Part shown: positions 1 through 64,000 of the stretch, piece after piece
How the letters are laid out: each line of letters opens with the position of its first letter
Numbering within the stretch: the stretch's first letter is position 1
NCBI RefSeq assembly: GCF_022267555.1
Contig: NZ_CP073586.1
Location: forward strand, 2,894,501-2,958,500
Reading direction: 5' to 3'
Source of the DNA: Proteiniphilum propionicum
Lineage (GTDB): Bacteria > Bacteroidota > Bacteroidia > Bacteroidales > Dysgonomonadaceae
Length of the DNA stretch: 64,000 bases
Made by a program: the position numbers and the translations under genes
Notes under the pieces: model-generated
Database searches by the model: none
Seen by the model: only the letters and a program-made list of their open reading frames with translations
Told to the model about the DNA's origin: nothing

Positions 1-552
1 CCACACTTTTTCAGGATTGATAAAAATAAGATAAATATTGCTTTTTGCGGACGTTTTGAAGATTACAAAGGTATGGAAACACTTATTCCTGCAATCTCGG
101 AGGTAGGGAGAATGTTTCCCAATCATTTTGTGTTTCATATAATAGGCGACGGTTCATATAAGTGCCGTCTGCTTCAACTTTCGCAATTGCTTGACAATGT
201 TTATATGTATGATCCTATACCTAATGTCTCGTCAATGATCTATGCGTTCGACTATCTTTTTATGCCATCACATTTTGAGGGTCTGCCACTTACTTCAATA
301 GAAGCTTCATTTTCAGGTGTTCCTGTGATTGCAGCACATGCACCCGGACTAGATGAGACTTTGCCGGAAAATTGGCCACTGAAGTTCCATCTCGAAAATA
401 ATGATGAATTGTATTCCATTTTTGAGAATATTAAAGAAAAAAGGTACAACAAGAAAGAGCTTCAGCAGCTGGCATACAATTTTATAAGTGAAAGATTTTC
501 CCTCAACAAAATGGTTCAATCATATAATGCACTATATAACAAAATGTTATGA
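1..552 (+). CDS. Glycosyltransferase family 4, C-terminal part (5' end outside window)
   Basis: The reading frame is open from base 1, so the gene starts upstream of the window; the ATG at 73 is internal. What remains is the C-terminal GT-B nucleotide-sugar-binding half of a GT4-type enzyme. It opens with a strand and basic loop typical of the family (NIAFCGRFEDYKGME), then HIIGDG, and ends with the donor-binding E-x7-E region (FEGLPLTSIEASFSGVPVIA). It presumably transfers a sugar to a lipid-linked surface polysaccharide at the cytoplasmic membrane face. The stop overlaps the next start (ATGA), so the two glycosyltransferases are translationally coupled. The sugar specificity cannot be read from the sequence. 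Confidence 0.85.
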   Translation, partial: PHFFRIDKNKINIAFCGRFEDYKGMETLIPAISEVGRMFPNHFVFHIIGDGSYKCRLLQLSQLLDNVYMYDPIPNVSSMIYAFDYLFMPSHFEGLPLTSIEASFSGVPVIAAHAPGLDETLPENWPLKFHLENNDELYSIFENIKEKRYNKKELQQLAYNFISERFSLNKMVQSYNALYNKML

Positions 553-1658
553 GCCAGATTCAGGTAAATATTCTTTTTATGCTTCATCTGCCACCACCGG
601 TGCATGGTTCATCCATTGTTGGAGAATTGGTAAAAGAGAGCAAAATTATTAACGAATCGTTTCACGCGAGATATTTAAACATTATTATGTCGCGCAAGGT
701 GGAAGAGACTGGAAAAACCAGCCTGAGGAAGATTGTGCGCCTTGTAGAGATATGGCTCTTATTGTTGGTTAAGCTTATCCATCGAAGGCCGCGGCTCTGT
801 TATTATTCACTGACAACTACCGGGGCCGGTTTCTTCAAGGATGTAATACTGATCTCTTTGTTACGCTTATTTCATGTGAAGATTATTTATCATATCCATA
901 ACAAAGGCATTAAACAATTTCAAAAGAAAAAGCTCAATCATATTCTTTATCGATTTGTCTTTAAAAATTCGCGTGTGATACTTCTTTCCAGGCACCTTTA
1001 TTACGACATAGAGACGTGTGTTGCAGAAGAGCATGTTTTTTATTGCCCTAATGGCATAAAGGATTATCAGCCAAAAACTGCTTTTCTCTCATTGCCTGAA
1101 AAGAGAATTTTCAAGATCCTTTTTCTGTCTAATCTTATCAGGGAAAAAGGGGTGTTTGTATTGATTGAGGCTTGCTCAATATTGAGGGATAAAGGATACT
1201 CTTTTCAGTGCGATTTTATTGGGGGTGAGGGGGATGTAACTGAAAAACAGTTGAATTCATTTATTAAACAGAAAGAACTAACAGAACATGTAAAATACCT
1301 TGGTAAGCGGTACGGTAAACTTAAAGAACTGGCTTTTGAGCAAGCTGATGTGTTTGTGCTTCCTTCTCGCTACGATTGTTTCCCATTAGTAATACTAGAA
1401 GCAATGCAGCATAGCCTACCCGTAATTTCCGCCTATGAGGGAGGCATGCCAGATATGGTTGATGATGGAAGCACCGGCTTCCTTATCCCTGTGTATGATG
1501 ATGCGGAAGAACTGGCCAAAAGGATTGAATATTTGCTTTCCAATCCTTTTGAGCGTAAAAAGATGGGAGTTAACGGAAGGATTAAATATGAAAATAATTT
1601 CACCCTTCCCATTTTTGAGAAAAGATTTCTTTCAATATTGCAGGAGGCTGTAAAATAA
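549..1658 (+). CDS. Glycosyltransferase family 4
   Basis: A 369-residue GT-B glycosyltransferase. The N-terminal half has the acceptor-domain start (PPPVHGSSIVGELV). The C-terminal half has the donor-domain strand ending in SNLIREKGVFVLIEA, followed by DFIGGEGD, a YLG segment, and the GT4 signature PSRYDCFPLVILEAMQHSLPVI with its two glutamates. It sits four bases into the end of the preceding glycosyltransferase, so both are probably made from one transcript and build the same repeat unit. No membrane segment is obvious beyond a hydrophobic stretch near residues 55-65. Donor and acceptor are unknown. Confidence 0.88.
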   Translation: MSQIQVNILFMLHLPPPVHGSSIVGELVKESKIINESFHARYLNIIMSRKVEETGKTSLRKIVRLVEIWLLLLVKLIHRRPRLCYYSLTTTGAGFFKDVILISLLRLFHVKIIYHIHNKGIKQFQKKKLNHILYRFVFKNSRVILLSRHLYYDIETCVAEEHVFYCPNGIKDYQPKTAFLSLPEKRIFKILFLSNLIREKGVFVLIEACSILRDKGYSFQCDFIGGEGDVTEKQLNSFIKQKELTEHVKYLGKRYGKLKELAFEQADVFVLPSRYDCFPLVILEAMQHSLPVISAYEGGMPDMVDDGSTGFLIPVYDDAEELAKRIEYLLSNPFERKKMGVNGRIKYENNFTLPIFEKRFLSILQEAVK

Positions 1659-1681
1659 ATTAATTTTTTTAAATCACCAAA

Positions 1682-2605
1682 ATGCTTGTCGAAGTTTCAA
1701 AAGAAGTATATCGAAGGTACTTTCTCACCGATTCAAATCCATTCATAACAGAGGCTTTCATTAGTCTGGTAGAAAAAAAATGTGAGAGGGTTATAAGGCT
1801 CATGAAAGATGATGATGTCTCAATCGGGCTCATACTCGGCATGAAAGATGGCATTATCACTTCTCCTTTCTCTGCCCCGTTCGGTGGGTTTCATTATTCG
1901 CATGAACATATGTTTTACGATGTTGTTTTTGGTTTTCTTTCAAATCTTAGGGACTATGTAGCCGGTGAGGATTTTAAAAAGGTATTGATAACACTTCCGC
2001 CTGACCCATACCAGGTAAATATGAATGCGAAATTCGTTAACGCGTTTATAAGGCTTGGATTTAATATGGCAACACCTGATCTGAACAATTGGGTGGACCT
2101 GAAAAAAATTGACGGTACCTGGTGCAAGAATGTGGTGGAGCAGAATTGCCGGAAAGCTATAAAAAATGGGCTTGCCTGGTCTATAATAACCGATAAGAAA
2201 TCTATTGAAGATGCTTACTCTGTGATTTTAAGAAACCGTAAAGTACAATGCCGCAAAATTTACATGACATTAGATGATATTCTCGAAGTGAATACCATAA
2301 TACCGGTAGATTTCTTCGCGGTAAAGGATCTTAACGGAAATTGTGTTGGGTCAAGTGTTTTTTATCGTGGCCATAAAAAGATTGTTCAGTGTGTTTTCAT
2401 GGGCGACGATACGGAGAAGAGAAATATGGGCATCATGAATCTTATGTACAAGAATTGCTTTGAGTACTACAAAAATATGGACTTCGATTATATCGATCTG
2501 GGCATCTCATGCCTTGAAGGAGAGCCCAACACTGGATTAATAAGGTTTAAAGAGCTTCATAACTGCGCTACATCGCTCAGGTACACTTTTTCCTGGAGCC
2601 CTTGA
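1682..2605 (+). CDS. FemAB/GNAT-like acyltransferase of the polysaccharide locus
   Basis: A 307-residue protein starting 23 bases after the preceding glycosyltransferase. The middle and C-terminal parts look like the GNAT fold of FemAB/BioF2-type acyltransferases: a basic QNCRKAIKNGL segment, then FFAVKDLNGNCVGSSVFYRG, a glycine-poor acyl-CoA region, and a C-terminal YIDLGISCLEGEPNTGLIRFKE block that recurs in polysaccharide-locus members of this group. It likely acetylates or aminoacylates a sugar before polymerisation. The acyl donor and acceptor are not evident. The assignment rests on fold-like motifs and context, not on a catalytic residue I can name. Confidence 0.6.
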   Translation: MLVEVSKEVYRRYFLTDSNPFITEAFISLVEKKCERVIRLMKDDDVSIGLILGMKDGIITSPFSAPFGGFHYSHEHMFYDVVFGFLSNLRDYVAGEDFKKVLITLPPDPYQVNMNAKFVNAFIRLGFNMATPDLNNWVDLKKIDGTWCKNVVEQNCRKAIKNGLAWSIITDKKSIEDAYSVILRNRKVQCRKIYMTLDDILEVNTIIPVDFFAVKDLNGNCVGSSVFYRGHKKIVQCVFMGDDTEKRNMGIMNLMYKNCFEYYKNMDFDYIDLGISCLEGEPNTGLIRFKELHNCATSLRYTFSWSP

Positions 2606-2753
2606 AATATAGGGGATTATGATTAGGAATTAAGATTGGCTAAATTAAATAATTCAACTTTCACATGTATAAATTCAATGAGCCTATGGTAATACAACTG
2701 CCGGATGATTCAACTGTAATCGCAATACATGCGAAAGTCAAGCAAATAAAATT

Positions 2754-3518
2754 ATGTTACAGACTTTTGAATTATACAATGGGGCACTGCATGAGATAAA
2801 TTCTTCAAAACAGTTGATCACTACATTGAATGCACACTCATTCAATACACTTAAAAGTGACCCTGAGTTTTTGAAAGCGTTGCAGGCCAGTGACAAGCTG
2901 TTACCCGACGGTATAAGCATGGTATGGGCTATGCGTTTATTGAAAGGAGTAAGAATAAAGAAAATTGCAGGTGCCGATCTTTTCAAATATGAAATGCAGC
3001 GTGTATATCAGCAGAGAGGCAAGTGCTTTTTTCTTGGGAGCTCAGATGAGACCTTGAACCTTATTAAAGAGAGGGCTAAAAGAGAATTCCCGGGACTGCA
3101 TGTTTATGGTTACTCACCGCCTTTCAAACCTTTTTTTGATGAAGAAGACACTCTTGCTATGATTAGCGCCGTGAATGAGGTTGAGCCGGATGTGCTTTTT
3201 GTTGGTATGACTGCTCCAAAACAGGAAAAATGGTCGTTTGAGCACTTCCATCGTCTCAAAGCCGGACATATATGCTGCATTGGGGCGGTATTTGATTTTT
3301 ATGCAGGTACAGTCAGAAGAGCACCAGGATGGATGATATCGGTGGGACTGGAATGGTTTTACCGGTTAATACGAGAACCGAGACGTATGTGGAGGAGGTA
3401 TTTGATAGGTAATATCTTGTTTGTGCTTGCTATTCTGAAAGAGAAGTTTTTACAAAATTATAAAGTGTCTAAAACTGTTTCTGTACGGCCGGATGCGATT
3501 AAAGGAGAGCAGGCTTGA
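2754..3518 (+). CDS. WecG/TagA/CpsF family glycosyltransferase
   Basis: 254 residues, the normal length for the family, which transfers ManNAc, ManNAcA or glucose-type residues onto undecaprenyl-linked intermediates. Visible family blocks are NAHSFNTLKSDPEFLKAL near the N terminus, LLPDGISMVWAMRLLKG (about residues 48-65) containing the catalytic-region Asp, then FFLGSSDETL, and VGMTAPKQEKW near residue 150. The C-terminal PRRMWRRYLIGN segment matches the membrane-targeting tail of the family. The ATG at 2754 gives the usual family N terminus. An overlapping small frame begins at 2665 but is in a different phase. A hairpin overlaps the stop codon. Confidence 0.88.
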   Translation: MLQTFELYNGALHEINSSKQLITTLNAHSFNTLKSDPEFLKALQASDKLLPDGISMVWAMRLLKGVRIKKIAGADLFKYEMQRVYQQRGKCFFLGSSDETLNLIKERAKREFPGLHVYGYSPPFKPFFDEEDTLAMISAVNEVEPDVLFVGMTAPKQEKWSFEHFHRLKAGHICCIGAVFDFYAGTVRRAPGWMISVGLEWFYRLIREPRRMWRRYLIGNILFVLAILKEKFLQNYKVSKTVSVRPDAIKGEQA

Positions 3519-3537
3519 ATAAAGAAAGCTCTCCTTT
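3501..3537 (+). terminator. Hairpin spanning the stop codon of the WecG-family gene
   Basis: A perfect 10-bp stem (AAAGGAGAGC at 3501-3510 with GCTCTCCTTT at 3528-3537) with a 17-nt loop that contains the stop codon, followed shortly by a run of T (CTTTTT). It could act as a factor-independent terminator or as a partial terminator setting the ratio of upstream to downstream polysaccharide genes, since the next gene in the same direction starts only 45 bases later. Confidence 0.55.
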
Positions 3538-3581
3538 AGAAAACTTTTTAAAAGTCACACAACATTATATTTTTTAAAATT

Positions 3582-4964
3582 ATGCACACAGATAATATGG
3601 GAGTAAAATTATTTTTTCTTCTATTCGATTTATTACTCTTAAACTTATCCGTTTTCATGGTTTATCATTTCAGCCCGATTTATGAATATATAGATCTGCC
3701 GGGGAGGGATCTCTATTTTCTTCATGCCAACATTTGCGAATTATTCGCTTATGTTTTGTATTCGAAAAGAAACTATTTTTTTACGGATAAGTACTTGTAC
3801 AGGGTTAAAGCGTTCAGTATACGTTTTATTATTCTTTTAATTACCATATTTTTACTTGCGGAAATATTTCTTCCAAAGGATTATTACAGAGGCTTTTTAC
3901 TGGAATATGTAGCATTCTTTTATATTTTGAAAGTTGTTGTTTTTTATTTCATCTATAAATATCATCAATTCAGATACAAAAAGGGTTACACCTATTACAG
4001 GGTAGCTATATTGGGCATAGAGAATTCGAGCAGGATATTGGGGAAATTGCTGAATAATAATCCTGCCCTGGGATTCAGGTTTGTAGGATATATTTCAAAT
4101 AATGAAGATTGTTCTGACTGTCCGGTTTTGGGAGAATTGGATGACCTTTCGTTGTTGTCGGAAAAGTTCAAATTAAATATGCTTTTTGTGACCAACCCTA
4201 AATACTTTACAAAAAAAAGGACCAATGAGCTGCTTACCCTGTGTAATGAGACAGGAGTAAGGGTACGCTACATTCTTACTAACGGATATTGGAACAGTTA
4301 TGTGAATAAAAGGATAGAGTCCTCGGGCTTTTTTGAAATGTTTAATCCTCAGGAGATTCCATTGGATAATTTGAATATGAGAATTGAAAAGCGGATTTTT
4401 GATGTTTTTTTCTCAACTGCAATTATCCTGTTAGTTTTCAGTTGGTTGTTTCTAATTATAGGCATTTTTATAAAGATAGATTCTAAAGGTCCCGTGTTTT
4501 TTTTGCAAAATAGAACAGGGATAAACAATAAAACATTCAAGTGTTTTAAATTCAGGACAATGACAGTGAATAACGAGGCAGACAGCAAACAGGCAGAGGT
4601 TAACGATTCACGAATAACAGCAATAGGGAACATCTTAAGACGAAGCAACATTGACGAGCTACCTCAGTTTTTTAACGTGTTTTTAGGGAATATGTCGGTA
4701 GTTGGGCCACGCCCGCATATGTTGAAGCATACTGAACAATATTCTGCATTGATAAAATATTACAAGGTGCGGCATTTTGTAAAGCCTGGTATTACAGGAT
4801 GGGCACAAGTCAATGGCTACAGGGGCCTTACTGATGAACTTTGGAAAATGGAAAAACGAGTTGAATATGATATGGAGTATCTGGAAAAATGGAATTTCTT
4901 TTGGGACATTAAAATAATTATTATGACGGTTTTTGGCAATAGTGCATATAAAAACGCTATGTAG
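3582..4964 (+). CDS. Undecaprenyl-phosphate sugar phosphotransferase (WcaJ/WbaP type)
   Basis: A 460-residue polyisoprenyl-phosphate hexose-1-phosphate transferase that starts lipid-linked repeat-unit synthesis. The N-terminal part carries several hydrophobic segments (about residues 5-25, 35-50, 80-95, 105-125), then a Rossmann-like CoA-binding-type domain (YYRVAILGIENSSRILG). The C-terminal catalytic domain shows KRIFDVFFS, GPVFFLQNRTG, FKCFKFRTM (about 320), NIDELPQFFNVFLG (about 355), MSVVGPRPH (about 370) and PGITGWAQVNGYRG (about 403), all hallmarks of the bacterial sugar transferase domain. Length and architecture match family members that use UDP-glucose or UDP-galactose, but the sugar is not certain. 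Confidence 0.9.
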   Translation: MHTDNMGVKLFFLLFDLLLLNLSVFMVYHFSPIYEYIDLPGRDLYFLHANICELFAYVLYSKRNYFFTDKYLYRVKAFSIRFIILLITIFLLAEIFLPKDYYRGFLLEYVAFFYILKVVVFYFIYKYHQFRYKKGYTYYRVAILGIENSSRILGKLLNNNPALGFRFVGYISNNEDCSDCPVLGELDDLSLLSEKFKLNMLFVTNPKYFTKKRTNELLTLCNETGVRVRYILTNGYWNSYVNKRIESSGFFEMFNPQEIPLDNLNMRIEKRIFDVFFSTAIILLVFSWLFLIIGIFIKIDSKGPVFFLQNRTGINNKTFKCFKFRTMTVNNEADSKQAEVNDSRITAIGNILRRSNIDELPQFFNVFLGNMSVVGPRPHMLKHTEQYSALIKYYKVRHFVKPGITGWAQVNGYRGLTDELWKMEKRVEYDMEYLEKWNFFWDIKIIIMTVFGNSAYKNAM

Positions 4965-5017
4965 GAATAGTGATGTTATTGTTAAGGCGTGATTTGAAAC
5001 TTGTAAAAGCATAAAAG

Positions 5018-6118
5018 ATGCGATTGAGAATGAATGAGAGTAGCAAAATATATATTGCCGGACATAAAGGCTTTGCCGGTTCTGCTATTTGGGGAAATCT
5101 TCATTCACGGGGTTATACTAATATTGTAGGCCGTTCTCATAGTGAACTGGATCTTATGGAGAGACACTCCGTGAAATATTTTTTTGATAAGGAGAAACCT
5201 GAATATGTGATTCTGGCAGCAGCTTTTACGGGGAGAACTGTTGAGAATAACAATAACTGCTGCCGCGCAGATTTCATATATCGTAATCTGCAAATACAGA
5301 ACAATGTTATTGGCGAGAGTTTTCTCCACAAAGTAAAGAAACTGTTATTTCTTGGCAGTAGTTGCATATATCCTAAAGTCTCGCCACAACCATTGAGGGA
5401 AGAAGATTTGTTGACTTCATTACCAGAATATGTTGATGAACCTTTCGCTATAGCTAAAATTGCCGGTATAAGAATGTGCGAGAGTTTCAATATTCAGTAC
5501 AGGACAAATTATATTTCAGTGGTGCCGGCCGACTTCTATGGGCCAAACGACAACTTTAATCTGGGAAAATGTCATGTCCTCCCTGGTTTGATGCGTAAAA
5601 TGCATCTTGCCAAATGTTTGCAAGAAAATAACTGGAGTGGTATTCAAAAAGACATTAGGCGCAGGGCATTGGACGATATTGGCGGCGACAGCACCATGGA
5701 TGATTTTGTTTTTACTTTGAGTAAGCTGGGAATTTACTCCAACCATTTGGAGTTATGGGGTACGGGAAGGCCCATGAGAGAGTTTTTATGGAGCGAAGAT
5801 ATGGCAGATGCATGTGTTTTCATTATGGAGAATATCAATTTCAACGAACTGAAGAAGGGTAAAACGGAGGTCCGTAACTGCCATATAAACATAGGAACAG
5901 GCAAGGAGACAAGCATAAAGAGTCTGGCTTTTCTTATGGCTGATATATTGGGTTATTCCGGCAGAATAAAATTCGATACTACTGTGCCTGATGGCTCTAT
6001 GAGGAAACTGACAGATGTCTCCAAATTAAGGTCATTGGGATGGCAGTATAAAGTTGATCTTGATGAGGGTATCAGGAAGATGTATAAATGGTATTTGGAA
6101 GATCTTGAATTTGAATAG
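5018..6118 (+). CDS. fcl: GDP-L-fucose synthase-like epimerase/reductase with altered catalytic Tyr
   Basis: A 366-residue extended short-chain dehydrogenase. It has the NADP-binding GHKGFAGSAIWGNL motif, LGSSCIYPK with the conserved Ser and Cys, and CHVLPGLMRKMH matching the His-containing block, followed by WGTGRPMREFLWSEDMADA, all diagnostic of GDP-4-keto-6-deoxymannose epimerase/reductase. The canonical Tyr-x3-Lys reads EPFAIAKIAG here, so the catalytic Tyr is Phe (codon TTC at 5444-5446, residue 143) while the Lys is kept. A segment around residues 215-225 (ALDDIGGDSTM) looks longer than usual. An in-frame ATG at 5030 is an alternative start. It would supply GDP-fucose or a related 6-deoxyhexose for the polysaccharide if still active. 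Confidence 0.85.
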   Translation: MRLRMNESSKIYIAGHKGFAGSAIWGNLHSRGYTNIVGRSHSELDLMERHSVKYFFDKEKPEYVILAAAFTGRTVENNNNCCRADFIYRNLQIQNNVIGESFLHKVKKLLFLGSSCIYPKVSPQPLREEDLLTSLPEYVDEPFAIAKIAGIRMCESFNIQYRTNYISVVPADFYGPNDNFNLGKCHVLPGLMRKMHLAKCLQENNWSGIQKDIRRRALDDIGGDSTMDDFVFTLSKLGIYSNHLELWGTGRPMREFLWSEDMADACVFIMENINFNELKKGKTEVRNCHINIGTGKETSIKSLAFLMADILGYSGRIKFDTTVPDGSMRKLTDVSKLRSLGWQYKVDLDEGIRKMYKWYLEDLEFE

Positions 6119-6254
6119 TGTTAATAGTACCGGTTGTAATAAATAACAATTTGAATTAATTTTATAAACCGGAAGAGGATAGGGAGCAATTACAAATAAA
6201 AGAGTTATTTTATAAAACAACTTGCTGCAAACTTTAGCAATAAACATAAAATAT

Positions 6255-6725
6255 ATGGGGCAAAGTAAAAATTCATGTCCTCGATTCAGGGAGTTTGATC
6301 GTAGGGTATTTGAAAAGTCGTTGGAATGGCTGAACGATCCTGAAATAAAGTATTTAATCGTAGCACCGGATTCAGACCGGGAGTCACGAGAACGATGGTT
6401 TAACAGCCTAAAAACAAATAAATCTCAATACATCAAGTCGATCTGGTGTAAAGAAGAACCAATTGGCGCATTTGGTATTAAACATATTACTCCTGTGGAT
6501 GGTGAAGTTTGGGGATATATTGGAGAAAAGAAACATTGGGGTAAGACCCTAGGAAAACAGATGTTTCAGTATTTGGTTGATTATGCCAGATCAAACAAAA
6601 TGACGTCTCTTTATGCCAGATTACTTAAAGATAATATCCGTTCATATAATTTATTTCTGAAGATAGGTTTTGTATTCGAAAAAGATATTGGTGAGAATAT
6701 GATATTAATGCGGTTGTTCCTATAA
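6255..6725 (+). CDS. GNAT family N-acetyltransferase
   Basis: A GNAT-fold protein of about 157 residues. It shows SIWCKEEPIGAFGIKHI, GYIGEKKHWGKTLGKQMFQYLVDYA as the acetyl-CoA-binding region, and the C-terminal NIRSYNLFLKIGFVFE motif common to amino-sugar and ribosomal-protein acetyltransferases. An in-frame TTG at 6222 would add 11 residues, but the ATG at 6255 gives the more normal start. It is the last gene of the polysaccharide group and may acetylate an amino sugar, as PseH-type enzymes do. It converges with the minus-strand gene that ends at 6739, 13 bases away. Confidence 0.75.
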   Translation: MGQSKNSCPRFREFDRRVFEKSLEWLNDPEIKYLIVAPDSDRESRERWFNSLKTNKSQYIKSIWCKEEPIGAFGIKHITPVDGEVWGYIGEKKHWGKTLGKQMFQYLVDYARSNKMTSLYARLLKDNIRSYNLFLKIGFVFEKDIGENMILMRLFL

Positions 6726-6738
6726 GCTTACCCTTTTG

Positions 6739-7821
6739 TTATTGAGCGCTTTCAGAAACAGGCTCTTTTGACTGGGTTTTCAATTGTGAAAAGTACATTG
6801 CGAATGAGCGATAAAGGAAGTGAGTCCATTTGCCGAACGGGACAATTATAAGCGCCCATTGTGCAAGCACTATGAGATGGATAAGATAAACCCACCTGAC
6901 TGACTCTGTGAGGTTAAGATCGATGAAAAGACGAACTAAAAAAGCGGTGATACCCATCAGTAGCAGCCAGGTGACAAAGAGCCAGTCTGATGGTTGCGAG
7001 AATTTGTTGAGTGTCCGGCTTTTTTTGATACGACTACCCACAAAATCGAAGGTGATTGCAAAGATCAGTAAGCTCTCAACATATCCCAGAATAATGAAAA
7101 ACAGATTGTATGTGGCAAACCAGTTAAGAAAAACAGTTGTGAAAAGCAGTGACAGATATGCAAACACCAGGATCATATGTTCAAACCACCTGAAGTGTGT
7201 ATTTTCCTCACAATCCTTGTATCGTTTCTGGGTGAACATATGGACAAACAACTCACCTGATGTTGAAAAGTACCGTTTCAGAGGTGTTCTTACTTTTGGT
7301 TTTACAATAGTGAAGTACCACATACGCAGCAGGTTGGGGACAAATATAACCAGAAAGACAGTGCTGATGGCAATAATTTCGAAACGATGTCCGTAATGAA
7401 GCATTTCCTCAAGGTTAAAGTCCCTTGAACAGGCAAAGAAAAGAGTACCTGCAAGAACAAGAATCAGAGCGGCAATGGTAGCAGGGAAGGATCGATAGAG
7501 AAGGCTGGAGAGCCCTGTCCAGTCGTATTTCGACGTTAACCACCTTCGTAGCGACATCATCAGTTCACCAGGATTTGCTGTTTGCGGGCAGCTATTGGTA
7601 CACTCGCCACAATAGTAGCACTCCCATGGTTTTAGTGATGATTTTATCTCATCCTCAATTCCCAGGGCGCTGAGGCGTATCATCTCACGGGGAAACGATT
7701 CTTCCGTGGAGGAAAGAGAGCAAACTGCCGTGCAGGTGCCACAGTTGTAACAAGCACTCATATTCACCGCACCATATTTCTTCAGCTCATCTTTAAACTT
7801 CGGATTAATTTTTGTCGCCAT
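6739..7821 (-). CDS. QmoC-like membrane subunit: HdrC ferredoxin domain fused to HdrE-type cytochrome b domain
   Basis: 360 residues. The N-terminal approximately 95 residues are an HdrC-like domain with two [4Fe-4S] motifs, CYNCGTCTAVC and CYYCGECTNSCP, separated by SFPREMIRLSALG. The rest contains about six hydrophobic segments with candidate heme-ligand histidines (RWFEHMILVF, VYLIHLIVLAQW, GKWTHFLYRS). This HdrC-HdrE fusion is the architecture of QmoC, which passes electrons between a menaquinone pool and soluble HdrA-type flavoproteins. It follows the winged-helix gene with no gap and is the last gene of the minus-strand cluster. No adenylylsulfate reductase is nearby, so the partner differs from that of classical Qmo. 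Confidence 0.82.
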   Translation of the reverse strand: MATKINPKFKDELKKYGAVNMSACYNCGTCTAVCSLSSTEESFPREMIRLSALGIEDEIKSSLKPWECYYCGECTNSCPQTANPGELMMSLRRWLTSKYDWTGLSSLLYRSFPATIAALILVLAGTLFFACSRDFNLEEMLHYGHRFEIIAISTVFLVIFVPNLLRMWYFTIVKPKVRTPLKRYFSTSGELFVHMFTQKRYKDCEENTHFRWFEHMILVFAYLSLLFTTVFLNWFATYNLFFIILGYVESLLIFAITFDFVGSRIKKSRTLNKFSQPSDWLFVTWLLLMGITAFLVRLFIDLNLTESVRWVYLIHLIVLAQWALIIVPFGKWTHFLYRSFAMYFSQLKTQSKEPVSESAQ

Positions 7822-8103
7822 TTATTTCACAAGTTTATAGGTATAATATTCATCCATATAATCTATCTCTCCAGTTGCAATAATTCCGTATTTAACCAGT
7901 GTCATCAGATAGAACGTGATCTCCGACTTAGGGATCCGAAGCTTCTCCGACAGCTGGGTGATAGTGAGATCTTCCTCTTTCAGGGCATCAGTAATCACCT
8001 TTTTAATGCGGTTATATTCCTTAAGTTGCTCCTTTGCCTTTTCTGGTATACCTTGTTTGTCCCTTAGGTATTTAGCTGTTTTTCCAATTTCGGTTTCCAT
8101 CAT
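7822..8103 (-). CDS. Small winged-helix protein in the Hdr/Qmo-like cluster
   Basis: 93 residues. The C-terminal half has a helix-turn-helix with wing (DLTITQLSEKLRIPKSEITFYLMTLVKYGII) as in MarR/ArsR-like winged-helix proteins; the N-terminal half is charged and helical. Its stop abuts the ATG of the QmoC-like gene, so they are co-translated. The 260-bp gap upstream separates this pair from the HdrA genes. It may be a local regulator or a structural protein that reuses a winged-helix fold; it has no cysteines that would suggest metal sensing. The function is not established. Confidence 0.6.
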   Translation of the reverse strand: MMETEIGKTAKYLRDKQGIPEKAKEQLKEYNRIKKVITDALKEEDLTITQLSEKLRIPKSEITFYLMTLVKYGIIATGEIDYMDEYYTYKLVK

Positions 8104-8363
8104 TTCGTATTTTTACCCTGTATAAGAAAGTAATGCTTCGTTAAAACTTCATTTATAATACTGACAGTCAATAATTTATGCCAGATCCCCAAAAAGTGCC
8201 ATACTCTATTGATATTCAGTGAACTATAAGAACTGTTTTAAAAAAATTACCGAAGTATTGAGAAAGTAAACTTGTTCTTTTATTTAAAAGTTTGGCAAAT
8301 ATTCTTTTAACATCTATATTGACAAATAATTATCTGGTTTATCCTAAAAATGCTAGTGTTGGG

Positions 8364-10088
8364 TTATACCAGAACGTCGATCATACTCATCATCTCCTTG
8401 CTGCTGTAACCTGTAAGGTCTATGGCATCAACCGGGCAGACAGGGGTACACATTCCGCATCCTTTGCAAACCGAAGCATTTACAATAGCAACCTCTCTAT
8501 TGTGAACCGCCTCTTTACTAATTGCGTCGAACGGACAGGCATTAAGGCATTTACTACACCAGGAACAGTTTTCTTGGTCGATTTTGGCGATAATCGGCTC
8601 AGTCTCCAGCGTTCCTTTGCTGATTAGAGAGTACGACTTGGTTGCAGCCGACAGGGCTGAGTTGACAGACTCGCTGATATTTTTTGGACCCTGACAGGTG
8701 CCGGCGATGGTAACTCCATCAATCACCGTCTCCACCGGGCGCAATTTCATATGCACCTCGTTATAAAATCCATCCCTGCCTTTTGGCAGCTTCAGCATGG
8801 AGCCTACTGACCGATCGGAACGGGGCACCATTCCAGTGACCAGTACCACCAGATCAGCTTCCACCTCAAGCTCTTTCCCTGCTGAAAGAATATCCTTTAC
8901 CGCAATAACCATCTTTTGCTTTTTGACGAAGATTTTGGGAAGAGACTCTTCGTTGAACTGCAGGTAGAGATCGCCCATCTGCAGCGATTCAGCATAAAGC
9001 AACTCCTGTTTCCCGTAGGTTCTTATACCCCGGTTAAGATGAATATTAACGATTCCATTAAATTTTTTTTTGGCTTCTATAGCAGTATGGATTGCCGAGG
9101 TGCAGCAGTAGCGCGAACAATAACTGTTTCCGCCATTGGCCTGGCGGCTTCCCACACAGTAAATATAGACCACATTACTGATTCTCATTCCTTTGTACTC
9201 CAATATCTTACCGGTTGAGCTATCCACCAGCTTTTTGAATTCAGGCAGTGTGATAACCCAGTCACTATTCCCGAAACCATATTCGCCATCTTTAGGTGAA
9301 TAGTGATCATACCCTGTTGCCACCACTATAGATCCAATCTTCATAACCATTATCTCTGACGGATCGCCCTCTTTCTGAGGCTTTTTTCGAATTCTGATCT
9401 CGAAATTTCCTATACTCCCTTTTGTAGAGATCACCTCTGCTCCGGTAAGGATAAATATATTCTCACGGTTCCGAATATCTCCGGCAATCCTTTCAGTCAG
9501 TTCGTACCCTTTTTCGTCTGTCATCGCGAGGCTGCCCCATTCTGCCGTGTGGCCTCCCAGCTGGCTCTCTTTTTCGATAAGCACCACATTGCTGTTTTTG
9601 TCAGCAAGAGATGCCGTCGCCTTCATGCCTGCAATACCTCCCCCAATGACTGCTATGGTTTTTTCAGCTTCAAACCAGTAGGGATACAACGGTTCGGCAT
9701 ATCTCGATTTAGCGATGGCTGCTTTTACCAGGTGAATGGCTTTTTCAGTAGCTCCTGTTTTATCATCGGAGTGAGCCCACGATGCCTGCTCACGGATGTT
9801 GGTATGCACATAGGTGTACTTGTTCAGTTCGCCCCGCTCGGTAACATTACGAAAGGTGGCCAGATGAAGCTTGGGCGAACAGGAAGCAACGATCACACCA
9901 TCGAGGTTATGCTCTTTAATGTCGTTGATCATTTCATTCTGATTACTGTCAGAGCAGGCAAACAAGGTTGTCCTGGCCAGTACCACGCCATCTTCATTTT
10001 CTACTGCCCGGCACACCTTTTCCACATCCACATAATCAGATATGTTGCCGCCGCAGTGGCATACGTAAACTCCTATTCTCTCTTTCAT
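8364..10088 (-). CDS. HdrA-type FAD/iron-sulfur oxidoreductase (QmoB-like, without MvhD domain)
   Basis: 574 residues of the heterodisulfide reductase subunit A family. It starts with GVYVCHCGGNI, has a TNIREQASWAHSD block, an FAD-binding GGGIAGMKATASLA with ESQLGGHTAEW, a cysteine-rich SRYCCTSAIHTAIEAK segment, and two C-terminal [4Fe-4S] ferredoxin motifs, CSWCSKCLNACPFDAI and CKGCGMCTPVCPVDAI. Family members pass or bifurcate electrons between ferredoxin-like clusters and FAD in the cytoplasm. Its start overlaps the stop of the second HdrA-type gene (ATGA at 10085-10088). In classical QmoB a similar module carries a fused MvhD domain; here that domain is a separate gene at 11431. Confidence 0.87.
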   Translation of the reverse strand: MKERIGVYVCHCGGNISDYVDVEKVCRAVENEDGVVLARTTLFACSDSNQNEMINDIKEHNLDGVIVASCSPKLHLATFRNVTERGELNKYTYVHTNIREQASWAHSDDKTGATEKAIHLVKAAIAKSRYAEPLYPYWFEAEKTIAVIGGGIAGMKATASLADKNSNVVLIEKESQLGGHTAEWGSLAMTDEKGYELTERIAGDIRNRENIFILTGAEVISTKGSIGNFEIRIRKKPQKEGDPSEIMVMKIGSIVVATGYDHYSPKDGEYGFGNSDWVITLPEFKKLVDSSTGKILEYKGMRISNVVYIYCVGSRQANGGNSYCSRYCCTSAIHTAIEAKKKFNGIVNIHLNRGIRTYGKQELLYAESLQMGDLYLQFNEESLPKIFVKKQKMVIAVKDILSAGKELEVEADLVVLVTGMVPRSDRSVGSMLKLPKGRDGFYNEVHMKLRPVETVIDGVTIAGTCQGPKNISESVNSALSAATKSYSLISKGTLETEPIIAKIDQENCSWCSKCLNACPFDAISKEAVHNREVAIVNASVCKGCGMCTPVCPVDAIDLTGYSSKEMMSMIDVLV

Positions 10089-11401
10089 TGTTGTTGAGGT
10101 TGCGATAAATAACTGATTGCTTCTGAGGATGCCGATCCGGCCGAAAGGATGGAGTCGGGGATATCCATCGGCCCTGAGGCTGTTCCGGCAACGAACACTC
10201 CGTCGATACTTGTTTTTGAAGGACTACCCATTAAATCTTTCTGAGCCACAAACCGGTGGAAATCGAGTTTCAGCGATCCGGCATCAAAGATATTTGAAAC
10301 AGCCGGGTTAGATTGAACCCCTACAGATAGAACCACCATATCGTGCTCGGCCTCGGAAACCACACCACTGCTTATATCTTCGTAGCGAAGGATAAGGTTT
10401 CCGTTCTCTTTCTCGGTAATCTTTCCTATTTTTCCCTTTATGAAATTGACTCCCATCCCTTTGGCTTGCTGGTAAAACTCTTCGAACCCTTTGCCGAATG
10501 ACCGGATATTGATGTAGTATATAGTTACATCAGCCATTGGTAATGCCCCCATGAGCAGTTGTGCCTGCTTAATGGAGTACATGCAGCATATCTGTGAACA
10601 GATGGGATTGCCCACAGTGTTGTCGCGTGAGCCTGTGCATAGCACGTAGGCAATCTTGTCGGGCACCTTGCCATCTCCAGGGCGCAGTATGGTGTTGTAG
10701 GGGCGGGTAGGAGCTATCTCTCGCTCCATCTGCATGGAAGTGATCACATTCTTGTATTGTCCGTATCCGTAACGGGGTATCTCTAGCGGGTCGAACAATC
10801 TGAATCCGGTTGCCAGTATCACTGTCTTCATTTTAAGTTCATACAACTCAGTCTCCATTGTGAAGTCGATGCAGTGTGTGGGGCACACTCTTTCGCAGGC
10901 ACCACAAAGTGTACAGTTCTCAATATCAATTACTGCCGCTTTGGGGTTTGCTATGCTGAAAGGTATAAAAGCTGCCTTTCGTCCTATCAGGCCGTACTGG
11001 TACTCATCAGTCACGTTTACGGGACAGGCCTTTTCGCATAGCTGGCAAGCGGTGCAGTCCGCCACATGGACATAACGCGGTTTTTTTGTGATTTCAGCGG
11101 TAAAATTGTTCTGGCCCCTCTTACTTACATGTGTAACCTCACTCTCGGTGAATATGGTAATGTTTTTGTGGCGCGCAATCTCGGATACCTTTGGTGTGGT
11201 AATGCATGCTGCACAGTCGAGCGTCGGGAACACCTTACTCAGCAATATCATCTTTCCTCCCAGCGAATGGTCCTTTTCTACCAATAGTACCTTATAGCCA
11301 GTATTGGCGAGGTTAAGCGCAGCCTCACCACCCGCGATACCGGCACCTATTACCAGCGCATCGTATTCAATTTTTATTCTCTCTTCCATCAGAAAAATCA
11401 A
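10085..11401 (-). CDS. QmoA-like HdrA-family flavoprotein
   Basis: 438 residues, shorter than a full HdrA and close to QmoA. It begins with a dinucleotide-binding motif (DALVIGAGIAGGEAALNLA) and LGGKMILLSKVFPTLDCAACIT, carries an internal pair of ferredoxin-type motifs, CTACQLCEKACPVNV and CTLCGACERVCPTHC, and then CSQICCMYSIKQAQ and a C-terminal VFVAGTASGPMDIPDS FAD-closing motif. The ATG at 11389 (MEERIKIEYD) is a plausible shorter start. It lies 29 bases after the MvhD-like gene and overlaps the following HdrA gene by four bases, so the two flavoproteins are probably made in equal amounts and form one complex. Confidence 0.87.
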   Translation of the reverse strand: MIFLMEERIKIEYDALVIGAGIAGGEAALNLANTGYKVLLVEKDHSLGGKMILLSKVFPTLDCAACITTPKVSEIARHKNITIFTESEVTHVSKRGQNNFTAEITKKPRYVHVADCTACQLCEKACPVNVTDEYQYGLIGRKAAFIPFSIANPKAAVIDIENCTLCGACERVCPTHCIDFTMETELYELKMKTVILATGFRLFDPLEIPRYGYGQYKNVITSMQMEREIAPTRPYNTILRPGDGKVPDKIAYVLCTGSRDNTVGNPICSQICCMYSIKQAQLLMGALPMADVTIYYINIRSFGKGFEEFYQQAKGMGVNFIKGKIGKITEKENGNLILRYEDISSGVVSEAEHDMVVLSVGVQSNPAVSNIFDAGSLKLDFHRFVAQKDLMGSPSKTSIDGVFVAGTASGPMDIPDSILSAGSASSEAISYLSQPQQQ

Positions 11402-11430
11402 ATTTCACTCATAATAATGAGCATTGTTTC

Positions 11431-11838
11431 TTATGCATTCCTGGTTTTCAGCAGGTAGTCGTTGAAGCTGCGTATCTGCTTCACAAAAGCTTCACTGCAG
11501 ACCGAGCAGATAGCTGCCATACGCAGGCGTGCCGGATCCAACTCTTTCTCTTTCATCTGCTCGTGTGTCATACTCACAATATTACCCGTTTTTTCAGTGC
11601 AACTTTCACCAAAGATACAGTCGCTCCCGTCGGCAGCAATGAAAACGCCGTCGAACCCTTTTTCATATGCATACATGATCCATGCCGGCTTGATACCGCC
11701 GGAACATGGTACTGTGAGGGTATAGACAGTAGGCGGGTAGTGTAATTTCAACAGTCCCGCCATATCAATTGCAGGATCGGAAATTTTCTCGGTTGAGAAG
11801 ACAAGTATTTTTGCACTTTTTTTCAATGCTCCATTCAT
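11431..11838 (-). CDS. MvhD-like hydrogenase iron-sulfur subunit domain protein
   Basis: 135 residues of the MvhD/FlpD family, which carries a [2Fe-2S] cluster and links an electron source to HdrA. The core is recognisable: YPPTVYTLTVPCSGGIKPAWIMYAYEKGFDGVFIAADGSDC. The usual N-terminal cysteine pair before this core is missing (ILVFSTEKIS instead), while two extra cysteines occur in ICSVCSEAF near the C terminus. Cysteines are at 45, 74, 80, 111 and 114. In QmoB this domain is fused to the HdrA module; here it is free-standing, between tusA and the QmoA-like gene. The altered cysteine layout may mean a different cluster or a different partner. Confidence 0.78.
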   Translation of the reverse strand: MNGALKKSAKILVFSTEKISDPAIDMAGLLKLHYPPTVYTLTVPCSGGIKPAWIMYAYEKGFDGVFIAADGSDCIFGESCTEKTGNIVSMTHEQMKEKELDPARLRMAAICSVCSEAFVKQIRSFNDYLLKTRNA

Positions 11839-11923
11839 AACAGAAACGGATTAATATATTTTACACTCCGGAAACGATTATGGTTCAGCTACAATATAGT
11901 GTGGTATTCAGGTAACGTTAGAA

Positions 11924-12175
11924 TTATTTTTTTCTCATGTAAACCTTGAAATACCCGTTCTCTTCTACACATCCAAGGTACTCATGTCCCTGTTTGTTGC
12001 ACCATTTGGGAATATCAGATTTTGTGCCTTCGTCGGCAGAAAGAATCTCCATCACATCACCACTGCTGATGGTGCCTATTGCTTTCTTTGCTTCAAGAAG
12101 TGGCCCGGGACAAGCTGTACCGCGTGCATCTACCGATTTTGCCACTGTTAATGTTCTCAATTCATCTGTTGTCAT
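11924..12175 (-). CDS. tusA: TusA-family sulfur carrier protein
   Basis: About 83 residues from the ATG at 12175. The TusA signature is intact: VDARGTACPGPLLEAKKAI with the persulfide-carrying Cys in a CPGP motif (Cys22), then SGDVMEILSADEG and a C-terminal WCNKQGHEYLG. TusA proteins carry sulfane sulfur between donors and acceptors in the cytoplasm. The frame extends upstream to 12247, but that part would encode a NTNNTNNTT stretch made by a 9-bp repeat, so I prefer the later start with the A-rich repeat as leader. Its place between dsrE2 and the Hdr genes points to sulfur delivery to the Qmo-like complex. Confidence 0.85.
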   Translation of the reverse strand: MTTDELRTLTVAKSVDARGTACPGPLLEAKKAIGTISSGDVMEILSADEGTKSDIPKWCNKQGHEYLGCVEENGYFKVYMRKK

Positions 12176-12180
12176 AGTTG

Positions 12181-12216
12181 TATTGTTTGTATTGTTTGTA
12201 TTGTTTGTAATGTTTG
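12181..12216 (-). repeat. 9-bp tandem repeat just before tusA
   Basis: Four tandem copies of a 9-bp unit (TATTGTTTG x3 then TAATGTTTG on the + strand; CAAACAATA on the coding strand) end five bases before the preferred tusA start. If transcribed it gives an A-rich unstructured leader; if translated from 12247 it gives an Asn/Thr repeat without changing the frame. Confidence 0.8.
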
Positions 12217-12286
12217 TTCCTCCCTGTTTAATTTCGGGAAGGAGCATGATAATTAGTAATTTAACTTTCGCATGAATAATTTACTG

Positions 12287-12317
12287 ATATATACAGCTGA
12301 CTATAAGCTGTATATAT
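12287..12317. promoter_or_regulatory. Perfect 12-bp inverted repeat between dsrE2 and tusA
   Basis: ATATATACAGCT (12287-12298) and AGCTGTATATAT (12306-12317) form a perfect 12-bp inverted repeat with a 7-nt loop in the gap between dsrE2 and tusA. There is no T tract on the minus strand after it, so a simple terminator is unlikely. It could be an RNA stem that stabilises or processes the operon mRNA, or a dyad operator. Confidence 0.6.
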
Positions 12318-12361
12318 GTTTTGTGGAATACCCACCAGATTAAACCATTGTTTGTTTATAA

Positions 12362-12928
12362 TTAGATGAACCATTGCATGCTGCTCTCTCCTGCATCGGC
12401 AACAAAGGTTGTGGCCCCAGCATACCGAAGATCGGGATAGTCTATCATCTCCTCCTTTTTAAATCCCATAAGGTTCATCGACATCTCGCAAACTGTGATC
12501 TCTACTCCCAGGGCAGCTGCCTCCTGAAACATTACATCGAGCGACATCACATTTTGCTTTTTCATTAGAATTTTAATCATTTTAGGCCCTATGCCACACA
12601 TGTTCATTTGTGAAAGTTTCAGCTTGTTGCGTCCCTTTGGCAACATCATTCCGAACATTTTCGAAACAATATCCTTCCCTTTTGCCTTCTTTTTCGGATC
12701 TCGCAGCGCTGAAAGCGCCCAGAAAGAGAAGAATAGTTTCACATGACTGTCCATTGCTGCCGCTGCAAGCGATATGATCATCGCCGCTAATATCTTGTCC
12801 ATATCTCCAGAAACGATAGCGATGGATAGCTGATCTTTGCGTGAATCCTCCAGCCGGCCGGTTCTTGATTTCAGGGTTTCCAGTTCCGCCAAAAACTTAT
12901 TCATGGTGATCTCTGTTGAGTTATCCAT
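12362..12928 (-). CDS. DsrE2 (DsrE/DsrF/DrsH-like) sulfurtransferase family protein
   Basis: 188 residues. The pattern is that of the DsrE2 branch: LSIAIVSGDMDKILAAMIISLAAAAMD near the N terminus with a hydrophobic helix, FFSFWALSALRDP, LKLSQMNMCGIGPKM, and ITVCEMSMNLMGFKKEEMID. Cys111 and Cys147 are the candidate persulfide residues, and the second lies in the conserved C-x-M-S-M region. DsrE2 proteins exchange sulfane sulfur with TusA in sulfur-metabolising bacteria. It is the first gene of the minus-strand cluster, and its 170-bp upstream region contains the Crp-type operator shared with the divergent regulator. Confidence 0.83.
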   Translation of the reverse strand: MDNSTEITMNKFLAELETLKSRTGRLEDSRKDQLSIAIVSGDMDKILAAMIISLAAAAMDSHVKLFFSFWALSALRDPKKKAKGKDIVSKMFGMMLPKGRNKLKLSQMNMCGIGPKMIKILMKKQNVMSLDVMFQEAAALGVEITVCEMSMNLMGFKKEEMIDYPDLRYAGATTFVADAGESSMQWFI

Positions 12929-13022
12929 AACATTTTAAAATTTAGTGATTTAAACTATGACAAATTACGGAAATATTTCTGAAAAAATAACAGAAACCAA
13001 GGTGTTGTATAATACAATTTTT

Positions 13023-13038
13023 TGTGATATTAATCACA
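13023..13038. promoter_or_regulatory. Crp/Fnr-type operator in the dsrE2-crp divergent region
   Basis: TGTGATATTAATCACA has perfect 5-bp arms TGTGA/TCACA separated by 6 bp, the classic Crp-family half-site arrangement. It is about 10 bp upstream of a candidate -7 element for the regulator gene (TATCTTCG, 13048-13055) and about 95 bp upstream of the dsrE2 start, so one site could control both directions. The most likely ligand is the adjacent Crp/Fnr protein. Confidence 0.75.
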
Positions 13039-13098
13039 TCATTTTACTATCTTCGCAGTGATATGCAGAGATTATTTTCACCTCATTAACTTTAAAAT

Positions 13099-13779
13099 AT
13101 GATTATGAGTGAGTGTCTGAATTGTGCTTGTGTGATGAGATCGATGAACAGGTTGAATAATTGCCAGGTGGAACAGCTGGAAAAGAACCATGCAGTGGTT
13201 AAATTCAAGAAAGGCGCCTCTATTATCAGGCAGGGAATGTTCTCAACTAACGTGGTATTCCTTCGTAATGGGCTGGCTAAGATGCATTTGAACGGACCTT
13301 ATCACGAGCAGATTGTGAGGGTGATAAAAGCGCCCACTTACCTGGGGCTGCCTACCACCTTTGGCGATAAGATTAATCAATACTCCATTACCGCTGTAAT
13401 TGATAGTGAAGTGTGTTTTATCGATATGAATGTTTTTTCGATGGTTCTTCGTGAGAACAGTGACTTTTCTACCCATATCATTCAGGAGCTAAGCAAAAGC
13501 GAACTGGAGACCTACCGGCGGTGTGCGAACCGTACGCAGAAGCAGGTGAGGGGGAATCTGGCAGATGTATTGCTCGATTTTGCCGACAATATATTCGGAA
13601 GCGACGAATATACGCTCCCTCTTTCACAGTCGGAGATTGGCAACTGGGTTGATGCCAGCCGCGAAAGCATCAACCGGCTTCTTTCGGAGTTTGTGTCGGA
13701 TAAAATTATTGACATGAAAGGGAAAAGAATACACATCCTGAATAAAGCTTCACTGCAGCTTATCAGTCAGTACGGATAA
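13099..13779 (+). CDS. Crp/Fnr family transcriptional regulator with N-terminal cysteine cluster
   Basis: 226 residues. A cyclic-nucleotide-binding-type jelly roll (FKKGASIIRQGMFSTNVVFLRNG) is followed by a long dimerisation helix and a helix-turn-helix (LPLSQSEIGNWVDASRESINRLLSEF). The N terminus has cysteines at 6, 9, 11 and 22, and Cys106 sits in SEVCFIDM, broadly where Fnr has its fourth ligand, so an oxygen- or nitrosative-stress-sensing Fe-S cluster is possible. A second ATG is two codons in. It is divergent from the dsrE2-hdr cluster and shares a palindromic operator with it, which makes it the likely regulator of that cluster and of itself. Confidence 0.87.
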   Translation: MIMSECLNCACVMRSMNRLNNCQVEQLEKNHAVVKFKKGASIIRQGMFSTNVVFLRNGLAKMHLNGPYHEQIVRVIKAPTYLGLPTTFGDKINQYSITAVIDSEVCFIDMNVFSMVLRENSDFSTHIIQELSKSELETYRRCANRTQKQVRGNLADVLLDFADNIFGSDEYTLPLSQSEIGNWVDASRESINRLLSEFVSDKIIDMKGKRIHILNKASLQLISQYG

Positions 13780-14066
13780 TTTTCTCTTTCCGGCAAGCTG
13801 TAAACACCCTCCTCTAGTATTTCACGGTGGGGGAGATTGTTAGTTATCTCTACAAAATTTCCAGAATGCATGCCGGTAGTAACCTGAAAGGGTTCAAAAT
13901 AGTAGTCCATGCCATATTTTTTAGCAAGCAGATAGATATACCCGGTTTCACCTGCTATATCCAGCGCGCTTTCCGGAACCCCTTTCCCTATGCGTTCAGA
14001 AATGATCACATCAGCCTCCACATACATGTTATTAATGCGAATCAGTAGTTGAAACTGTCCGCTAGT
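13767..14066 (-). pseudogene. C-terminal remnant of an RND efflux periplasmic adaptor (CusB/HlyD type)
   Basis: The open stretch after the stop at 14067-14069 reads RINNMYVEADVIISERIGKG, then PESALDIAGETGYIYLLAK and FEPFQVTTGMHSGNFVEIT, which matches the last beta-rich domain of RND membrane-fusion proteins. The signal peptide, lipoyl, hairpin and most of the barrel domains are missing, and no permease or outer-membrane channel gene is adjacent, so this is a 3' fragment. The end overlaps the last bases of the convergent Crp/Fnr gene. Confidence 0.65.
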
Positions 14067-14348
14067 TTATTTAGTTAAAGTGCTTAAAATTAATGAAATA
14101 AGCATGCCAAGTATTTGCTCAATCCACTGGAAATCATTAGCTTAGAAGAAAATTGCCACAAATTCTCTAAATAATGATTTCCAGGAAGAAACAGGCAAGG
14201 AAAAGTAGCCCCGAAGATAACGATCTGACCTCCTTTAAACAGCTCTTGGGTGATCATATCTGTAACACAAGGATCTTTGGAGACAAGATATATTCTGATT
14301 TTAAATACTGATTCGCATAATTTGTCAATTATCCTTGCTAAAATCTTG

Positions 14349-15719
14349 TTATTTTGGCAGACTTTTTTCCATGTCAACGCAATCGAACCTTATACACACT
14401 ACACTTCCATTTGTAAACATAATATAAGTGTACAGGAAAAAACCATTTTCAGAAACCTTAAATGCGACATCGCCGGTACCGTTTCCATTGTTGGTACCAC
14501 CGTAGGTGCCTTTTGTGAGATTCCATATTGAAGAATTGAGTCCGGTATCGGTGCTGACATCATATATATATGCTGTATCATCAGTGCCGCCGCTATTGAG
14601 ATTGTTATGTATTACATAAGGCACTTTATTAAAGACAACATAATCTGCAGCATTTGATACTAATACAGATGACGGGCCGGATGAATTTATAGCATTGGTT
14701 TCACCGTCAACCCACGAAATAAAAGAGGGATTGTTGCCGTATGCAATAAAATAATCTGCAGTAAGGTCAGTAGAGCTGGTCGATACAACATCAACATTAT
14801 TAGCCCAATTGATATTTGTACCGGTTATTGTGACGAGTTGGGGATCCTGAGATTGGAGAACACCTGCTTTAACCTGCCACCTGGCAAACCTGTTTCCGGC
14901 ACCCATTATTGGAGCAGTAATAATTGCATCACCATCCACACTCCCAATTATCGACAACTTCCTTCCAATAGCAACTCCTCCCGCCCATGTAATATATGGC
15001 TCGGGAGTTCCAGTGACCCCTTGTATTTTCCAGACCTTGAATGCGCCATTATTAGATGCATCATTGGGAGCCAGATTACATAGCAATATATTATTGTTAT
15101 CATCACCTGTATGATAGAAATTTATAAGATTTCCCTTTATTCCGTTCATATTAATAGTATCCGGGGATAATGCGCCTGTTTTACTGTTTACATATATACT
15201 TCCTTTGTCTCTGGTGTTTATTGCTAAATAATCATCCAATGCAGCTATACCTCCTGTTACCTGTAGAACATTGATTTTAAGGTCATCCTGCAATTTTTTA
15301 CTCCATAATAAAGTACCGCTTCCTGACCTTATTCCCGAAGCTAATTTAACAGGAGATACTCCATAAATTGTATATGTTACATCTTTGAAAAGATTATTGA
15401 TGACTAATTTTTGAGGTGTTCTTAAATCAAATTTCACAATAGTATCTGATATGGAAACCAACTTTGTTCTGGGATTGAATTTAAAATGCAATTCAACATC
15501 AGATAAATCATTTTCATTAAAAAATATCAGTACAATTGTCTTGTCGTCTTTTGATATTAAAGCGTTAGCCACATCCTCACCATCTTGAGCTGTAACAGCC
15601 TTTATAGGATTTATTACAGGTACCACGGGAATGGATTCATCTATGCTTTCTTCCTTGCATGAAGTAAAAAGCAGACAAAAATAAATCAATATGTTTAAAT
15701 AAATCAATATTTTTTTCAT
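14349..15719 (-). CDS. SusC/D-associated surface lipoprotein (DUF5018/DUF4623-like)
   Basis: 456 residues with a lipoprotein signal (hydrophobic residues 4-18, lipobox FTSC with Cys21). The next approximately 100 residues look like an Ig-like DUF5018-type domain (KTIVLIFFNENDLSDVELHFKFNP...). The remainder repeats beta-propeller-like strands (LLWSKKLQDDL, YLAINTRDKGSIYVNSKTGAL, YITWAGGVAIGRKLSIIGSVDGDAI, FISWVDGET), as in DUF4623 proteins. It begins 20 bases after susD, so it is the third gene of the operon and probably a surface glycan-binding or accessory protein. The substrate is unknown, and no glycosidase lies next to it. Confidence 0.75.
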   Translation of the reverse strand: MKKILIYLNILIYFCLLFTSCKEESIDESIPVVPVINPIKAVTAQDGEDVANALISKDDKTIVLIFFNENDLSDVELHFKFNPRTKLVSISDTIVKFDLRTPQKLVINNLFKDVTYTIYGVSPVKLASGIRSGSGTLLWSKKLQDDLKINVLQVTGGIAALDDYLAINTRDKGSIYVNSKTGALSPDTINMNGIKGNLINFYHTGDDNNNILLCNLAPNDASNNGAFKVWKIQGVTGTPEPYITWAGGVAIGRKLSIIGSVDGDAIITAPIMGAGNRFARWQVKAGVLQSQDPQLVTITGTNINWANNVDVVSTSSTDLTADYFIAYGNNPSFISWVDGETNAINSSGPSSVLVSNAADYVVFNKVPYVIHNNLNSGGTDDTAYIYDVSTDTGLNSSIWNLTKGTYGGTNNGNGTGDVAFKVSENGFFLYTYIMFTNGSVVCIRFDCVDMEKSLPK

Positions 15720-15739
15720 GACAAATTAACTTAAAATGA

Positions 15740-17710
15740 TTACCACCAAGGATTTTGAACAAGACTCTTTGTTTTATCTATTTCTGTCTGTGGAATAGGA
15801 AACAAATAGTACTCTTTTTTAAATATACGAGTTTCAAAAGGAACTATGTTGTAAAAACCAGTAAATGAGAAATTATTCGTCGATGGGCTTCCTGCATTGA
15901 TATCCATACCCCACATACGTCCGCCATCTCCCCACTTACGGTTATCAGTTACTCCATCCTCATCGGGTGTATGAGCCAGCCACCGCCTTCTGGAAGTAAA
16001 ATAGCGATCTCCCTCAAAACAAAGTTCTATCTGCCGTTCTCTTAAAATAAATTCTCGTTGCTTTTCTTTATTGCCTGATATCTCAGGATAAACCTGGAAT
16101 ACGCTTGGAACCCCGGCTCTTTCACGAATCATATCCCAGTATTTTCGTATATCTGCATTATTGGGATCATATTCGTTTAATGACTCAATATAGTCCAACA
16201 ATACTTGAGCATAACGGATGTATACATTTATATAATCTTGTGGATAAGTCCGGTCACGCATATTGGCCATTGGGTCAACATTCTTGAATGCCAAATATCC
16301 TGTTCTTGAAAAGAATGTATAAGAGCCTGATTGGCGGGATACCCCTCCATAGTATAACTCTGCACGACCATATCCGTTTTTTTGGCCTACTGAACTGTAG
16401 TAGTCTCTTTTTGCAACATCATCAGGTATTTGAGGTATTACTCTTTTGTTATACAAAATAGCAGCATAAAATCGTGGTTCCCGGTTGGCGTACATATTCC
16501 ATTCTCCTGTCCAATGTCCCCATGCTTCAGAAGTACGAATATCTGCAATTATTTGTTTTCTTCCTGTATCTGAATTAATATTTCTATTGTTCGGATTCCA
16601 GTGCGGCCCACCTACAGTGGTGAACCCATCCTGTATATATCCCGACATCGGATCATCTATAGTTCTTCCGTTTTCCATAAGGAAAGCATCAACTACTCTT
16701 TGTGTTGGCCCAACTCCCCCAAGATTGTTGGGACCCGGAGAGGTATGTATCATCCAGGCTTGTGTTTGTCCTGTTCCATATGCTCCCCATATAATTTCAC
16801 AGTTCCACTTTATTAATTGTACATCCACTACCGATTTGTATGGATTAAACACTGTACCGCCATTTTCGTTGTTTTTATATAATTTCAGTCTTGCTTCGGG
16901 TTGTGTTTCTGAAATATTTATTACATCCTTGCAAGCGGCAGCCGCCTTTCTCCATTTATTCTCATCATATGTTGTATTAGCAAGTGGCGTTCCATCCGGG
17001 TTTTTGAAATCGGCATATTCTTTGTTTCCATTCCATTGAGGGCTTGCAGCGAAGGTCAACACCACAGATTTAACAGCCTTGCACACTATTTTATTAGGCC
17101 GGCCAATATTGATTTGGTTATCCCACCAGTGAAGTGGTAAATCCTTTTCAGCTTCATCCATCATTTCCACAATATAATCAACACATTCATCAAATGTATT
17201 CCGGCTAAATGATGCATAATCGGCGTTCAGGGGCTGTAGTTCTTTAATCAGGACCATAGGGCCATACTGGCGTATCAACAACCAATAATAATAACCACGT
17301 AAAAATTTCGATTCAGCTTTATATTGTGTTATTAATTCAGGACCAAGTTCCAGACACTTGTCAACATTGGCTTCAAATACATGTGAAGCACGTATAGCTC
17401 TGTAATAAGGTTCATATTTTCTATAAAACCAAGATGTTGTTGTCCAGTTTCCTAAATTGATTGGATATGTATTATAAACAGTCCATGAGTTGTCAATCTC
17501 GTCAGAACAGCCCAGCCATGGATCATCTTGATGAAGGTTGTGTCTTGGAATAGCTGCGTAAATATTTGCAAGATAAGATAGTACATCGTTTCTGTTAGCC
17601 CAGACTTTTTCATCTGTCCTGATATCTTCGGGTATTTTATCCAGGAAATCAGAACAATTAGTTGTAATAACTATAAACGCTATTAGAATTAAAAATATAA
17701 AATTTTTCAT
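15740..17710 (-). CDS. RagB/SusD family nutrient-uptake outer membrane lipoprotein
   Basis: 656 residues, at the long end for SusD proteins. A lipoprotein signal ends at TTNC (Cys19). It shows the SusD N-terminal DFLDKIPEDIRTDEKVW, a helical TPR region (KAESKFLRGYYYWLLIRQYGPMVLI), and the C-terminal RERQIELCFEGDRYFTSRRRW block plus the final FPIPQTEID...LVQNPWW ending that marks a complete protein. SusD-like lipoproteins cap the SusC barrel and bind oligosaccharide or peptide ligand at the cell surface. It starts 11 bases after susC. Aromatic and Asn/Asp-rich loops suggest a glycan ligand, but this is inference. Confidence 0.92.
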   Translation of the reverse strand: MKNFIFLILIAFIVITTNCSDFLDKIPEDIRTDEKVWANRNDVLSYLANIYAAIPRHNLHQDDPWLGCSDEIDNSWTVYNTYPINLGNWTTTSWFYRKYEPYYRAIRASHVFEANVDKCLELGPELITQYKAESKFLRGYYYWLLIRQYGPMVLIKELQPLNADYASFSRNTFDECVDYIVEMMDEAEKDLPLHWWDNQINIGRPNKIVCKAVKSVVLTFAASPQWNGNKEYADFKNPDGTPLANTTYDENKWRKAAAACKDVINISETQPEARLKLYKNNENGGTVFNPYKSVVDVQLIKWNCEIIWGAYGTGQTQAWMIHTSPGPNNLGGVGPTQRVVDAFLMENGRTIDDPMSGYIQDGFTTVGGPHWNPNNRNINSDTGRKQIIADIRTSEAWGHWTGEWNMYANREPRFYAAILYNKRVIPQIPDDVAKRDYYSSVGQKNGYGRAELYYGGVSRQSGSYTFFSRTGYLAFKNVDPMANMRDRTYPQDYINVYIRYAQVLLDYIESLNEYDPNNADIRKYWDMIRERAGVPSVFQVYPEISGNKEKQREFILRERQIELCFEGDRYFTSRRRWLAHTPDEDGVTDNRKWGDGGRMWGMDINAGSPSTNNFSFTGFYNIVPFETRIFKKEYYLFPIPQTEIDKTKSLVQNPWW

Positions 17711-17721
17711 AATGATCTGTT

Positions 17722-20700
17722 TTAGAAAGTTGCTCTTAAACCAAAGTTTAATTTCCTGGGTAAAGGATACCTATTTCCGTTTTGTGTACCTGTTTCAGGA
17801 TCCCACATATCCCATTTAGACCAGAGCGCTACATTTGTAGCCAGTAGATAAAGCCTTAGTCCCTGCATACCATAGGTTGAAATGTATTTTTTATTTATAT
17901 TATACCCAAATTCCAAATCACCCAGTCGCAAAAAATCCCCGCTGTAAATTGTTCGTGTTGATATCTGCCAATTGTTGGTTGACCTTCCGTTTGACATACG
18001 CGGATAAAAAGCGTTCGGGTTAGGATTCTCCGGAGTCCATCTATCTAATGCTTTTGCAAATACATTTCCTTTGCCAACTCCTTCACTGAATGGAATAAAT
18101 GTAGACCCGCCCAATGAATATGTCACATTAGCCTGGCCCCGGAAAAAGATTCCAAGATCAAATCCTTTCCACAGAAACTGAGCTCCGAAGCCATAATTTA
18201 TTTCAGGAATACTGGAGTAACCAATAGGCGATATATCATCAATATCTATAACTTCATCGCCGTTTAAATCGGCATATTTAACATCACCAGGGCGCACCGC
18301 TCCAAAAGTTTGCTCCGGACTATTATCTATCTCTTCCTGATCCTTAAAAAGCCCGATAGCAGTAAGTCCGAATTGCTGCCCATATCTTCTTCCTGTTAAC
18401 ATCCGTTGCGGAGAAACACCTTGTGGTTCATCATTAAATAATATCTTATTTCTGTTGAAGGCGAAATTTCCATAAATGCGATAATTGAGTTTATCTATAT
18501 GTTCATTTACCTCGATGGTTGTTTCAAATCCACGGTTTACCATTTTACCCATATTTGCAAATGGTGATTGATTAAATCCTGATATAGCGGGAATAGAAGA
18601 TCTTGTAATAAGTATATCATATCTTTTTTCATGGAACAGATCAAAATCGAATGAAAACAGATCGTTGAACAATTTAAATTCAATCCCCAGATTTTTTTTA
18701 AGTCCTTTTTCCCAGGTCAGTGTTGTTAAGCCAACTTGCTGTTCACCCAATCCCCCTACAGCAGTAGGATTGTATCCCCACGCATATCCACCCAATCCGC
18801 TACCCCAGGTTGATAGGTAAGCGTAGCGCAAATTGTTTGGTAACGCCTCGGAACCGACTAAGCCATAAGAGCCTCTAAGCTTTAAAAAATTGACAGGTTT
18901 AAATTTCCAGAATGTTTCATTTGATATTACATACCCTAATGCAATGGCAGGAAATATACCGAAACGATCTTGTTTGGGGAAATTTTCTGAACCATTGTAT
19001 CCAATATTAAATTCAGTGAAATAAGTATCTCTGAATGAATATGTGGAACGAAACGCTATACCTTGCTTTCTATATGGGAATGAGGTTATTGATGTTGAGG
19101 CAGTATTATTGTTGAAGTCACGCTGATAATACATAAGCATTCCCCCTACACGGTGTGAATTCATGAAAATTTGTTCGTAGTTTAATTGTGCTTTAGCTTC
19201 AATAGCCCTTGATGAGCCTGAGTTAAACGAATACCCCATTACATCGGAACCTTTGGTAATCTCTTTTACGGTAAATTCACCTGTATCGTCATCAATTTTG
19301 TCAACGGCGTATGTTGACATTTGTTTTAAACGTGCCTGAGAGGAATTATTATATCCGTCATATGAAAAAAAACCCTTTAAATTCAAGCCTTTTAACAAAA
19401 ATGAAAGATCCTGATTTAGAATCAGCTGACTCATTATTTGAAAGGTATATCTTGTATGGTATCCTGATCCCAACAACCTTTCTGCCGGATTCAATTCCCC
19501 GATCTGACTTGGAGCACCCCAGCCCCATAAAGTATTTCCATCTACATTCTTCCCTATAGGCAAACGTACTGGAGCTGCAAGAGGATTGGATAGATATGCC
19601 CAATAGTAAAGCTCTTCCACCGGGCTGTTAAACCATGTTGAATAGAGAGTCCTGTTCCCAACTCCGGGTTCATGCTGATCCATAAGATTCGCTCCAAGTT
19701 CTAAATTGACAATCGTTGACTTTGTCAGGTTCATATCAATATTAGAGCGGAAGTTATATCGTTTTACAGTGATATTAGAATCATAATTATTAAGAGGATA
19801 ATTCCTCAGATTCCCTTTTTCTTGAAAAAAACCTGCACTAACAAAGTAACGGGCTCTTTCTGCTCCTCCATTAATATTGATTGTTGCATTGCTGTTTGTA
19901 GACCATTTTTTAAAGATTTCATCAAACCAGTTTACATTGGGATAAATAAATCTATTTGAGTTGTCTCTCAAATTCTCAATGTAATCTTTTGAATAATTCT
20001 CATGTCCCAATGCTTCATTATATAGCATGGCATAATTAGCTCCATCCAAAAACTTAGGCAAATTTGGCAGATCGGAAATACCTGTTTCCATTTTTACATC
20101 AATTACCGGTTTTTGAGCAATACCTCTTTTAGTTGTAATGACCACAACTCCATTAGCAGCTCTGACTCCATACACAGCAGTAGCAGATGCATCTTTTAAT
20201 ATTGAAATTGATTCTACCTCCTCTATTGAGACATTATTCATATCTCTTTCAACACCATCCACCAGAATAAGTGGTGCACTCGAAGTAAATGATGATAATC
20301 CTCTCACCCAAAATGATGCATTGTCATATCCCGGCTCTCCTGAACGCTGTACAATAGTCGCACCGGCTATGCGTCCAGACAATGAGGACACTAAGGAGCG
20401 CTGTGGAATCATTAAATCTTGGGTTGACACAGATGAAATAGAACCTATCACACTTACTTTCCTTTGTTTACCCATACCAACAACAACAGCTTCATCCAGG
20501 AGTGTTGTTTCTTCTGTCAAAGTGACATCTATTGCCAATCTGTTTCCAATTGTTACTTTCTGTTCATGAAAACCAATAAAAGAAAAGATAAGCACCTCTC
20601 CTTTTTCAGCTTCTATTACATAATAACCTTCAGTATCAGTTACAACGCCACGAGTAGTTCCTTCAACCGTAACATTGGCTCCGGGTAAAGAATTTCCACT

Positions 20701-20862
20701 TATGTCAATTACTTTGCCTCTGATAAGCATTCTGCTTTGAACAGTTTCATCTATTGTTGTATTTGCATATGCTTCCATAACAGGATAACATAAAAACACA
20801 AATAACAACTTCAGCATTACCATAAATGCAGCTTTTGTTAATTTGAAGTTAATATTTCTCAT
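17722..20862 (-). CDS. SusC/RagA family TonB-dependent outer membrane transporter
   Basis: 1046 residues. After a signal peptide ending near residue 34 there is a carboxypeptidase-D-like regulatory domain (IRGKVIDISGNSLPGANVTVEGTTRG), the TonB-box-like region (LDEAVVVGMGKQRK), a plug domain (SLSGRIAGATIVQRSGEPGYD, LILVDGVERD, ISILKDASATAVYGVRAANGVVVITTK) and a 22-strand barrel ending in NFGLRATF. It imports ligand passed by the SusD partner using TonB energy. No sigma/anti-sigma pair or hybrid two-component gene is next to it in this window, so its inducer system is not visible. The operon is susC-susD-lipoprotein. Confidence 0.93.
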   Translation of the reverse strand: MRNINFKLTKAAFMVMLKLLFVFLCYPVMEAYANTTIDETVQSRMLIRGKVIDISGNSLPGANVTVEGTTRGVVTDTEGYYVIEAEKGEVLIFSFIGFHEQKVTIGNRLAIDVTLTEETTLLDEAVVVGMGKQRKVSVIGSISSVSTQDLMIPQRSLVSSLSGRIAGATIVQRSGEPGYDNASFWVRGLSSFTSSAPLILVDGVERDMNNVSIEEVESISILKDASATAVYGVRAANGVVVITTKRGIAQKPVIDVKMETGISDLPNLPKFLDGANYAMLYNEALGHENYSKDYIENLRDNSNRFIYPNVNWFDEIFKKWSTNSNATININGGAERARYFVSAGFFQEKGNLRNYPLNNYDSNITVKRYNFRSNIDMNLTKSTIVNLELGANLMDQHEPGVGNRTLYSTWFNSPVEELYYWAYLSNPLAAPVRLPIGKNVDGNTLWGWGAPSQIGELNPAERLLGSGYHTRYTFQIMSQLILNQDLSFLLKGLNLKGFFSYDGYNNSSQARLKQMSTYAVDKIDDDTGEFTVKEITKGSDVMGYSFNSGSSRAIEAKAQLNYEQIFMNSHRVGGMLMYYQRDFNNNTASTSITSFPYRKQGIAFRSTYSFRDTYFTEFNIGYNGSENFPKQDRFGIFPAIALGYVISNETFWKFKPVNFLKLRGSYGLVGSEALPNNLRYAYLSTWGSGLGGYAWGYNPTAVGGLGEQQVGLTTLTWEKGLKKNLGIEFKLFNDLFSFDFDLFHEKRYDILITRSSIPAISGFNQSPFANMGKMVNRGFETTIEVNEHIDKLNYRIYGNFAFNRNKILFNDEPQGVSPQRMLTGRRYGQQFGLTAIGLFKDQEEIDNSPEQTFGAVRPGDVKYADLNGDEVIDIDDISPIGYSSIPEINYGFGAQFLWKGFDLGIFFRGQANVTYSLGGSTFIPFSEGVGKGNVFAKALDRWTPENPNPNAFYPRMSNGRSTNNWQISTRTIYSGDFLRLGDLEFGYNINKKYISTYGMQGLRLYLLATNVALWSKWDMWDPETGTQNGNRYPLPRKLNFGLRATF

Positions 20863-21316
20863 ACATAAGATTTTTTAATAAATAAACATGTCTAAATGCA
20901 TTTAAATTAAATTTGAATATTTTAATATGAATATCTAATTAATTCAGTAATGAGATAAATAATTCTATTTTACATTATAGTCTGTCATTAAATATTTTAC
21001 CTGTGATATATTCAGCCGGAAAGAAATAATATTCTCCAGAAGTTGATTTTTAAAATGTTTTATTAATTTAAATTTATTCATAATTTTGGTTTTATGAATA
21101 AGCGAAATACTAATAAATCATGGATTCCAATATAATATTTAATTATATTATACAAATAAAATATAAATATAATTAATGAACAAGGAAATGATTAAATATT
21201 TACAGGTATCGATCTGTTTTTATATTTTTCAAACGTATACAGATTACTTTGTTGCTGAAATTTCGCATATGGTTCGATAGCGGCTAAATATTTTGTAAAT
21301 ATTATGAGTGCGCAAA
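20863..21316. other. AT-rich intergenic region upstream of susC
   Basis: About 450 bp with no convincing gene, lying between the susC start and the left direct repeat of the integrated element. It is very AT-rich. I looked for the TAnnTTTG element on the minus strand within about 150 bp of susC and did not find a clean match. The susC promoter must lie here but cannot be placed by eye. Confidence 0.6.
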
Positions 21317-21420
21317 TTACCCGCAAATAAAAAAAGCAGCTACATTCTCTTTTTATGTAACTGCTTGATTGTGAATGTAGCGAGACCGGGGCATGATCCC
21401 GGGACCTCATGATTATGAAT
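21317..21420. repeat. Left 104-bp direct repeat (att site with tRNA-Met 3' half)
   Basis: Identical over 104 bp to 26992-27095. 21378-21420 corresponds to the 3' half of tRNA-Met from within the anticodon loop to the discriminator base, and 21334-21366 is a copy of the tRNA terminator hairpin. The 5' half of the tRNA is absent here, so this copy is the left attachment junction and not a functional tRNA. Confidence 0.92.
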
Positions 21421-21567
21421 AATTGAAGACTGTATTTCTCCCGCTTTCTTCATTTTATATACTTTATTTATATATCTTATTATTAATAATATAAACGAAA
21501 AATATTTCTTTATTCGTTTCATATTTATTTTCTATTTTTGTTTACCCACCTTTTAAAACGAAGTAAA

Positions 21568-22590
21568 ATGGCTAAAACAATTTTTGACTATCAAAATAGA
21601 AATGTATCGGTTACTTTAACCCGCAAAGTAAGGAACAAAGGTGATGAATTTGCTCCTGCATTTTGGCGGATTACCTATAATCGAAAACTGAAACATTACA
21701 CTTCCGGCTTTACATTTATGGCTGACGATTGGGATGATTTCGTAAATACTGGCATTGCTCCCCAAACCACAATGTTATCTATAAGTCACTCATTAGCTGT
21801 ATCCCCTACTTTAAGCAGTTATTTAGCAACAGGAATAAGTTATGCTCGGACTAATGGGGCAGCGGTTATAAATAACTCATGGGGTGATTATGGAGGCGCA
21901 TATTATGAGTATTTACATAGTACTGTCTTAGAAGATGCTATTCGTACTGCATTAATTTCTGGAAGAAACGGAAAAGGATGTGTTGTTGTTTTTGCATCTG
22001 GAAATGTAAACAGAAATGGGGTAGATTATCCAGGATCTTTTGATTCAAGACTATTAGTCGTAGGAGCAACAACTACTTCTGATAGAAAAGCCAGTTTCTC
22101 TTCTTATGGTTCAAGTCTTGATGTAGTGGCGCCCGGAGTTGACATATTGTCTACTGTTCCTAATAATGGTATCGAGTATATGAGTGGCACGTCAATGGCT
22201 GCCCCTCATGTAAGTGCGGTGGCTGCTTTGATTCTCTCAATTAATTCTGACCTTGCAGGATCTGAAGTTGTGAGAATTATTGAGAGCACTGCGCAAAAGG
22301 TTGGAGGATATTCTTATGTAACTACATCAGGGAGACCAAATGGAACATGGCACAATGAAATGGGATATGGATTACTTGATGCGTTTAATGCTGTTTCAAC
22401 AGTAAGCGGGGTTGTTAATTTTGTAAATAAAACTGTCACTTCAAATACAAATGTTGCTGGATGGAGTATCTATGCACAGAATGTTACGGTTTCCCAATCA
22501 GCCATACTTAATTTTACAATTGGAAATCTTATAACGATTGATTACCCTTTTACAGTTAATGCAGGTTCACAATTTATAATAAACTTGTAA
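21568..22590 (+). pseudogene. In-frame fusion of tyrosine-integrase N terminus to subtilisin (S8) C-terminal half
   Basis: 340 residues from the ATG at 21568. Residues 1 to about 60 are the Arm DNA-binding N terminus of a Bacteroidales tyrosine integrase (FDYQNRNVSVTLTRKVRNKG, PAFWRITYNRKLKHYTSGFTF, DDWDDFVNTG). From about residue 63 the sequence is a subtilase: GIAPQTTMLSIS, NGAAVINNSWG, VVVFASGNVN (oxyanion Asn) and GTSMAAPHVSAVAALI (catalytic Ser). The subtilase Asp and His regions and all integrase catalytic Arg/His/Tyr boxes are missing, so neither activity is expected. The simplest origin is a deletion joining two genes near 21748-21760. The frame is open to a C-terminal beta-rich tail, which suggests a sorting-type domain. 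Confidence 0.85.
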
Positions 22591-22631
22591 TAATTTCACT
22601 ATTAACTCAAAACTCATTTACAATTAAAATA

Positions 22632-22659
22632 ATAAAGGTGGTTTTTTTGCCACCTTTAT
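22632..22659. terminator. Bidirectional terminator between the integrase-subtilase fusion and the methyltransferase
   Basis: ATAAAGGTGG (22632-22641) pairs perfectly with CCACCTTTAT (22650-22659) across an 8-nt T-rich loop. The stem is followed by TTTATT on the + strand and by an A/T stretch on the minus strand. It lies between two convergent genes. Confidence 0.75.
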
Positions 22660-22691
22660 TTATTAGAAGAAATCTACAAATATCTATCAAT

Positions 22692-23483
22692 CTAATTATT
22701 TTCAACCTTGGTTATATACCAACAGGATGTTGTGAAGAAGTTTCTGATATATCTGATAAGAGAAAGAATAGGTGACAATTTTCGGGGTTTTAGGCTGAAC
22801 TTTTGTTTATAATGTGGATTTATGAACCACAAGTATCTATTAATCTGGATAAAGTCGTTTTTCTTCAAAAGTTTCTCAAACTTTTCTATTGGAACTCTAC
22901 ATTCCTTTATATCCAGCAATTCATCTACACAAGTTTGTTCCTCTCCAAAAGAATATAGTAGCCATCGATATATAGGTCTCGGTAAAAGATGGAAGAATGG
23001 CAGTTTTGACAAATATTTATGTCTACAAATTTGTTGATGCCCCCCAAAAGGCATTTGCCATGCGGGAAATCTCCAAAAAATAATACCATCCTTTGCTACA
23101 AATTGTTTTATATGTTTCAAAAATTCATCTTTGCGTCCAATATGCTCTATCACATCATGCACCAGTACAATATCATACTTCTCGTCCCCGTCTCTATTAT
23201 TCATATCAAAAAAATCGATTGAAACGAATTTGCCCTTAATATTCAAAGATTCATAAAACGAGTCAGCCTCTAAAATCCTTTGTTCCGAACGATCAATTCC
23301 TGTTACATCACAACCAATCTCTGCGAACGGCAATAAATTTCCTCCCTCCCCACATCCAACTTCAAGTACTTTACATCCTTTACTAATAGAATAATACTGC
23401 CGTACATAATCAATATAAAACTCTCTTGAAGTATTTGCAAGTTCATTGAAATAACGCAATCGATCTGAATGTCTCTCTTGCAT
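22692..23483 (-). CDS. Class I SAM-dependent methyltransferase (element cargo)
   Basis: About 263 residues from the ATG at 23483; a GTG at 23540 would add 19 residues (MRGSKYSHLSQIKICKKYY) and cannot be excluded. The SAM-binding motif I is VLEVGCGEGGNLLPFAEIG, with motif II VTGIDRS and the post-motif acidic YDIVLVHDVIEHI. The C-terminal part (WRFPAWQMPFGGHQQICRHKYLSKLPFFHLLPR) resembles methyltransferases of polysaccharide or lipid loci more than DNA methylases. It is the only clearly intact enzyme gene inside the element and reads towards the integrase remnant. Its substrate is not evident. Confidence 0.8.
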   Translation of the reverse strand: MQERHSDRLRYFNELANTSREFYIDYVRQYYSISKGCKVLEVGCGEGGNLLPFAEIGCDVTGIDRSEQRILEADSFYESLNIKGKFVSIDFFDMNNRDGDEKYDIVLVHDVIEHIGRKDEFLKHIKQFVAKDGIIFWRFPAWQMPFGGHQQICRHKYLSKLPFFHLLPRPIYRWLLYSFGEEQTCVDELLDIKECRVPIEKFEKLLKKNDFIQINRYLWFINPHYKQKFSLKPRKLSPILSLIRYIRNFFTTSCWYITKVENN

Positions 23484-23705
23484 ATAATATTTTTTACATA
23501 TTTTTATTTGACTTAGATGAGAGTACTTACTGCCTCTCACTAAGTTGCAAAGGTAAAAAAATTACAACAACTTACGTGTAGAAAGCTTTTATATAACACA
23601 TGAAAGTTTCTGTAAATCTCAATCCTACCTTTATTCTTTACCTATGTAAAATCTTTGATGTTTTAGATCACTACACATTCACATGCGTCATTTATTCCTA
23701 TTTAG

Positions 23706-24262
23706 TTATTCATGATTAGTAAAGCATTTTGTTGCTTCCTCTGTCAATTGTTCCGCTTCCTGTTCTTTCAGCCTTGCCCTTTCCAACTTTTTAGCTTTTT
23801 TCGATAACAGCCTTTTCGTATAGTTCCACTTGTTTGCGAATTATTCTCACGCTATCCCCCCCGGTTCTCAAAAATACTGTCCAAGCTGATTACTCCTGCA
23901 GGAGTGATTTCTCCCTGCATCTGAACGTACCGGTATTTAAGATCGTTGTCCTTATAGGTGGCGATTTCTTTCCGCTGGTAGAATACGATGATAATAAAAA
24001 ACAGACATATAATACATAATCCGATCATCCCGTAAAATATCTTGCTGGAAGCAATACTGAAAATATGGTGGTGTTCGGTTCTTACCGGTTTGCGGATTTC
24101 TCCAATCGCTTCATCCAGTTTACCGGATAACTCGTCTATGGCCGACAAGTCCGGTAGTTCAATATCGGGTTGGATGGGGTTGTTGTTCCTGCTCCCTGCC
24201 TTTATAAGCCCCCTGATTTCTTCAAAGAGCGTGTATATCTCGTTAATTTCTATATTCTTCAT
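23706..24262 (-). pseudogene. Frameshifted accessory mobilization membrane protein
   Basis: The intact first frame (136 codons from the ATG at 24262) encodes an acidic N-terminal helix, one transmembrane segment (IFYGMIGLCIICLFFIIIVFY) and a periplasmic-type tail ending in a G-run. In a shifted frame the sequence continues with DSVRIIRKQVELYEKA, and after a second shift with a charged coil (KKAKKLERARLKEQEAEQL) to a TAA at 23706-23708. It follows the relaxase in the order usual for Bacteroidales mobilizable elements. Two frameshifts, one in the homopolymeric G tract, make it a broken gene. Confidence 0.65.
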
Positions 24263-24382
24263 TTTTTAATATGTTATTATGTTATTGCCTTGATGTTTTA
24301 TTGCACCCTTGCATTTATGCATTGGGGCACTGATGTAATGAGATCATGAAGCCATGACTTGTTGAGATATTGACTTAATGCA

Positions 24383-25309
24383 TTATATAGAGTATATCTG
24401 CCGTCCATGCCTTCGTCTTTTCTTTTTCCTCGGTTGCCGGTACAGGTATTCCTGATCGTCATTGTTACCGTTTGCAGGCCGGATGTCGAACAGTCCTCCC
24501 AATCCCGATGTGATGGATTCGATGCCTATCTGTACTGTTGCCGATTGGGATTGCGCCTGATCCTGCTGTATGGATTGCCTAGCATTCCGGTTCAACTGAA
24601 AGTCAATTTTCGAGTAGCTGAACATCCTGTCTATTTTTGAACCGCTGAACTTGTACCCGTTCTTCTCAAACCGTATCCCTTCCACGGTGGTGGTATTGCC
24701 TTTGGTTTTAAATTCCGTTTTAATTCCCGTTCTCTTAAGCTCCTGCATCAACTGTTTCCAGTTCCGGCATTTTGGTACGGCCGTTTTAAGGACGTTGTAT
24801 ATCTCATATTTGGTTTTGTCCGGTTCCTATAGCCGGTGTTGCTTTACATTCTCATTGCCGGTGGAGAAATACAACCCGTACTTTTCCGTGAGTTCCTTGC
24901 AGATCTTCCCGCTACGGTAACGGCCGTTACTGTCGGAAATGGTCTTTCCGTTATTGTCAACTCAATTGAACACTAAATGAATATGCGAGTGTTCCCTGTC
25001 GAAATGTCTGGCGATGACATACTGCGTGTCGGTGATTCCCATGCGTTTCATATAATCGTGTACGATCTTCACCATCATTTGGTTAGTTATCTTGTCCTTA
25101 TCCTGTGCGGAAAAATCAAGGGAGATATGCCCGACCGGTTTCGACACCCTGCCGTTCATCCCTGCCTGCGTTACAAAGTTCTCGATGAGGAAAGAAAGGT
25201 TTTTCAGGCGTAAACCGTCCGTATCAAGTATCTGCGTCTTTTTCTTTTCATCGATGACGTATTTTACCACACCCTTGAAAGAACTTCCCTTTGTGATCTT
25301 AGCTATCAT
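24383..25309 (-). pseudogene. MobB-type relaxase interrupted by two in-frame stops
   Basis: One frame of 309 codons encodes a relaxase. The N terminus is MIAKITKGSSFKGVVKYVID and the metal-binding histidine motif is HFDREHSHIHLVFN. The C-terminal part is an arginine/lysine-rich tail with GYKFSGSKIDRMFSYSKID. The frame is cut by TGA at 24962-24964, straight after the His motif, and by TAG at 24827-24829; between and after these the translation is still good relaxase sequence (VDNNGKTISDSNGRYRSGK, KTKYEIYNVLKTAVPKCRNW). Both changes look like single-base substitutions, so inactivation may be recent. Without it the element has no strand-nicking enzyme of its own. Confidence 0.82.
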
Positions 25310-25397
25310 TGCGCATATCTTCTATCACGTAATCGATCTTGTTTGCCAGACGGAGAGTATATCCCGTGGAAAGGATAAGGCATCCTTTTTCTTTCAT
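25299..25397 (-). pseudogene. C-terminal remnant of a MobC-type relaxosome protein
   Basis: A 32-residue frame (starting MKEKGCLILS, ending EDMRNDS) whose stop overlaps the relaxase start by several bases, exactly as mobC-mobB pairs do. The rest of a MobC protein is missing upstream, where the sequence is AT-rich and contains no ribbon-helix-helix coding region. It is most likely a truncated end kept by chance. The identification is by position and overlap more than by motif. Confidence 0.4.
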
Positions 25398-25470
25398 CGG
25401 AATTTAATTTTGATGAGTGTTTGATGAGCTTCTATTTTATTTATTATTAAATATATAGATAAGATATTCA

Positions 25471-25913
25471 TCATTTCATCAAAAAACAGGTGTCTGAAAA
25501 TTCCCGTGTGACGGTAAAGAACCGTCCCGTTTTTTTCTCGTCCTTATACTTTATCAGATTCAATGAATTATAAGCTGGAATATAGGTCGTATAGGTGAGT
25601 GTGCTGGCGGCGGGCTGTAGGCTCCACCGGTTTTTGATCCGTTCCGAATCCTGCTGCCTGTCAAAGAGCACTTCCTCAATGCCGATCAGCAACTTGCCCG
25701 TCCAGTCGGCATTGAACTGGCTGCGGAAATCCTCGTTGGTGTTGAAGGTCATGTTCTTACCGAAAATCGTTTTCAGCAAATTAAGGAAAGTGGATTTTCC
25801 GGTATTGCGCCCCACGGAACACGCACCTTTGTCATCTCACCGGATAGCAACGGTTTATGGACTTCCTTGTAATAGGTGGTTCCTACCCTGACATATAATT
25901 TGTGGGCTTCCAT
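25471..25913 (-). pseudogene. Primase/helicase-family protein, internally deleted and frameshifted
   Basis: An ATG at 25913 opens MEAHKLYVRVGTTYYKEVHK, which then changes frame into a P-loop ATPase block (RNTGKSTFLNLLKTIFG, NTNEDFRSQFNADWTGKLLIGIEEVL). This is the pattern of the primase-helicase proteins of Bacteroidales mobile elements, which are normally several hundred residues long. Here the part between the N terminus and the P-loop, and the region after RIKN, are shortened and end in FFTVTREFSDTCFLMK. The combination of frameshift and deletions marks it as non-functional. Confidence 0.65.
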
Positions 25914-25917
25914 GACC

Positions 25918-26259
25918 TTATTTCATTTTCCTGCGTGAGCTGCGGGCAACGGTGCGGGTGATTTCACTATAGTTATGGCGGTCACGTGTCTTGTTCTCCG
26001 CCCATGCCAGTAATTCTTTCCGTGAAAAGACAAGTTTGCCGTTATAAATCCGGTGGGGGATATCCCCTGCGGAAGTGAGCTTGTACATTTTCCCTCTGGA
26101 TGTGGAATAACCGTTTTCTTTAAGGAAAGCGAGTACTTCCACAAGGTTGACAACATCAGAGTCCGTTTTTTGTGCTGCCGGTGGGGGCAGTAACCCGTGT
26201 ACGGCTTCTTTCACTAAAGACCGTAGTTCTTCGGGTGTAGTAAGAATAATTTTTTCCAT
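25918..26259 (-). CDS. Helix-turn-helix excisionase-like DNA-binding protein
   Basis: 113 residues. The middle part, VNLVEVLAFLKENGYSTSRGKMYKLTSAGDIPHRIYNGKLVFSRKELLAWAENK, is a MerR/excisionase-type winged helix as found next to primase genes in Bacteroidales mobilizable elements; the C-terminal tail is basic (ARSSRRKMK). It lies four bases upstream of the primase remnant. It probably regulated excision or replication of the element and appears intact. Confidence 0.75.
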   Translation of the reverse strand: MEKIILTTPEELRSLVKEAVHGLLPPPAAQKTDSDVVNLVEVLAFLKENGYSTSRGKMYKLTSAGDIPHRIYNGKLVFSRKELLAWAENKTRDRHNYSEITRTVARSSRRKMK

Positions 26260-26514
26260 TCTTCTTCGTTTTTTATTTTAATGAAACATATAAATAAATG
26301 TCGCAAAGTAAGAACATAAACAATTGAATATTAAATCGTAAAACCGGTTTACACGGTACTACAAACAACGCCAATCGATGCCGATGGAAGACAAGCGGCG
26401 CCAAACGTAAAGCGGTAAACTATTTCCTGTTAAATAAATATAAATAAAGCGGGGAAGAACGGGAAGGCGGGAGGTGGTATTGGATATAAATTACTATGTC
26501 CTATTGTTTACAGG

Positions 26515-26934
26515 TTAACTCTTCCAACACTTCAGAACGGATCGGGTGGTATAGGAATAAACTTCAACTCCCCTGAATGTATATGCTATTTCATCCACGA
26601 TAATCCCGGCATCGATCCGTTTATCCACGGTCGGGCGGGAAATGCACAGGATATCGCTCATCTCCCGCTTGCTTAACTCGACTGGTTCTGTAATACCGTT
26701 TCGGGAAATATACTGTTTAAGTGATGCAAGGGCTTTTTCAAGGTTTTCTGGCTGTGCGGTGTAGGGTTGTTTGCGTTGTTTCAGGGTTATAACTGCGGTT
26801 TCAATATCAAAATCATCCAGTTCCGGCTTGGATTCAAGTTCCAACCTTAATTTCTTCAAATCCTCCCAGTTCGGAAAGGGGAAAGGTATATTTGCGGGGA
26901 CGTGCCATAATGCATGATTTTGAAAAACAAACAT
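26515..26934 (-). CDS. Helix-turn-helix regulator of the integrated element
   Basis: 139 residues. The N-terminal half is acidic with no clear motif. The C-terminal half has a helix-turn-helix (VELSKREMSDILCISRPTVDKRIDAGIIV) followed by a short beta hairpin. It is the gene nearest the right attachment site, where such elements often carry a small DNA-binding protein. The 255-bp gap to the next gene holds nothing I recognise. The family name is uncertain. Confidence 0.6.
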   Translation of the reverse strand: MFVFQNHALWHVPANIPFPFPNWEDLKKLRLELESKPELDDFDIETAVITLKQRKQPYTAQPENLEKALASLKQYISRNGITEPVELSKREMSDILCISRPTVDKRIDAGIIVDEIAYTFRGVEVYSYTTRSVLKCWKS

Positions 26935-26991
26935 ACTAATTTATTATTTGATTTCAAGCAATGGCTTTGAGTTCTTTTGTTTACCCATTGT

Positions 26992-27095
26992 TTACCCGCA
27001 AATAAAAAAAGCAGCTACATTCTCTTTTTATGTAACTGCTTGATTGTGAATGTAGCGAGACCGGGGCATGATCCCGGGACCTCATGATTATGAAT
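26992..27095. repeat. Right 104-bp direct repeat overlapping tRNA-Met
   Basis: Identical to 21317-21420. It runs from the sequence downstream of the tRNA terminator through the 3' half of tRNA-Met up to the anticodon loop. This copy is continuous with the 5' half of the tRNA, so the gene was restored on integration. Confidence 0.92.
27009..27041 (-). terminator. Terminator of tRNA-Met
   Basis: On the minus strand AAGCAGTTACAT and ATGTAGCTGCTT form a 12-nt stem with one mismatch, followed by a run of seven T. It lies 12 bases after the tRNA 3' end. A second copy is inside the left direct repeat (21334-21366). Confidence 0.8.
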
Positions 27096-27126
27096 CATGC
27101 GCTCTAACCAACTGAGCTATCTCGCC
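27053..27126 (-). tRNA. tRNA-Met (anticodon CAT)
   Basis: A 74-nt cloverleaf. Acceptor arms GGCGAGA and TCTCGCT pair with one G-U at position 1-72. D-stem GCTC/GAGC encloses AGTTGGTTA, the anticodon stem CATGA/TCATG has loop TTCATAA with CAT, the variable loop is 5 nt, and the T-stem is CCGGG/CCCGG. The discriminator is A and CCA is not encoded. The T-loop reads ATCATGC, not the usual TTCRANY, an oddity present in both direct-repeat copies. Without position-34 modification data an Ile2 (lysidine) identity cannot be fully excluded, but the sequence fits elongator Met. Confidence 0.85.
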
Positions 27127-27137
27127 ATTAAATAATT

Positions 27138-27204
27138 ACAGCCTTTGTCAACTGCTTTTCAGACCTTATGATTATGAATCATGGGCTCTATCCAGCCTGG
27201 CTGT
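27138..27204 (-). other. tRNA-Met-like remnant upstream of tRNA-Met
   Basis: On the minus strand a 67-nt stretch is closed by ACAGCC/GGCTGT and contains an anticodon arm almost identical to that of the adjacent tRNA-Met (CATGATTCATAATCAT then AAGGTC, against GAGGTC). A possible 4-bp D-type stem GGCT/AGCC is present but no proper T-arm or TTC loop. It looks like a degenerate second tRNA-Met copy, perhaps left by an earlier integration or recombination. Confidence 0.5.
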
Positions 27205-27447
27205 TTATTGAAATATCTGAAAAAAGGTACACAAAACTAAAGTTTACTGCCCTAAATTCGAGGTGCAAAAGTAGCACTTCTTTTTGAATTCTGCAATACC
27301 AATTTCAAAAAAACATTCAATACGGGCTTAATTTTAAAATTCTCACTGTTTTTATCTCTTTCACTTGTGGGAGACAGCAGTAAATGGGATGATAGATTTT
27401 AGTGCTTTTCAGACAAATTCCCTTTAGATAAATTCGGTTTAATGTTG

Positions 27448-27455
27448 TAATTTTG
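27448..27455 (+). promoter_or_regulatory. Candidate -7 promoter element of mutS2
   Basis: TAATTTTG is an exact match to the Bacteroidales TAnnTTTG element, 41 bases before the mutS2 start. No strong -33 TTTG is seen at the ideal distance. The rest of the 370-bp gap back to tRNA-Met holds the tRNA-like remnant and nothing else recognised. Confidence 0.5.
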
Positions 27456-27496
27456 TGCCGTAAACAGTGTTTCTAACCTCACATTAATATTAAAAA

Positions 27497-29923
27497 GTGA
27501 TTTATCCCGATAATTTTGAGCAGAAGATAGAGTTTAACAGAGTACGCCAACTTCTTTCGGAGCGATGTCTGAGCCAGCTGGGAAAAGAGAAGGTGGAAGA
27601 GATGCACTTTTCTGCCTCCTACAACGAGATAACGACTCATCTCTCCCAGACCGAAGAGTTTGTTAGAATAAGGAAAGAGGAGGATTCTTTTCCCGACGGC
27701 CATTTTTATGATATGCGGCCGGTACTGAAACGTATACGTATAGAAGGGGCATGGATAGACCAGGGTGCTCTGTTTGAATTACGCCGTTCACTGCAGACCA
27801 TTAACGGGATTGTGGCATTTCTGCATCGTGACGATGACAAAACACCCAAATACCCTAATCTGCTTGCTCTTACAGAAACATTGATCACCTATCCGGAGAT
27901 CACCAAAAGAATAGACATAATACTCGATGATCTTGGCCAGGTGAGGGACAATGCATCGCCCCAATTGTCGAATATCCGTCGCGAACTGAGCTCTACTATG
28001 AATGGTATTTCAAAAAGCCTGAACACTATCATGCGTAAGGCACAGGCTGAAGGATTTGTAGATAAGGATGTTTCGCCGAGCATGCGTGACGGACGGCTGG
28101 TGATCCCTGTTAATCCTTCTTACAAGCGTAAGATAAAGGGAATCGTACACGACGAATCCGCATCAGGGAAAACAGTCTTCATTGAGCCATCGGAGGTGGT
28201 GGAGGCCAACAACCGCATCCGTGAACTGGAGGCGGATGAGCGCCGGGAGATCATTAAAATACTGACAATATTCAGCAGCTGGCTAAGGCCTTTTCTGCCG
28301 GATCTGCTGGAGTCGTATGAGTTTCTGGCTAAAATAGATTTTATTCAGGCAAAAGCATCTTTTGCGATGCTTACAGGCGGAATCAAGCCTTCCGTGGACA
28401 ACGTGCAGCAGATAGATTGGGTGGAGGCGGTACACCCTTTGCTCTTCCTTGCCCTTAAAAAACAGAACAGAAAGATTGTACCACTTGACATCACACTTGA
28501 TAACAAGAACAGGATACTTGTGATCTCCGGTCCCAATGCCGGAGGTAAATCAGTATGCCTGAAAACAGTAGGTCTATTGCAATACATGGTGCAGTGCGGG
28601 CTGCTGATACCACTGAAAGAGAACTCGAGAGTGGGCTTGTTCCACGATATTTTTATCGATATTGGTGATGAGCAGTCTATAGAGAACGATCTTTCTACAT
28701 ACAGTTCACATTTGATGAACATGAAGTTTTTCGGAAAGAACTGCAACGGCAATTCGCTGCTGTTGATCGATGAATTTGGAAGCGGTACCGAACCGCAGAT
28801 TGGAGCAGCTATTGCGGAGGCGTTGCTCGACAGGTTCAATAGTCAGAAATCGTTTGGAGTTATCACTACCCACTACCAGAACCTGAAGCATTTTGCCAAT
28901 GAGCATGAGGGAGTGGTTAACGGAGCCATGCTTTATGACCGGCATGAGATGCAACCCCTTTTCAGGTTATCAATTGGTAATCCGGGGAGCTCGTTCGCCG
29001 TGGAGATAGCCCGTAAAATTGGCCTTCCCGAAGATGTGATTATCAGGGCATCGGAGATAGTGGGCAACGATTACATCAATATGGACAAATATCTGCAGGA
29101 TATTTCACGCGACCGGCGCTACTGGGAGCGCAAAAGAGACGAGATACGCCGTGAAAGGAAGCATCTGGAAGAGCTGACATCGAAATTTGAAACCAGACTC
29201 GAAGAGATAGATAAACAGAAAAAGGAGATAATCCTGCAAGCAAAACAACAGGCTGAAAAGCTTATCCAGGAAAGCAATGCCCGTATAGAGAGTACTATCA
29301 GGCAGATTAAAGAGTCGCAGGCTGATAAAGAAAAAACAAAACAGGCACGACAATCGCTTCGTGAATTCAAGGATAAAATTGAACCTGATGGAGCTTCAGA
29401 AGTAAAAGCCCGTGGAAGGCGGAAAAGGAAGCAAAAGACACTTCCAGCAGATGCTGCACAACAGGTGAAAAAGCCGGAGGTAGGAGATACCGTGCGATTT
29501 AAAGGACAGGCTTCGGTGGGAGAGGTTTTGGATATTTCCGGTAAAAGGGCGACTGTCGCTTTCGGGATGATAAAGTCAACTGTAGATCTGGACAAGCTTG
29601 AACAAGTTAGCGCCAATCAACTTAAAAAAGAGAAGAGAACATCTAACACACGCGATTTTATGCATGAAAGGAGATTGAATTTCAAGCAGGATATTGATGT
29701 TAGAGGAATGCGTGGTGACGAAGCACTGCAGGCCGTGATCTACTTTATTGACGATGCCATACAGCTTGGCGTTTCACGTGTTCGTATTCTACACGGCACC
29801 GGGACAGGTGCCCTGCGGCAGATTATAAGGGAGTACCTGGGTAGCGTGAACGGCGTGGCGCATTATCAGGATGAACATGTTCAATTTGGCGGAGCAGGTA
29901 TAACCGTGGTAGATCTGGAATGA
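27497..29923 (+). CDS. mutS2: Endonuclease MutS2
   Basis: 808 residues, normal for MutS2. The start is GTG, since no ATG is in frame between the promoter and MIYPDNFEQKIEF-like N terminus. The MutS ATPase domain shows Walker A SGPNAGGKSVCLKT (about residue 345), the Q-loop region, LLLIDEFGSGTEP and the ITTHYQNLK switch. It is followed by a long coiled coil (about 510-640) rich in Lys/Glu/Gln, a KOW-like VGDTVRFKGQASVGEVLDISGK segment and a C-terminal Smr nuclease domain (DIDVRGMRGDEALQAVIYFID, RILHGTGTGALRQIIREYL). It acts on branched DNA or collided ribosomes rather than mismatches. Confidence 0.95.
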   Translation: MIYPDNFEQKIEFNRVRQLLSERCLSQLGKEKVEEMHFSASYNEITTHLSQTEEFVRIRKEEDSFPDGHFYDMRPVLKRIRIEGAWIDQGALFELRRSLQTINGIVAFLHRDDDKTPKYPNLLALTETLITYPEITKRIDIILDDLGQVRDNASPQLSNIRRELSSTMNGISKSLNTIMRKAQAEGFVDKDVSPSMRDGRLVIPVNPSYKRKIKGIVHDESASGKTVFIEPSEVVEANNRIRELEADERREIIKILTIFSSWLRPFLPDLLESYEFLAKIDFIQAKASFAMLTGGIKPSVDNVQQIDWVEAVHPLLFLALKKQNRKIVPLDITLDNKNRILVISGPNAGGKSVCLKTVGLLQYMVQCGLLIPLKENSRVGLFHDIFIDIGDEQSIENDLSTYSSHLMNMKFFGKNCNGNSLLLIDEFGSGTEPQIGAAIAEALLDRFNSQKSFGVITTHYQNLKHFANEHEGVVNGAMLYDRHEMQPLFRLSIGNPGSSFAVEIARKIGLPEDVIIRASEIVGNDYINMDKYLQDISRDRRYWERKRDEIRRERKHLEELTSKFETRLEEIDKQKKEIILQAKQQAEKLIQESNARIESTIRQIKESQADKEKTKQARQSLREFKDKIEPDGASEVKARGRRKRKQKTLPADAAQQVKKPEVGDTVRFKGQASVGEVLDISGKRATVAFGMIKSTVDLDKLEQVSANQLKKEKRTSNTRDFMHERRLNFKQDIDVRGMRGDEALQAVIYFIDDAIQLGVSRVRILHGTGTGALRQIIREYLGSVNGVAHYQDEHVQFGGAGITVVDLE

Positions 29924-29924
29924 C

Positions 29925-30200
29925 ATCATTAATAAAAAAAGAAGTGCCATCACTTCAATGATGATTGGTATGTTTATTATTCCCCTCTCAGCACTGGTGA
30001 TGTAGTTAGGGAACCAGGCTGGAGCCCTTAATGCGGCAGCCTACGCAGAGGCAACCCGGAACGCACACTATATTTGGTATGTGTTCGTTGCTATAGGTAC
30101 TGTTTCAGCAGTTACGTTGAATATTTACGTACACATTACCCGTAACATTGACAAGGAAAATAACTATGAACAAGAAGCCGGAGCACATGACAATAGTTAA
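29925..30200 (+). pseudogene. C-terminal remnant of an integral membrane transporter (MFS-like)
   Basis: Directly after mutS2, a frame reads KKRSAITSMMIGMFIIPLSALVM, a TAG stop, then LGNQAGALNAAAYAEATRNA, HYIWYVFVAIGTVSAVTLNIYVHITRN and a charged tail. Two hydrophobic helices and a cytoplasmic tail fit the end of a major-facilitator-type permease. The internal stop and the absence of the first ten helices make it a fragment. This accounts for most of the 357-bp gap before the next gene. Confidence 0.45.
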
Positions 30201-30280
30201 ATTATCCTAATTTAGAACTTGTCACTTGTAAAGGCGTTATAGTATAAACATAAATTATAGTTTTAAAATTACTAACAGGT

Positions 30281-32266
30281 ATGAGATTAGATCTGAGTTC
30301 ACACATTACACTGGAAGGGGTTCCAAAAAAGTATTACAGGCCTGAGAATGATTATGAAGAGTATAATCTTTCGAGGTACGAGAAGTTGCCGCTGGCTATT
30401 TATGAGGAGACAAATAAAGCTGCCAAAAAGATAGCAAACGACATTGTAAAAGAGATGTTAAAGCTGAAACAAACGGGGAAACAGTTTGTATTGGGAATTA
30501 GTGGCGGCAGTTCACCTCTGCCGGTATATGAGGAGTTGGTAAGACAACACAGGGAGGAGAATTTAAGCTTCAGTAATCTGGTTGTATTCAATACCTACGA
30601 ATTTTACCCGGTCATGGATTTTGCGTACAGCAACCTGCAGATGCTGAAAGATTTTTTCTTGAACCGGATAGATATCAAACCGGAGAATATATTCTCTCCT
30701 GATGCAACCATCGAAAAAGACCTTATAGCCGAAAACTGTGAGGTTTTTGAAAAGGATCTCCAGAGAATGGGCGGATTGGACTACCTCCTGCTTGGGTTGG
30801 GTAGTAAAGGCAACCTTGCTTTCAACATGCCGGGCAGCAGTCTTCACTCTCAGACACGTCTGGTTATGCTCGACGGTGATTCGAGAAAAGATATCGCTCG
30901 CAATTTTGGTTCACTTGATAAGGTTCCTGTAAGTGCAATTACTATGGGGCTGTCAGATATGATGGAGGCAAGAAAAATTACTCTTGTAGCATGGGGTGAA
31001 CAAAAAGCAGAAAGTGTGCATAATATCGTTGAAGGCCCTGTAACGGATATGGTTCCCGGGTCAATATTGCAGACACATTCGGAAGTTAAGCTGTTTGTTG
31101 ATCTGGCAGCTGCCTCTGACCTTACACGCATAAGCCATCCATGGCTTGTAACCAACTGCGATTGGACAAACAAACTTATCCGGAGGGCTATTGTTTGGCT
31201 CTGTGGCGTTGTTGACAAGCCCATTCTGAAGCTAACTAACAAGGATTACAATGATAACGGTTTGAGCGAACTAATTACACTATACGGATCGGCATATAAT
31301 GTTAACATTAAAATATTCAATGAATTACAGCATACAATTACAGGGTGGCCCGGAGGTAAACCCGATGCCGATGATACTTATCGTCCCGAAAGGGCAAAGC
31401 CATATCCGAAAAAAGTTATAATCTTCAGCCCACACCCAGATGATGATGTGATCTCTATGGGAGGCACATTTCAGAGGCTTGTCAATCAGGGGCACGAAGT
31501 ACATGTCGCTTACCAGACATCGGGGAATATTGCTGTGGGGGACGAAGAGGTGATCCGCTATATCTCTGTATTGAAAAGTATGCGCAAAAAATTTGATCCC
31601 GGCAACAAAGGATTACTGGAGAAATACGAGGGTATCCGACAATATCTGATGCACGAAAAAGCAAAAGAAGATCAGGATACCCCCGATATTCTGTTTATAA
31701 AAGGAAGAATCCGTCGAGAAGAAGCACGTTCTGCCGATAGGTATGTGGGGCTTTCTGAAGAGAATGTTCATTTTCTGGACCTTCCTTTTTACGAAACCGG
31801 AAAAGTTAAAAAGAACCCTATCTCCGAAAAGGATGTGAACATTGTGAAAGATTTCATTCAAACCATAAAACCGCATCAGATATATGTTGCCGGCGACCTT
31901 GCCGATCCGCATGGTACACATAAGGTGTGCCTCGATGCCATTCTGGCTTCCATTGACATACTAAAAGAGGAAGAATGGTTTAATGACTGCCGTGTATGGA
32001 TGTACCGTGGTGCATGGATGGAGTGGGAGATAGCCCATATTGAAATGGCAGTACCCCTTTCACCTGAGGAGCTCAGACAGAAAAGGAACGCTATACTTAA
32101 ACATCAGTCGCAGATGGAGAGTGCACCTTTCCTTGGGGACGATGAGAGGTTGTTCTGGCAACGCTCAGAAGAGCGTAACCGTGCTACTGCCGAAATGTAC
32201 TGGAAGCTTGGACTGGCGTCATATGAAGCGATAGAGGCATTTGTTGAGTACATTCCGGTACAATGA
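30281..32266 (+). CDS. NagB-like domain fused to PIG-L deacetylase; NagB site degenerate
   Basis: 661 residues with two domains, a fusion typical of Bacteroidetes. Residues about 40-290 have the glucosamine-6-phosphate deaminase/SIS fold (FVLGISGGSSPLPVYEEL). The catalytic blocks are changed: FNTYEFY (103-109) replaces FNMDEY, and GLGSKGNLAFNMP (172-184) replaces GxGxDGHIAFNEP, so the Asp, His and Glu used by E. coli NagB (D72, D141, H143, E148) are Tyr, Lys, Asn and Met. Residues about 378-660 are a PIG-L/LmbE domain with intact zinc motifs SPHPDDD (His385) and DPHGTHKVCL. It is probably an N-deacetylase acting on an amino sugar conjugate, with a binding-only NagB domain. Confidence 0.85.
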   Translation: MRLDLSSHITLEGVPKKYYRPENDYEEYNLSRYEKLPLAIYEETNKAAKKIANDIVKEMLKLKQTGKQFVLGISGGSSPLPVYEELVRQHREENLSFSNLVVFNTYEFYPVMDFAYSNLQMLKDFFLNRIDIKPENIFSPDATIEKDLIAENCEVFEKDLQRMGGLDYLLLGLGSKGNLAFNMPGSSLHSQTRLVMLDGDSRKDIARNFGSLDKVPVSAITMGLSDMMEARKITLVAWGEQKAESVHNIVEGPVTDMVPGSILQTHSEVKLFVDLAAASDLTRISHPWLVTNCDWTNKLIRRAIVWLCGVVDKPILKLTNKDYNDNGLSELITLYGSAYNVNIKIFNELQHTITGWPGGKPDADDTYRPERAKPYPKKVIIFSPHPDDDVISMGGTFQRLVNQGHEVHVAYQTSGNIAVGDEEVIRYISVLKSMRKKFDPGNKGLLEKYEGIRQYLMHEKAKEDQDTPDILFIKGRIRREEARSADRYVGLSEENVHFLDLPFYETGKVKKNPISEKDVNIVKDFIQTIKPHQIYVAGDLADPHGTHKVCLDAILASIDILKEEEWFNDCRVWMYRGAWMEWEIAHIEMAVPLSPEELRQKRNAILKHQSQMESAPFLGDDERLFWQRSEERNRATAEMYWKLGLASYEAIEAFVEYIPVQ

Positions 32267-32299
32267 TGTAAAAAGACCCTTTTGGTTATTATTGATATA

Positions 32300-32329
32300 A
32301 TGAGCTGCCCGGAAAGCCAGGCAGCTCAT
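32300..32329 (+). terminator. Terminator hairpin after the NagB/PIG-L gene
   Basis: ATGAGCTGCC (32300-32309) and GGCAGCTCAT (32320-32329) form a perfect 10-bp GC-rich stem with a 10-nt loop, followed by TTTAGTT. The T tract is weak. Confidence 0.65.
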
Positions 32330-32541
32330 TTAGTTGGTGCCTGATATACTTATGGCTACTCTAATACATTGTACATGCTGGTATTGATCTGTGGTATTTT
32401 GTTGCTGAGATCCACAGAACAAAAAGGTTATCAATATTATACATATGATAGCTGTTTTGAACTGACAGGGAAGAATATTATATATTTATGTCGATATTTT
32501 AAAAAAAAAGTCGTATATTGTGGCCTTTTCTAAAATAACAC

Positions 32542-32931
32542 ATGTCGAAAGAAAAATTCCATATTGAGTTTTTGATGGGCAATGCAACTCAGAGCAGTTT
32601 GTGGCGTATGATCAGCCAGATTGATGGCCTTTCGGAATGGTTTGCAGATGAAGTGTCAATGGATGAGACAGAAACCATTTACACCTTCACGTGGGGGAAA
32701 TCATCAAACCAGGCTATGATTTTGAATCAGAAGCCACAGTCAAGTATTCGTTACAGATGGATTGACGAAGGTGAGGAGAACTATTATTTTGAGTTTTTAC
32801 TTCGTAAACTTGAACTATCAGGTGATGTTACACTGGAGGTTACAGATTTTGCCGATCCGGGTGAAAAAGGAGATGCTATTACTTTATGGGAGTCGCAGAT
32901 AGATGAGTTGAAGCGAAGATTAGGCATCTGA
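32542..32931 (+). CDS. START-like domain protein (AHSA1/SRPBCC fold)
   Basis: 129 residues matching a conserved Bacteroidetes family of the START/SRPBCC fold: FHIEFLMGNATQSSLWRMISQIDGLSEWFADEV at the N terminus, a central antiparallel sheet (TIYTFTWGKS, SSIRYRWIDEGEENYYFEF) and the long C-terminal helix DAITLWESQIDELKRRLG. The fold has a hydrophobic cavity for a lipid or other ligand. It precedes the LptF/G-type permease by 120 bases with its own possible promoter between, a neighbourhood that hints at envelope lipid biology, but no function is proven. Confidence 0.85.
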   Translation: MSKEKFHIEFLMGNATQSSLWRMISQIDGLSEWFADEVSMDETETIYTFTWGKSSNQAMILNQKPQSSIRYRWIDEGEENYYFEFLLRKLELSGDVTLEVTDFADPGEKGDAITLWESQIDELKRRLGI

Positions 32932-33008
32932 CAGTTTGTGGTTGCAATATAGTTACTCGCTTTAATCAACTTTACATTTTTGAACTGCATTTGTACGTTT
33001 GATTTTAC

Positions 33009-33016
33009 TATCTTTG
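33009..33016 (+). promoter_or_regulatory. Candidate -7 promoter element of the LptF/G permease gene
   Basis: TATCTTTG matches TAnnTTTG exactly and is 37 bases upstream of the start codon. TTTG motifs lie 15 and 26 bases upstream of it, neither at the ideal spacing. Confidence 0.5.
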
Positions 33017-33053
33017 TCATAAAATTAAACAGGTCTCTTTTTGTTCAGATTTA

Positions 33054-35054
33054 ATGGGTAGATTTTTCCAAATAAAGCGATTATACAGTTATATTCTTAC
33101 AACCTTTATCCCGCTTTTTCTGATGACTTTTGCCATATGCCTTTTTCTGGTATTGATGCAATTCCTGTGGAAATACGTGGAAGATATGGTAGGCAAAGGG
33201 CTGGGGTTGGATGTAATAGGGGAGATGTTCTTCTATGCTGCACTGAACCTTATTCCGATGGCATTACCATTGGCAATCCTGCTTGCATCGCTGATGGTAT
33301 TCGGGAATATAGGCGAAAACTTTGAGCTGCTGGCCATAAAATCGGCAGGTATCCCTCTGCTTAAAATCATGAAACCGCTCATTGTCCTTGTTTTCTGTAT
33401 TTCAGTGAGTGCCTTTTTCTTTCAGAACTACGCTGTTCCAAGAATTCAGACCAAATTCTATTCGTTACTTATATCCATTAGACAAGCATCACCAGAACTG
33501 GATGTTCCAGAAGGTGTCTTTTATAAAGAGATAGAGGGGTATAACCTTTACGTGGGAAAAAAAGACAGACGCACGGGAATGTTGTATGATGTGCTGATAT
33601 ACGATATTGCGAGCGGATTCAACAATATGGCTGTGATTATTTGCGATTCGGCCAAAATGAGTATGACAGAAGATAAGACAATGCTTATCTTCACAATGTA
33701 CAGCGGGCAGCAATTTCAGAATTTCAACCAGGGTTCATCATCTCAGTATAATCCCGATTTTGTTCCGTACGCACGTGAAAGCTTCAAGGTGAAGACAATG
33801 ATGATCTCTTATGATGCCAATTTTAACCGCATGGGAGAAGATGTTATTGAAGGAAGCTCTACAAGTAACTATGTATCCAAAAATCTTTCAGAACTTGGCT
33901 ATTCCATCGATTCCATGACTATGATAATGGACAGTGTAAACGTGATGGACAGAAAATTGATGAAAAATTACTCCTTTCTCACCTTTCGCAACAGCTACCC
34001 TGCCGATAAGAGAGATTCGCTAATAACAGCTCCTTTGTATTCAAATGTTGAGGTCCCTTCGCCCGACACCCTTCTGCAGTCGAAAAGGGCCGAAGAGCAG
34101 TCGGCTATACTCCAGAGTGCATTTATGAAGGCCGATAATAACAGCAACGAGTATCTTTTCAGATCTTTCAACAAGACAACTACTCAAAAGACCATAAACC
34201 GGCATTGGATAGAATGGCATCGAAAATTTACCATTCCTTTCACCTGCCTTATATTCTTTTTTATTGGCGCACCACTGGGGTCGATAGTCAGAAAAGGAGG
34301 TCTGGGCACACCTATTGTCATATCAGTAATACTTTTCATTATCTATTACATTGTGGAAAATGTTGGATACAAGATGACACGAGACGGTGTTTGGGTACAT
34401 TGGTTCGGTATGTGGTTCAGTTCGCTTGTTCTGCTGCCTATTGGTGTATTCCTTACCCACAAAGCAGTTAACGATTCTGTAATCATGAATGCAGATACCT
34501 ATGTTGAATTCTTTAAGAGGCTGTTCTTTATTCGTGAAGCAAGAAAGTATAATGTAAAGAGTGTAATTATTGATATACCGGACTACAACAAAATATCGGG
34601 TTCTTTATCGGAATTATCAGGTGAAATTGATATCTTTATCAATAGATATAGAAGGTTGTCCTATAAACAGTATTGGACAGATGTTAATTACGATAGGGAA
34701 TTGAGATACATCAAAAGCTCAATGGAAATAATACTAAACCAGCTATCCAACTCAAGAGAACTAAAGGTGCTTGCAAAAGCTGAAGAGTTCCCGGTGCTCA
34801 TCAGTAGTTTCCGCCTTTTTAAAACAAACTCGCTTCCTGCCAGGATAAGCATGTATTTCTTTCCGTTTGGTATAATTCCGAGACTCTTATTTATACCCTT
34901 TGAAGTGAGAATAAGAAAAGATCTGGAGAATATTCAACTGCTGATAGTGAATTTAAAAAAAATTATCGGTAATATTCATGCACCTGTTGATGCAGCAATT
35001 GCAGGAAAAACGGTGATAGAACATAATTTTGATGCAGTAATATCTGAAGATTAA
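33054..35054 (+). CDS. LptF/LptG family permease
   Basis: 666 residues of the YjgP/YjgQ family, the transmembrane part of the lipopolysaccharide extractor LptB2FG. An N-terminal membrane domain (ILTTFIPLFLMTFAICLFLVL, LIPMALPLAILLASLMVFG, LLAIKSAGIPLLKIMKPL) is followed by a large periplasmic jelly-roll region (about 120-370). Then come the C-terminal helices (FTIPFTCLIFFFIGAPLGSIVRKGGLG, IVISVILFIIYYIVENVGYKM, LPIGVFLTHKAV). The extra approximately 170 residues at the C terminus are soluble and helical, so the protein is longer than proteobacterial LptF or LptG, as is common in Bacteroidetes. It likely moves LPS from the inner membrane to the Lpt bridge. Confidence 0.88.
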   Translation: MGRFFQIKRLYSYILTTFIPLFLMTFAICLFLVLMQFLWKYVEDMVGKGLGLDVIGEMFFYAALNLIPMALPLAILLASLMVFGNIGENFELLAIKSAGIPLLKIMKPLIVLVFCISVSAFFFQNYAVPRIQTKFYSLLISIRQASPELDVPEGVFYKEIEGYNLYVGKKDRRTGMLYDVLIYDIASGFNNMAVIICDSAKMSMTEDKTMLIFTMYSGQQFQNFNQGSSSQYNPDFVPYARESFKVKTMMISYDANFNRMGEDVIEGSSTSNYVSKNLSELGYSIDSMTMIMDSVNVMDRKLMKNYSFLTFRNSYPADKRDSLITAPLYSNVEVPSPDTLLQSKRAEEQSAILQSAFMKADNNSNEYLFRSFNKTTTQKTINRHWIEWHRKFTIPFTCLIFFFIGAPLGSIVRKGGLGTPIVISVILFIIYYIVENVGYKMTRDGVWVHWFGMWFSSLVLLPIGVFLTHKAVNDSVIMNADTYVEFFKRLFFIREARKYNVKSVIIDIPDYNKISGSLSELSGEIDIFINRYRRLSYKQYWTDVNYDRELRYIKSSMEIILNQLSNSRELKVLAKAEEFPVLISSFRLFKTNSLPARISMYFFPFGIIPRLLFIPFEVRIRKDLENIQLLIVNLKKIIGNIHAPVDAAIAGKTVIEHNFDAVISED

Positions 35055-35087
35055 AACTCAGTAACAGCATAAAATAATTTTATATAT

Positions 35088-36308
35088 ATGCAAAATAATA
35101 TTAAATTAAACACCATCGAGGAGGCTATTGATGAAATAAGGAATGGAAATTTCATAATCGTGGTCGATGATGAAGACAGAGAAAACGAGGGCGACCTGAT
35201 TATAGCTGCGGAGTGCATTACCCCTGAAAAGATCAACTTTATGGAGACACATGCAAGGGGCCTTATTTGTGCGCCTGTGACTAAAGAACGCGCCGAAGAG
35301 CTGGAGCTTCCGATGATGGTTACTCATAATACTTCTATCCATTCAACGCCTTTCACGGTATCCATTGATTTACTTACCCATGGTTGTACAACTGGAATTT
35401 CGGCCTACGACAGGGCTCAAACCATACTTGCACTTACCCGCGAAGAGACTGCGCCGGAAGATTTTGGCCGTCCGGGACATATTTTTCCACTTAGGGCACA
35501 ATCAAAGGGTGTACTTCGTCGTGCAGGGCATACAGAAGCATCAATAGATTTTGCCCGTCTCGCAGGCTTGTATCCTGCCGGCGCACTCGCAGAAATTAAA
35601 AACGAGGATGGTTCCATGGCTCGCCTTCCGGAATTGATGAATATGGCCAGAAAGTTCGATCTTAAGATTGTATCCGTAGCCGATCTGATTAAATACAGGC
35701 TCCAGACCGAATCGCTCATAGAAAGGGGTGAAGCGGTCAGGCTTCCAACGCAATACGGCGATTTTATGATGATTCCTTTCCTGCAGAAAGCCACCGGACA
35801 GGAGCACGTGGCGCTGGTAAAGGGTGAATGGCACGATGATGAGCCTATACTGGTACGTGTGCACTCATCGTGTATAACGGGCGACACTTTTGGTTCAATG
35901 CGCTGCGAGTGCGGGGAACAGCTGCATAAAGCGTTGGAGATGATTGAAAAAGAGGGTAGAGGCGTGCTGGTATATCTGAACCAGGAGGGACGTGGAATAG
36001 GACTAATGGCAAAAGCAGCTGCATACAAACTGCAGGAACAGGGACTTGACACAGTAGATGCCAACCTTCATCTCGGCTACCAGGCCGATGAGAGGGATTA
36101 CGGAGTGGGAGCCCAGATATTGCGCAGCCTTGAAGTGAGGAATATGCGACTGATGACCAACAATCCCAGAAAAAGGATCGGATTGGAATCGTATGGACTG
36201 GAGGTAGTTGAAAATGTGCCTCTTGAGATTACGCCCAACAAGTATAATCACTTCTATATGGAGACCAAAAAGAAGAAAATGGGGCATGTGCTTCGAAATA
36301 TAAAATAG
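35088..36308 (+). CDS. ribBA: Bifunctional DHBP synthase / GTP cyclohydrolase II
   Basis: 406 residues. Residues 1-200 are 3,4-dihydroxy-2-butanone-4-phosphate synthase with [12 protein letters not shown] (metal and substrate binding), [19 protein letters not shown] and [11 protein letters not shown]. Residues about 205-400 are GTP cyclohydrolase II with the zinc site [21 protein letters not shown] (three Cys) and the [14 protein letters not shown] and [11 protein letters not shown] motifs. It catalyses the two entry reactions of riboflavin synthesis from ribulose 5-phosphate and GTP. It begins 33 bases after the permease gene and no FMN riboswitch fits in that gap. Confidence 0.96.
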
Positions 36309-36327
36309 ATTATAAAAATAAATAGAT

Positions 36328-37515
36328 ATGTACGGAAAAATGCAACAACACCTTCAGGCCGAGCTTAGAGCAATAGAAGAGGCAGGACTTTACAAGAATG
36401 AAAGAATTATTGTTACCCCGCAAAGGGCAGAGATAAGAGTTCAATCGGGGCAACAGGTACTTAACTTTTGTGCCAACAACTACTTAGGGTTGTCTGATAA
36501 TCCGAGGCTGATAGGCGCTGCAAAGCGGGCATTGGATGAACGCGGTTATGGCATGTCGTCGGTTAGATTTATCTGCGGTACTCAAGACTACCACAAGGAG
36601 CTGGAAAAGACTATCAGTAACTATTTTAAAACTGACGATACCATTCTTTATGCTGCCTGTTTCGATGCAAATGGCGGACTATTTGACCCTCTTTTTACCG
36701 ATGAGGATGCTATCATCTCCGACATGCTTAACCATGCATCTATTATTGACGGTGTTCGGCTTTGCAAGGCTAAACGATATCGTTATGCCAATGCTGATAT
36801 GAACGACCTTGAAGAAAAGCTGAAAGAGTCGCAGGCTCAGCGATTCAGAATTATTGCAACCGATGGTGTATTCTCAATGGATGGAAATGTGGCACCTATG
36901 GACAAAATAATGGAGCTGGCAAAAAAATACAACGCACTGGTAATGGTAGATGAGAGCCATTCTGCAGGTGTAGTTGGTAAAACCGGAAAAGGCGTTACTG
37001 AATTATTCAATATCATGGGAGATGTTGATATCATTACTGGTACTCTGGGTAAGGCTTTCGGCGGTGCTATTGGCGGATTTACCACTGGGCGCAAGGAGAT
37101 TATTGAGATGCTGCGCCAGCGTTCACGACCCTATCTTTTTTCCAACTCAATTCCACCAATGGTGGCTGCATCTGGCATGGAGGCTTTCCACATGCTGCAG
37201 GAATCAAATCAGCTGCAGGATAAACTGCATGAAAATGTGGACTATTTTGTAACTAAGATGAGAGAGGCAGGGTTCGACATTAAACCAACCCAATCGGCCA
37301 TTTGCGCAGTGATGCTGTATGATGCCAGATTGTCGCAAGATTTTGCCGCCGGAATGCTTGAAGAAGGAATATATGTGACCGGATTTTATTATCCTGTGGT
37401 TCCGAAAGGTGAAGCACGAATTCGTGTACAGCTTTCCGCAGCTCACGAACATGAACATCTTGACAAAGCTATTGCGGCATTCATAAAAGTGGGGAAAAAA
37501 CTGGAAGTGATCTGA
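36328..37515 (+). CDS. kbl: Glycine C-acetyltransferase (2-amino-3-ketobutyrate CoA ligase)
   Basis: 395 residues of the alpha-oxoamine synthase family. VLNFCANNYLGLSDNPRLIGAA, MSSVRFICGTQDYHKELE, VDESHSAGVVGKTGKG and the PLP-lysine motif TGTLGKAFGGAIGGF (Lys242) are all present. It cleaves 2-amino-3-ketobutyrate with CoA to glycine and acetyl-CoA. It is followed 34 bases later by threonine dehydrogenase, so the pair forms the two-step threonine degradation pathway, and it begins 19 bases after ribBA in the same direction. Confidence 0.96.
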   Translation: MYGKMQQHLQAELRAIEEAGLYKNERIIVTPQRAEIRVQSGQQVLNFCANNYLGLSDNPRLIGAAKRALDERGYGMSSVRFICGTQDYHKELEKTISNYFKTDDTILYAACFDANGGLFDPLFTDEDAIISDMLNHASIIDGVRLCKAKRYRYANADMNDLEEKLKESQAQRFRIIATDGVFSMDGNVAPMDKIMELAKKYNALVMVDESHSAGVVGKTGKGVTELFNIMGDVDIITGTLGKAFGGAIGGFTTGRKEIIEMLRQRSRPYLFSNSIPPMVAASGMEAFHMLQESNQLQDKLHENVDYFVTKMREAGFDIKPTQSAICAVMLYDARLSQDFAAGMLEEGIYVTGFYYPVVPKGEARIRVQLSAAHEHEHLDKAIAAFIKVGKKLEVI

Positions 37516-37549
37516 TTTCTGACTTACAACTCCTTAAAATATTTATCAA

Positions 37550-38575
37550 ATGAAAGCATTGGTTAAGATTCGTCCTGAAAAGGGTATCTGGATGGAAGAG
37601 GTGCCAGTTCCATCTGTTGGTGTGAACGATGTACTTATAAAAATAAAGAAAACAGCTATTTGCGGCACCGACTTGCATATTTACAAGTGGGACGAATGGT
37701 CACAAAAAACCATCAATACACCTATGACTATTGGGCACGAATACGTGGGTGAGATTGTTGATATGGGCAGTGGTGTGGAAAATCTGAAGATAGGCGACCG
37801 TGTTACAGGTGAAGGCCACATTGCCTGCGGACACTGCCGTAACTGTCGCCGAGGCAAACTTCATGTCTGCGAAAACACCATGGGTGTGGGCGTTAATCGA
37901 GACGGTGCTTTTGCTGAATATCTGCAGCTTCCGGCATCGAATGTTGTGAAGCTTGATCCTCGCATACCCGATGAGATCGCTTCCATAATGGACCCGTTTG
38001 GAAATGCTACACATACTGCACTCTCGTTCCCATTGATTGCTGAAGATGTACTTATTACCGGAGCGGGGCTTATAGGAAGCATGGCTACCGCCATTTGTCG
38101 ATTTGCCGGTGCACGTTATATTGTGGTGAGCGATTTGAGCGATTACAGATTGGATATTGCAAAAAAGATGGGTGCTACGCTAACGGTTAATCCATCAAAA
38201 GGTGAAACTATAGCGAAGGCGGTAGAAAAGCTGGGTATGCGCGGATTTGATGTGGGGCTCGAGATGTCCGGTTCTCCTGCAGGCTTCAGGGATATGGTGG
38301 AAAATATGTACAACGGCTCAAAAATATCTTTACTGGGTATTCTGCCCAACACCACTACTGTAAACTGGAATGAGATTATCTTTAAAGCACTAACGCTGAA
38401 GGGAATCTATGGAAGAGAAATGTGGGAGACATGGTATCAGATGGAGCAGATGCTAATTACAGGCCTTGATTTGACCCCAGTTATTACACACCGCTTTGGC
38501 ATTGATGATTTTCAGAAAGGATTTGATGTGATGGAAAGTGGACAGTGCGGAAAAGTTATACTGAACTGGGATTGA
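37550..38575 (+). CDS. tdh: L-threonine 3-dehydrogenase (zinc type)
   Basis: 341 residues, the family length. Catalytic zinc ligands are Cys38 ([15 protein letters not shown]) and His63/Glu64 (IGHEYVGEI); the structural zinc loop is [16 protein letters not shown]. The NAD-binding motif is [21 protein letters not shown]. It oxidises L-threonine to 2-amino-3-ketobutyrate, which the product of the preceding gene converts to glycine and acetyl-CoA. Bacteroidales often use a short-chain type of Tdh, but this one is clearly the medium-chain enzyme. It is the last gene of the ribBA-kbl-tdh run. Confidence 0.95.
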
Positions 38576-38737
38576 TTTTGCAATTATTGCCCGTCTCTTG
38601 GATATTTAATTTCGGGACTGTCTGAAGGCTGCACTCAAAGCTAATTAGCTTAGTCTGTTAAGCTGTTCAATTTTATCGGAATTATTGCTGATTTTGCACC
38701 TGTAAGTATCAGTATCGTTTATAAAAAAAAGATAATC

Positions 38738-39226
38738 ATGAAGCAGCTGGTATTATTACGCCATGGCAAAGCCGAACAAAATACGATGGCCAAAGACGAC
38801 TATGACCGTGCACTTACCTTGCGTGGAAGCAAAAACGCTGCTGCAATGGGTGAATACATACTGAAAAGGTTGGGAATACCTGATCTGATACTCTCGTCAT
38901 CGGCCCAAAGGGCTTATGAAACAGCAATATATGTTTCAAAAAGTATCGGGTATCCGGAAGAAGATATTAAAACCGATCAGAATTTGTACTTTGCCCCAGC
39001 GCGGTGGATAATGAATGTGATTTCAAAACTTCCAAATGAGGTTGACACTTGCCTTTATGTAGGGCACAATCCGGGTATAACAAATTTGATAAACGACCTG
39101 GGAGTGCTGATTGATATTCTTCCCACGGCATCGGCCGTATGCTTTGAGTTCAATGTCGATTCATGGATTAATATTACTGCAGAGCGCGCCAACTTCATGT
39201 GGCTGAAACTGGCGAAGGATCTGTAG
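38738..39226 (+). CDS. SixA-type histidine phosphatase
   Basis: 162 residues of the histidine phosphatase superfamily: the catalytic LLRHGKAEQ at residues 6-14, ILSSSAQRAYETAIYVSK with the second Arg, and the VGHNPGITNLIND His motif. The short length and absence of extra domains fit the SixA branch, which removes phosphate from phosphohistidine of Hpt domains or of the nitrogen phosphotransferase system. No such partner is encoded nearby. It has its own 160-bp upstream region. Confidence 0.85.
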   Translation: MKQLVLLRHGKAEQNTMAKDDYDRALTLRGSKNAAAMGEYILKRLGIPDLILSSSAQRAYETAIYVSKSIGYPEEDIKTDQNLYFAPARWIMNVISKLPNEVDTCLYVGHNPGITNLINDLGVLIDILPTASAVCFEFNVDSWINITAERANFMWLKLAKDL

Positions 39227-39336
39227 AAACAAGCTTCAAAAAAGCCTTATTTGCTATTTAAAGACAAACTACGGTTTTGATTGTACCACAATCGAGGCGT
39301 AGAAAATCTTTCTTGTTTACTGATTAACGCCATCGC

Positions 39337-39438
39337 CATCACGTCACATAACCATCACGTCACATCGCCATCACGTCACATCGCCATCACGTCACATCGC
39401 CATCACGTCACATCGCCATCACGTCACATAACCATCAC
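39337..39438. repeat. 16-bp tandem repeat array
   Basis: Six full copies of a 16-bp unit, CATCACGTCACATCGC or CATCACGTCACATAAC, followed by a 6-bp partial copy. The outer two full copies are the AAC variant and the four inner copies are the CGC variant. Each unit contains TCACGTCA. The array is in the 464-bp gap between the SixA-type gene and the outer-membrane barrel gene, about 175 bp upstream of that gene's promoter. There are no spacers, so it is not CRISPR. Confidence 0.9.
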
Positions 39439-39612
39439 TGGAATTATCGACCTGTTAATTATTGCTGTAAAAATATCACCTTAAAGTTTTAGTAGTTACT
39501 GGTATTGAGCTGAACACATTTTATTGTGACTACTCTTATCACGGTTATTTTGAATGGTTCAGAGAGTAAAAGTCGCAATTGGTCGATAAAATAGTTCGGT
39601 TTATCTATTTGA

Positions 39613-39644
39613 TTTGTCAAGGCATCCGGGTGTTATTATTTTTG
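39613..39644 (+). promoter_or_regulatory. Promoter of the outer-membrane barrel/LytS/LytTR operon
   Basis: TTTG (39613-39616), a 20-bp spacer, then TATTTTTG (39637-39644) match the Bacteroidales -33/-7 consensus. Transcription would start about 40 bases before the ATG at 39691. Confidence 0.7.
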
Positions 39645-39690
39645 TCTGCAAAATTGATTTCATCATATCAATAATTCAACAGAAAATAAT

Positions 39691-42501
39691 ATGAAGAAGA
39701 TATGTTTTATAGCAACTTTTTTGTTACTATACTCTTTTATGTACCCACTGCAGGCGCAAACTAATAGTTCCATATCGGGTAAGCTTATTGATAAGGAAAC
39801 CGAAGAGCCTGTACCTCTTGCCAATGTAAGGATACTTAGGCAGGCAGACAGCACCTTTGTAACAGGAAAAGCAACCGGCTCCAATGGCCTGTTTGCCATT
39901 CCGGTAAGATACGGATCATATATCCTGCATATCTCTTTCATTGGATATAACGATGTGTATAAGAATGTAAATGTAACTTCCGGCAATTCCTCGGTACAGC
40001 TTGGAAATATCTCAATAAGTACTGACAACATACTTTTATCGGAGACTGTGGTAACTGCAAAAGCGCCTGAAATAACTGTAAAGGGTGATACGTTGGAGTA
40101 CAATGCGGATTCCTATAAAGTAACTGAAAGTGCGGTTGTTGAAGACTTGCTAAAAAAGATGCCGGGTGTGGAAGTGGATAATGATGGCAAGATAACAGTA
40201 AACGGGAAGGAGATAAAAAAAATATTGGTGGATGGAGAGGAGTTTTTCAGCAGCGACCCGAAAGTGGCATCTAAAAATCTTCCTGCAAAAATGGTTGAAA
40301 AGCTTCAGGTGCTTGAGAGAAAAACAGAAATGGCACAGATGACCGGATTCGATGATGGAGAGGAAGAGAATGTTATTAACCTGATGGTGCGCCCTGGCAT
40401 GAAAGAGGGGCTTTTTGGAAATGCCTTTGCAGGCTACGGAAGCAAGGACCGGTATGAAGCTAATGGAATGCTTAACTATATGAAGAACAAGGACCAATTT
40501 ACATTCTTAGGAGGTGTCAACAATACTAATAATGCAGGTTTTTCAGACCTTGCTTCGGCAATGTTCGGCAGTATGGGTGGCCGTGGAGGGAGAATGCGCA
40601 TGTTCGGCGGCAGAGACGGAATATCAACCTCTGTAAATGCAGGAAGCAACTTCAGCAAGCAATTTACCTCAAAATTCAAGATCGGGGGAAATGCCCGTTA
40701 CGGATATACCGATACCGATGTTCAGTCCGATGTATTTACACAGAACATTCTCAGCGCCGGAAATACACTGGAGAGCGAGAGTAACAGGTCGAACAACAAA
40801 AGCCGGAATTTCAATATGGACTTCAGGGTTGAATGGAACCCGGACTCATTCACTACCATAATTTTCCGTCCCGAAGCTTCATTTTATAACAATACCCGCG
40901 ATGAAGAGGGCCATTTCCTTACCAAAGTTGAGCTGTCGGGCGATACTGTTAACCATGGTGATTCGAGGTACTTTTCAGAAGGAGACGGGAAGAACTACGG
41001 TGGAAATCTTGATATAAGTCGCAAACTTGGAAAAGCTGGCAGGGTAGTGAGTGCTCAACTGCGTGCAAACAGGGGTGAATCTGATAATAAGGGAACAAGC
41101 GTCTCTGCCACTTTTTACAAAGGGCCGCGTCCCGACGATCTCATAGATCAGCATTTTACAAATACCAGCGACAACACCTCCTGGAGCGGATATTTCTCAT
41201 ACGTGGAGCCTATAGGCAGAAATAACTTCCTTCAGCTTGCATACCGGTATCGACAGAACATATCTGAATCTGACAAAGACACCCGCTCAAAGGACGAAAC
41301 AGGCAACTATACTGTACTGGATTCGTTGTACAGCAAAAGGCTGGAGAACAACTTCGTGAATCAGGACCTGGGATTGAACTTCAGGGCAATAAGAGAGAAA
41401 TATGACTATATGTTAGGCTTTTCAGTGCAGCCGTCCAGCTCACGTAGTAAAACATTTATCGGAACAGATTTAATTCATGATGCCAGTCAAGAGGTTATAA
41501 ACTATGCACCCATGGCTCAGTTTAACTATCGCTGGAGTCGAACCATGAATCTTCAGATACGCTATTTCGGAAATACCGACCAACCGTCGGTCTCGCAACT
41601 CTCTCCCGTGGTTGATGTCTCTGACCCGTTGAATATCCGCTATGGCAACCCCGACCTAAAGCCTTCTTTTCAACATCAACTTAGCTTGAGGTACAGGATG
41701 TCGAATCCCGAAAAGGCGAGCTCCATCGCAGCTTTTGTGAACGGTGGCTATCTTACCAACGATATCGTGTCTTCAACATTTACCGATATCAATACCGGCA
41801 GAAAGGAGACCACTTACAAGAACGTTGCCGGTAACTGGAATGTCAATGGCCGTGTTATGTTTAATGTGCCACTCAGGAATATAAAATTTTCAGTTTCTTC
41901 AATGTCTTTTGCAAGTTACAACCATACAAACGGATTTTCAAACAATGAGAAAAATCTGAATAAGCGCGTCAACCTGTCTGAGATGCTGGGATTGAATTAT
42001 CGGTCTGATCTGTTCGATTTTGGTGTTCGGGGAAACATCAGCTACAATAGCGTGTCAAACACTATTAAAATACAGAACAATCAAAACTATTTCAACTATG
42101 GCGGAAATGCCAATACATCAATCTATCTGCCGTGGGACCTGACCATAGAGAGTGATATCAACTATTCAACAAACTCCGGATATGCAGATGGATTCCAGCA
42201 GAAAGAATGGTTATGGAATGCATCTGTTCAGAAGCAACTTTTTAAACAAAAGAACGGTACCATCCGTTTTAAGATATATGATATTCTGCAACAGCGCAGC
42301 AATATTAACAGAAGCGTAACATCGAACTATATACGTGATACTACTTCAAACACGCTCACAAGCTATTTCATGGTGCACTTTGTTTATAGGTTCAATATAT
42401 TCAAAGGAGGCGCCACAAGGGAAGAGATGATACCTGAAAGAGGTAGCGGAAGATTTGGAGGCCATGGCCATGGTGAAAGAAGAGGCCCTAACATATTTTA
42501 A
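39691..42501 (+). CDS. Outer membrane beta-barrel protein with carboxypeptidase-like domain (TonB-dependent receptor-like)
   Basis: 936 residues. After a signal peptide (cleavage after YPLQA, about residue 22) comes a carboxypeptidase regulatory-like domain (SISGKLIDKETEEPVPLANVRIL). A plug-like region follows (VVEDLLKKMPGVEVDNDGKITVNGKEIKKILVDGEEFF) and then a barrel of the OMP_b-brl_3 type. The barrel includes a Gly/Met/Arg-rich loop (GSMGGRGGRMRMFGG) and a Gly/His-rich C terminus (GRFGGHGHGERRG) that might bind metal. It lacks the SusC signatures and has no SusD partner. The two downstream genes are a sensor kinase and LytTR regulator, so the barrel may be the regulated transporter or part of a sensing chain. 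Confidence 0.85.
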   Translation: MKKICFIATFLLLYSFMYPLQAQTNSSISGKLIDKETEEPVPLANVRILRQADSTFVTGKATGSNGLFAIPVRYGSYILHISFIGYNDVYKNVNVTSGNSSVQLGNISISTDNILLSETVVTAKAPEITVKGDTLEYNADSYKVTESAVVEDLLKKMPGVEVDNDGKITVNGKEIKKILVDGEEFFSSDPKVASKNLPAKMVEKLQVLERKTEMAQMTGFDDGEEENVINLMVRPGMKEGLFGNAFAGYGSKDRYEANGMLNYMKNKDQFTFLGGVNNTNNAGFSDLASAMFGSMGGRGGRMRMFGGRDGISTSVNAGSNFSKQFTSKFKIGGNARYGYTDTDVQSDVFTQNILSAGNTLESESNRSNNKSRNFNMDFRVEWNPDSFTTIIFRPEASFYNNTRDEEGHFLTKVELSGDTVNHGDSRYFSEGDGKNYGGNLDISRKLGKAGRVVSAQLRANRGESDNKGTSVSATFYKGPRPDDLIDQHFTNTSDNTSWSGYFSYVEPIGRNNFLQLAYRYRQNISESDKDTRSKDETGNYTVLDSLYSKRLENNFVNQDLGLNFRAIREKYDYMLGFSVQPSSSRSKTFIGTDLIHDASQEVINYAPMAQFNYRWSRTMNLQIRYFGNTDQPSVSQLSPVVDVSDPLNIRYGNPDLKPSFQHQLSLRYRMSNPEKASSIAAFVNGGYLTNDIVSSTFTDINTGRKETTYKNVAGNWNVNGRVMFNVPLRNIKFSVSSMSFASYNHTNGFSNNEKNLNKRVNLSEMLGLNYRSDLFDFGVRGNISYNSVSNTIKIQNNQNYFNYGGNANTSIYLPWDLTIESDINYSTNSGYADGFQQKEWLWNASVQKQLFKQKNGTIRFKIYDILQQRSNINRSVTSNYIRDTTSNTLTSYFMVHFVYRFNIFKGGATREEMIPERGSGRFGGHGHGERRGPNIF

Positions 42502-42513
42502 TTTTTTTACAAT

Positions 42514-43608
42514 ATGGTACAGGTATTACAACAAAAACAGAAGGTAAGTTGGAACAATGTGTTTGTACATATCCTTCTGTGGGGTGTGATATTTATTCTT
42601 CCCTACTTTTTTACCGATCCCGAGCGGATTTTCAACTTTCGCATGTTTTTAAGGTCACTCCCCGAGATGCTGGGATTCATGCTGGTTTTTTACCTTAACT
42701 ATTTTTTTCTTATCGATAAGCTGCTGTATAAAGGAAAAAACAAAGAGTTTATAATTTACAATCTATTACTCATTATTGCAGTATCTTTCCTGATGTATTA
42801 TGGCCGAGGAGTGATAGATTCTTTACTCCCTGAATTTAGGCCAAGGAGGCACAGAAGAAGCAGTTTCAGGTATATTTTTATATTACGCAATTCCACCTCT
42901 CTTTTTTTCATGACCGGGCTTAGTGTTGCATTGAAGATGACTGTAAGATGGCTTGAGGTGGAAAACGAACGGAAAGAGCTGGCAAAAGCAAAATCTGAAG
43001 CCGAGCTTCAGAACCTTAAGAACCAGATCAACCCGCACTTTTTGCTAAACACACTCAACAATATTTATGCGCTCATAGAGTTTAATCCTCCAAAAGCGCA
43101 GCAAGCAGTTGTGGATCTGAGCAAGATGCTGCGACATCTGCTCTATGACAACAACCAGACCTATGTTCCGCTAAAGCAGGAGGCTGATTTCATGCGTAAC
43201 TATATTGAGTTAATGCGTATACGGCTACCTGATAATGTGAAGCTTACAACCGAATTCTCTTATTCGGAAACTGGGAATACTCTTATTTCTCCACTAATTT
43301 TTATATCTTTGATAGAAAATGCATTCAAGCACGGTGTAAGTGGAGACAAACCGTCGTTTATTGAAATTTCGCTAAAAGAGCATCCTGACGGAAAAGTGGA
43401 GTTTATTTCCAGAAACAGTTATTTCCCAAAATCGGTTTCAGATAAAAGCGGCAGTGGAATAGGGTTGGAGCTGGTGAAGAAAAAACTTGAGCTGCTTTAC
43501 CCTGACAGATATCAGTGGAATATAAAAATTCAGGGCGATGTTTATTCTACTGTACTTGCGATTGATACAAAAAAAGAGCCTGATGATATTGAATTGTTGG
43601 ATAGTTGA
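42514..43608 (+). CDS. LytS/YehU-type sensor histidine kinase
   Basis: 364 residues. Four hydrophobic segments form the N-terminal membrane domain (about 15-140), with no separate sensor domain. The His_kinase domain of the LytS type follows: LKNQINPHFLLNTLNNIYALIEF with the phosphorylated His near residue 175, and the ATPase N-box FISLIENAFKHGVSG and GSGIGLELVKKKLELLYP G-boxes. It starts 12 bases after the barrel gene and overlaps the response-regulator start by 26 bases, so the three are co-transcribed. The signal is unknown. Confidence 0.9.
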   Translation: MVQVLQQKQKVSWNNVFVHILLWGVIFILPYFFTDPERIFNFRMFLRSLPEMLGFMLVFYLNYFFLIDKLLYKGKNKEFIIYNLLLIIAVSFLMYYGRGVIDSLLPEFRPRRHRRSSFRYIFILRNSTSLFFMTGLSVALKMTVRWLEVENERKELAKAKSEAELQNLKNQINPHFLLNTLNNIYALIEFNPPKAQQAVVDLSKMLRHLLYDNNQTYVPLKQEADFMRNYIELMRIRLPDNVKLTTEFSYSETGNTLISPLIFISLIENAFKHGVSGDKPSFIEISLKEHPDGKVEFISRNSYFPKSVSDKSGSGIGLELVKKKLELLYPDRYQWNIKIQGDVYSTVLAIDTKKEPDDIELLDS

Positions 43609-44293
43609 TGATGAGCCGCTGGCTTTGTCGCTTCTGGAATCGTACGTTCAGAGAACCCCTTTTCTGAATCTTACCGGCAAATACAGTAATGCACTTTCTG
43701 CAATGAAGCACATAGCAGTGGAGAAAGTTGATGTGCTTTTCCTTGATATCCAGATGCCCGATGTGAATGGTATTGAGCTTGCACGTATCATTGACAATCA
43801 TACACGTATTATCTTTACCACCGCTTTCAGCGAATATGCTTTGGAGGGATATAAAGTAAATGCGATAGATTATCTGCTAAAACCTTTCTCTTTTTCAGAA
43901 TTTCTCGCCGCAGCAAAAAAAGCTTTGAACTGGTTTGAAATGACAGAATCAAAATCAAATAGTGAGTCTGTACAAGAGAATGTGGGCATTTTTGTTAAAT
44001 CTGAATATCGCCTCTTGCATGTGTTGTACGACGATATGCTGTATATTGAAGGGTTAAAAGATTATGTGAAGATTTACACGGAAAGCAGTTTAAAACCTAT
44101 TTTGTCTCTGATGAGCCTAAAATCGCTGGAGGAAGAGCTTCCCTCCGAGCGTTTCATCCGTGTTCACAGGTCGTATATCATTCACTTAAACAAAATCTCA
44201 AGCGTTGATAAAAACCGTATTATAATAGGAAAAAAACAGATTCCGGTTGGAGAGACCTACCGCAAACAGTTTCTTTCTGCTATCAGAAAATAA
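43583..44293 (+). CDS. LytTR family response regulator
   Basis: 236 residues from the ATG at 43583. The receiver domain shows IVDDEPLALSLLESYV, the phosphorylated Asp in LFLDIQMPDVNG (about residue 54), TTAFSEYALEGYKVNAIDYLLKPF with the conserved Thr and Lys. The C-terminal half is a LytTR DNA-binding domain (FVKSEYRLLHVLYDDMLYIEGLKDYVKIYT, RVHRSYIIHLNKI, IPVGETYRKQF). It is the partner of the overlapping kinase. Its DNA target could be the promoter region of this operon, including the 16-bp tandem repeat, but that is inference. Confidence 0.92.
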   Translation: MILNCWIVDDEPLALSLLESYVQRTPFLNLTGKYSNALSAMKHIAVEKVDVLFLDIQMPDVNGIELARIIDNHTRIIFTTAFSEYALEGYKVNAIDYLLKPFSFSEFLAAAKKALNWFEMTESKSNSESVQENVGIFVKSEYRLLHVLYDDMLYIEGLKDYVKIYTESSLKPILSLMSLKSLEEELPSERFIRVHRSYIIHLNKISSVDKNRIIIGKKQIPVGETYRKQFLSAIRK

Positions 44294-44459
44294 CAAAACC
44301 TTCTGCCATAATCCACTTATAATACACGAAAGAAGTTGTGCTTTTTTGATCGGATTACCGAAACTTTCATTCTCATACCTCTTTATGGACTGTCACCTTA
44401 GGCGTTTTGTTTGTGCAAAATGTTTTCATGCTCATTATCTCTATTGCCGTGATCTGTAA

Positions 44460-45491
44460 TTACTGAGCCATTATTTTACTTTTATCCTCGTTCTCTTCAT
44501 TCTCTTCATTCTCTTCATTCCCTTCTTCGTAGTAATTATATCGAAAAGGCAATACCTCTCTGGTATCTTTTTCGCGAAGATACTTGTCGTAAATATTTAT
44601 TTCTTTCTCTTTTAGAATCTCTTTTTGCTTCTGTGATACAATTTTTAATTGGCGTAACCGGCGATAAACAAAATATAAAAATAGCGCCCTGACATTTTTC
44701 CGTCGCGATTTAAAAGATTTTTTCGGCAACTCTTTTAAAGTGTATTTATATGTTTTTTTTAGATAAAAACTATCTGAATAGTTATTTACAGACTGAATGG
44801 CTTCTTCTTTATCAATGTGGGAATATTGGGCGTAATTTACTGCAATAATAGTTGTGATATCACGTAATGGAGATAATCGCTCAAGGTTTTTGAAATACTC
44901 GTCGTTAAACGAATGTATATTCATTCTGTTTACATCAACAAGGCAAAACAAATAGTTGTGACTCTCTTCACTGTACTTCCATAAAATATTGCCGGGACTG
45001 TAATCTTTATGAATAATTCCCCGCAAATGAAGTTGTGAGGTATATTCAGCAAATGCTTTCAGTAGTGCATTATTTTGTAAAGTTCCGTCCAGATATGGCC
45101 TTATAGAGTTATAATCTTCTGCATAGATGCAAATGTAATAACTATCTTTCAATCTTCCCCAACGTCGCTCTTCTATATACGCAACAGGTGTTGGTGAGAT
45201 GAAACCGCGATTAATAATTTCGGCGGAATTGTAATAAGAGCGTGCAGCTTTCGACTGCCGAAATGTGGAATAGATAAACTGGTTTATGAAATTTGGAACG
45301 GAAAATTTCTTCACCACGACTTTTTCTGAACCCAGACGCATCTTTTTTAATATATTGCGCCCTTTATAAATAATTTTTCCTTTTTTGTTAAAATTTTCTG
45401 ATATCGTTTCAATATCTCTTCTCAAATGCTCATATTTAGGATTGATTAAAATATTGACATGATGTTTTTTCACAAAGCTTAATAGGATCAT
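44460..45491 (-). CDS. Lipopolysaccharide kinase (Kdo/WaaP-InaA) family protein
   Basis: 343 residues with an atypical protein-kinase fold. VVVKKF supplies the ATP-binding Lys, and LHLRGIIHKDYSPGNILWK carries the catalytic-loop HxDxxPxN motif; FCLVDVNRMNIHS contains the metal-binding Asp. Enzymes of this type phosphorylate Kdo or heptose in the LPS core. The C terminus has an Asn-Glu-Glu repeat (ENEENEENEE) encoded by a 9-bp tandem repeat at 44491-44517, which could expand or contract without a frameshift. The gene is preceded by a small NifX-like gene in the same direction. Confidence 0.8.
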   Translation of the reverse strand: MILLSFVKKHHVNILINPKYEHLRRDIETISENFNKKGKIIYKGRNILKKMRLGSEKVVVKKFSVPNFINQFIYSTFRQSKAARSYYNSAEIINRGFISPTPVAYIEERRWGRLKDSYYICIYAEDYNSIRPYLDGTLQNNALLKAFAEYTSQLHLRGIIHKDYSPGNILWKYSEESHNYLFCLVDVNRMNIHSFNDEYFKNLERLSPLRDITTIIAVNYAQYSHIDKEEAIQSVNNYSDSFYLKKTYKYTLKELPKKSFKSRRKNVRALFLYFVYRRLRQLKIVSQKQKEILKEKEINIYDKYLREKDTREVLPFRYNYYEEGNEENEENEENEDKSKIMAQ

Positions 45492-45560
45492 CTTTAAAAA
45501 AATTTGTAATAGAATATTTCTTTATTAAGAAATAAGATTAATTGATAAAAATCAGATCTT

Positions 45561-45872
45561 TTAGTCACATTTGCCGCAGGAAAGGGAAAGAGTATTGAAA
45601 AGTTTGTCTTGCAAGAGCATATGTGCAGTTTTAATTGCAATACCATCTTCTCTTATTCTATTTCCCGTCTCATCGTCAATTTCTGATACATATATCATAT
45701 CAATAGATTCGTTTGATAAGAAAAGCAATGCATTTTTTACCGAATTTTCTTCAAAAAACAGGCTTTTGACACCATTTACCGATTCGCTTTCCTGATCAAA
45801 AATTGTCACATTGACATTACTCTCAGAGAGGCGGCATAATTTATTTCTTTTATAAAAAATGGCAATTTTCAT
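45561..45872 (-). CDS. Small NifX/NifB-like fold protein
   Basis: 103 residues from the ATG at 45872 (MKIAIFYKRNKLC). The arrangement of strands and helices, KIAIFYK, ESNVNVTIFDQES, SVKNALLFLSNESIDMIYVSEIDD, DGIAIKTAHMLLQDKLFNTL, resembles the dinitrogenase iron-molybdenum cofactor (NifX-like) fold, which appears in many small anaerobe proteins without any role in nitrogen fixation. It ends in a CGKC motif (SLSCGKCD) that could bind metal or form a disulfide. No nitrogenase genes are near. The 260-bp gap upstream has no recognisable gene. Confidence 0.5.
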   Translation of the reverse strand: MKIAIFYKRNKLCRLSESNVNVTIFDQESESVNGVKSLFFEENSVKNALLFLSNESIDMIYVSEIDDETGNRIREDGIAIKTAHMLLQDKLFNTLSLSCGKCD

Positions 45873-46142
45873 AGGACTCATTTTTTTGCTGTACTCCCAG
45901 TTACAATCTGTTTGGGTAAAATAAAAAAAGCATGATTTATATTTACAATTGCTCGCTATTACTTCAAAGAATTACACGTAACTACTTGATTATTAACTGC
46001 AGAATTGTCTTTTAATTACATGGCCCATTTGCCTGATTATATAAGTGTTAATTAAATATAGTGAAAAATTTAATAGGTTGCAAAGTTAATAAAAATGCTG
46101 CAGTTTTTCTCATTTTCAACTTCTCTTTTCAGTACAGTAAAT

Positions 46143-47054
46143 TTAAAACAGATTATAAAAATCGGGCTTTATACATATCCCCGCTCTTAACTGCAAGTCT
46201 TTCCTTTTGTAATCGAGCAAACTATCGCCCGTACCACTGTACAGTTCACCAAAAATATATTGATTGAATCTGTCTGAGATCTTATAACTGGCAGTAAGTT
46301 TGAGATTGATTGTCTTTACGCTCTTTATAAGACTGAATGTGCCTGAAAGCCACCATTTATTATTTGATGATTTTAAGTCGGCGTTGAAATAGCCAGTTCC
46401 TCTGTAATCGTACAAGTCGCTGTTTTCTTTACCGGTAAAAAAAGGAATTGTAATTTTGAAACCGACAGCAAGATTCGATGTTAAAAAATATTTTCCTGAG
46501 AAGCCAATCCAATTAGTACTTCTCGACTCAAGACTGTCACGGCCGTTGGATTCATGTTCTAAATGCAAAAAAGCTGCTCCAGTCAGCCGGTTATCAACAA
46601 TAATATATCTTCCAAGCCCGATGCCCGGGTTATAGTTGCTGTCCCTGAATGGGGCAGAATCGCGGTAGATATCCCAAAACGATTTTTGAGTATAAGTAAG
46701 ATATAGAAAAGTATCGAAAGGCAATCGGCTTGATGTAAGCCTGTGGCGGATACTGAGTTGAAATTTAGCATCGGCTGTTTCCCTGTTTATTCCTTTGTTG
46801 AGCGGGATGCCGGTAATAAAAAAGTTATCCTTATATATAGAAAAAGGGGGCAAACCATCCATGTACCGGATAATCTCACCTTCCGTCATAACCAATTCTT
46901 GTCTCTCTTGTTCTATTTTCGATTTTAAATAATCAACAATATTCATGAGCGGCCTTTTTGTTGAATCGGAAAGAGCTACTTCAGGCTGTGACATTATTTC
47001 AGGAATTAACAAAAACATCATCAGCACAACACTAAATAAAAAATTATGTTTCAT
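46143..47054 (-). CDS. pldA: Outer membrane phospholipase A
   Basis: 303 residues with a signal peptide (to about residue 22) and a predicted 12-strand barrel. The catalytic residues of OMPLA are intact: LEHESNGRDSLESRSTNWI contains His167, Ser169 and Asn181, with the same 14-residue His-Asn spacing as in E. coli (His142, Ser144, Asn156). The family block FLYLTYTQKSFWDIYRDSAPFRDSNYNPGI precedes it. The enzyme hydrolyses phospholipids in the outer leaflet of the outer membrane and helps keep lipid asymmetry. It sits near an LPS kinase-like gene and a patatin/barrel gene, so this part of the window is rich in envelope-lipid functions. Confidence 0.92.
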   Translation of the reverse strand: MKHNFLFSVVLMMFLLIPEIMSQPEVALSDSTKRPLMNIVDYLKSKIEQERQELVMTEGEIIRYMDGLPPFSIYKDNFFITGIPLNKGINRETADAKFQLSIRHRLTSSRLPFDTFLYLTYTQKSFWDIYRDSAPFRDSNYNPGIGLGRYIIVDNRLTGAAFLHLEHESNGRDSLESRSTNWIGFSGKYFLTSNLAVGFKITIPFFTGKENSDLYDYRGTGYFNADLKSSNNKWWLSGTFSLIKSVKTINLKLTASYKISDRFNQYIFGELYSGTGDSLLDYKRKDLQLRAGICIKPDFYNLF

Positions 47055-47129
47055 TGTAGGGCAATTTTATTATTTAAATGGTACGTAATTTCATAAAATT
47101 AGGGTATGGCTGAGCCGGTTGGCTAATGT

Positions 47130-48275
47130 TTATCCTCTTTTTTTATAGCTGACTACTGCCCAACCATTCAATACTACTGCAATTACTCCCAATTTAAGCA
47201 GATTCCCCGATACATCAGCCAACGTGCTCCCGTTCAGATAGAGCATGCGAAAGGTAGTTGTAAGGTAGGTAAACGGGTTGACGTATGCAATCAACCGGGC
47301 CCATTCGGGCATGCTTGATATGGGGGTAAACATACCGCCAAGCAGGATAAGGATAAGAATAAAGAACATCACCAGAAAGCTTGCCTGCTGCATATTTGAG
47401 GAATAGTTTGAGATGATGATTCCCAGCCCTGATATGGAGATGATAAAGACAACAGCTGAGAAAAGTACAGCTAAAACACTTCCTGTGGGCCAGAGCCCAT
47501 ACAGCAGGTATGATGCTGAGACTGAAATTATCATGACAACAAGGCCTACAATCCAGAAAGGAATAAGTTTAGCCAGAATAAACACTATTCTGTTTACCGG
47601 GGTCACATTGATCTGGTTAATGGTACCGTTCTCTTTTTCCAACACAATGTTCAGTGCGGGTAAAATGCCACAGATAAGTGTGAGGAGTAACACCATAAAA
47701 CCTGGAATCATAAAGAATTTATAGTCCAGAGCAGGATTAAACTTGAACTGGGGAACAATATCTACTTTTGGCATTCGCATTATTGAGGCTCTGGATTGCG
47801 GAGGCATTGTATGCATAAGTTCACCTAACAGTTCCGATGAGAAATCGTTCACAATCTGCATAATATAATTGCTACCCAACAGGCCCTGGGTGCCGTTTAC
47901 CGAGTTGACTGCCATGCCTACTCCTGATGCTTTGTTTTTTACCAGATCCATATCGAACGAAGTGGGTATTTCCAGGATCATATCTGTTTCGCCATGTTCC
48001 ATATTCAACATTGCTGTCTGGTAATTGGGCGGAGTGTCGTTAAGGATAAAGTATCGAGAAGATGCAATTTTGTCGGTCAGTCTTTTAGAATATACATTCT
48101 TGCTATGATCTACAACATCAATTTTAATATTTTTTATTTCGAAACTTACTGCCCACGGGAACACCAGCAACACCATAACCGGATACATAACAATCATTTT
48201 TGGAATCATAGGATTCCTGAACATCTGTTTAAACTCTTTTTCTATTAGGAATTTTATTGTTTTCATAATTTTCAA
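47130..48275 (-). CDS. ABC-2 type permease of the efflux operon
   Basis: 381 residues, a YhhJ/YbhS-R-like permease. One N-terminal helix (MIVMYPVMVLLVFPWAVSF), a large extracytoplasmic domain (about 45-180) and five C-terminal helices (FFMIPGFMVLLLTLICGILPALNIV, IVFILAKLIPFWIVGLVVMIIS and so on). The ENGTINQINVTPVNR coupling segment matches ABC-2 exporters. It is the last gene of the operon and probably pairs with the homologous permease encoded at 48403 to form a heterodimeric exporter channel. Confidence 0.88.
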   Translation of the reverse strand: MKIMKTIKFLIEKEFKQMFRNPMIPKMIVMYPVMVLLVFPWAVSFEIKNIKIDVVDHSKNVYSKRLTDKIASSRYFILNDTPPNYQTAMLNMEHGETDMILEIPTSFDMDLVKNKASGVGMAVNSVNGTQGLLGSNYIMQIVNDFSSELLGELMHTMPPQSRASIMRMPKVDIVPQFKFNPALDYKFFMIPGFMVLLLTLICGILPALNIVLEKENGTINQINVTPVNRIVFILAKLIPFWIVGLVVMIISVSASYLLYGLWPTGSVLAVLFSAVVFIISISGLGIIISNYSSNMQQASFLVMFFILILILLGGMFTPISSMPEWARLIAYVNPFTYLTTTFRMLYLNGSTLADVSGNLLKLGVIAVVLNGWAVVSYKKRG

Positions 48276-48320
48276 CCATTCAGTAATAATGTTCCAGTTC
48301 CGATTTGCACGGATTAAACT

Positions 48321-48386
48321 GTTGATAATTTGTTGATAATTTGTTGATGATGCACTGGCAACATGTTAATAATCTGTTGATAATCT
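48321..48386. repeat. 11-bp direct repeats between the two permease genes
   Basis: Units of GTTGATAATTT start at 48321 and 48332, GTTGATGATGC at 48343, GTTAATAATCT at 48365 and GTTGATAATCT at 48376. The 11-bp spacing is close to one helical turn. They fill half of the 127-bp gap between the two permease genes of the operon. Confidence 0.7.
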
Positions 48387-48402
48387 GTAATTGGTTAAAC
48401 CT

Positions 48403-49509
48403 TTACTCCAGCCTTTTTTTAGTATTTATGATTGTAACCACTAACAGGAACAATATCATTCCAATTAATATAAGTATCTCTTTCCAGACCATCATTAATC
48501 CCTGTCCCTGAATCATCACTTTACGTACTGCTTCAATAAACCATCGTGCAGGTACAATAGTAGATAAAGCCTGCAGCACCATCGGCATATTGTCGATAGG
48601 GAATATCATCCCTGAAAGCATCAGTACTGGAACCATTGCTGTTATAGCCGAGACAATAACTGCGTTTACCTGTTTATCCACCAGCGTTGAAACGGTCAGT
48701 CCATAAGACAGGGTCAGTGCAATGTAGATGATCGCAATCAGAAAGAACAGCAAAAGATTGCCATTAACAGGCACATCTAAAACAAAATAGCTCAGAAGAA
48801 GAATAATTATAAAATCAATAAAGGATATAACCATATATGGAATTGTTTTGGCAAAGATCATAGTCCCTTGTTTCAGGGGCGATGCAAGCAACACCTCCAT
48901 TGTTCCTCTCTCCTTCTCCCGAACGATGGAAACTGAAGTCATTATGGTACATATGATCATCAGCACTAATCCCATTATACCAGGTACAAACATATACGAT
49001 GACTTCATGAGTGGGTTATAGATCATCCTGTTTTCGGTCAAAATCTGAAACGGCATCTGCATCAGCCCCGTTTGCTCCCTTTGATATCCGGCTATAATTG
49101 CAGTTGCATAGGTAACAGCTATAGATCCCCTGTTTGGATCGGAGCTGTTTGAAAGCAACTGCACAGCTGCATCACCTGAGTGCACCAGGTCCTCCTGAAA
49201 ATTTTGCTGAAATACCACTGCCAGATCTAGTTTTCCTTTACGCATCAACTCCCCCATCTCCTCCATGGAGTACACTTTCCCAAGATAATTGAAATAGGCA
49301 TTCTGCTGGATACGTTCAGCAATGCCATTAGTGAATGTGTCGGGGGTGGGGTCGTAAACCGCCACACGAATGTCTTGTACTTCCATATTGATAGCAAATC
49401 CGAATAACAGTATCTCCACTACCGGCATGCCAAGTATTACGAGAAGTGTTCTGTTATCACGGAAAATATGATAAAACTCTTTGCGTACAAATGCAATAAA
49501 TTGTTTCAT
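48403..49509 (-). CDS. ABC-2 type permease of the efflux operon
   Basis: 368 residues with the same layout as the neighbouring permease: N-terminal helix (LLVILGMPVVEILLFGFAINM), an external domain of about 140 residues, and five helices beginning SYMFVPGIMGLVLMIICTIMTSVSIV. The cytoplasmic coupling segment REKERGTMEVLLASPLKQG is diagnostic of ABC-2 exporters. It starts 58 bases after the upstream ATPase gene. The likely function is export of a drug or other amphiphile together with the HlyD and TolC partners encoded upstream. Confidence 0.9.
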   Translation of the reverse strand: MKQFIAFVRKEFYHIFRDNRTLLVILGMPVVEILLFGFAINMEVQDIRVAVYDPTPDTFTNGIAERIQQNAYFNYLGKVYSMEEMGELMRKGKLDLAVVFQQNFQEDLVHSGDAAVQLLSNSSDPNRGSIAVTYATAIIAGYQREQTGLMQMPFQILTENRMIYNPLMKSSYMFVPGIMGLVLMIICTIMTSVSIVREKERGTMEVLLASPLKQGTMIFAKTIPYMVISFIDFIIILLLSYFVLDVPVNGNLLLFFLIAIIYIALTLSYGLTVSTLVDKQVNAVIVSAITAMVPVLMLSGMIFPIDNMPMVLQALSTIVPARWFIEAVRKVMIQGQGLMMVWKEILILIGMILFLLVVTIINTKKRLE

Positions 49510-49567
49510 TTTTTGATGTTTTAAATATCAATTTGCAGCCGTTGCGATAGGTACGGGCATTGTCGGC

Positions 49568-50305
49568 TTAATCGCCCCGTTTTGCTTTTCGTGCCAGCTG
49601 CCTGAATACTTCATCCATTGAGCCGGCGTTAAAATGGCCACGTAATTTTGCCGGTGTATCCAGGGCATCGATGCGGCCGTCTACCATTATTGAGACCCGG
49701 TTGCAATACTCTGCTTCATCCATGTAGTGCGTGGTTACAAATACCGTGATTCCCTGGTCGGCTGCTTCATAGATCATCTCCCAGAACTGTCGCCGCATAG
49801 CCGGATCGACTCCACCTGTCGGTTCGTCCAGAAAGACAATTTTCGGTTTATGAAAAATGGCGACAGAAAATGCCAGCTTCTGCTTCCAGCCAAGGGGTAG
49901 ATATTTCACCAGCGTGTTACGTTCATCTTTAAAATCGAGCCTTTTAAGCAACTCATCGGTCTTTGTTGATATCACCTTGTCGGTAAGGCCGTAAATGCCA
50001 CCGAAAAGGCGGATATTTTCCCATACTTTTAGATCTTCATAAAGAGAAAACTTCTGGCTCATATACCCGATATTCCGTTTTATCAGTTCATTCTCTTTAA
50101 TGATATCGTATCCCGCTACAGTCCCTTCTCCCGCTGTCGGCATGCTGATACCGCAAAGCATCTGCATTGCAGTGGTTTTCCCTGCTCCGTTTGCACCGAG
50201 AAACCCGAAAATTTCTCCCTCCTCAACATCAAATGATATATGGTCCACTGCCGTGAAATTGCCGAACTTTTTCGTTAGGTTCGATATTTTAATTACTTTT
50301 TTCAT
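49568..50305 (-). CDS. ABC transporter ATPase with degenerate signature (second of pair)
   Basis: 245 residues from the ATG at 50305; an upstream frame to 50332 overlaps the preceding gene and is less likely. Walker A is GANGAGKTTAMQML, Walker B IVFLDEPTGGVDP, and the H-loop VTTHYMDEAE. The signature is LPLGWKQKLA where LSGGxxQ is expected, a change common to the second ATPase of YhiH-type pairs. It follows the first ATPase with a two-base gap. In fused homologues both ATPases are one polypeptide, which supports a heterodimer. Confidence 0.92.
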   Translation of the reverse strand: MKKVIKISNLTKKFGNFTAVDHISFDVEEGEIFGFLGANGAGKTTAMQMLCGISMPTAGEGTVAGYDIIKENELIKRNIGYMSQKFSLYEDLKVWENIRLFGGIYGLTDKVISTKTDELLKRLDFKDERNTLVKYLPLGWKQKLAFSVAIFHKPKIVFLDEPTGGVDPAMRRQFWEMIYEAADQGITVFVTTHYMDEAEYCNRVSIMVDGRIDALDTPAKLRGHFNAGSMDEVFRQLARKAKRGD

Positions 50306-50307
50306 AT

Positions 50308-51210
50308 TCAAATGGTTAATGCCATAAAACAATCTTCCACGGTAGGCTGGATAGGATCAATTCTTACGTCGCTGAATTCTTTTTTTGTTAGGTATTCTTT
50401 AAGCTCTCCGGTTTTTAGCCCGCCTTCAACTGTGACGTGAATCTTGTCTCCAAAAGCGAAGCTGCTTTTTATCTTGGAATGAGAACGGAGCTCACTGAGT
50501 AATGCTGACATCCCAGTTCCTTCCACCGACCATAATGTCTCGGCGTAATCATCGATAATTCCTTGTGGGGTGTTGTTCGCGATAAACTCCCCTTCACGCA
50601 TCAGGGCTATTCTGTCGCATCTACCGGCTTCATCCATATATGCAGTTGAAACCAGGATGGTTATGCCCTGCTCTTTCAGTCGTTTCAGCATATCCCAGAA
50701 CTCCTTTCTCGAAACCGGGTCTACCCCTGTAGTGGGTTCATCAAGGATAAGGATTTCCGGCTTATGAATTAGGGCACAGCTTAATGCAAGCTTCTGCTTC
50801 ATACCTCCCGAAAGCGCTCCTGCTCTCCGGTTTTTAAAGGGTTCTATCTGCTGATAAATATCTTTGATCAGATGGTAATTTTCCTCTATGGTGGTGTTGA
50901 AAAGGGTGGCAAAAAATGTCAGATTTTCTTCCACGCTCAGATCCTGATAGAGAGAGAACCGACCAGGCATATAGCCGATTATCTGCCTGATTTCCCTGTA
51001 ATCTTTTATTACATCATGTCCGTTCATCAAAGCTATTCCACTGTCGGGTAGCAAGAGTGAGGCAAGAATGCGAAAGAGCGATGATTTACCGGCGCCATCC
51101 GGGCCAATTACTCCGAATATTTCCCCATCTTTGACAGAGAAAGTGACTCCATTCAGTGCGTTCACCTTACCTTTGGTGTAACTCTTATGTAAATCTTTTA
51201 CTTCGATCAT
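50308..51210 (-). CDS. ABC transporter ATPase (first of pair)
   Basis: 300 residues. Walker A GPDGAGKSSLFR, signature LSGGMKQKLALSCAL, Walker B ILILDEPTTGVDP and the H-loop VSTAYMDEAG are all present; note Tyr where the H-loop His is usual (TAYMDEA). The C-terminal approximately 75 residues are a regulatory extension ending in EDCFMAL. The canonical signature here and the degenerate one in the partner suggest one good and one weak ATP site. It lies 100 bases after the HlyD gene. Confidence 0.92.
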   Translation of the reverse strand: MIEVKDLHKSYTKGKVNALNGVTFSVKDGEIFGVIGPDGAGKSSLFRILASLLLPDSGIALMNGHDVIKDYREIRQIIGYMPGRFSLYQDLSVEENLTFFATLFNTTIEENYHLIKDIYQQIEPFKNRRAGALSGGMKQKLALSCALIHKPEILILDEPTTGVDPVSRKEFWDMLKRLKEQGITILVSTAYMDEAGRCDRIALMREGEFIANNTPQGIIDDYAETLWSVEGTGMSALLSELRSHSKIKSSFAFGDKIHVTVEGGLKTGELKEYLTKKEFSDVRIDPIQPTVEDCFMALTI

Positions 51211-51310
51211 TTTGTTGTTTTTAACAGGACGTACAGGTCCATATTATTTTTCTTTCAGAGTAAGAGTATTCTTTTTACAAATGTGTAGTGGAGTTTTTTC
51301 TTCTCTTTTT

Positions 51311-52207
51311 TTAGAATTTGACTTCGCCGTACATGCCTATTTTCAGATAACCATCATTTGGAACAGCAATTTTTAAGGCATATACAAGGTTAGCCCTTTC
51401 GTTTTTAGTCTGTATTGTCTTGGGTGTAAACTCTGATTTGTTTGATATCCAGATGATTGCACCCGTGTATGATTTCATATTTCCTTTACCGTTGTCTACC
51501 CTTACTGTTACCTCGTCATTAAGTTTAATCAGTGCAAGCTGGTCATTTGTCACATAAGCCCTCAGGAACAGCGTGCCTGTATCTGCAATTTTGAAGAGGG
51601 GAGTACCCATGGTAGCAAGTTCACCAGCCTCGACATACCTGTTAAGTACAGTGCCTGAGATAGGTGAAGTGATACGGGTTTTCTCCAGTTGGTCTTCAAG
51701 TTGTGCAATCTGAATATCTAGAGTGGAGCTTTGTGCAGAAATATTGGCACTGTTTTTTTGCAATGTGGATGTCAGTGCTGATAGCTGACTCTGCACAACT
51801 TCTAATTGAGATTCAATGTCGTCAAGCTGTTTTTGATTGGCAGCATTTGCGGCAACCAATCTTTCTACCCGCGCTTTTTCCCGTTTCAATGTTTTTATCT
51901 GATCCTGTAAAGCTGCTGTCTGTGCTTCAATATCTGGATGCTGGGCACGTACCCCTTTTACACTTGAAAGGAGGCTCATCTTTTGAAGGTAGAGCTGGGT
52001 GCTATCTATCAGGCCTACTATCTGTCCCATTTGCAATTGTTCTCCTTCGTTTACGTTTAATTCCAGAATACATCCGCTTGCCTGAGACGAGACAATAATT
52101 TCTGTAGCTTCGAACGATCCGGTAGCGTCATATTCACCGCTGCCTTTGCTGCATGAAAATAGGAGGAGGGTTAATAATGCAGATAACAAGTAAAAATTTG
52201 GTTTCAT
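51311..52207 (-). CDS. HlyD-family periplasmic adaptor lipoprotein
   Basis: 298 residues. A lipoprotein signal ends at LFSC (Cys19). Then come the two halves of a lipoyl-like domain (ATEIIVSSQASGCILELNVNEGEQLQMGQIVGLID and ITSPISGTVLNRYVEAGELATMGTPLFKIAD) flanking a coiled-coil hairpin (about 75-165, with QLDDIESQLEVVQSQLSAL), and a beta-barrel domain (RAYVTNDQLALIKLNDEVTVRVD). It joins the inner-membrane ABC permeases to the TolC-type channel encoded just upstream. Confidence 0.92.
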   Translation of the reverse strand: MKPNFYLLSALLTLLLFSCSKGSGEYDATGSFEATEIIVSSQASGCILELNVNEGEQLQMGQIVGLIDSTQLYLQKMSLLSSVKGVRAQHPDIEAQTAALQDQIKTLKREKARVERLVAANAANQKQLDDIESQLEVVQSQLSALTSTLQKNSANISAQSSTLDIQIAQLEDQLEKTRITSPISGTVLNRYVEAGELATMGTPLFKIADTGTLFLRAYVTNDQLALIKLNDEVTVRVDNGKGNMKSYTGAIIWISNKSEFTPKTIQTKNERANLVYALKIAVPNDGYLKIGMYGEVKF

Positions 52208-52248
52208 ATGATTATATTTATTTGTTTACTTTTTTTATAGTTTTACTT

Positions 52249-53532
52249 TTAGTTCTGATTAGTTGAATGTTTCAGTGAATAAACCGACATTAGATATTGA
52301 ATTTCGTGAAGCGTTTTGGATTGCCTGGCAGCCTCTTCAGCATTTATCTCTCTCATAAGGTCCGAAACGGTAAGTGTGCCATTTTCCACCTTCACCTCTG
52401 CTGCCTTGCGAATAAATGTTTGGTGGCGAATGATTTCATCATCATCCTGCATTGTCTTTTTATATTTTTCTATCTCTATCTGCTGTTGCGGTATCTGCAT
52501 AAACAAATTTTGCATAAAGACCTCTCTTTGAGTATTCACTGCCTTTTTTTGTAAATCAATAATTTTTTTATCGTTATTTAATGTATACAAATTTCCAAAG
52601 TTCCATATCAGGCGGATTCCACCCAAAAAGTAAGGTGAAAATTCGTTATCGAACATATTCAATCCCGGCTTTCCGTAGCCACCCTGTGCAAAGGCTCCCA
52701 ACTTCGGCATATTCTTAGCCTTTAATAGCAATTTTTGCGACTCAATAGCTTCCTCCTGCGCGTTGAACATCTTTAATTCTGGACGGTTGATGATAGGAGA
52801 TATTAAATCGGTTTCGGGGTTTGGTTTTACAAAAGTCATATCTTTATCAAGTGGCTCTCCCGTCATCACCGATAACATCCGGATATATGCATCAAGTGTG
52901 GATTCAAGGCTGATTTTCTGCTGTCCCGCTTTCAGCTGTTCCACCTTAACCGTGCTGAGGTCGGAAACGTTTGCCACACCATTTTGCACATAGGCCTGTA
53001 CGTTATCGTAATTGCGTTGCAGTTCTTTTTCCAGGATTTCATGTTGCTGCAGATTTCCCTTCATTAGTAGTATACCGAAATAGAGATTGTTTACACGCTC
53101 TCTCAAAGCGTAAATTTCAGTATCCAGTTTTTTAATCTCTAGTTCAGAGTTAGCTGTCAGGCTCTTCTTCTGAGCGGTAATGTTGCCTCCATCCCAGATA
53201 GTCTGGTTCAGTTCAGCCACTAATCGGTATTGATCCTGATCTGGTACAGGAATTTCAATGGAAGGAAATTCAATCGGAAGATCCAGGTCGATTTTTGTAA
53301 CGTCTGACTGCCAGGCTGCCTGTGAGCTTATAGAACCCTGCGGGAGATACCCCCTGTTTGCATTATCTATGCTGAAATCCCTAGTTTTTTCAATAATGTT
53401 GTATCTTGCAATTGCAGGGTAGTTTGTTTTAGCTTTTACCTGCATTTCATCAAGTGTGATGACCTGTCCCGATGCCAGTATAATGTTTAGCCAGATCAAT
53501 CCTAAGAATAACAGAAATGTTTTTGGTCTCAT
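52249..53532 (-). CDS. TolC-family outer membrane efflux protein
   Basis: 427 residues with a signal peptide (about residues 1-22, cleavage after LASG). Two structural repeats of the TolC fold can be seen: helix segments with NVQAYVQNGVANVSDLSTVKVEQLKA in the first half and AEVKVENGTLTVSDLMREINAEEAAR in the second, each containing the conserved equatorial N-G-x-x-x-x-S-D-L motif. It forms the outer-membrane exit duct for the ABC exporter. It is the second gene of the operon after the TetR regulator (72 bases between them). Confidence 0.92.
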   Translation of the reverse strand: MRPKTFLLFLGLIWLNIILASGQVITLDEMQVKAKTNYPAIARYNIIEKTRDFSIDNANRGYLPQGSISSQAAWQSDVTKIDLDLPIEFPSIEIPVPDQDQYRLVAELNQTIWDGGNITAQKKSLTANSELEIKKLDTEIYALRERVNNLYFGILLMKGNLQQHEILEKELQRNYDNVQAYVQNGVANVSDLSTVKVEQLKAGQQKISLESTLDAYIRMLSVMTGEPLDKDMTFVKPNPETDLISPIINRPELKMFNAQEEAIESQKLLLKAKNMPKLGAFAQGGYGKPGLNMFDNEFSPYFLGGIRLIWNFGNLYTLNNDKKIIDLQKKAVNTQREVFMQNLFMQIPQQQIEIEKYKKTMQDDDEIIRHQTFIRKAAEVKVENGTLTVSDLMREINAEEAARQSKTLHEIQYLMSVYSLKHSTNQN

Positions 53533-53603
53533 ATTTTCATCTCTTTATTATATTTATTATACTATTGTCAGATGTAATCTTTGATCATGTTGGTTTTATC
53601 TCT

Positions 53604-54191
53604 TTATTTGGTTATGCTTGTTATCCATCGTAAGATTTTATCTTTTCTTTCGGTCACAAACTCTTTAAATTTTTCATCCTTTACCAATCCCGAAGAAATT
53701 ATCAACGGCTTAGCAACGAACGGAAACATAGTAAGGCTAAGCGTGTTAATTATCAGATCAGTTGCTGATATTTCAACACCTTTCTCTTTCAACTGCTTTT
53801 CAATAACCGGTTGAGCAATCTGCCGTGTATTTTGTGTTATTTCCACAAATAGTTCCTTGTTTACCGACAATTCATTAAGTATAAAAATTGGGAGTTCCTC
53901 ATTTTCAAGCAACAGATTGGTATATCCTTCAGTGATAGACATTATTTTATCTTCAAGAGAAATATTATCATCAGATAAAATTGGCCCCATTGCACCAAGT
54001 AACATCTTTAGCTTTTCTCTTACCACATGTTTAAAAAGCTTCTCTTTGCTACCAAAGTAATAATTAAGAAGTGCCAGATTGGCACCTGCCTCTTCAGCAA
54101 TATCTCTTGTTCTTGTGGCAGCATACCCCTTTTGTGTGAATATTTTATCGGCTGCCCTGATAATTTTCTGTTCTGTTGTATTAGTCTCCAT
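53604..54191 (-). CDS. TetR family transcriptional regulator
   Basis: 195 residues. The N-terminal helix-turn-helix is typical (IIRAADKIFTQKGYAATRTRDIAEEAGANLALLNYYFGSKEKLFKHVV). The C-terminal ligand-binding region is helical, with a hydrophobic core and no recognisable specificity motif. As the first gene of the efflux operon it probably represses its own transcription and that of the six genes behind it, with release by the exported compound. The 610-bp upstream region contains a 19-bp tandem repeat. Confidence 0.92.
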   Translation of the reverse strand: METNTTEQKIIRAADKIFTQKGYAATRTRDIAEEAGANLALLNYYFGSKEKLFKHVVREKLKMLLGAMGPILSDDNISLEDKIMSITEGYTNLLLENEELPIFILNELSVNKELFVEITQNTRQIAQPVIEKQLKEKGVEISATDLIINTLSLTMFPFVAKPLIISSGLVKDEKFKEFVTERKDKILRWITSITK

Positions 54192-54354
54192 TCTTCATTA
54201 ATTTTTCTTGATCATGAGAAATTTATATCTTGTCTTTTGGTTAAACAAATGTTTTAATCAAATGTTTAATCATTAGATATATTTCATATGCTTTTTTATT
54301 ATTATTATGATTTAAAGTAAAATCAGTCACATTATTCTTAATAAATTGAAATTT

Positions 54355-54466
54355 AGTCTGCTGATTTAAAGATAATCTGCTGTTTTAGGGACAGTCTGCT
54401 CATTTAAGGATAGTCTGCTGTTTTAGGGACAGTCTGCCATTTTAGAGACAGTCTGCTGTTTTTTCC
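54355..54466. repeat. 19-bp tandem repeat array upstream of the TetR gene
   Basis: Five full 19-bp units (AGTCTGCTGTTTTAGGGAC and variants at 54355, 54374, 54393, 54412, 54431) and a 17-bp partial copy at 54450. Units differ at 1-6 positions, mostly in the TTTTAGGGAC half. The array is 164-275 bp upstream of the TetR start in a 610-bp region with no gene. The remainder of this region is AT-rich and shows nothing else I can name. Direct adjacency of the units rules out CRISPR. Confidence 0.9.
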
Positions 54467-54801
54467 AAAGTACTTCCCCTCCCTACCTGAAAATATACAT
54501 TTGTTTTAACAAAAAACATTCATATATCATATCTTCAAGCTATAATTGCATTTAATGGTTACATGCAAAAGTTGTAAATAAAATATTCCAGGTTAATGTC
54601 ATCAATACTTTGGTAATCTTTTAAAATAGTTATCATAATTCCCTGAAAATCAAGAAAGCATGGCTCTTTTGAAAATTAGGCATAACATATTGGCTATCAT
54701 CATTAAAGATGAAGGTCTAACGAAGCATTATCTCATCATAGATAACAATATTGTCCAATTCGCAGTAACTGATACAATTACACAATCTTCGGTTGATGTA
54801 T

Positions 54802-57036
54802 TTATAAATAATACCCGAGACTCAGGAAGGGGTGGAATTTACGTGAAAGGCCTGAATATCCGAACTCAACTCTAAGGGGGCCCACAATTGAAAGATAGGA
54901 GTAACCAAGGTTGACCCCAAAATATGATTTACCATCAAAAAGGTTGTAAACATGATTATTATGTACAGTATAGTTTACATTTGCATAGAGATAGTTATTC
55001 GGTTTGAAATTATAGTGCCCCATTATATCAGCAGAGAACACCATATTGTCTAAAATCTCCATTCCTGATGATCCCTGAAGTGAAATTTGATGTGGTAAAT
55101 AATGATCATCGAATCTGCCGCCGACAAAGTTACGGTACATTAGGGGAACGCTGTCGTTCATTATGTACCGTGATGTAACACGGGGTGTAATATAGATACC
55201 ATCAGCTAAATAAACAGGTTTGTAAAAATTCATCTCCAAAATGCTTAAAGGCGAATCATTATCAAGCTTCAGGAAGTTATCAGTGTTAACTGAATAACGA
55301 AACGAAAAGTACTGTCCCGATGAAGGGAAATAAGTGGTATTGAGATTATCATAAACTCCATCGAGCTGATAGTTTATATATAGCTTGTCTTTTATTCTTG
55401 TATAATTTTCATCTACAATACGCCCTAAGACATTGAAAAGGTGAAAATGCTCAAGCCGGGAACCAAGATGCAGCCTGAAATTGCCAAAATATAATTCAGA
55501 AAAATTTAGATCCAGGGAATTTCGGTTGACCGACATCTTATATTCAAGCTTGCCTCTTTCATATATACTCAGATCGTTTTTACTGATCCTGTAGTTGGCG
55601 CCAGCCTTATAGAAGATGCCACTGTTTATTGAATAGTCTGCCATAAGATAGGGATCGCGGCTAAGTCGTGCTGTAATATCAATCATTGAATTCAGCGATG
55701 TGCTTAAGCGAATTGTTGTATTGGCAAAAACAGCCGCCATATCATTGGTGTCGAAGTATGCACCCATATTGAGGGTATTTGATTCTTTAGCTTCGACAAA
55801 AAAAACAAGATCGAAAGGCTGATCCCCGTCGAGACGATAATAAACACGTGAAAAGAGCCCGCTGGCATATATCCGTGAGGTCATGCCATCTAAATCTTTC
55901 CGAGTTACTCTATTCTCTTTGACAGAGATCCAGCGTAATATCTGCTTTTCCTCTACAGGTGAAACACCTTCAATGCGTATATTATCGATTATAAGTGTAT
56001 CGATATGGATATAGGGATTTTTATTCTCCCTTTCAATTTTACTACTATCCTCCAATCCAAGTGACTCTTTTAAGGCAATCAGCTCATCCCATTTCTCCAT
56101 AGCTGCCTGTTCACCGCGAGAGATAATTGAGTCGATGGCAGGTCTTTGAAAATCCATGGACCCATATGGGTGGATACGTGGTAAAATCATAAGATCGGTA
56201 TCTTTTATGTTCTTCTGGAGTTTTTGCTGCCCGATAAAATTAAAGATGTTTTCTGTAACCTCTGTAATACTGCCACGGCTGTGTACTGATTTCTCATCTG
56301 ACGGCATAATTACACCAATTATAATATCGGCTCCCATACTCCTTGCTACATCAACCGGGAAATTATTGATCACACCTCCGTCAATCAATACCATGCTGTC
56401 CCTCTCTACCGGTGTAAAAACGCCCGGAATAGCCATACTTGCGCGCATGGCCTCGGGCAGAATTCCTTCCCTGAAAACAAACTCCTCACCAGTAAGCAAA
56501 TCAGCTGCAACACAACCGAAAGGGATTGGAAGAGAGTCGAAATCCATTTCATCCTGATAGCCGATAGTCATATTCAGAAAAAGGCTGTATAGATTTTGCC
56601 CTGTAAAAACACCCTGTGGAAGGCTCACCTTGCTGCTTCTTTCTTTAAGTTTTAGCCTGTAGGGTAGGGATACGATATATTTTTTTTGATGATTCCTCTG
56701 AGATGCAGACAGGTTCTCACGGTAAATATTGTCGCGCATAAGATAGCTCCAATCCTGAATCTGGATAAGTGAATCAATCATATTTGCACTGTAGCCTGCT
56801 GCGTATAGTCCTCCCACTACAGCCCCCATACTGGTACCGGCAATATAGTCGATGGGAATACCGGCATTCTCCAACACCTTTAATGCGCCCACATGTGAAA
56901 ATCCTTTTGCCGATCCGCCACTTAGCACCACTCCCACCTTTTTGCGTTGCTGCTCCTGTTTGCGTTGCTGCTCCTGTCCCATAGCGGCAAAAGCAAAACA
57001 ACCGATGATCATCAATATTGTAGTCAGTTTTTTCAT
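54802..57036 (-). CDS. Patatin-like phospholipase with POTRA and Omp85-type barrel (PlpD-like)
   Basis: 744 residues. A signal peptide (1 to about 20) is followed by a short QEQQRK duplication (encoded by an 18-bp direct repeat near 56940-56977). The patatin domain has oxyanion loop SGGSAKGFSHVG (39-50), the nucleophile in GTSMG (Ser69) and the catalytic Asp in LIDGG (Asp219). A POTRA-like domain (about 350-430; IDNIRIEGVSPVEEKQILRWI) and a 16-strand Omp85-type barrel ending in GLSRKFHPFLSLGYYL follow. The protein is the single-chain type V-d secretion architecture, with the lipase domain exported through or anchored by its own barrel. Confidence 0.93.
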   Translation of the reverse strand: MKKLTTILMIIGCFAFAAMGQEQQRKQEQQRKKVGVVLSGGSAKGFSHVGALKVLENAGIPIDYIAGTSMGAVVGGLYAAGYSANMIDSLIQIQDWSYLMRDNIYRENLSASQRNHQKKYIVSLPYRLKLKERSSKVSLPQGVFTGQNLYSLFLNMTIGYQDEMDFDSLPIPFGCVAADLLTGEEFVFREGILPEAMRASMAIPGVFTPVERDSMVLIDGGVINNFPVDVARSMGADIIIGVIMPSDEKSVHSRGSITEVTENIFNFIGQQKLQKNIKDTDLMILPRIHPYGSMDFQRPAIDSIISRGEQAAMEKWDELIALKESLGLEDSSKIERENKNPYIHIDTLIIDNIRIEGVSPVEEKQILRWISVKENRVTRKDLDGMTSRIYASGLFSRVYYRLDGDQPFDLVFFVEAKESNTLNMGAYFDTNDMAAVFANTTIRLSTSLNSMIDITARLSRDPYLMADYSINSGIFYKAGANYRISKNDLSIYERGKLEYKMSVNRNSLDLNFSELYFGNFRLHLGSRLEHFHLFNVLGRIVDENYTRIKDKLYINYQLDGVYDNLNTTYFPSSGQYFSFRYSVNTDNFLKLDNDSPLSILEMNFYKPVYLADGIYITPRVTSRYIMNDSVPLMYRNFVGGRFDDHYLPHQISLQGSSGMEILDNMVFSADIMGHYNFKPNNYLYANVNYTVHNNHVYNLFDGKSYFGVNLGYSYLSIVGPLRVEFGYSGLSRKFHPFLSLGYYL

Positions 57037-57064
57037 CTCCTGTTATATAGAATTTAAGTAACGG

Positions 57065-57072
57065 CAAATATA
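57065..57072 (-). promoter_or_regulatory. Candidate -7 promoter element of the patatin/barrel gene
   Basis: TATATTTG on the minus strand is an exact TAnnTTTG match, 28 bases before the start codon; TTTTG occurs 15 bases further upstream, shorter than the ideal spacing. A CAGGAG purine stretch precedes the ATG. Confidence 0.55.
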
Positions 57073-57310
57073 TAAGGCCAGAATGATCAAAATCCCGATG
57101 CAATTATCCGAAAATCCGAAATAGTGTAACATCAGTAAAAATGCCTGCTATTACTTATAAAATAAAAATGCAAAATTAACACAAAATATCAGCATTTAAA
57201 AGTATAATTAAGGTTTAGTAGCGATTTAAACGGTCAGTAGTTTTTTTAAAAAAACCTTATGTCATTAGGGTGGTTCCGTTTTTCAGATATTTTAATACGG
57301 ACTCAGAATA

Positions 57311-58567
57311 TTATAATTCTACGGTAATTATGTCGTTAATGTCGGTGGTATAATGTTTAGAGAGGAGCTCCTGCCGCATCTTGTGCTTTCGTGTGTCCTG
57401 GGTGGCAAGTCGAACCACCTCTTTGTGGTATTTCCGGTTTAATCCGTCGATTGCCTCCATCAGTTTTTTGTGCCTAAGATCGGAGTTGAAAAAGAGGGAT
57501 GGCTGGAACTCATTGGCATCAACAAAATCCATCAACTGTACCCCCCCGCGCTTGAAATAGATGTTCTGCTTGTATATCTGTTTCAATCCAATGTTGGCAA
57601 ACTTCACCAACTCCAGCGTGGAGTTGGTAGGGAAAGGCAGTCTTATCAGTATTGATGGGAAATATTGCGTTTCAGTTTCCTTGAACCGGTTTGTTTCAAG
57701 GAAAATTACCATTCTGTTGCAGAGAGATCGCTGTTCTCTTAACTTTTCGGCACTCATCGATGTGAAAGTGGTTATACGCTCTCTCACCTCATCAAAGGAG
57801 CGGAGATCCGTTTCGAAGGTACGGGTGGTGCCGATGCTCTTTTTCTTCTCCACAGGTATCATTTCGAGCGTGGGTATTCCCTTTAAATCCTTTTGAAGAT
57901 GCAATCCGGTGATCGTCATGTTTTTGAGCACCCATGATTCGGGCAGCAGGACAAAATCGAACGCTCTTTCAGCACCGATGGCATAAAGTTTTTTTGCGTT
58001 TCTTCTCCCCACGCCCCAAATGTCCTCCACTTTCAACCATCTGAGGGCTTTTATCCTTTTCTCTTCGGTATCGATCACATAGCTGCCACCAGTCTCCTTT
58101 GGGAATTTTTTCGCAATACGGTTTGCCACCTTAGCAAGTGCCTTTGTCGGCGCTATGCCAATACTTATGGGAATGCCCGTGCCCTTTTCTACCCGCATTT
58201 TCATCTGCAGGCCATATTGTTGCAGGTCTGTATCGATCCCGCCGAGGTTCAGGAAACATTCATCGATGGAATAGACCTCCTGTTCGGGGGTGAAACCGGA
58301 CAACAGCCTCATCACTCTGCGGCTCATGTCTCCGTAGAGTGGAAAGTTCGCCGAGAACACCTTCACATCATTTCGCCTGAACACCGATTCATACTCAAAG
58401 GCCGGTGCACCCATCGGGATTCCAATGCTTTTAGCTTCGTTGGAGCGAGCAATAACACATCCGTCGTTGTTTGAAAGAACAACAACAGGCTTGCCGTTCA
58501 GCGTGGGATTAAACACCCTCTCGCACGAAGCATAAAAGTTATTGCAGTCTACCAGCGCGTACATCAA
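57311..58567 (-). CDS. umuC: Y-family DNA polymerase V subunit UmuC
   Basis: 418 residues, the UmuC length. Catalytic carboxylates lie in ALVDCNNFYASCERVF at the N terminus and VYSIDECFLNL near residue 100. Helix-hairpin-helix, little-finger and C-terminal UmuC-specific segments follow (VEDIWGVGRRNAKKLYAIG, KKKSIGTTRTFETDLRSFDEV, FFNSDLRHKKLMEAIDGLNRKY). It performs error-prone translesion synthesis with the UmuD cleavage product. The start overlaps the umuD stop by four bases (ATGA). Confidence 0.96.
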   Translation of the reverse strand: MMYALVDCNNFYASCERVFNPTLNGKPVVVLSNNDGCVIARSNEAKSIGIPMGAPAFEYESVFRRNDVKVFSANFPLYGDMSRRVMRLLSGFTPEQEVYSIDECFLNLGGIDTDLQQYGLQMKMRVEKGTGIPISIGIAPTKALAKVANRIAKKFPKETGGSYVIDTEEKRIKALRWLKVEDIWGVGRRNAKKLYAIGAERAFDFVLLPESWVLKNMTITGLHLQKDLKGIPTLEMIPVEKKKSIGTTRTFETDLRSFDEVRERITTFTSMSAEKLREQRSLCNRMVIFLETNRFKETETQYFPSILIRLPFPTNSTLELVKFANIGLKQIYKQNIYFKRGGVQLMDFVDANEFQPSLFFNSDLRHKKLMEAIDGLNRKYHKEVVRLATQDTRKHKMRQELLSKHYTTDINDIITVEL

Positions 58568-58998
58568 TGTTTGCGTATTGAATATTTTACAATTCCCCAG
58601 ATGATTACACCTTGTTCGTAATTAACCTCGATAAGGGGAAAATCCTGGTTAGAGGGGACCAGGAAGCATTTCCCGTCCTTTAGTTTTATCCGTTTCAATG
58701 TGAATTCTCCATTGATAAAACAAAGAGCAATTTTGTTTTCTTCCCACTCCAGGCTTTTGTCTATGATAAGCAGATCCCCGTCGTTGAAATCGTTGCTCAT
58801 GGAACTACCGGCCACCCTGGCAAAAAAAGTTGTCTCCTTATGGTCTATCAGCAACTCGTCAAGGCTGATATAATCGTGGAAAAAATCATCCGCCGGCGAA
58901 GGAAATCCGGCCTGAACATTTCCTATGTAAGGATATTTTTGTTCAGAGCTTTTATGATGGATCAGCTCAATTTTCTGGGTGTTCAGTTCCTTTTGCAT
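58564..58998 (-). CDS. umuD: UmuD-like S24 autoprotease
   Basis: 144 residues. The self-cleavage site Ala30-Gly31 lies in NVQAGFPSPADD, the catalytic Ser66 in VAGSSMSND, and the Lys102 in FTLKRI, all at the spacing expected for LexA/UmuD proteins. There is no N-terminal DNA-binding domain, so it is UmuD and not LexA. RecA-stimulated cleavage would activate polymerase V with the overlapping umuC. Confidence 0.94.
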   Translation of the reverse strand: MQKELNTQKIELIHHKSSEQKYPYIGNVQAGFPSPADDFFHDYISLDELLIDHKETTFFARVAGSSMSNDFNDGDLLIIDKSLEWEENKIALCFINGEFTLKRIKLKDGKCFLVPSNQDFPLIEVNYEQGVIIWGIVKYSIRKH

Positions 58999-59002
58999 GG
59001 AA

Positions 59003-59010
59003 CAAATGTA
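59003..59010 (-). promoter_or_regulatory. Candidate -7 element very close to umuD start
   Basis: TACATTTG on the minus strand matches TAnnTTTG exactly but ends only four bases before the umuD ATG. If used, the transcript would start at or next to the start codon (leaderless), or the real start is further in. The rest of the 376-bp gap to 59375 has no gene I can support and no SOS-box consensus I can recognise. Confidence 0.35.
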
Positions 59011-59374
59011 AGGTTTTTTTATTATATGGGAATGATAATTTTAATGCTATTTTTTATTTTTATACTGTCTCGTGCCGCCATTCAAAAAAGTTTTATCGGA
59101 CAACAGTGATTTGGAATAAGCACTCATTTTCTTTAAAAACATTCTAAGTTAAATTTAGAAGTGCAACTTTCCCGGTAAGTTTTATATAGGTTTTTTAAAC
59201 AAAACCATAAAAAAGCGATATCTATATTCTCATACGGACATCGCAAGTAATTAATAACTTTAAAAATTTTTATAAAGAAAAAAATTATCGGCATTTCTGC
59301 CTCGCACTTTTCGGTATGAACAAAAAGTGTATGCAATAGTAATACATAATTATTTATATTCCAAATAATTCTCG

Positions 59375-59695
59375 TTAAAGGTAGAATTGAGATAGAATCT
59401 TAACAAATGAAACAGGGTTGGTTATCTTCATAACGGATGATGGCATGGGCTTTGATGCCACCATTCTTCTTTCAATATAAGTACCTCCCAAAAAAGCTAA
59501 TCCACGTCCAACTTCACCGCTTAGCATTTGTCCCAATCCGGGCACAAAGTAAGAGGAAAATCCCATCACAATAGGGTTGTGTTTGTCTCCCGGTTGTGGT
59601 ACGTACATCTTATAATCGTATTTCTGCTTTTTCAACTTGTAGTTTTGTGCTTGCACATTAGAAGAAAAGCAGCCAATGCTTCTACTACACCTCAA
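59375..59695 (-). pseudogene. Truncated small membrane protein with PGLGQ motif
   Basis: The central part NYKLKKQKYDYKMYVPQPGDKHNPIVMGFSSYFVPGLGQMLSGEVGRGLAFLGG matches the first half of Bacteroidales membrane proteins in which a tyrosine-rich linker leads to a helical hairpin of the YFVPGLGQMYxGxxxxG type. After GLAFLGG the sequence turns into an unrelated low-complexity end, and the region before NVQAQ looks like the end of a signal peptide joined to foreign sequence. Both ends appear to be broken. It is divergent from the signal peptidase remnant on the other strand and shares a junction with it near 59680. Confidence 0.5.
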
Positions 59696-60388
59696 TTTTG
59701 GTGTTTAGTTTCATCCTGCTGCGCGTATTTGTTTTCGGTTCGTACAAAATCCCCACCGATTCCATGGAGCCTACAATCATTCCCGGCGATTACGTATGGG
59801 TAAACAAACTGGCTTATGGCGCCCGGTAGTTCGATCTGTTCGATGCCGTGGAAGGGAAAGAGGTGTATTGGAATTCCCAGCAATACACTCCAAATAATCA
59901 ACGGATTTTACGTGGTAAATTCCGATACAAGCAAAAATTATGGAAATGTAACCGCCGAACGGGCACTAAGCAGAAAAACAAAAAAACAGTTGCCCGATGG
60001 TGTATTTCACACATTCCCTTGGGATAGCACACTCAATTGGAATATAAAAGATTTTGGACCGCTGTACATCCCCCGAAAAGGAGATAAAATAGTGTTGGAG
60101 AGAACAAACAGCCTTTTATATAAAAAAATAATAGAGTGGGAGAAAGGTTATCCGCTTACCCTCAGCAAAGATACATTGTGGGACAATGCTACTCCACTTC
60201 CATCGTATATTTTCTCGCACAATTATTATTTTATGGGAGGCGACAAAGTAGAAAACTCGCAGGATTCCCGTTATTGGGGCTTACTCCCCGATGATCTGAT
60301 TGTGGGTAAGGCCGCCTTTATTTGGAAATCAAAAGAGCCTTATTCCGTTAAAATCCGATGGAATAGGGTATTCAAAAAGATAGAATAA
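59677..60388 (+). pseudogene. Signal peptidase I, broken by stop, deletion and frameshift
   Basis: The first frame reads ILVFSFILLRVFVFGSYKIPTDSMEPTIIPGDYVWVNKLAYGAR followed by TAG; TDSMEPT is the catalytic-serine box of type I signal peptidases. A second frame then carries GKRCIGIPSNTLQIINGFYVV, equal to the lysine-box region KRC(I/V)xxPGDTLQI with GD changed to SN, and the long Bacteroidales-type insertion and C-terminal part (NYYFMGGDKVENSQDSRYWGLLPDDLIVGKA) to the stop at 60388. A segment between the two boxes is missing. It stands at the head of the NVEALA peptide genes, where a dedicated signal peptidase gene is usual. Confidence 0.75.
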
Positions 60389-60743
60389 TCCCCAAGAACA
60401 GAATTTTAACAACATCTCAACGCTTTTTCTTAGGAGCATAAGTTGTCATTCTTTTAACTGCTAGACACGTTCTTTGTGACCTATAGAACAAACAGCGACA
60501 ATATATATTGCTCATTATCTGTCAATTTAATGAAATGAGTTATAAATGAGTTATAATTTATTGCTAATTCTTTATGAAGTTCTATTTTTACCCCTTACAA
60601 ACACATATAAAAGGTGATAGTCAACGAAGAAAAAACAGACAAACATAACAAGCTACGGGCTTGAGCTATCGAAAGGATAGATATAGCAAAGAAACAGATT
60701 CAACAACAACAAAATTTACAAAATCATTAAAAACGAATTTATT
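60389..60743 (+). other. Leader and promoter region of the NVEALA peptide genes
   Basis: 355 bp without a gene. A promoter-like TTG, 19-bp spacer and TATTTTTA occur around 60560-60595, close to but not equal to the TAnnTTTG consensus. Further down CTATC GAAA GGATAG forms a small tetraloop hairpin (about 60667-60681), and the sequence becomes A/C-rich (AACAACAACAAAATT) before the start at 60744. A duplicated ATGAGTTATAA lies near 60535-60555. Confidence 0.45.
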
Positions 60744-61022
60744 ATGACTAAAAAAACAATTTTAAGCAGTATTTTCGCAATAGCATTGGTAGCAGTTGCA
60801 GGAATGGGAATAACCAAGAGTGTGAACAACGATGCGAATCTTTCGGATTTGGCATTAGCTAATGTGGAAGCATTGGCTGATAGTGAATCAGGAGGGGGAG
60901 GATACTACGATTGTAAGCAAGGTACAGAAAGTAGTCATGGGACACGAGAGTTTTGGTGCGGTACATGTTCGGATACCAAAATAAATAAGAGTGGAATAAC
61001 AGGAGGCTGTAGACTCAACTAA
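60744..61022 (+). CDS. NVEALA-domain exported peptide 1
   Basis: 92 residues. A secretory signal (ILSSIFAIALVAVAGMGI) is followed by a spacer and the diagnostic motif LANVEALADSE at about residues 38-48. The mature part after the motif is small, Gly/Ser-rich and contains Cys residues (YYDCKQGTESSHG, EFWCGTCSDTKIN, GGCRLN) that could make disulfides. NVEALA proteins occur in Bacteroidales next to beta-propeller proteins and a dedicated signal peptidase, and their function is unknown. The NVEALA motif probably marks the leader cleavage region. Confidence 0.9.
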   Translation: MTKKTILSSIFAIALVAVAGMGITKSVNNDANLSDLALANVEALADSESGGGGYYDCKQGTESSHGTREFWCGTCSDTKINKSGITGGCRLN

Positions 61023-61034
61023 AATTATTATTTT

Positions 61035-61307
61035 ATGAAAAAAATAGTATCTCATATTATATTTTTAACGTTTTGTGTGATATCTGGCATATCAATTCAC
61101 AATTTAATAATGAAAGAAAATAAAAATATTCCAGATGTAACACTTTTTAATGTAGAAGCATTGGCTAATGCGGAATCTCCAGGACAGTTTAACTGGTGTA
61201 AAACTGGAACAATTTCCAGTTATGGTATGTGGGTTCTTCATTGTGGAAACTGCGATATGCAAATGGTTGGTTATTCAACGGGAGAGGGATATTGCTATAA
61301 AAAATAG
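61035..61307 (+). CDS. NVEALA-domain exported peptide 2
   Basis: 90 residues starting 12 bases after peptide 1. The signal segment (IIFLTFCVISGISIHNLI) precedes TLFNVEALANAES, then a short mature part with the same cysteine layout as peptide 1 (NWCKTGTISSYG, LHCGNCDMQM, EGYCYKK). Four aligned Cys positions (C, CGxC, C) are shared by the two peptides although most other mature residues differ. This suggests a conserved disulfide-bonded product with a variable surface. Confidence 0.88.
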   Translation: MKKIVSHIIFLTFCVISGISIHNLIMKENKNIPDVTLFNVEALANAESPGQFNWCKTGTISSYGMWVLHCGNCDMQMVGYSTGEGYCYKK

Positions 61308-61418
61308 CTTGGAGCGTGAATATGGGGGAGATAGAGTGGCTCTAAACAGATCAAATATGGACATTGTACTTCTTCTATCGCCCTCTTTTTATTGATTGAC
61401 TAAAATACTTATTGGCAA

Positions 61419-62567
61419 ATGAAATCTTTCTTTATCATACACTATTATAATTTTTTTGCTTTAATTGACAAGCAGTTTTCAAGATATTATCAATTAGTAC
61501 TACAAACTATTATACAAAGCTTTCCTGTCTTATTGATTATACTCTTTGCTCCTCATACTTCTTGTTCTCAAGTCAAAGAAGAAATAACTCCTATTACGGA
61601 GATTCATGCATTAAGAAAAGACACTGTGTTCAAGATACAAGATAGAGATTTTGTGGATATGATGATTAAAGATTCTTTGTTGATATTAATAGCTAATAAG
61701 GATTCATTATATTTTCATGTTTTCAGCAAAACTACTTTAAATCCAATAATTAATTTCGCAAAAAAAGGAAATGCAGAGTTTGAATTTAACTATAGGCCAT
61801 TATTTTTAAAACAACATTACGAAAACAAAAACTATTTTGAGGTGTTTGATCTATTTTCCATAAAAAAAATCAATATAAAAAATATACTTGATGAAAATAA
61901 TATTGCAGGTGAAATTAAATCCGATAGACAAAATGAAGACTTAACCTTTAGCCGCGAAATTCTACGCCTTGATAGCAATTTTTTTACAGGTACTAGTTTA
62001 AATAGATCAGAGGGATTATTTTATATCTATGATATAAAGAATAGAAATAAAAAATGGATAAATTTCAATCCAAAGCTTAAAATTAATAAAAAATACTATG
62101 ATAGTGTATATTATGGACTTATTGAAGTTAGTCCGGATAGTGAAAAAATTGTTTATTGCCCTCGTTTTTTTAATAGAATTCTCTTCTTTAATAGGGATGG
62201 GGAATTAATAAAAACATTGAATTTTTCAAAAACAAAAACTCCAACAATAGAAAAAAAGTATTTGGGCGTTTCTAATGAAGAGACAATATATTCTTATCAA
62301 ACTTACCGAACTAGCAATTTTATATATGTATTAAGACCTCTCCGTTCATTAGATGATTTAATTGGTAATGTATCTCCTATAAAAGTACAAGTTTTGTGTC
62401 TCACTTGGGATGGCAATATTAGTGATGTATATGAAATAGATTTGACAACAATGCCAACATTATTTTGTATTGATGAAGAGAATAAAAAAATCCTATTTCA
62501 TACACCTTTAGATAGCTATCTATCTAATGATGTTATTTCAGAAATATCTATTTATGAGTTTGAATAA
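61419..62567 (+). CDS. TolB-like six-bladed beta-propeller protein (NVEALA-associated)
   Basis: 382 residues. The first 49 residues contain two hydrophobic segments, the second ending in LLIILFAPHTSC, a possible lipobox, so the protein is probably a lipoprotein with a long leader or starts later than 61419. The rest is all-beta with propeller-type strands repeated about every 50-60 residues (KDSLYFHVFSKTTLNPIINFAKKG, NYFEVFDLFSIKKINI, EGLFYIYDIKNRNKKWINF, NRILFFNRDGELIKTLNF). Such propellers regularly sit after NVEALA genes in Bacteroidales and may bind or display the peptide. Confidence 0.78.
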   Translation: MKSFFIIHYYNFFALIDKQFSRYYQLVLQTIIQSFPVLLIILFAPHTSCSQVKEEITPITEIHALRKDTVFKIQDRDFVDMMIKDSLLILIANKDSLYFHVFSKTTLNPIINFAKKGNAEFEFNYRPLFLKQHYENKNYFEVFDLFSIKKINIKNILDENNIAGEIKSDRQNEDLTFSREILRLDSNFFTGTSLNRSEGLFYIYDIKNRNKKWINFNPKLKINKKYYDSVYYGLIEVSPDSEKIVYCPRFFNRILFFNRDGELIKTLNFSKTKTPTIEKKYLGVSNEETIYSYQTYRTSNFIYVLRPLRSLDDLIGNVSPIKVQVLCLTWDGNISDVYEIDLTTMPTLFCIDEENKKILFHTPLDSYLSNDVISEISIYEFE

Positions 62568-62637
62568 TTTAGTGCTAATTCGAAACCGGTATGATACTCC
62601 TATGATACTCCCTAAAAACTGGACAAGAAATTAAGAT

Positions 62638-62829
62638 ATGATGGATAAAAGTATGAGGAAAATAATTTATATCATAATATTTCTTAGTTTATTCTCGTGT
62701 TGTGTGAATAAAAAAAAGAAAATAAATGAGATTTTTCAACAGAGTAGCTCTCTTGAACATAAAAAAACAATTGATGATAAGACTTATTTAATTGGAAGTG
62801 CAGGAAAAATGCTAATTGTTGATTCCATC
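62638..62829 (+). pseudogene. Second NVEALA-type propeller lipoprotein, truncated by IS21
   Basis: A lipoprotein signal (IIYIIIFLSLFSC, with Cys27 from the first ATG; the ATG at 62653 is the likelier start) and the first propeller strand (TIDDKTYLIGSAGKMLIVDS) are followed at once by the left end of an IS21-family element at about 62830. The last residues and the stop of the open frame come from the insertion sequence. It is the start of a second propeller gene like the one before it. Confidence 0.75.
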
Positions 62830-62953
62830 TGTAATTAGCAAATTTACAATGTACAAAAAATGGCAATGTTGAGTGTACAACTTTTGGCAATATCCAATGT
62901 ACAGGTTTAACATTACATTAACTATCTCTTTTTTATTGTATTCAACTGTTTTT

Positions 62954-63706
62954 TTATTCTTTCTCAAGGAAAGTTTTCCGGTTGTCCATACGGTAACCGT
63001 TTCCCTCGAACCTGATCACCTCGCAACGATATAGCAGTCGATCCAGGATGGCTGTGGCTAACACTTCATCATCCAGTGTCTCCGCCCACTGGCTGGGTGA
63101 CTTGTTAGTGGTGATGATGATCGAGCACTGCTCATGCAGGTGATTGATCAGATTGAACAGAGCCACCGCTTCACTCTTTTGCACCGGGAACATCATGATG
63201 TCATCTATGGCAATCAGGTGTGCCTTGGTGTATCGCTTGTAGGTGCTCATTGCCGATGAGATGATTTCTTTCCTGTTGAGCACGCCTATCAGGTCAGCCA
63301 TGGTGGTAAAATAGGCCCTATAACCTTTCTTGATGGCATCATTGACCAGTCCCCCGGCCAGGTATGTTTTGCCCGTACCGCTTGGACCCATCAGCACCAG
63401 GTTGTATAGCTGATCGACCCAGAGCAGCTCCCTGAGCTGTGTCATCTGCCTTATGCCGATGCTGCTCGAGGCCTTGTAATCGTACTCGTCAAGCTCGTGT
63501 GCACGTGGCAGACGGGCCAGTTTAGTCCTGCGCCGGTAATCATTCAGCTGTCGCTGCTCTAGCTCTTTTATAAGCATGTTCTCCAGGAAGTCCGCGTATC
63601 CCGGTGTATCTATACTCGCCTGGTGAAGCATCGGCTGCAAGTTTTTGCTCAGGTATCCCAAACGAAGTATGCCGGCATATTGCTTCATGTTTTCTATCTG
63701 CTTCAT
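62954..63706 (-). CDS. istB: IstB-like ATPase of the IS21 element
   Basis: 250 residues, the IstB length. The AAA-type Walker A is MGPSGTGKTYLAGGL (residues 106-120), Walker B LIAIDDIMMFPVQ, followed by the sensor region IIITTNKSPSQWAETLDDEVLATAILDRLLYRCEV that is the IstB hallmark. It assembles on target DNA and stimulates the IstA transposase. Start and istA stop overlap by four bases. Confidence 0.95.
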   Translation of the reverse strand: MKQIENMKQYAGILRLGYLSKNLQPMLHQASIDTPGYADFLENMLIKELEQRQLNDYRRRTKLARLPRAHELDEYDYKASSSIGIRQMTQLRELLWVDQLYNLVLMGPSGTGKTYLAGGLVNDAIKKGYRAYFTTMADLIGVLNRKEIISSAMSTYKRYTKAHLIAIDDIMMFPVQKSEAVALFNLINHLHEQCSIIITTNKSPSQWAETLDDEVLATAILDRLLYRCEVIRFEGNGYRMDNRKTFLEKE

Positions 63707-64000
63707 AGCTCCATGATTTGATCGTACCGGTTTATCTTGCTTCTCTCGGGGATGTATGCATCCGTGTCATACTGACTTGTTTGAACACCGTCATGCAACA
63801 CGCTTACAACAGGCAAGGGCTTCTTCTCCCGGCGTTTTAACTCCCGGTAATGTGATGCGGCTTCTTTCAGGTAAAGGGCGTTGTAGAGCCCATTGTCGAG
63901 GCAGTAATCAAGTGCACTGCCAACGATCTCTTCACCATATTCGCCCATCACCTCCCTTATCATTTTCAGATTGTCTCTCAGATAACGGGGCTTATACTTG
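63703..64000 (-). CDS. istA: IstA transposase of the IS21 element, C-terminal part (5' end outside window)
   Basis: The frame is open to the right edge of the window (upstream of the internal Met it reads KYKPRYLRDNLKM). The visible 98 residues are the helical C-terminal end, GEEIVGSALDYCLDNGLYNALYLKEAASHY and a proline-rich tail. The DDE catalytic domain lies outside the window. The identity follows from the overlap with istB and the family-typical C terminus. Confidence 0.85.
   Translation of the reverse strand, partial: KYKPRYLRDNLKMIREVMGEYGEEIVGSALDYCLDNGLYNALYLKEAASHYRELKRREKKPLPVVSVLHDGVQTSQYDTDAYIPERSKINRYDQIMEL

Follow-up and report, generated by a model that had tools for sequence, protein, structure and literature searches.

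Background

In sulfate reducers and green sulfur bacteria, type I QmoABC complexes are built from two HdrA-type flavoproteins, an MvhD module and an HdrC-HdrE membrane subunit. The sHdr systems of sulfur oxidisers are encoded by DsrE-TusA-Hdr gene sets, and DsrE, TusA, rhodanese and YeeE-type genes are typical of sulfur oxidation too. The role of a second type of Qmo complex, type II, is called unclear in the available text of PMC10504309. HdrL of Desulfobacterium autotrophicum, as described in the available sections of PMC2702500, is an HdrA joined to an NADH module of the glutamate-synthase type and is encoded beside MvhD. P. sulfuriphila is stated in the available part of PMC9695182 to reduce S0 to H2S, in a strain other than the sequenced Petrimonas considered below. 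For fermentative Bacteroidales, Petrimonas among them, the literature searched yielded no described set of genes for reducing elemental sulfur, and no description of a TusA-MvhD-HdrA-QmoC set in Bacteroidota was found in the open-licence literature.

A TusA-MvhD-HdrA-QmoC set is present in the window, the whole stretch of 64,000 nucleotides of Proteiniphilum propionicum DNA analysed here. The nearest named genome among the matches listed is a Fermentimonas metagenome-assembled genome.

Gene content of the cluster

An earlier note, made from the sequence alone, had named seven genes on one strand and a divergent Crp/Fnr gene, and profile searches located every one of them where it had been placed (Table 1).

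Table 1. Features of the cluster, with window coordinates and supporting evidence.
Feature	Position	Strand	Evidence
DsrE2-like sulfur transferase	12362..12928	-	PF13686 E 5.5e-42; one invariant Cys (147)
TusA sulfur carrier, CPGP motif	11924..12175	-	PF01206 E 2.4e-23; ORF extends to 12247
MvhD-like subunit, altered cysteine set (45, 74, 80, 111, 114)	11431..11838	-	PF02662 E 8.7e-26
HdrA1, QmoA-like flavoprotein, two 4Fe-4S motifs	10085..11401 (ATG at 11389)	-	NF040770 E 1.3e-142
HdrA2, HdrA-type flavoprotein, C-terminal 2x4Fe-4S	8364..10088	-	NF040770 E 8.9e-142; alignment
Small winged-helix protein, probably subunit	7822..8103	-	PF01022 E 2.6e-5
QmoC-like membrane subunit (HdrC + HdrE)	6739..7821	-	NF038018 (NCBIfam qmoC) E 3.7e-41, 141.8 bits
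Crp/Fnr-family regulator, divergent	13099..13779	+	PF13545 E 7.1e-14, PF00027 E 2.3e-11
TGTGATATTAATCACA palindrome, candidate operator between crp and dsrE2	13023..13038	.	sequence

The name DsrE2 held at the level of the PF13686 family but not at that of the NF047629 equivalog (55 bits against a cut-off of 210), so the protein is called DsrE2-like; Cys147 is its sole invariant cysteine (alignment, n=70). TusA matches PF01206 but stays below the cut-off of the NCBIfam TusA equivalog (46.5 bits against 78). Its Cys46 (numbering of the 107-aa ORF), the catalytic cysteine of CPxP, is invariant (alignment, n=85), and the start conserved among orthologs is the internal Met25 of that ORF, at about position 12175.

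The MvhD-like protein matches the FlpD domain PF02662 at 90.8 bits (cut-off 22.3), and its structure model resembles 5odc_D (Foldseek E 6.4e-11, TM 0.76). By alignment (n=87), it is a divergent MvhD with a cysteine set other than that of the solved MvhD: the N-terminal CC..C of 5odc_D is missing, and Cys80, Cys111 and Cys114 have no counterpart there. The Cys111/114 CxxC is the only pair retained even in the distant locus L100.

HdrA1 and HdrA2, whose ORFs overlap by four bases, both match the HdrA profile at E below 1e-100, and QmoA-, QmoB- and QmoC-type modules occur together (HdrA1; HdrA2 with MvhD; the QmoC-like protein). HdrA1 of the window has 438 aa and no NAD(P)/GltD module. In 21 relatives' loci it is enlarged to more than 800 aa, and Pfam confirmed a GltD-type NAD(P) module in both of the enlarged loci scanned. 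Five of 14 aligned relatives carry in HdrA2 a ferredoxin-like insert, about 70 aa long, which is absent from the 574-aa HdrA2 of the window; protein lengths suggest this insert in further relatives.

The QmoC-like protein has two CxxCxxCxxxC motifs and conserved histidines at 145, 215, 315 and 334. The winged-helix protein was considered as a DNA-binding regulator, and this role was rejected: the top fold matches of its model (pLDDT 88.8) are of MarR/ArsR type, none has an E below 0.001, and some relatives have it as a C-terminal fusion to HdrA2, which argues that the protein is probably a subunit of the putative complex.

Conserved gene order and cassette exchange

Loci were selected by QmoC similarity among the matches listed. 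Nine of 116 were dropped as having a duplicate QmoC, and 32 of the remaining 107 were too short upstream; the loci counted extend 7.5 kb or more upstream of QmoC. Four loci were excluded from the order count, the palindrome count and the 62-locus co-variation: tusA is missing from the QmoC-type operons L098 and L099, L100 is a remote locus and L101 is a partial match. Among the matches listed, the order TusA-MvhD-HdrA1-HdrA2-QmoC behind a DsrE-family gene was found in 75 of 75 distinct loci, a recurrence beyond chance that supports the reading of these genes as one conserved system. Within these 75 listed loci, the gene ahead of TusA is DsrE2 in 66 and only another DsrE type in nine, and a divergent Crp gene is present in 66.

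The best 37 QmoC orthologs (E 2.1e-134 or better) among 295 genomes of the order belong to 29 families, and the cluster is present in a Petrimonas genome (L124). On the contigs of 36 relatives, tusA was seen in 30 cases; the other six contigs end before reaching it. The close DsrE2 subfamily was delimited by a gap in the match list, which left 36 matches with E 4.5e-54 or better. It is present in 35 of the 295 genomes, all 35 of which have a QmoC-type match, and 27 of its 36 copies share a contig with such a match. The next match below the gap (E 1.4e-40) is in G653, which has only a weak QmoC match. These counts bear on the refuting condition of the earlier note that dsrE2 and tusA be conserved independently of the hdr genes. 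One genome has a lone Crp-DsrE2 pair without hdr genes (locus L201), which makes DsrE2 separable.

Across 62 loci among the matches listed, the distances of TusA correlate at 0.78-0.82 with those of MvhD, HdrA1 and HdrA2, but at 0.25-0.26 with those of Crp, DsrE2 and QmoC; Crp and DsrE2 correlate at 0.73 with each other and at only 0.20-0.26 with TusA, MvhD, HdrA1 and HdrA2. This contrast is due to cassette exchange: TusA is exchanged jointly with MvhD, HdrA1 and HdrA2. The exchanged genes lie side by side, however, and recombination by itself could be enough to make TusA co-vary with the others. In a run of 32 loci, from which a coverage filter had removed all loci with the NAD(P) module (the 62-locus run used a looser filter), every gene pairing correlates more highly, TusA follows DsrE2 (0.85) no less closely than MvhD (0.80), and DsrE2 correlates at 0.73-0.85 with TusA, MvhD, HdrA1 and HdrA2. 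In trees, HdrA1 of the sulfur-type loci forms one clade (100/99), apart from hydrogenase-linked and AprAB-linked relatives and distant from two apr-linked QmoA, whereas QmoC of these loci requires at least three changes of type; the anchor has thus been swapped yet kept.

The neighbourhood of the cluster varies among relatives. PF04143 sulfur transporters lie near it in L188, L089 and L079; in L184 its neighbours include genes for DsrC, a CCG-domain protein and a cysteine desulfurase-type protein of aminotransferase class V, and an aminotransferase class V gene, judged by sequence, adjoins it in L185. Sister operons have MvhD beside hydrogenase-type genes (in L191 by profile scan, in the others by sequence). 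Locus L199, in a genome (G525) of the same family with a weak QmoC match (E 2.9e-7), encodes a single 813-aa fusion of DsrE2, TusA, rhodanese and pyridine-nucleotide oxidoreductase, an architecture of the kind known from persulfide reductases. Mutual exclusion of the cluster and flavoprotein-DsrE2 fusions is not claimed, as at least two genomes (G637 and G486) have both.

Regulation

Cys6, Cys9 and Cys106 of the Crp/Fnr protein are invariant (alignment, n=70). The palindrome GTGA-N6-TCAC is present in 35 of 62 homologous Crp/DsrE intergenic regions among the matches listed, window included, and absent from 27; it occurs in 0.18% of mononucleotide shuffles, for a motif picked after the window's site had been seen. 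The longer pattern TGTGAN6TCACA has three sites genome-wide, including that of the window, against two for a reversed control pattern. A regulon defined by it was rejected, the remaining two sites both being within ORFs. The operon is probably switched on and off by the divergent Crp/Fnr protein, acting at its TGTGA-N6-TCACA site.

Partner genes elsewhere in the genomes

AprA (TIGR02061) has no match in the window's genome, as the earlier note had supposed; positive controls G517 and G673 were over the cut-off. Of the 37 genomes that have a close ortholog of QmoC, three show AprA over the cut-off and 34 do not, and in the three the aprA contig carries another QmoC-type match, 26-31% identical. 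Sat (TIGR00339) likewise has no match in the window's genome, a weak test because the AprA-positive genomes also gave none. A search of the genome for the partners that would mark a plain Qmo thus returned neither AprA nor TIGR00339 Sat. DsrA has no match in the window's genome and is over the cut-off in none of the 37, with one sub-threshold match in G457; as no genome exceeded the cut-off, this search had no true positive control. The claim that HdrB is missing applies to the cluster, where a Pfam scan found none of CCG type, but less clearly to the genome, which has one weak CCG (HdrB-domain) match in a 962-aa frame (E 2.9e-4, 22.7 bits against a cut-off of 20.6). Among ten genomes, MenD is over the cut-off in four and MqnC in three; G615 has an MqnC match slightly below the cut-off. 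Menaquinone as a universal partner was rejected, since two of the ten genomes (G621 and G417) have neither MenD nor MqnC.

Proposed function and alternatives

We consider it somewhat probable, from sequence evidence, that the product of the cluster is an oxidoreductase of Qmo/Hdr type, anchored in the membrane and acting on TusA persulfide, probably in the reducing direction. The DsrE-family protein would load TusA with sulfane sulfur from polysulfide or S0, and TusA would dock onto a core made up of the altered MvhD together with HdrA1 and HdrA2, which most likely would reduce the TusA persulfide to sulfide. Quinol, by way of the QmoC-like subunit, and a low-potential donor in the cytoplasm would both supply electrons to this core. 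That donor may be NAD(P)H where HdrA1 has the GltD-type module; in the window it is possibly ferredoxin, a guess because HdrA1 there is without the module. The conserved order, the joint exchange of TusA with MvhD, HdrA1 and HdrA2, the retained QmoC-type anchor, the sulfur genes near the cluster in relatives, the L199 fusion and the presence of the cluster in Petrimonas, a genus with an S0-reducing species, speak for this reading; the genes typical of sulfur oxidation, the two genomes with neither MenD nor MqnC, the lone pair of L201 and the 27 intergenic regions lacking the palindrome speak against it. A bolder version, possible but doubtful, is a new class of energy-coupled sulfur reductase with TusA persulfide as substrate and a sulfur-active CxxC (Cys111/114) in MvhD. 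By confurcation, HdrA1 and HdrA2 would then combine electrons of quinol, received via QmoC, with those of NAD(P)H or ferredoxin, driving an otherwise uphill reduction; the product of the cluster would then be an Hdr enzyme without HdrB.

The reaction could instead run in reverse, TusA-bound sulfane sulfur being oxidised with quinone or NAD(P)+ as electron acceptor, as in the sHdr/rDsr systems of sulfur oxidisers. The oxidisers' DsrE-TusA-Hdr sets, AprA in three of 37 genomes, DsrC with a CCG-domain protein beside the cluster in L184, and the assignment of YeeE/YedE and TusA to a sulfur-oxidising branch in the available text of PMC12142623 all point this way. Oxidation is nevertheless unlikely: the cluster has no CCG-type HdrB (one weak genomic match), DsrA is over the cut-off in 0 of 37 genomes (sub-threshold in G457), 34 of 37 have no AprA over the cut-off, and the nearest relatives' family is called fermentative in the available part of PMC9695182. 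A dedicated Qmo complex for adenylylsulfate reductase, suggested by the QmoA-, HdrA- and QmoC-like subunits, is extremely improbable and was rejected. It is refuted for the window's genome because AprA is lacking (the TIGR00339 Sat search, a weak test, also gave no match); moreover, QmoC scores 141.8 bits against an NCBIfam cut-off of 300, whereas the apr-linked control L197 scores 350.8, and two apr-linked rows, for QmoC as for QmoA, branch separately and at a distance.

A non-respiratory sulfur relay that handles persulfide in detoxification or biosynthesis, and in which the Hdr part would do no more than keep the carriers reduced, would fit the pyridine-nucleotide oxidoreductase-rhodanese-TusA-DsrE2 fusion of L199, the aminotransferase class V genes of L184 and (by sequence) L185, and the two cluster genomes with no menaquinone route (G621 and G417). 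Retention of a QmoC-type anchor even when replaced from another lineage, and the patchy presence of the set (37 of the 295 genomes have a close QmoC ortholog), make it quite improbable. The high Crp-DsrE2 correlation (0.73, against 0.20-0.26 with TusA, MvhD, HdrA1 and HdrA2 in the 62 listed loci) and the lone pair of L201 would accord with two adjacent units without a common pathway, Crp-DsrE2 for sulfane-sulfur response and TusA-MvhD-HdrA-QmoC for electron transfer. That division is very unlikely in view of the DsrE-family gene before TusA in all 75 listed loci, the QmoC-type match in 35 of 35 genomes with the close DsrE2 subfamily, and the DsrE2 correlations of 0.73-0.85 once loci carrying the NAD(P) module are left out (32 loci).

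As a TusA-persulfide reductase, the cluster would be one testable answer to two questions, S0 reduction in fermentative Bacteroidales and the role of type II Qmo. A sulfur-carrier protein would be the substrate of an Hdr-type enzyme; in Petrimonas-related fermenters the conserved genes seem to connect the carrier to an electron-transfer complex of the membrane, which would probably allow sulfur to serve as electron acceptor. Close QmoC orthologs extend across 29 family-level groups of one order, and many fermenters of sediments, sludge and reservoirs could produce sulfide through this cluster.

Comparison with known systems

The exchange of the TusA cassette, the cysteine set of MvhD, the enlargement of HdrA1 and the GTGA-N6-TCAC sequence between Crp and DsrE are new. 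The sHdr systems also have DsrE and TusA beside HdrA-type genes, but here there is no HdrB in the cluster and a membrane anchor instead. HdrL resembles the enlarged HdrA1 of relatives, whereas HdrA1 of the window has no such module; in the available sections of PMC2702500, HdrL loci are tied to Dsr genes or other partners, and TusA has no mention. The L199-type fusion also couples DsrE2 and TusA to a flavoprotein, but has no Hdr domain and no membrane subunit.

The nearest published description is that of type II QmoABC (PMC10504309), a likeness by description in the available text rather than by its sequences; that text links type II Qmo neither to TusA nor to Bacteroidota, and 'bacteroid' does not occur in its main text. 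Type II Qmo is marked by QmoAB closer to HdrA than to type I QmoAB; the comparison made here covers two apr-linked QmoA, from which HdrA1 lies far in the tree. Hydrogenase-linked Qmo-like operons of Bacteroidales (L191, L193-L195 and L200) and MvhAGD-HdrABC have HdrA, MvhD and QmoC-like modules in common with the cluster; hydrogenase-type genes there take the place of TusA/DsrE here, and the MvhD proteins are 24-30% identical. Type I QmoABC shares the two HdrA-type flavoproteins, the MvhD module and the HdrC-HdrE subunit, whereas the window's genome has no AprA match, its QmoC scores below the family cut-off, its MvhD is a separate protein with a different cysteine set, and its operon includes TusA, DsrE and the winged-helix protein.

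Gene cluster and conserved order

All the genes that the earlier note had named are present at the place and on the strand claimed. The hdrA1 and hdrA2 genes overlap by 4 bases, and the winged-helix gene abuts qmoC. The window's surroundings are a 3.9-Mb single-contig genome, and the same eight genes, 97-100% identical, occur in a Fermentimonas MAG (L102), which would place the host in or close to Fermentimonas. The gap that separates the winged-helix gene from hdrA2, a possible promoter site, is also present in this MAG, but spans only about 7 bases in Seramator.

Features of the window and of two related loci
Feature	Coordinates	Strand	Basis or remark
dsrE2-like, tusA, mvhD-like, hdrA1, hdrA2, winged-helix and qmoC-like genes	within 6739-13779	minus	family searches back each name
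Crp/Fnr gene	within 6739-13779	plus (divergent)	family searches
AT-rich gap, hdrA2/winged-helix gene	8104-8363		260 bases
Candidate Crp operator palindrome TGTGATATTAATCACA	13023-13038		crp/dsrE2 intergenic; sequence
Patatin-type phospholipase fused to Omp85-type beta-barrel	54802-57036		744 aa
DsrC, CCG-domain and aminotransferase class V proteins	L184:11675-15264		directly upstream of dsrE2-tusA-hdr cluster
Pyridine-nucleotide oxidoreductase/rhodanese/TusA/DsrE2 fusion	L199:1147-3588		813 aa

Close QmoC orthologs (E 2.1e-134 or better) were found in 37 of 295 genomes of the order, that of the window and 36 relatives, in 29 family-level groups; tusA lies on the fetched contig in 30 of the relatives, the contig ending first in the other six. 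A QmoC scan of GTDB contigs contributed the best 80 loci among the matches listed, with Seramator thermalis, Petrimonas sp. IBARAKI, Proteiniphilum and Paludibacter among the names. The resulting 116 loci comprise 107 distinct QmoC proteins, 75 with at least 7.5 kb upstream. In the gene-order search that the earlier note had called for, all 75 keep TusA-MvhD-HdrA1-HdrA2-QmoC in this order on a single strand, which, as the loci were picked by QmoC similarity, measures linkage given QmoC and not the frequency of the set. A DsrE-family gene precedes TusA in all 75, of the DsrE2 type in 66 (accompanied in four by a second type of about 140 aa) and of the second type alone in nine. A divergent Crp is found in 66 of the 75, and a winged helix, free or fused, is detectable in 71.

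In the reverse test, every one of the 35 genomes (of 295) with the close DsrE2 subfamily (E 4.5e-54 or better; 36 copies) also has a QmoC-type match, and 27 of the 36 copies share its contig. The next DsrE2 match below the limit is in G653 (E 1.4e-40), where the QmoC match is only weak. Transcription and conservation of dsrE2/tusA independently of the hdr genes would, according to the earlier note, refute its proposal; by conservation the genes are linked here, although a lone Crp-DsrE2 pair (L201) shows that dsrE2 is separable.

PF04143 sulfur transporters lie near the cluster in L188, L089 and L079, one of them with a rhodanese domain. L185 has ORFs similar, judged by sequence, to those upstream in L184. 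The fusion protein of L199 belongs to a genome of the same family (G525) with a weak QmoC match (E 2.9e-7).

Missing pathways and quinone supply

AprA, DsrA and Sat were sought in 39 genomes, the 37 with close QmoC and the controls G517 and G673. AprA gives some match in 19 and exceeds the cut-off in five, both controls and G567, G545 and G401, the last three having an additional QmoC-type match (26-31% identity) on the aprA contig. DsrA is over the cut-off in none of the 39, with no true positive among them and one sub-threshold match (G457); TIGR00339 Sat is found in none, equally absent from AprA-positive genomes and hence a weak test. The earlier note had conceded that aprAB or sat elsewhere in the genome, strongly co-expressed, would make the cluster a plain Qmo; a profile search for AprA found no match there, nor did the weaker Sat test. 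Of the other genes whose co-occurrence it wanted tested, DsrA has no match in this genome, and the CCG domain of HdrB a single weak one (22.7 bits, cut-off 20.6) within a 962-aa frame.

MenD is present in the window's genome (E 2.3e-108). Among ten genomes checked, MenD is over the cut-off in four and MqnC in three, with the MqnC match of G615 just below it (407.5 of 428.1 bits). Two of the ten, G621 and G417, possess the cluster but have neither over or near the cut-off, so their quinone supply is in doubt.

Regulation

GTGA-N6-TCAC, a motif selected after the window's site had been seen, occurs in 35 of 62 crp/dsrE intergenic regions (flanking gene starts taken as longest ORFs), compared with 0.18% of mononucleotide shuffles. 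Genome-wide, the strict palindrome pattern has three sites, the other two both within ORFs, and the reversed control has two; site number alone is therefore uninformative. Cys6, Cys9 and Cys106 of the Crp protein are kept in 70 of 70 aligned sequences, which we take to be reminiscent of Fnr-type cluster sensing.

Cassette exchange and protein architecture

Pairwise protein distances from 62 distinct loci with all seven genes, the window included, correlate at 0.78-0.92 among TusA, MvhD, HdrA1 and HdrA2 and at 0.73 between Crp and DsrE2, the remaining pairings giving 0.20-0.52. This pattern is attributable to replacement of the first four together as a cassette, TusA included, as seen in Petrimonas sp. 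IBARAKI: DsrE2 and QmoC are 85% and 68% identical to those of the window, and TusA, MvhD, HdrA1 and HdrA2 66%, 53%, 62% and 48%. The exchanged block is contiguous, which cautions against a strong reading of the co-variation. In a set of 32 loci that all lack the NAD(P) module, TusA correlates with DsrE2 (0.85) as well as with MvhD (0.80), and so the separation of DsrE2 stems from cassette exchange alone.

HdrA1 exceeds 800 aa in 21 loci and also in L183-L186; the two examined, L093 and L124, carry a Fer4_20 plus FAD/NAD(P) module (Pfam) like that of GltD-type proteins. HdrA2 reaches at least 650 aa in all 21 but in only five of 76 non-enlarged loci (counts including some duplicates), two of the five having an apparently contig-cut HdrA1. 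Where read (L093, L124 and L131), the extra length is a C-terminal winged helix. Because of the module and the fusion, NAD(P)H is likely to serve these relatives as a partner, and the winged-helix protein probably forms a structural component.

The MvhD model (pLDDT 77.6; residues 19-30 poor) resembles MvhD 5odc_D (TM 0.76, Foldseek E 6.4e-11). Compared with 5odc_D, the window's protein is missing the cysteines near the N-terminus and has three that are not found there. Across 87 sequences that share at least 45% identity with the window's protein, Cys45, 74, 80, 111 and 114 never vary; as only the pair 111/114 is kept in the remote homolog of L100 (32% identity), this CxxC is the strongest candidate for a working site.

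Qmo-like operon types

Three kinds of Qmo-like operon were observed in the order: the sulfur type of the window, a hydrogenase type and an Apr type. In the hydrogenase type (L191, L193, L194, L195 and L200), hydrogenase-type ORFs accompany HdrA1-, QmoC-, HdrA2- and MvhD-like genes; in L191, the one scanned of the five, these ORFs match Vhu-type models below cut-offs. In Bacteroidales this type likely encodes an H2-to-quinone complex. The Apr type (L198 and the profile-scanned L197) has aprA with QmoA-, QmoB- and QmoC-like genes. AprA and a QmoC-type match share a contig in these two and in G567, G401 and G545, of the same order; in these genomes TIGR00339 Sat and DsrA are not over the cut-off.

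In the HdrA1 tree (47 rows), a branch at 100/99 sets the 38 sulfur-type rows apart from all the others; they include L100, a long branch whose placement is unsure according to a program warning. In the QmoC tree (48 rows), by contrast, the sulfur type needs four changes, at least three forced by supported branches. For this reason the core of the cluster looks to have one origin, and the membrane anchor looks to have been swapped several times, always for another QmoC-type protein. The L100 genome belongs to a different class within the phylum; its gene order is TusA-MvhD-HdrA1-HdrA2-winged helix-QmoC and then a DsrE-family gene.

Proposed function and known systems

We lean, by a little, towards a TusA-persulfide reductase. 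Standard potentials are about -270 mV for S0/sulfide, -75 mV for menaquinone, -320 mV for NADH and -450 mV or below for ferredoxin; if the complex reduces sulfur, quinol would be too weak as sole donor, and a second, low-potential donor is therefore expected. Confurcation of quinol with such a donor would fit. The main rival, the same complex working in the oxidising direction, seems unlikely to us. A link of HdrL-MvhD to sulfur oxidation is proposed in PMC12142623, and Petrimonas sulfuriphila is reported to reduce S0 (PMC9695182).

Our literature search, covering open-licence papers, found no description of the present gene set. DsrE2 is described as a poor marker of disproportionation (PMC12998232). 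Among the nearest known systems are type II Qmo, reported with an unclear role (PMC10504309), and HdrL, described together with MvhD (PMC2702500).
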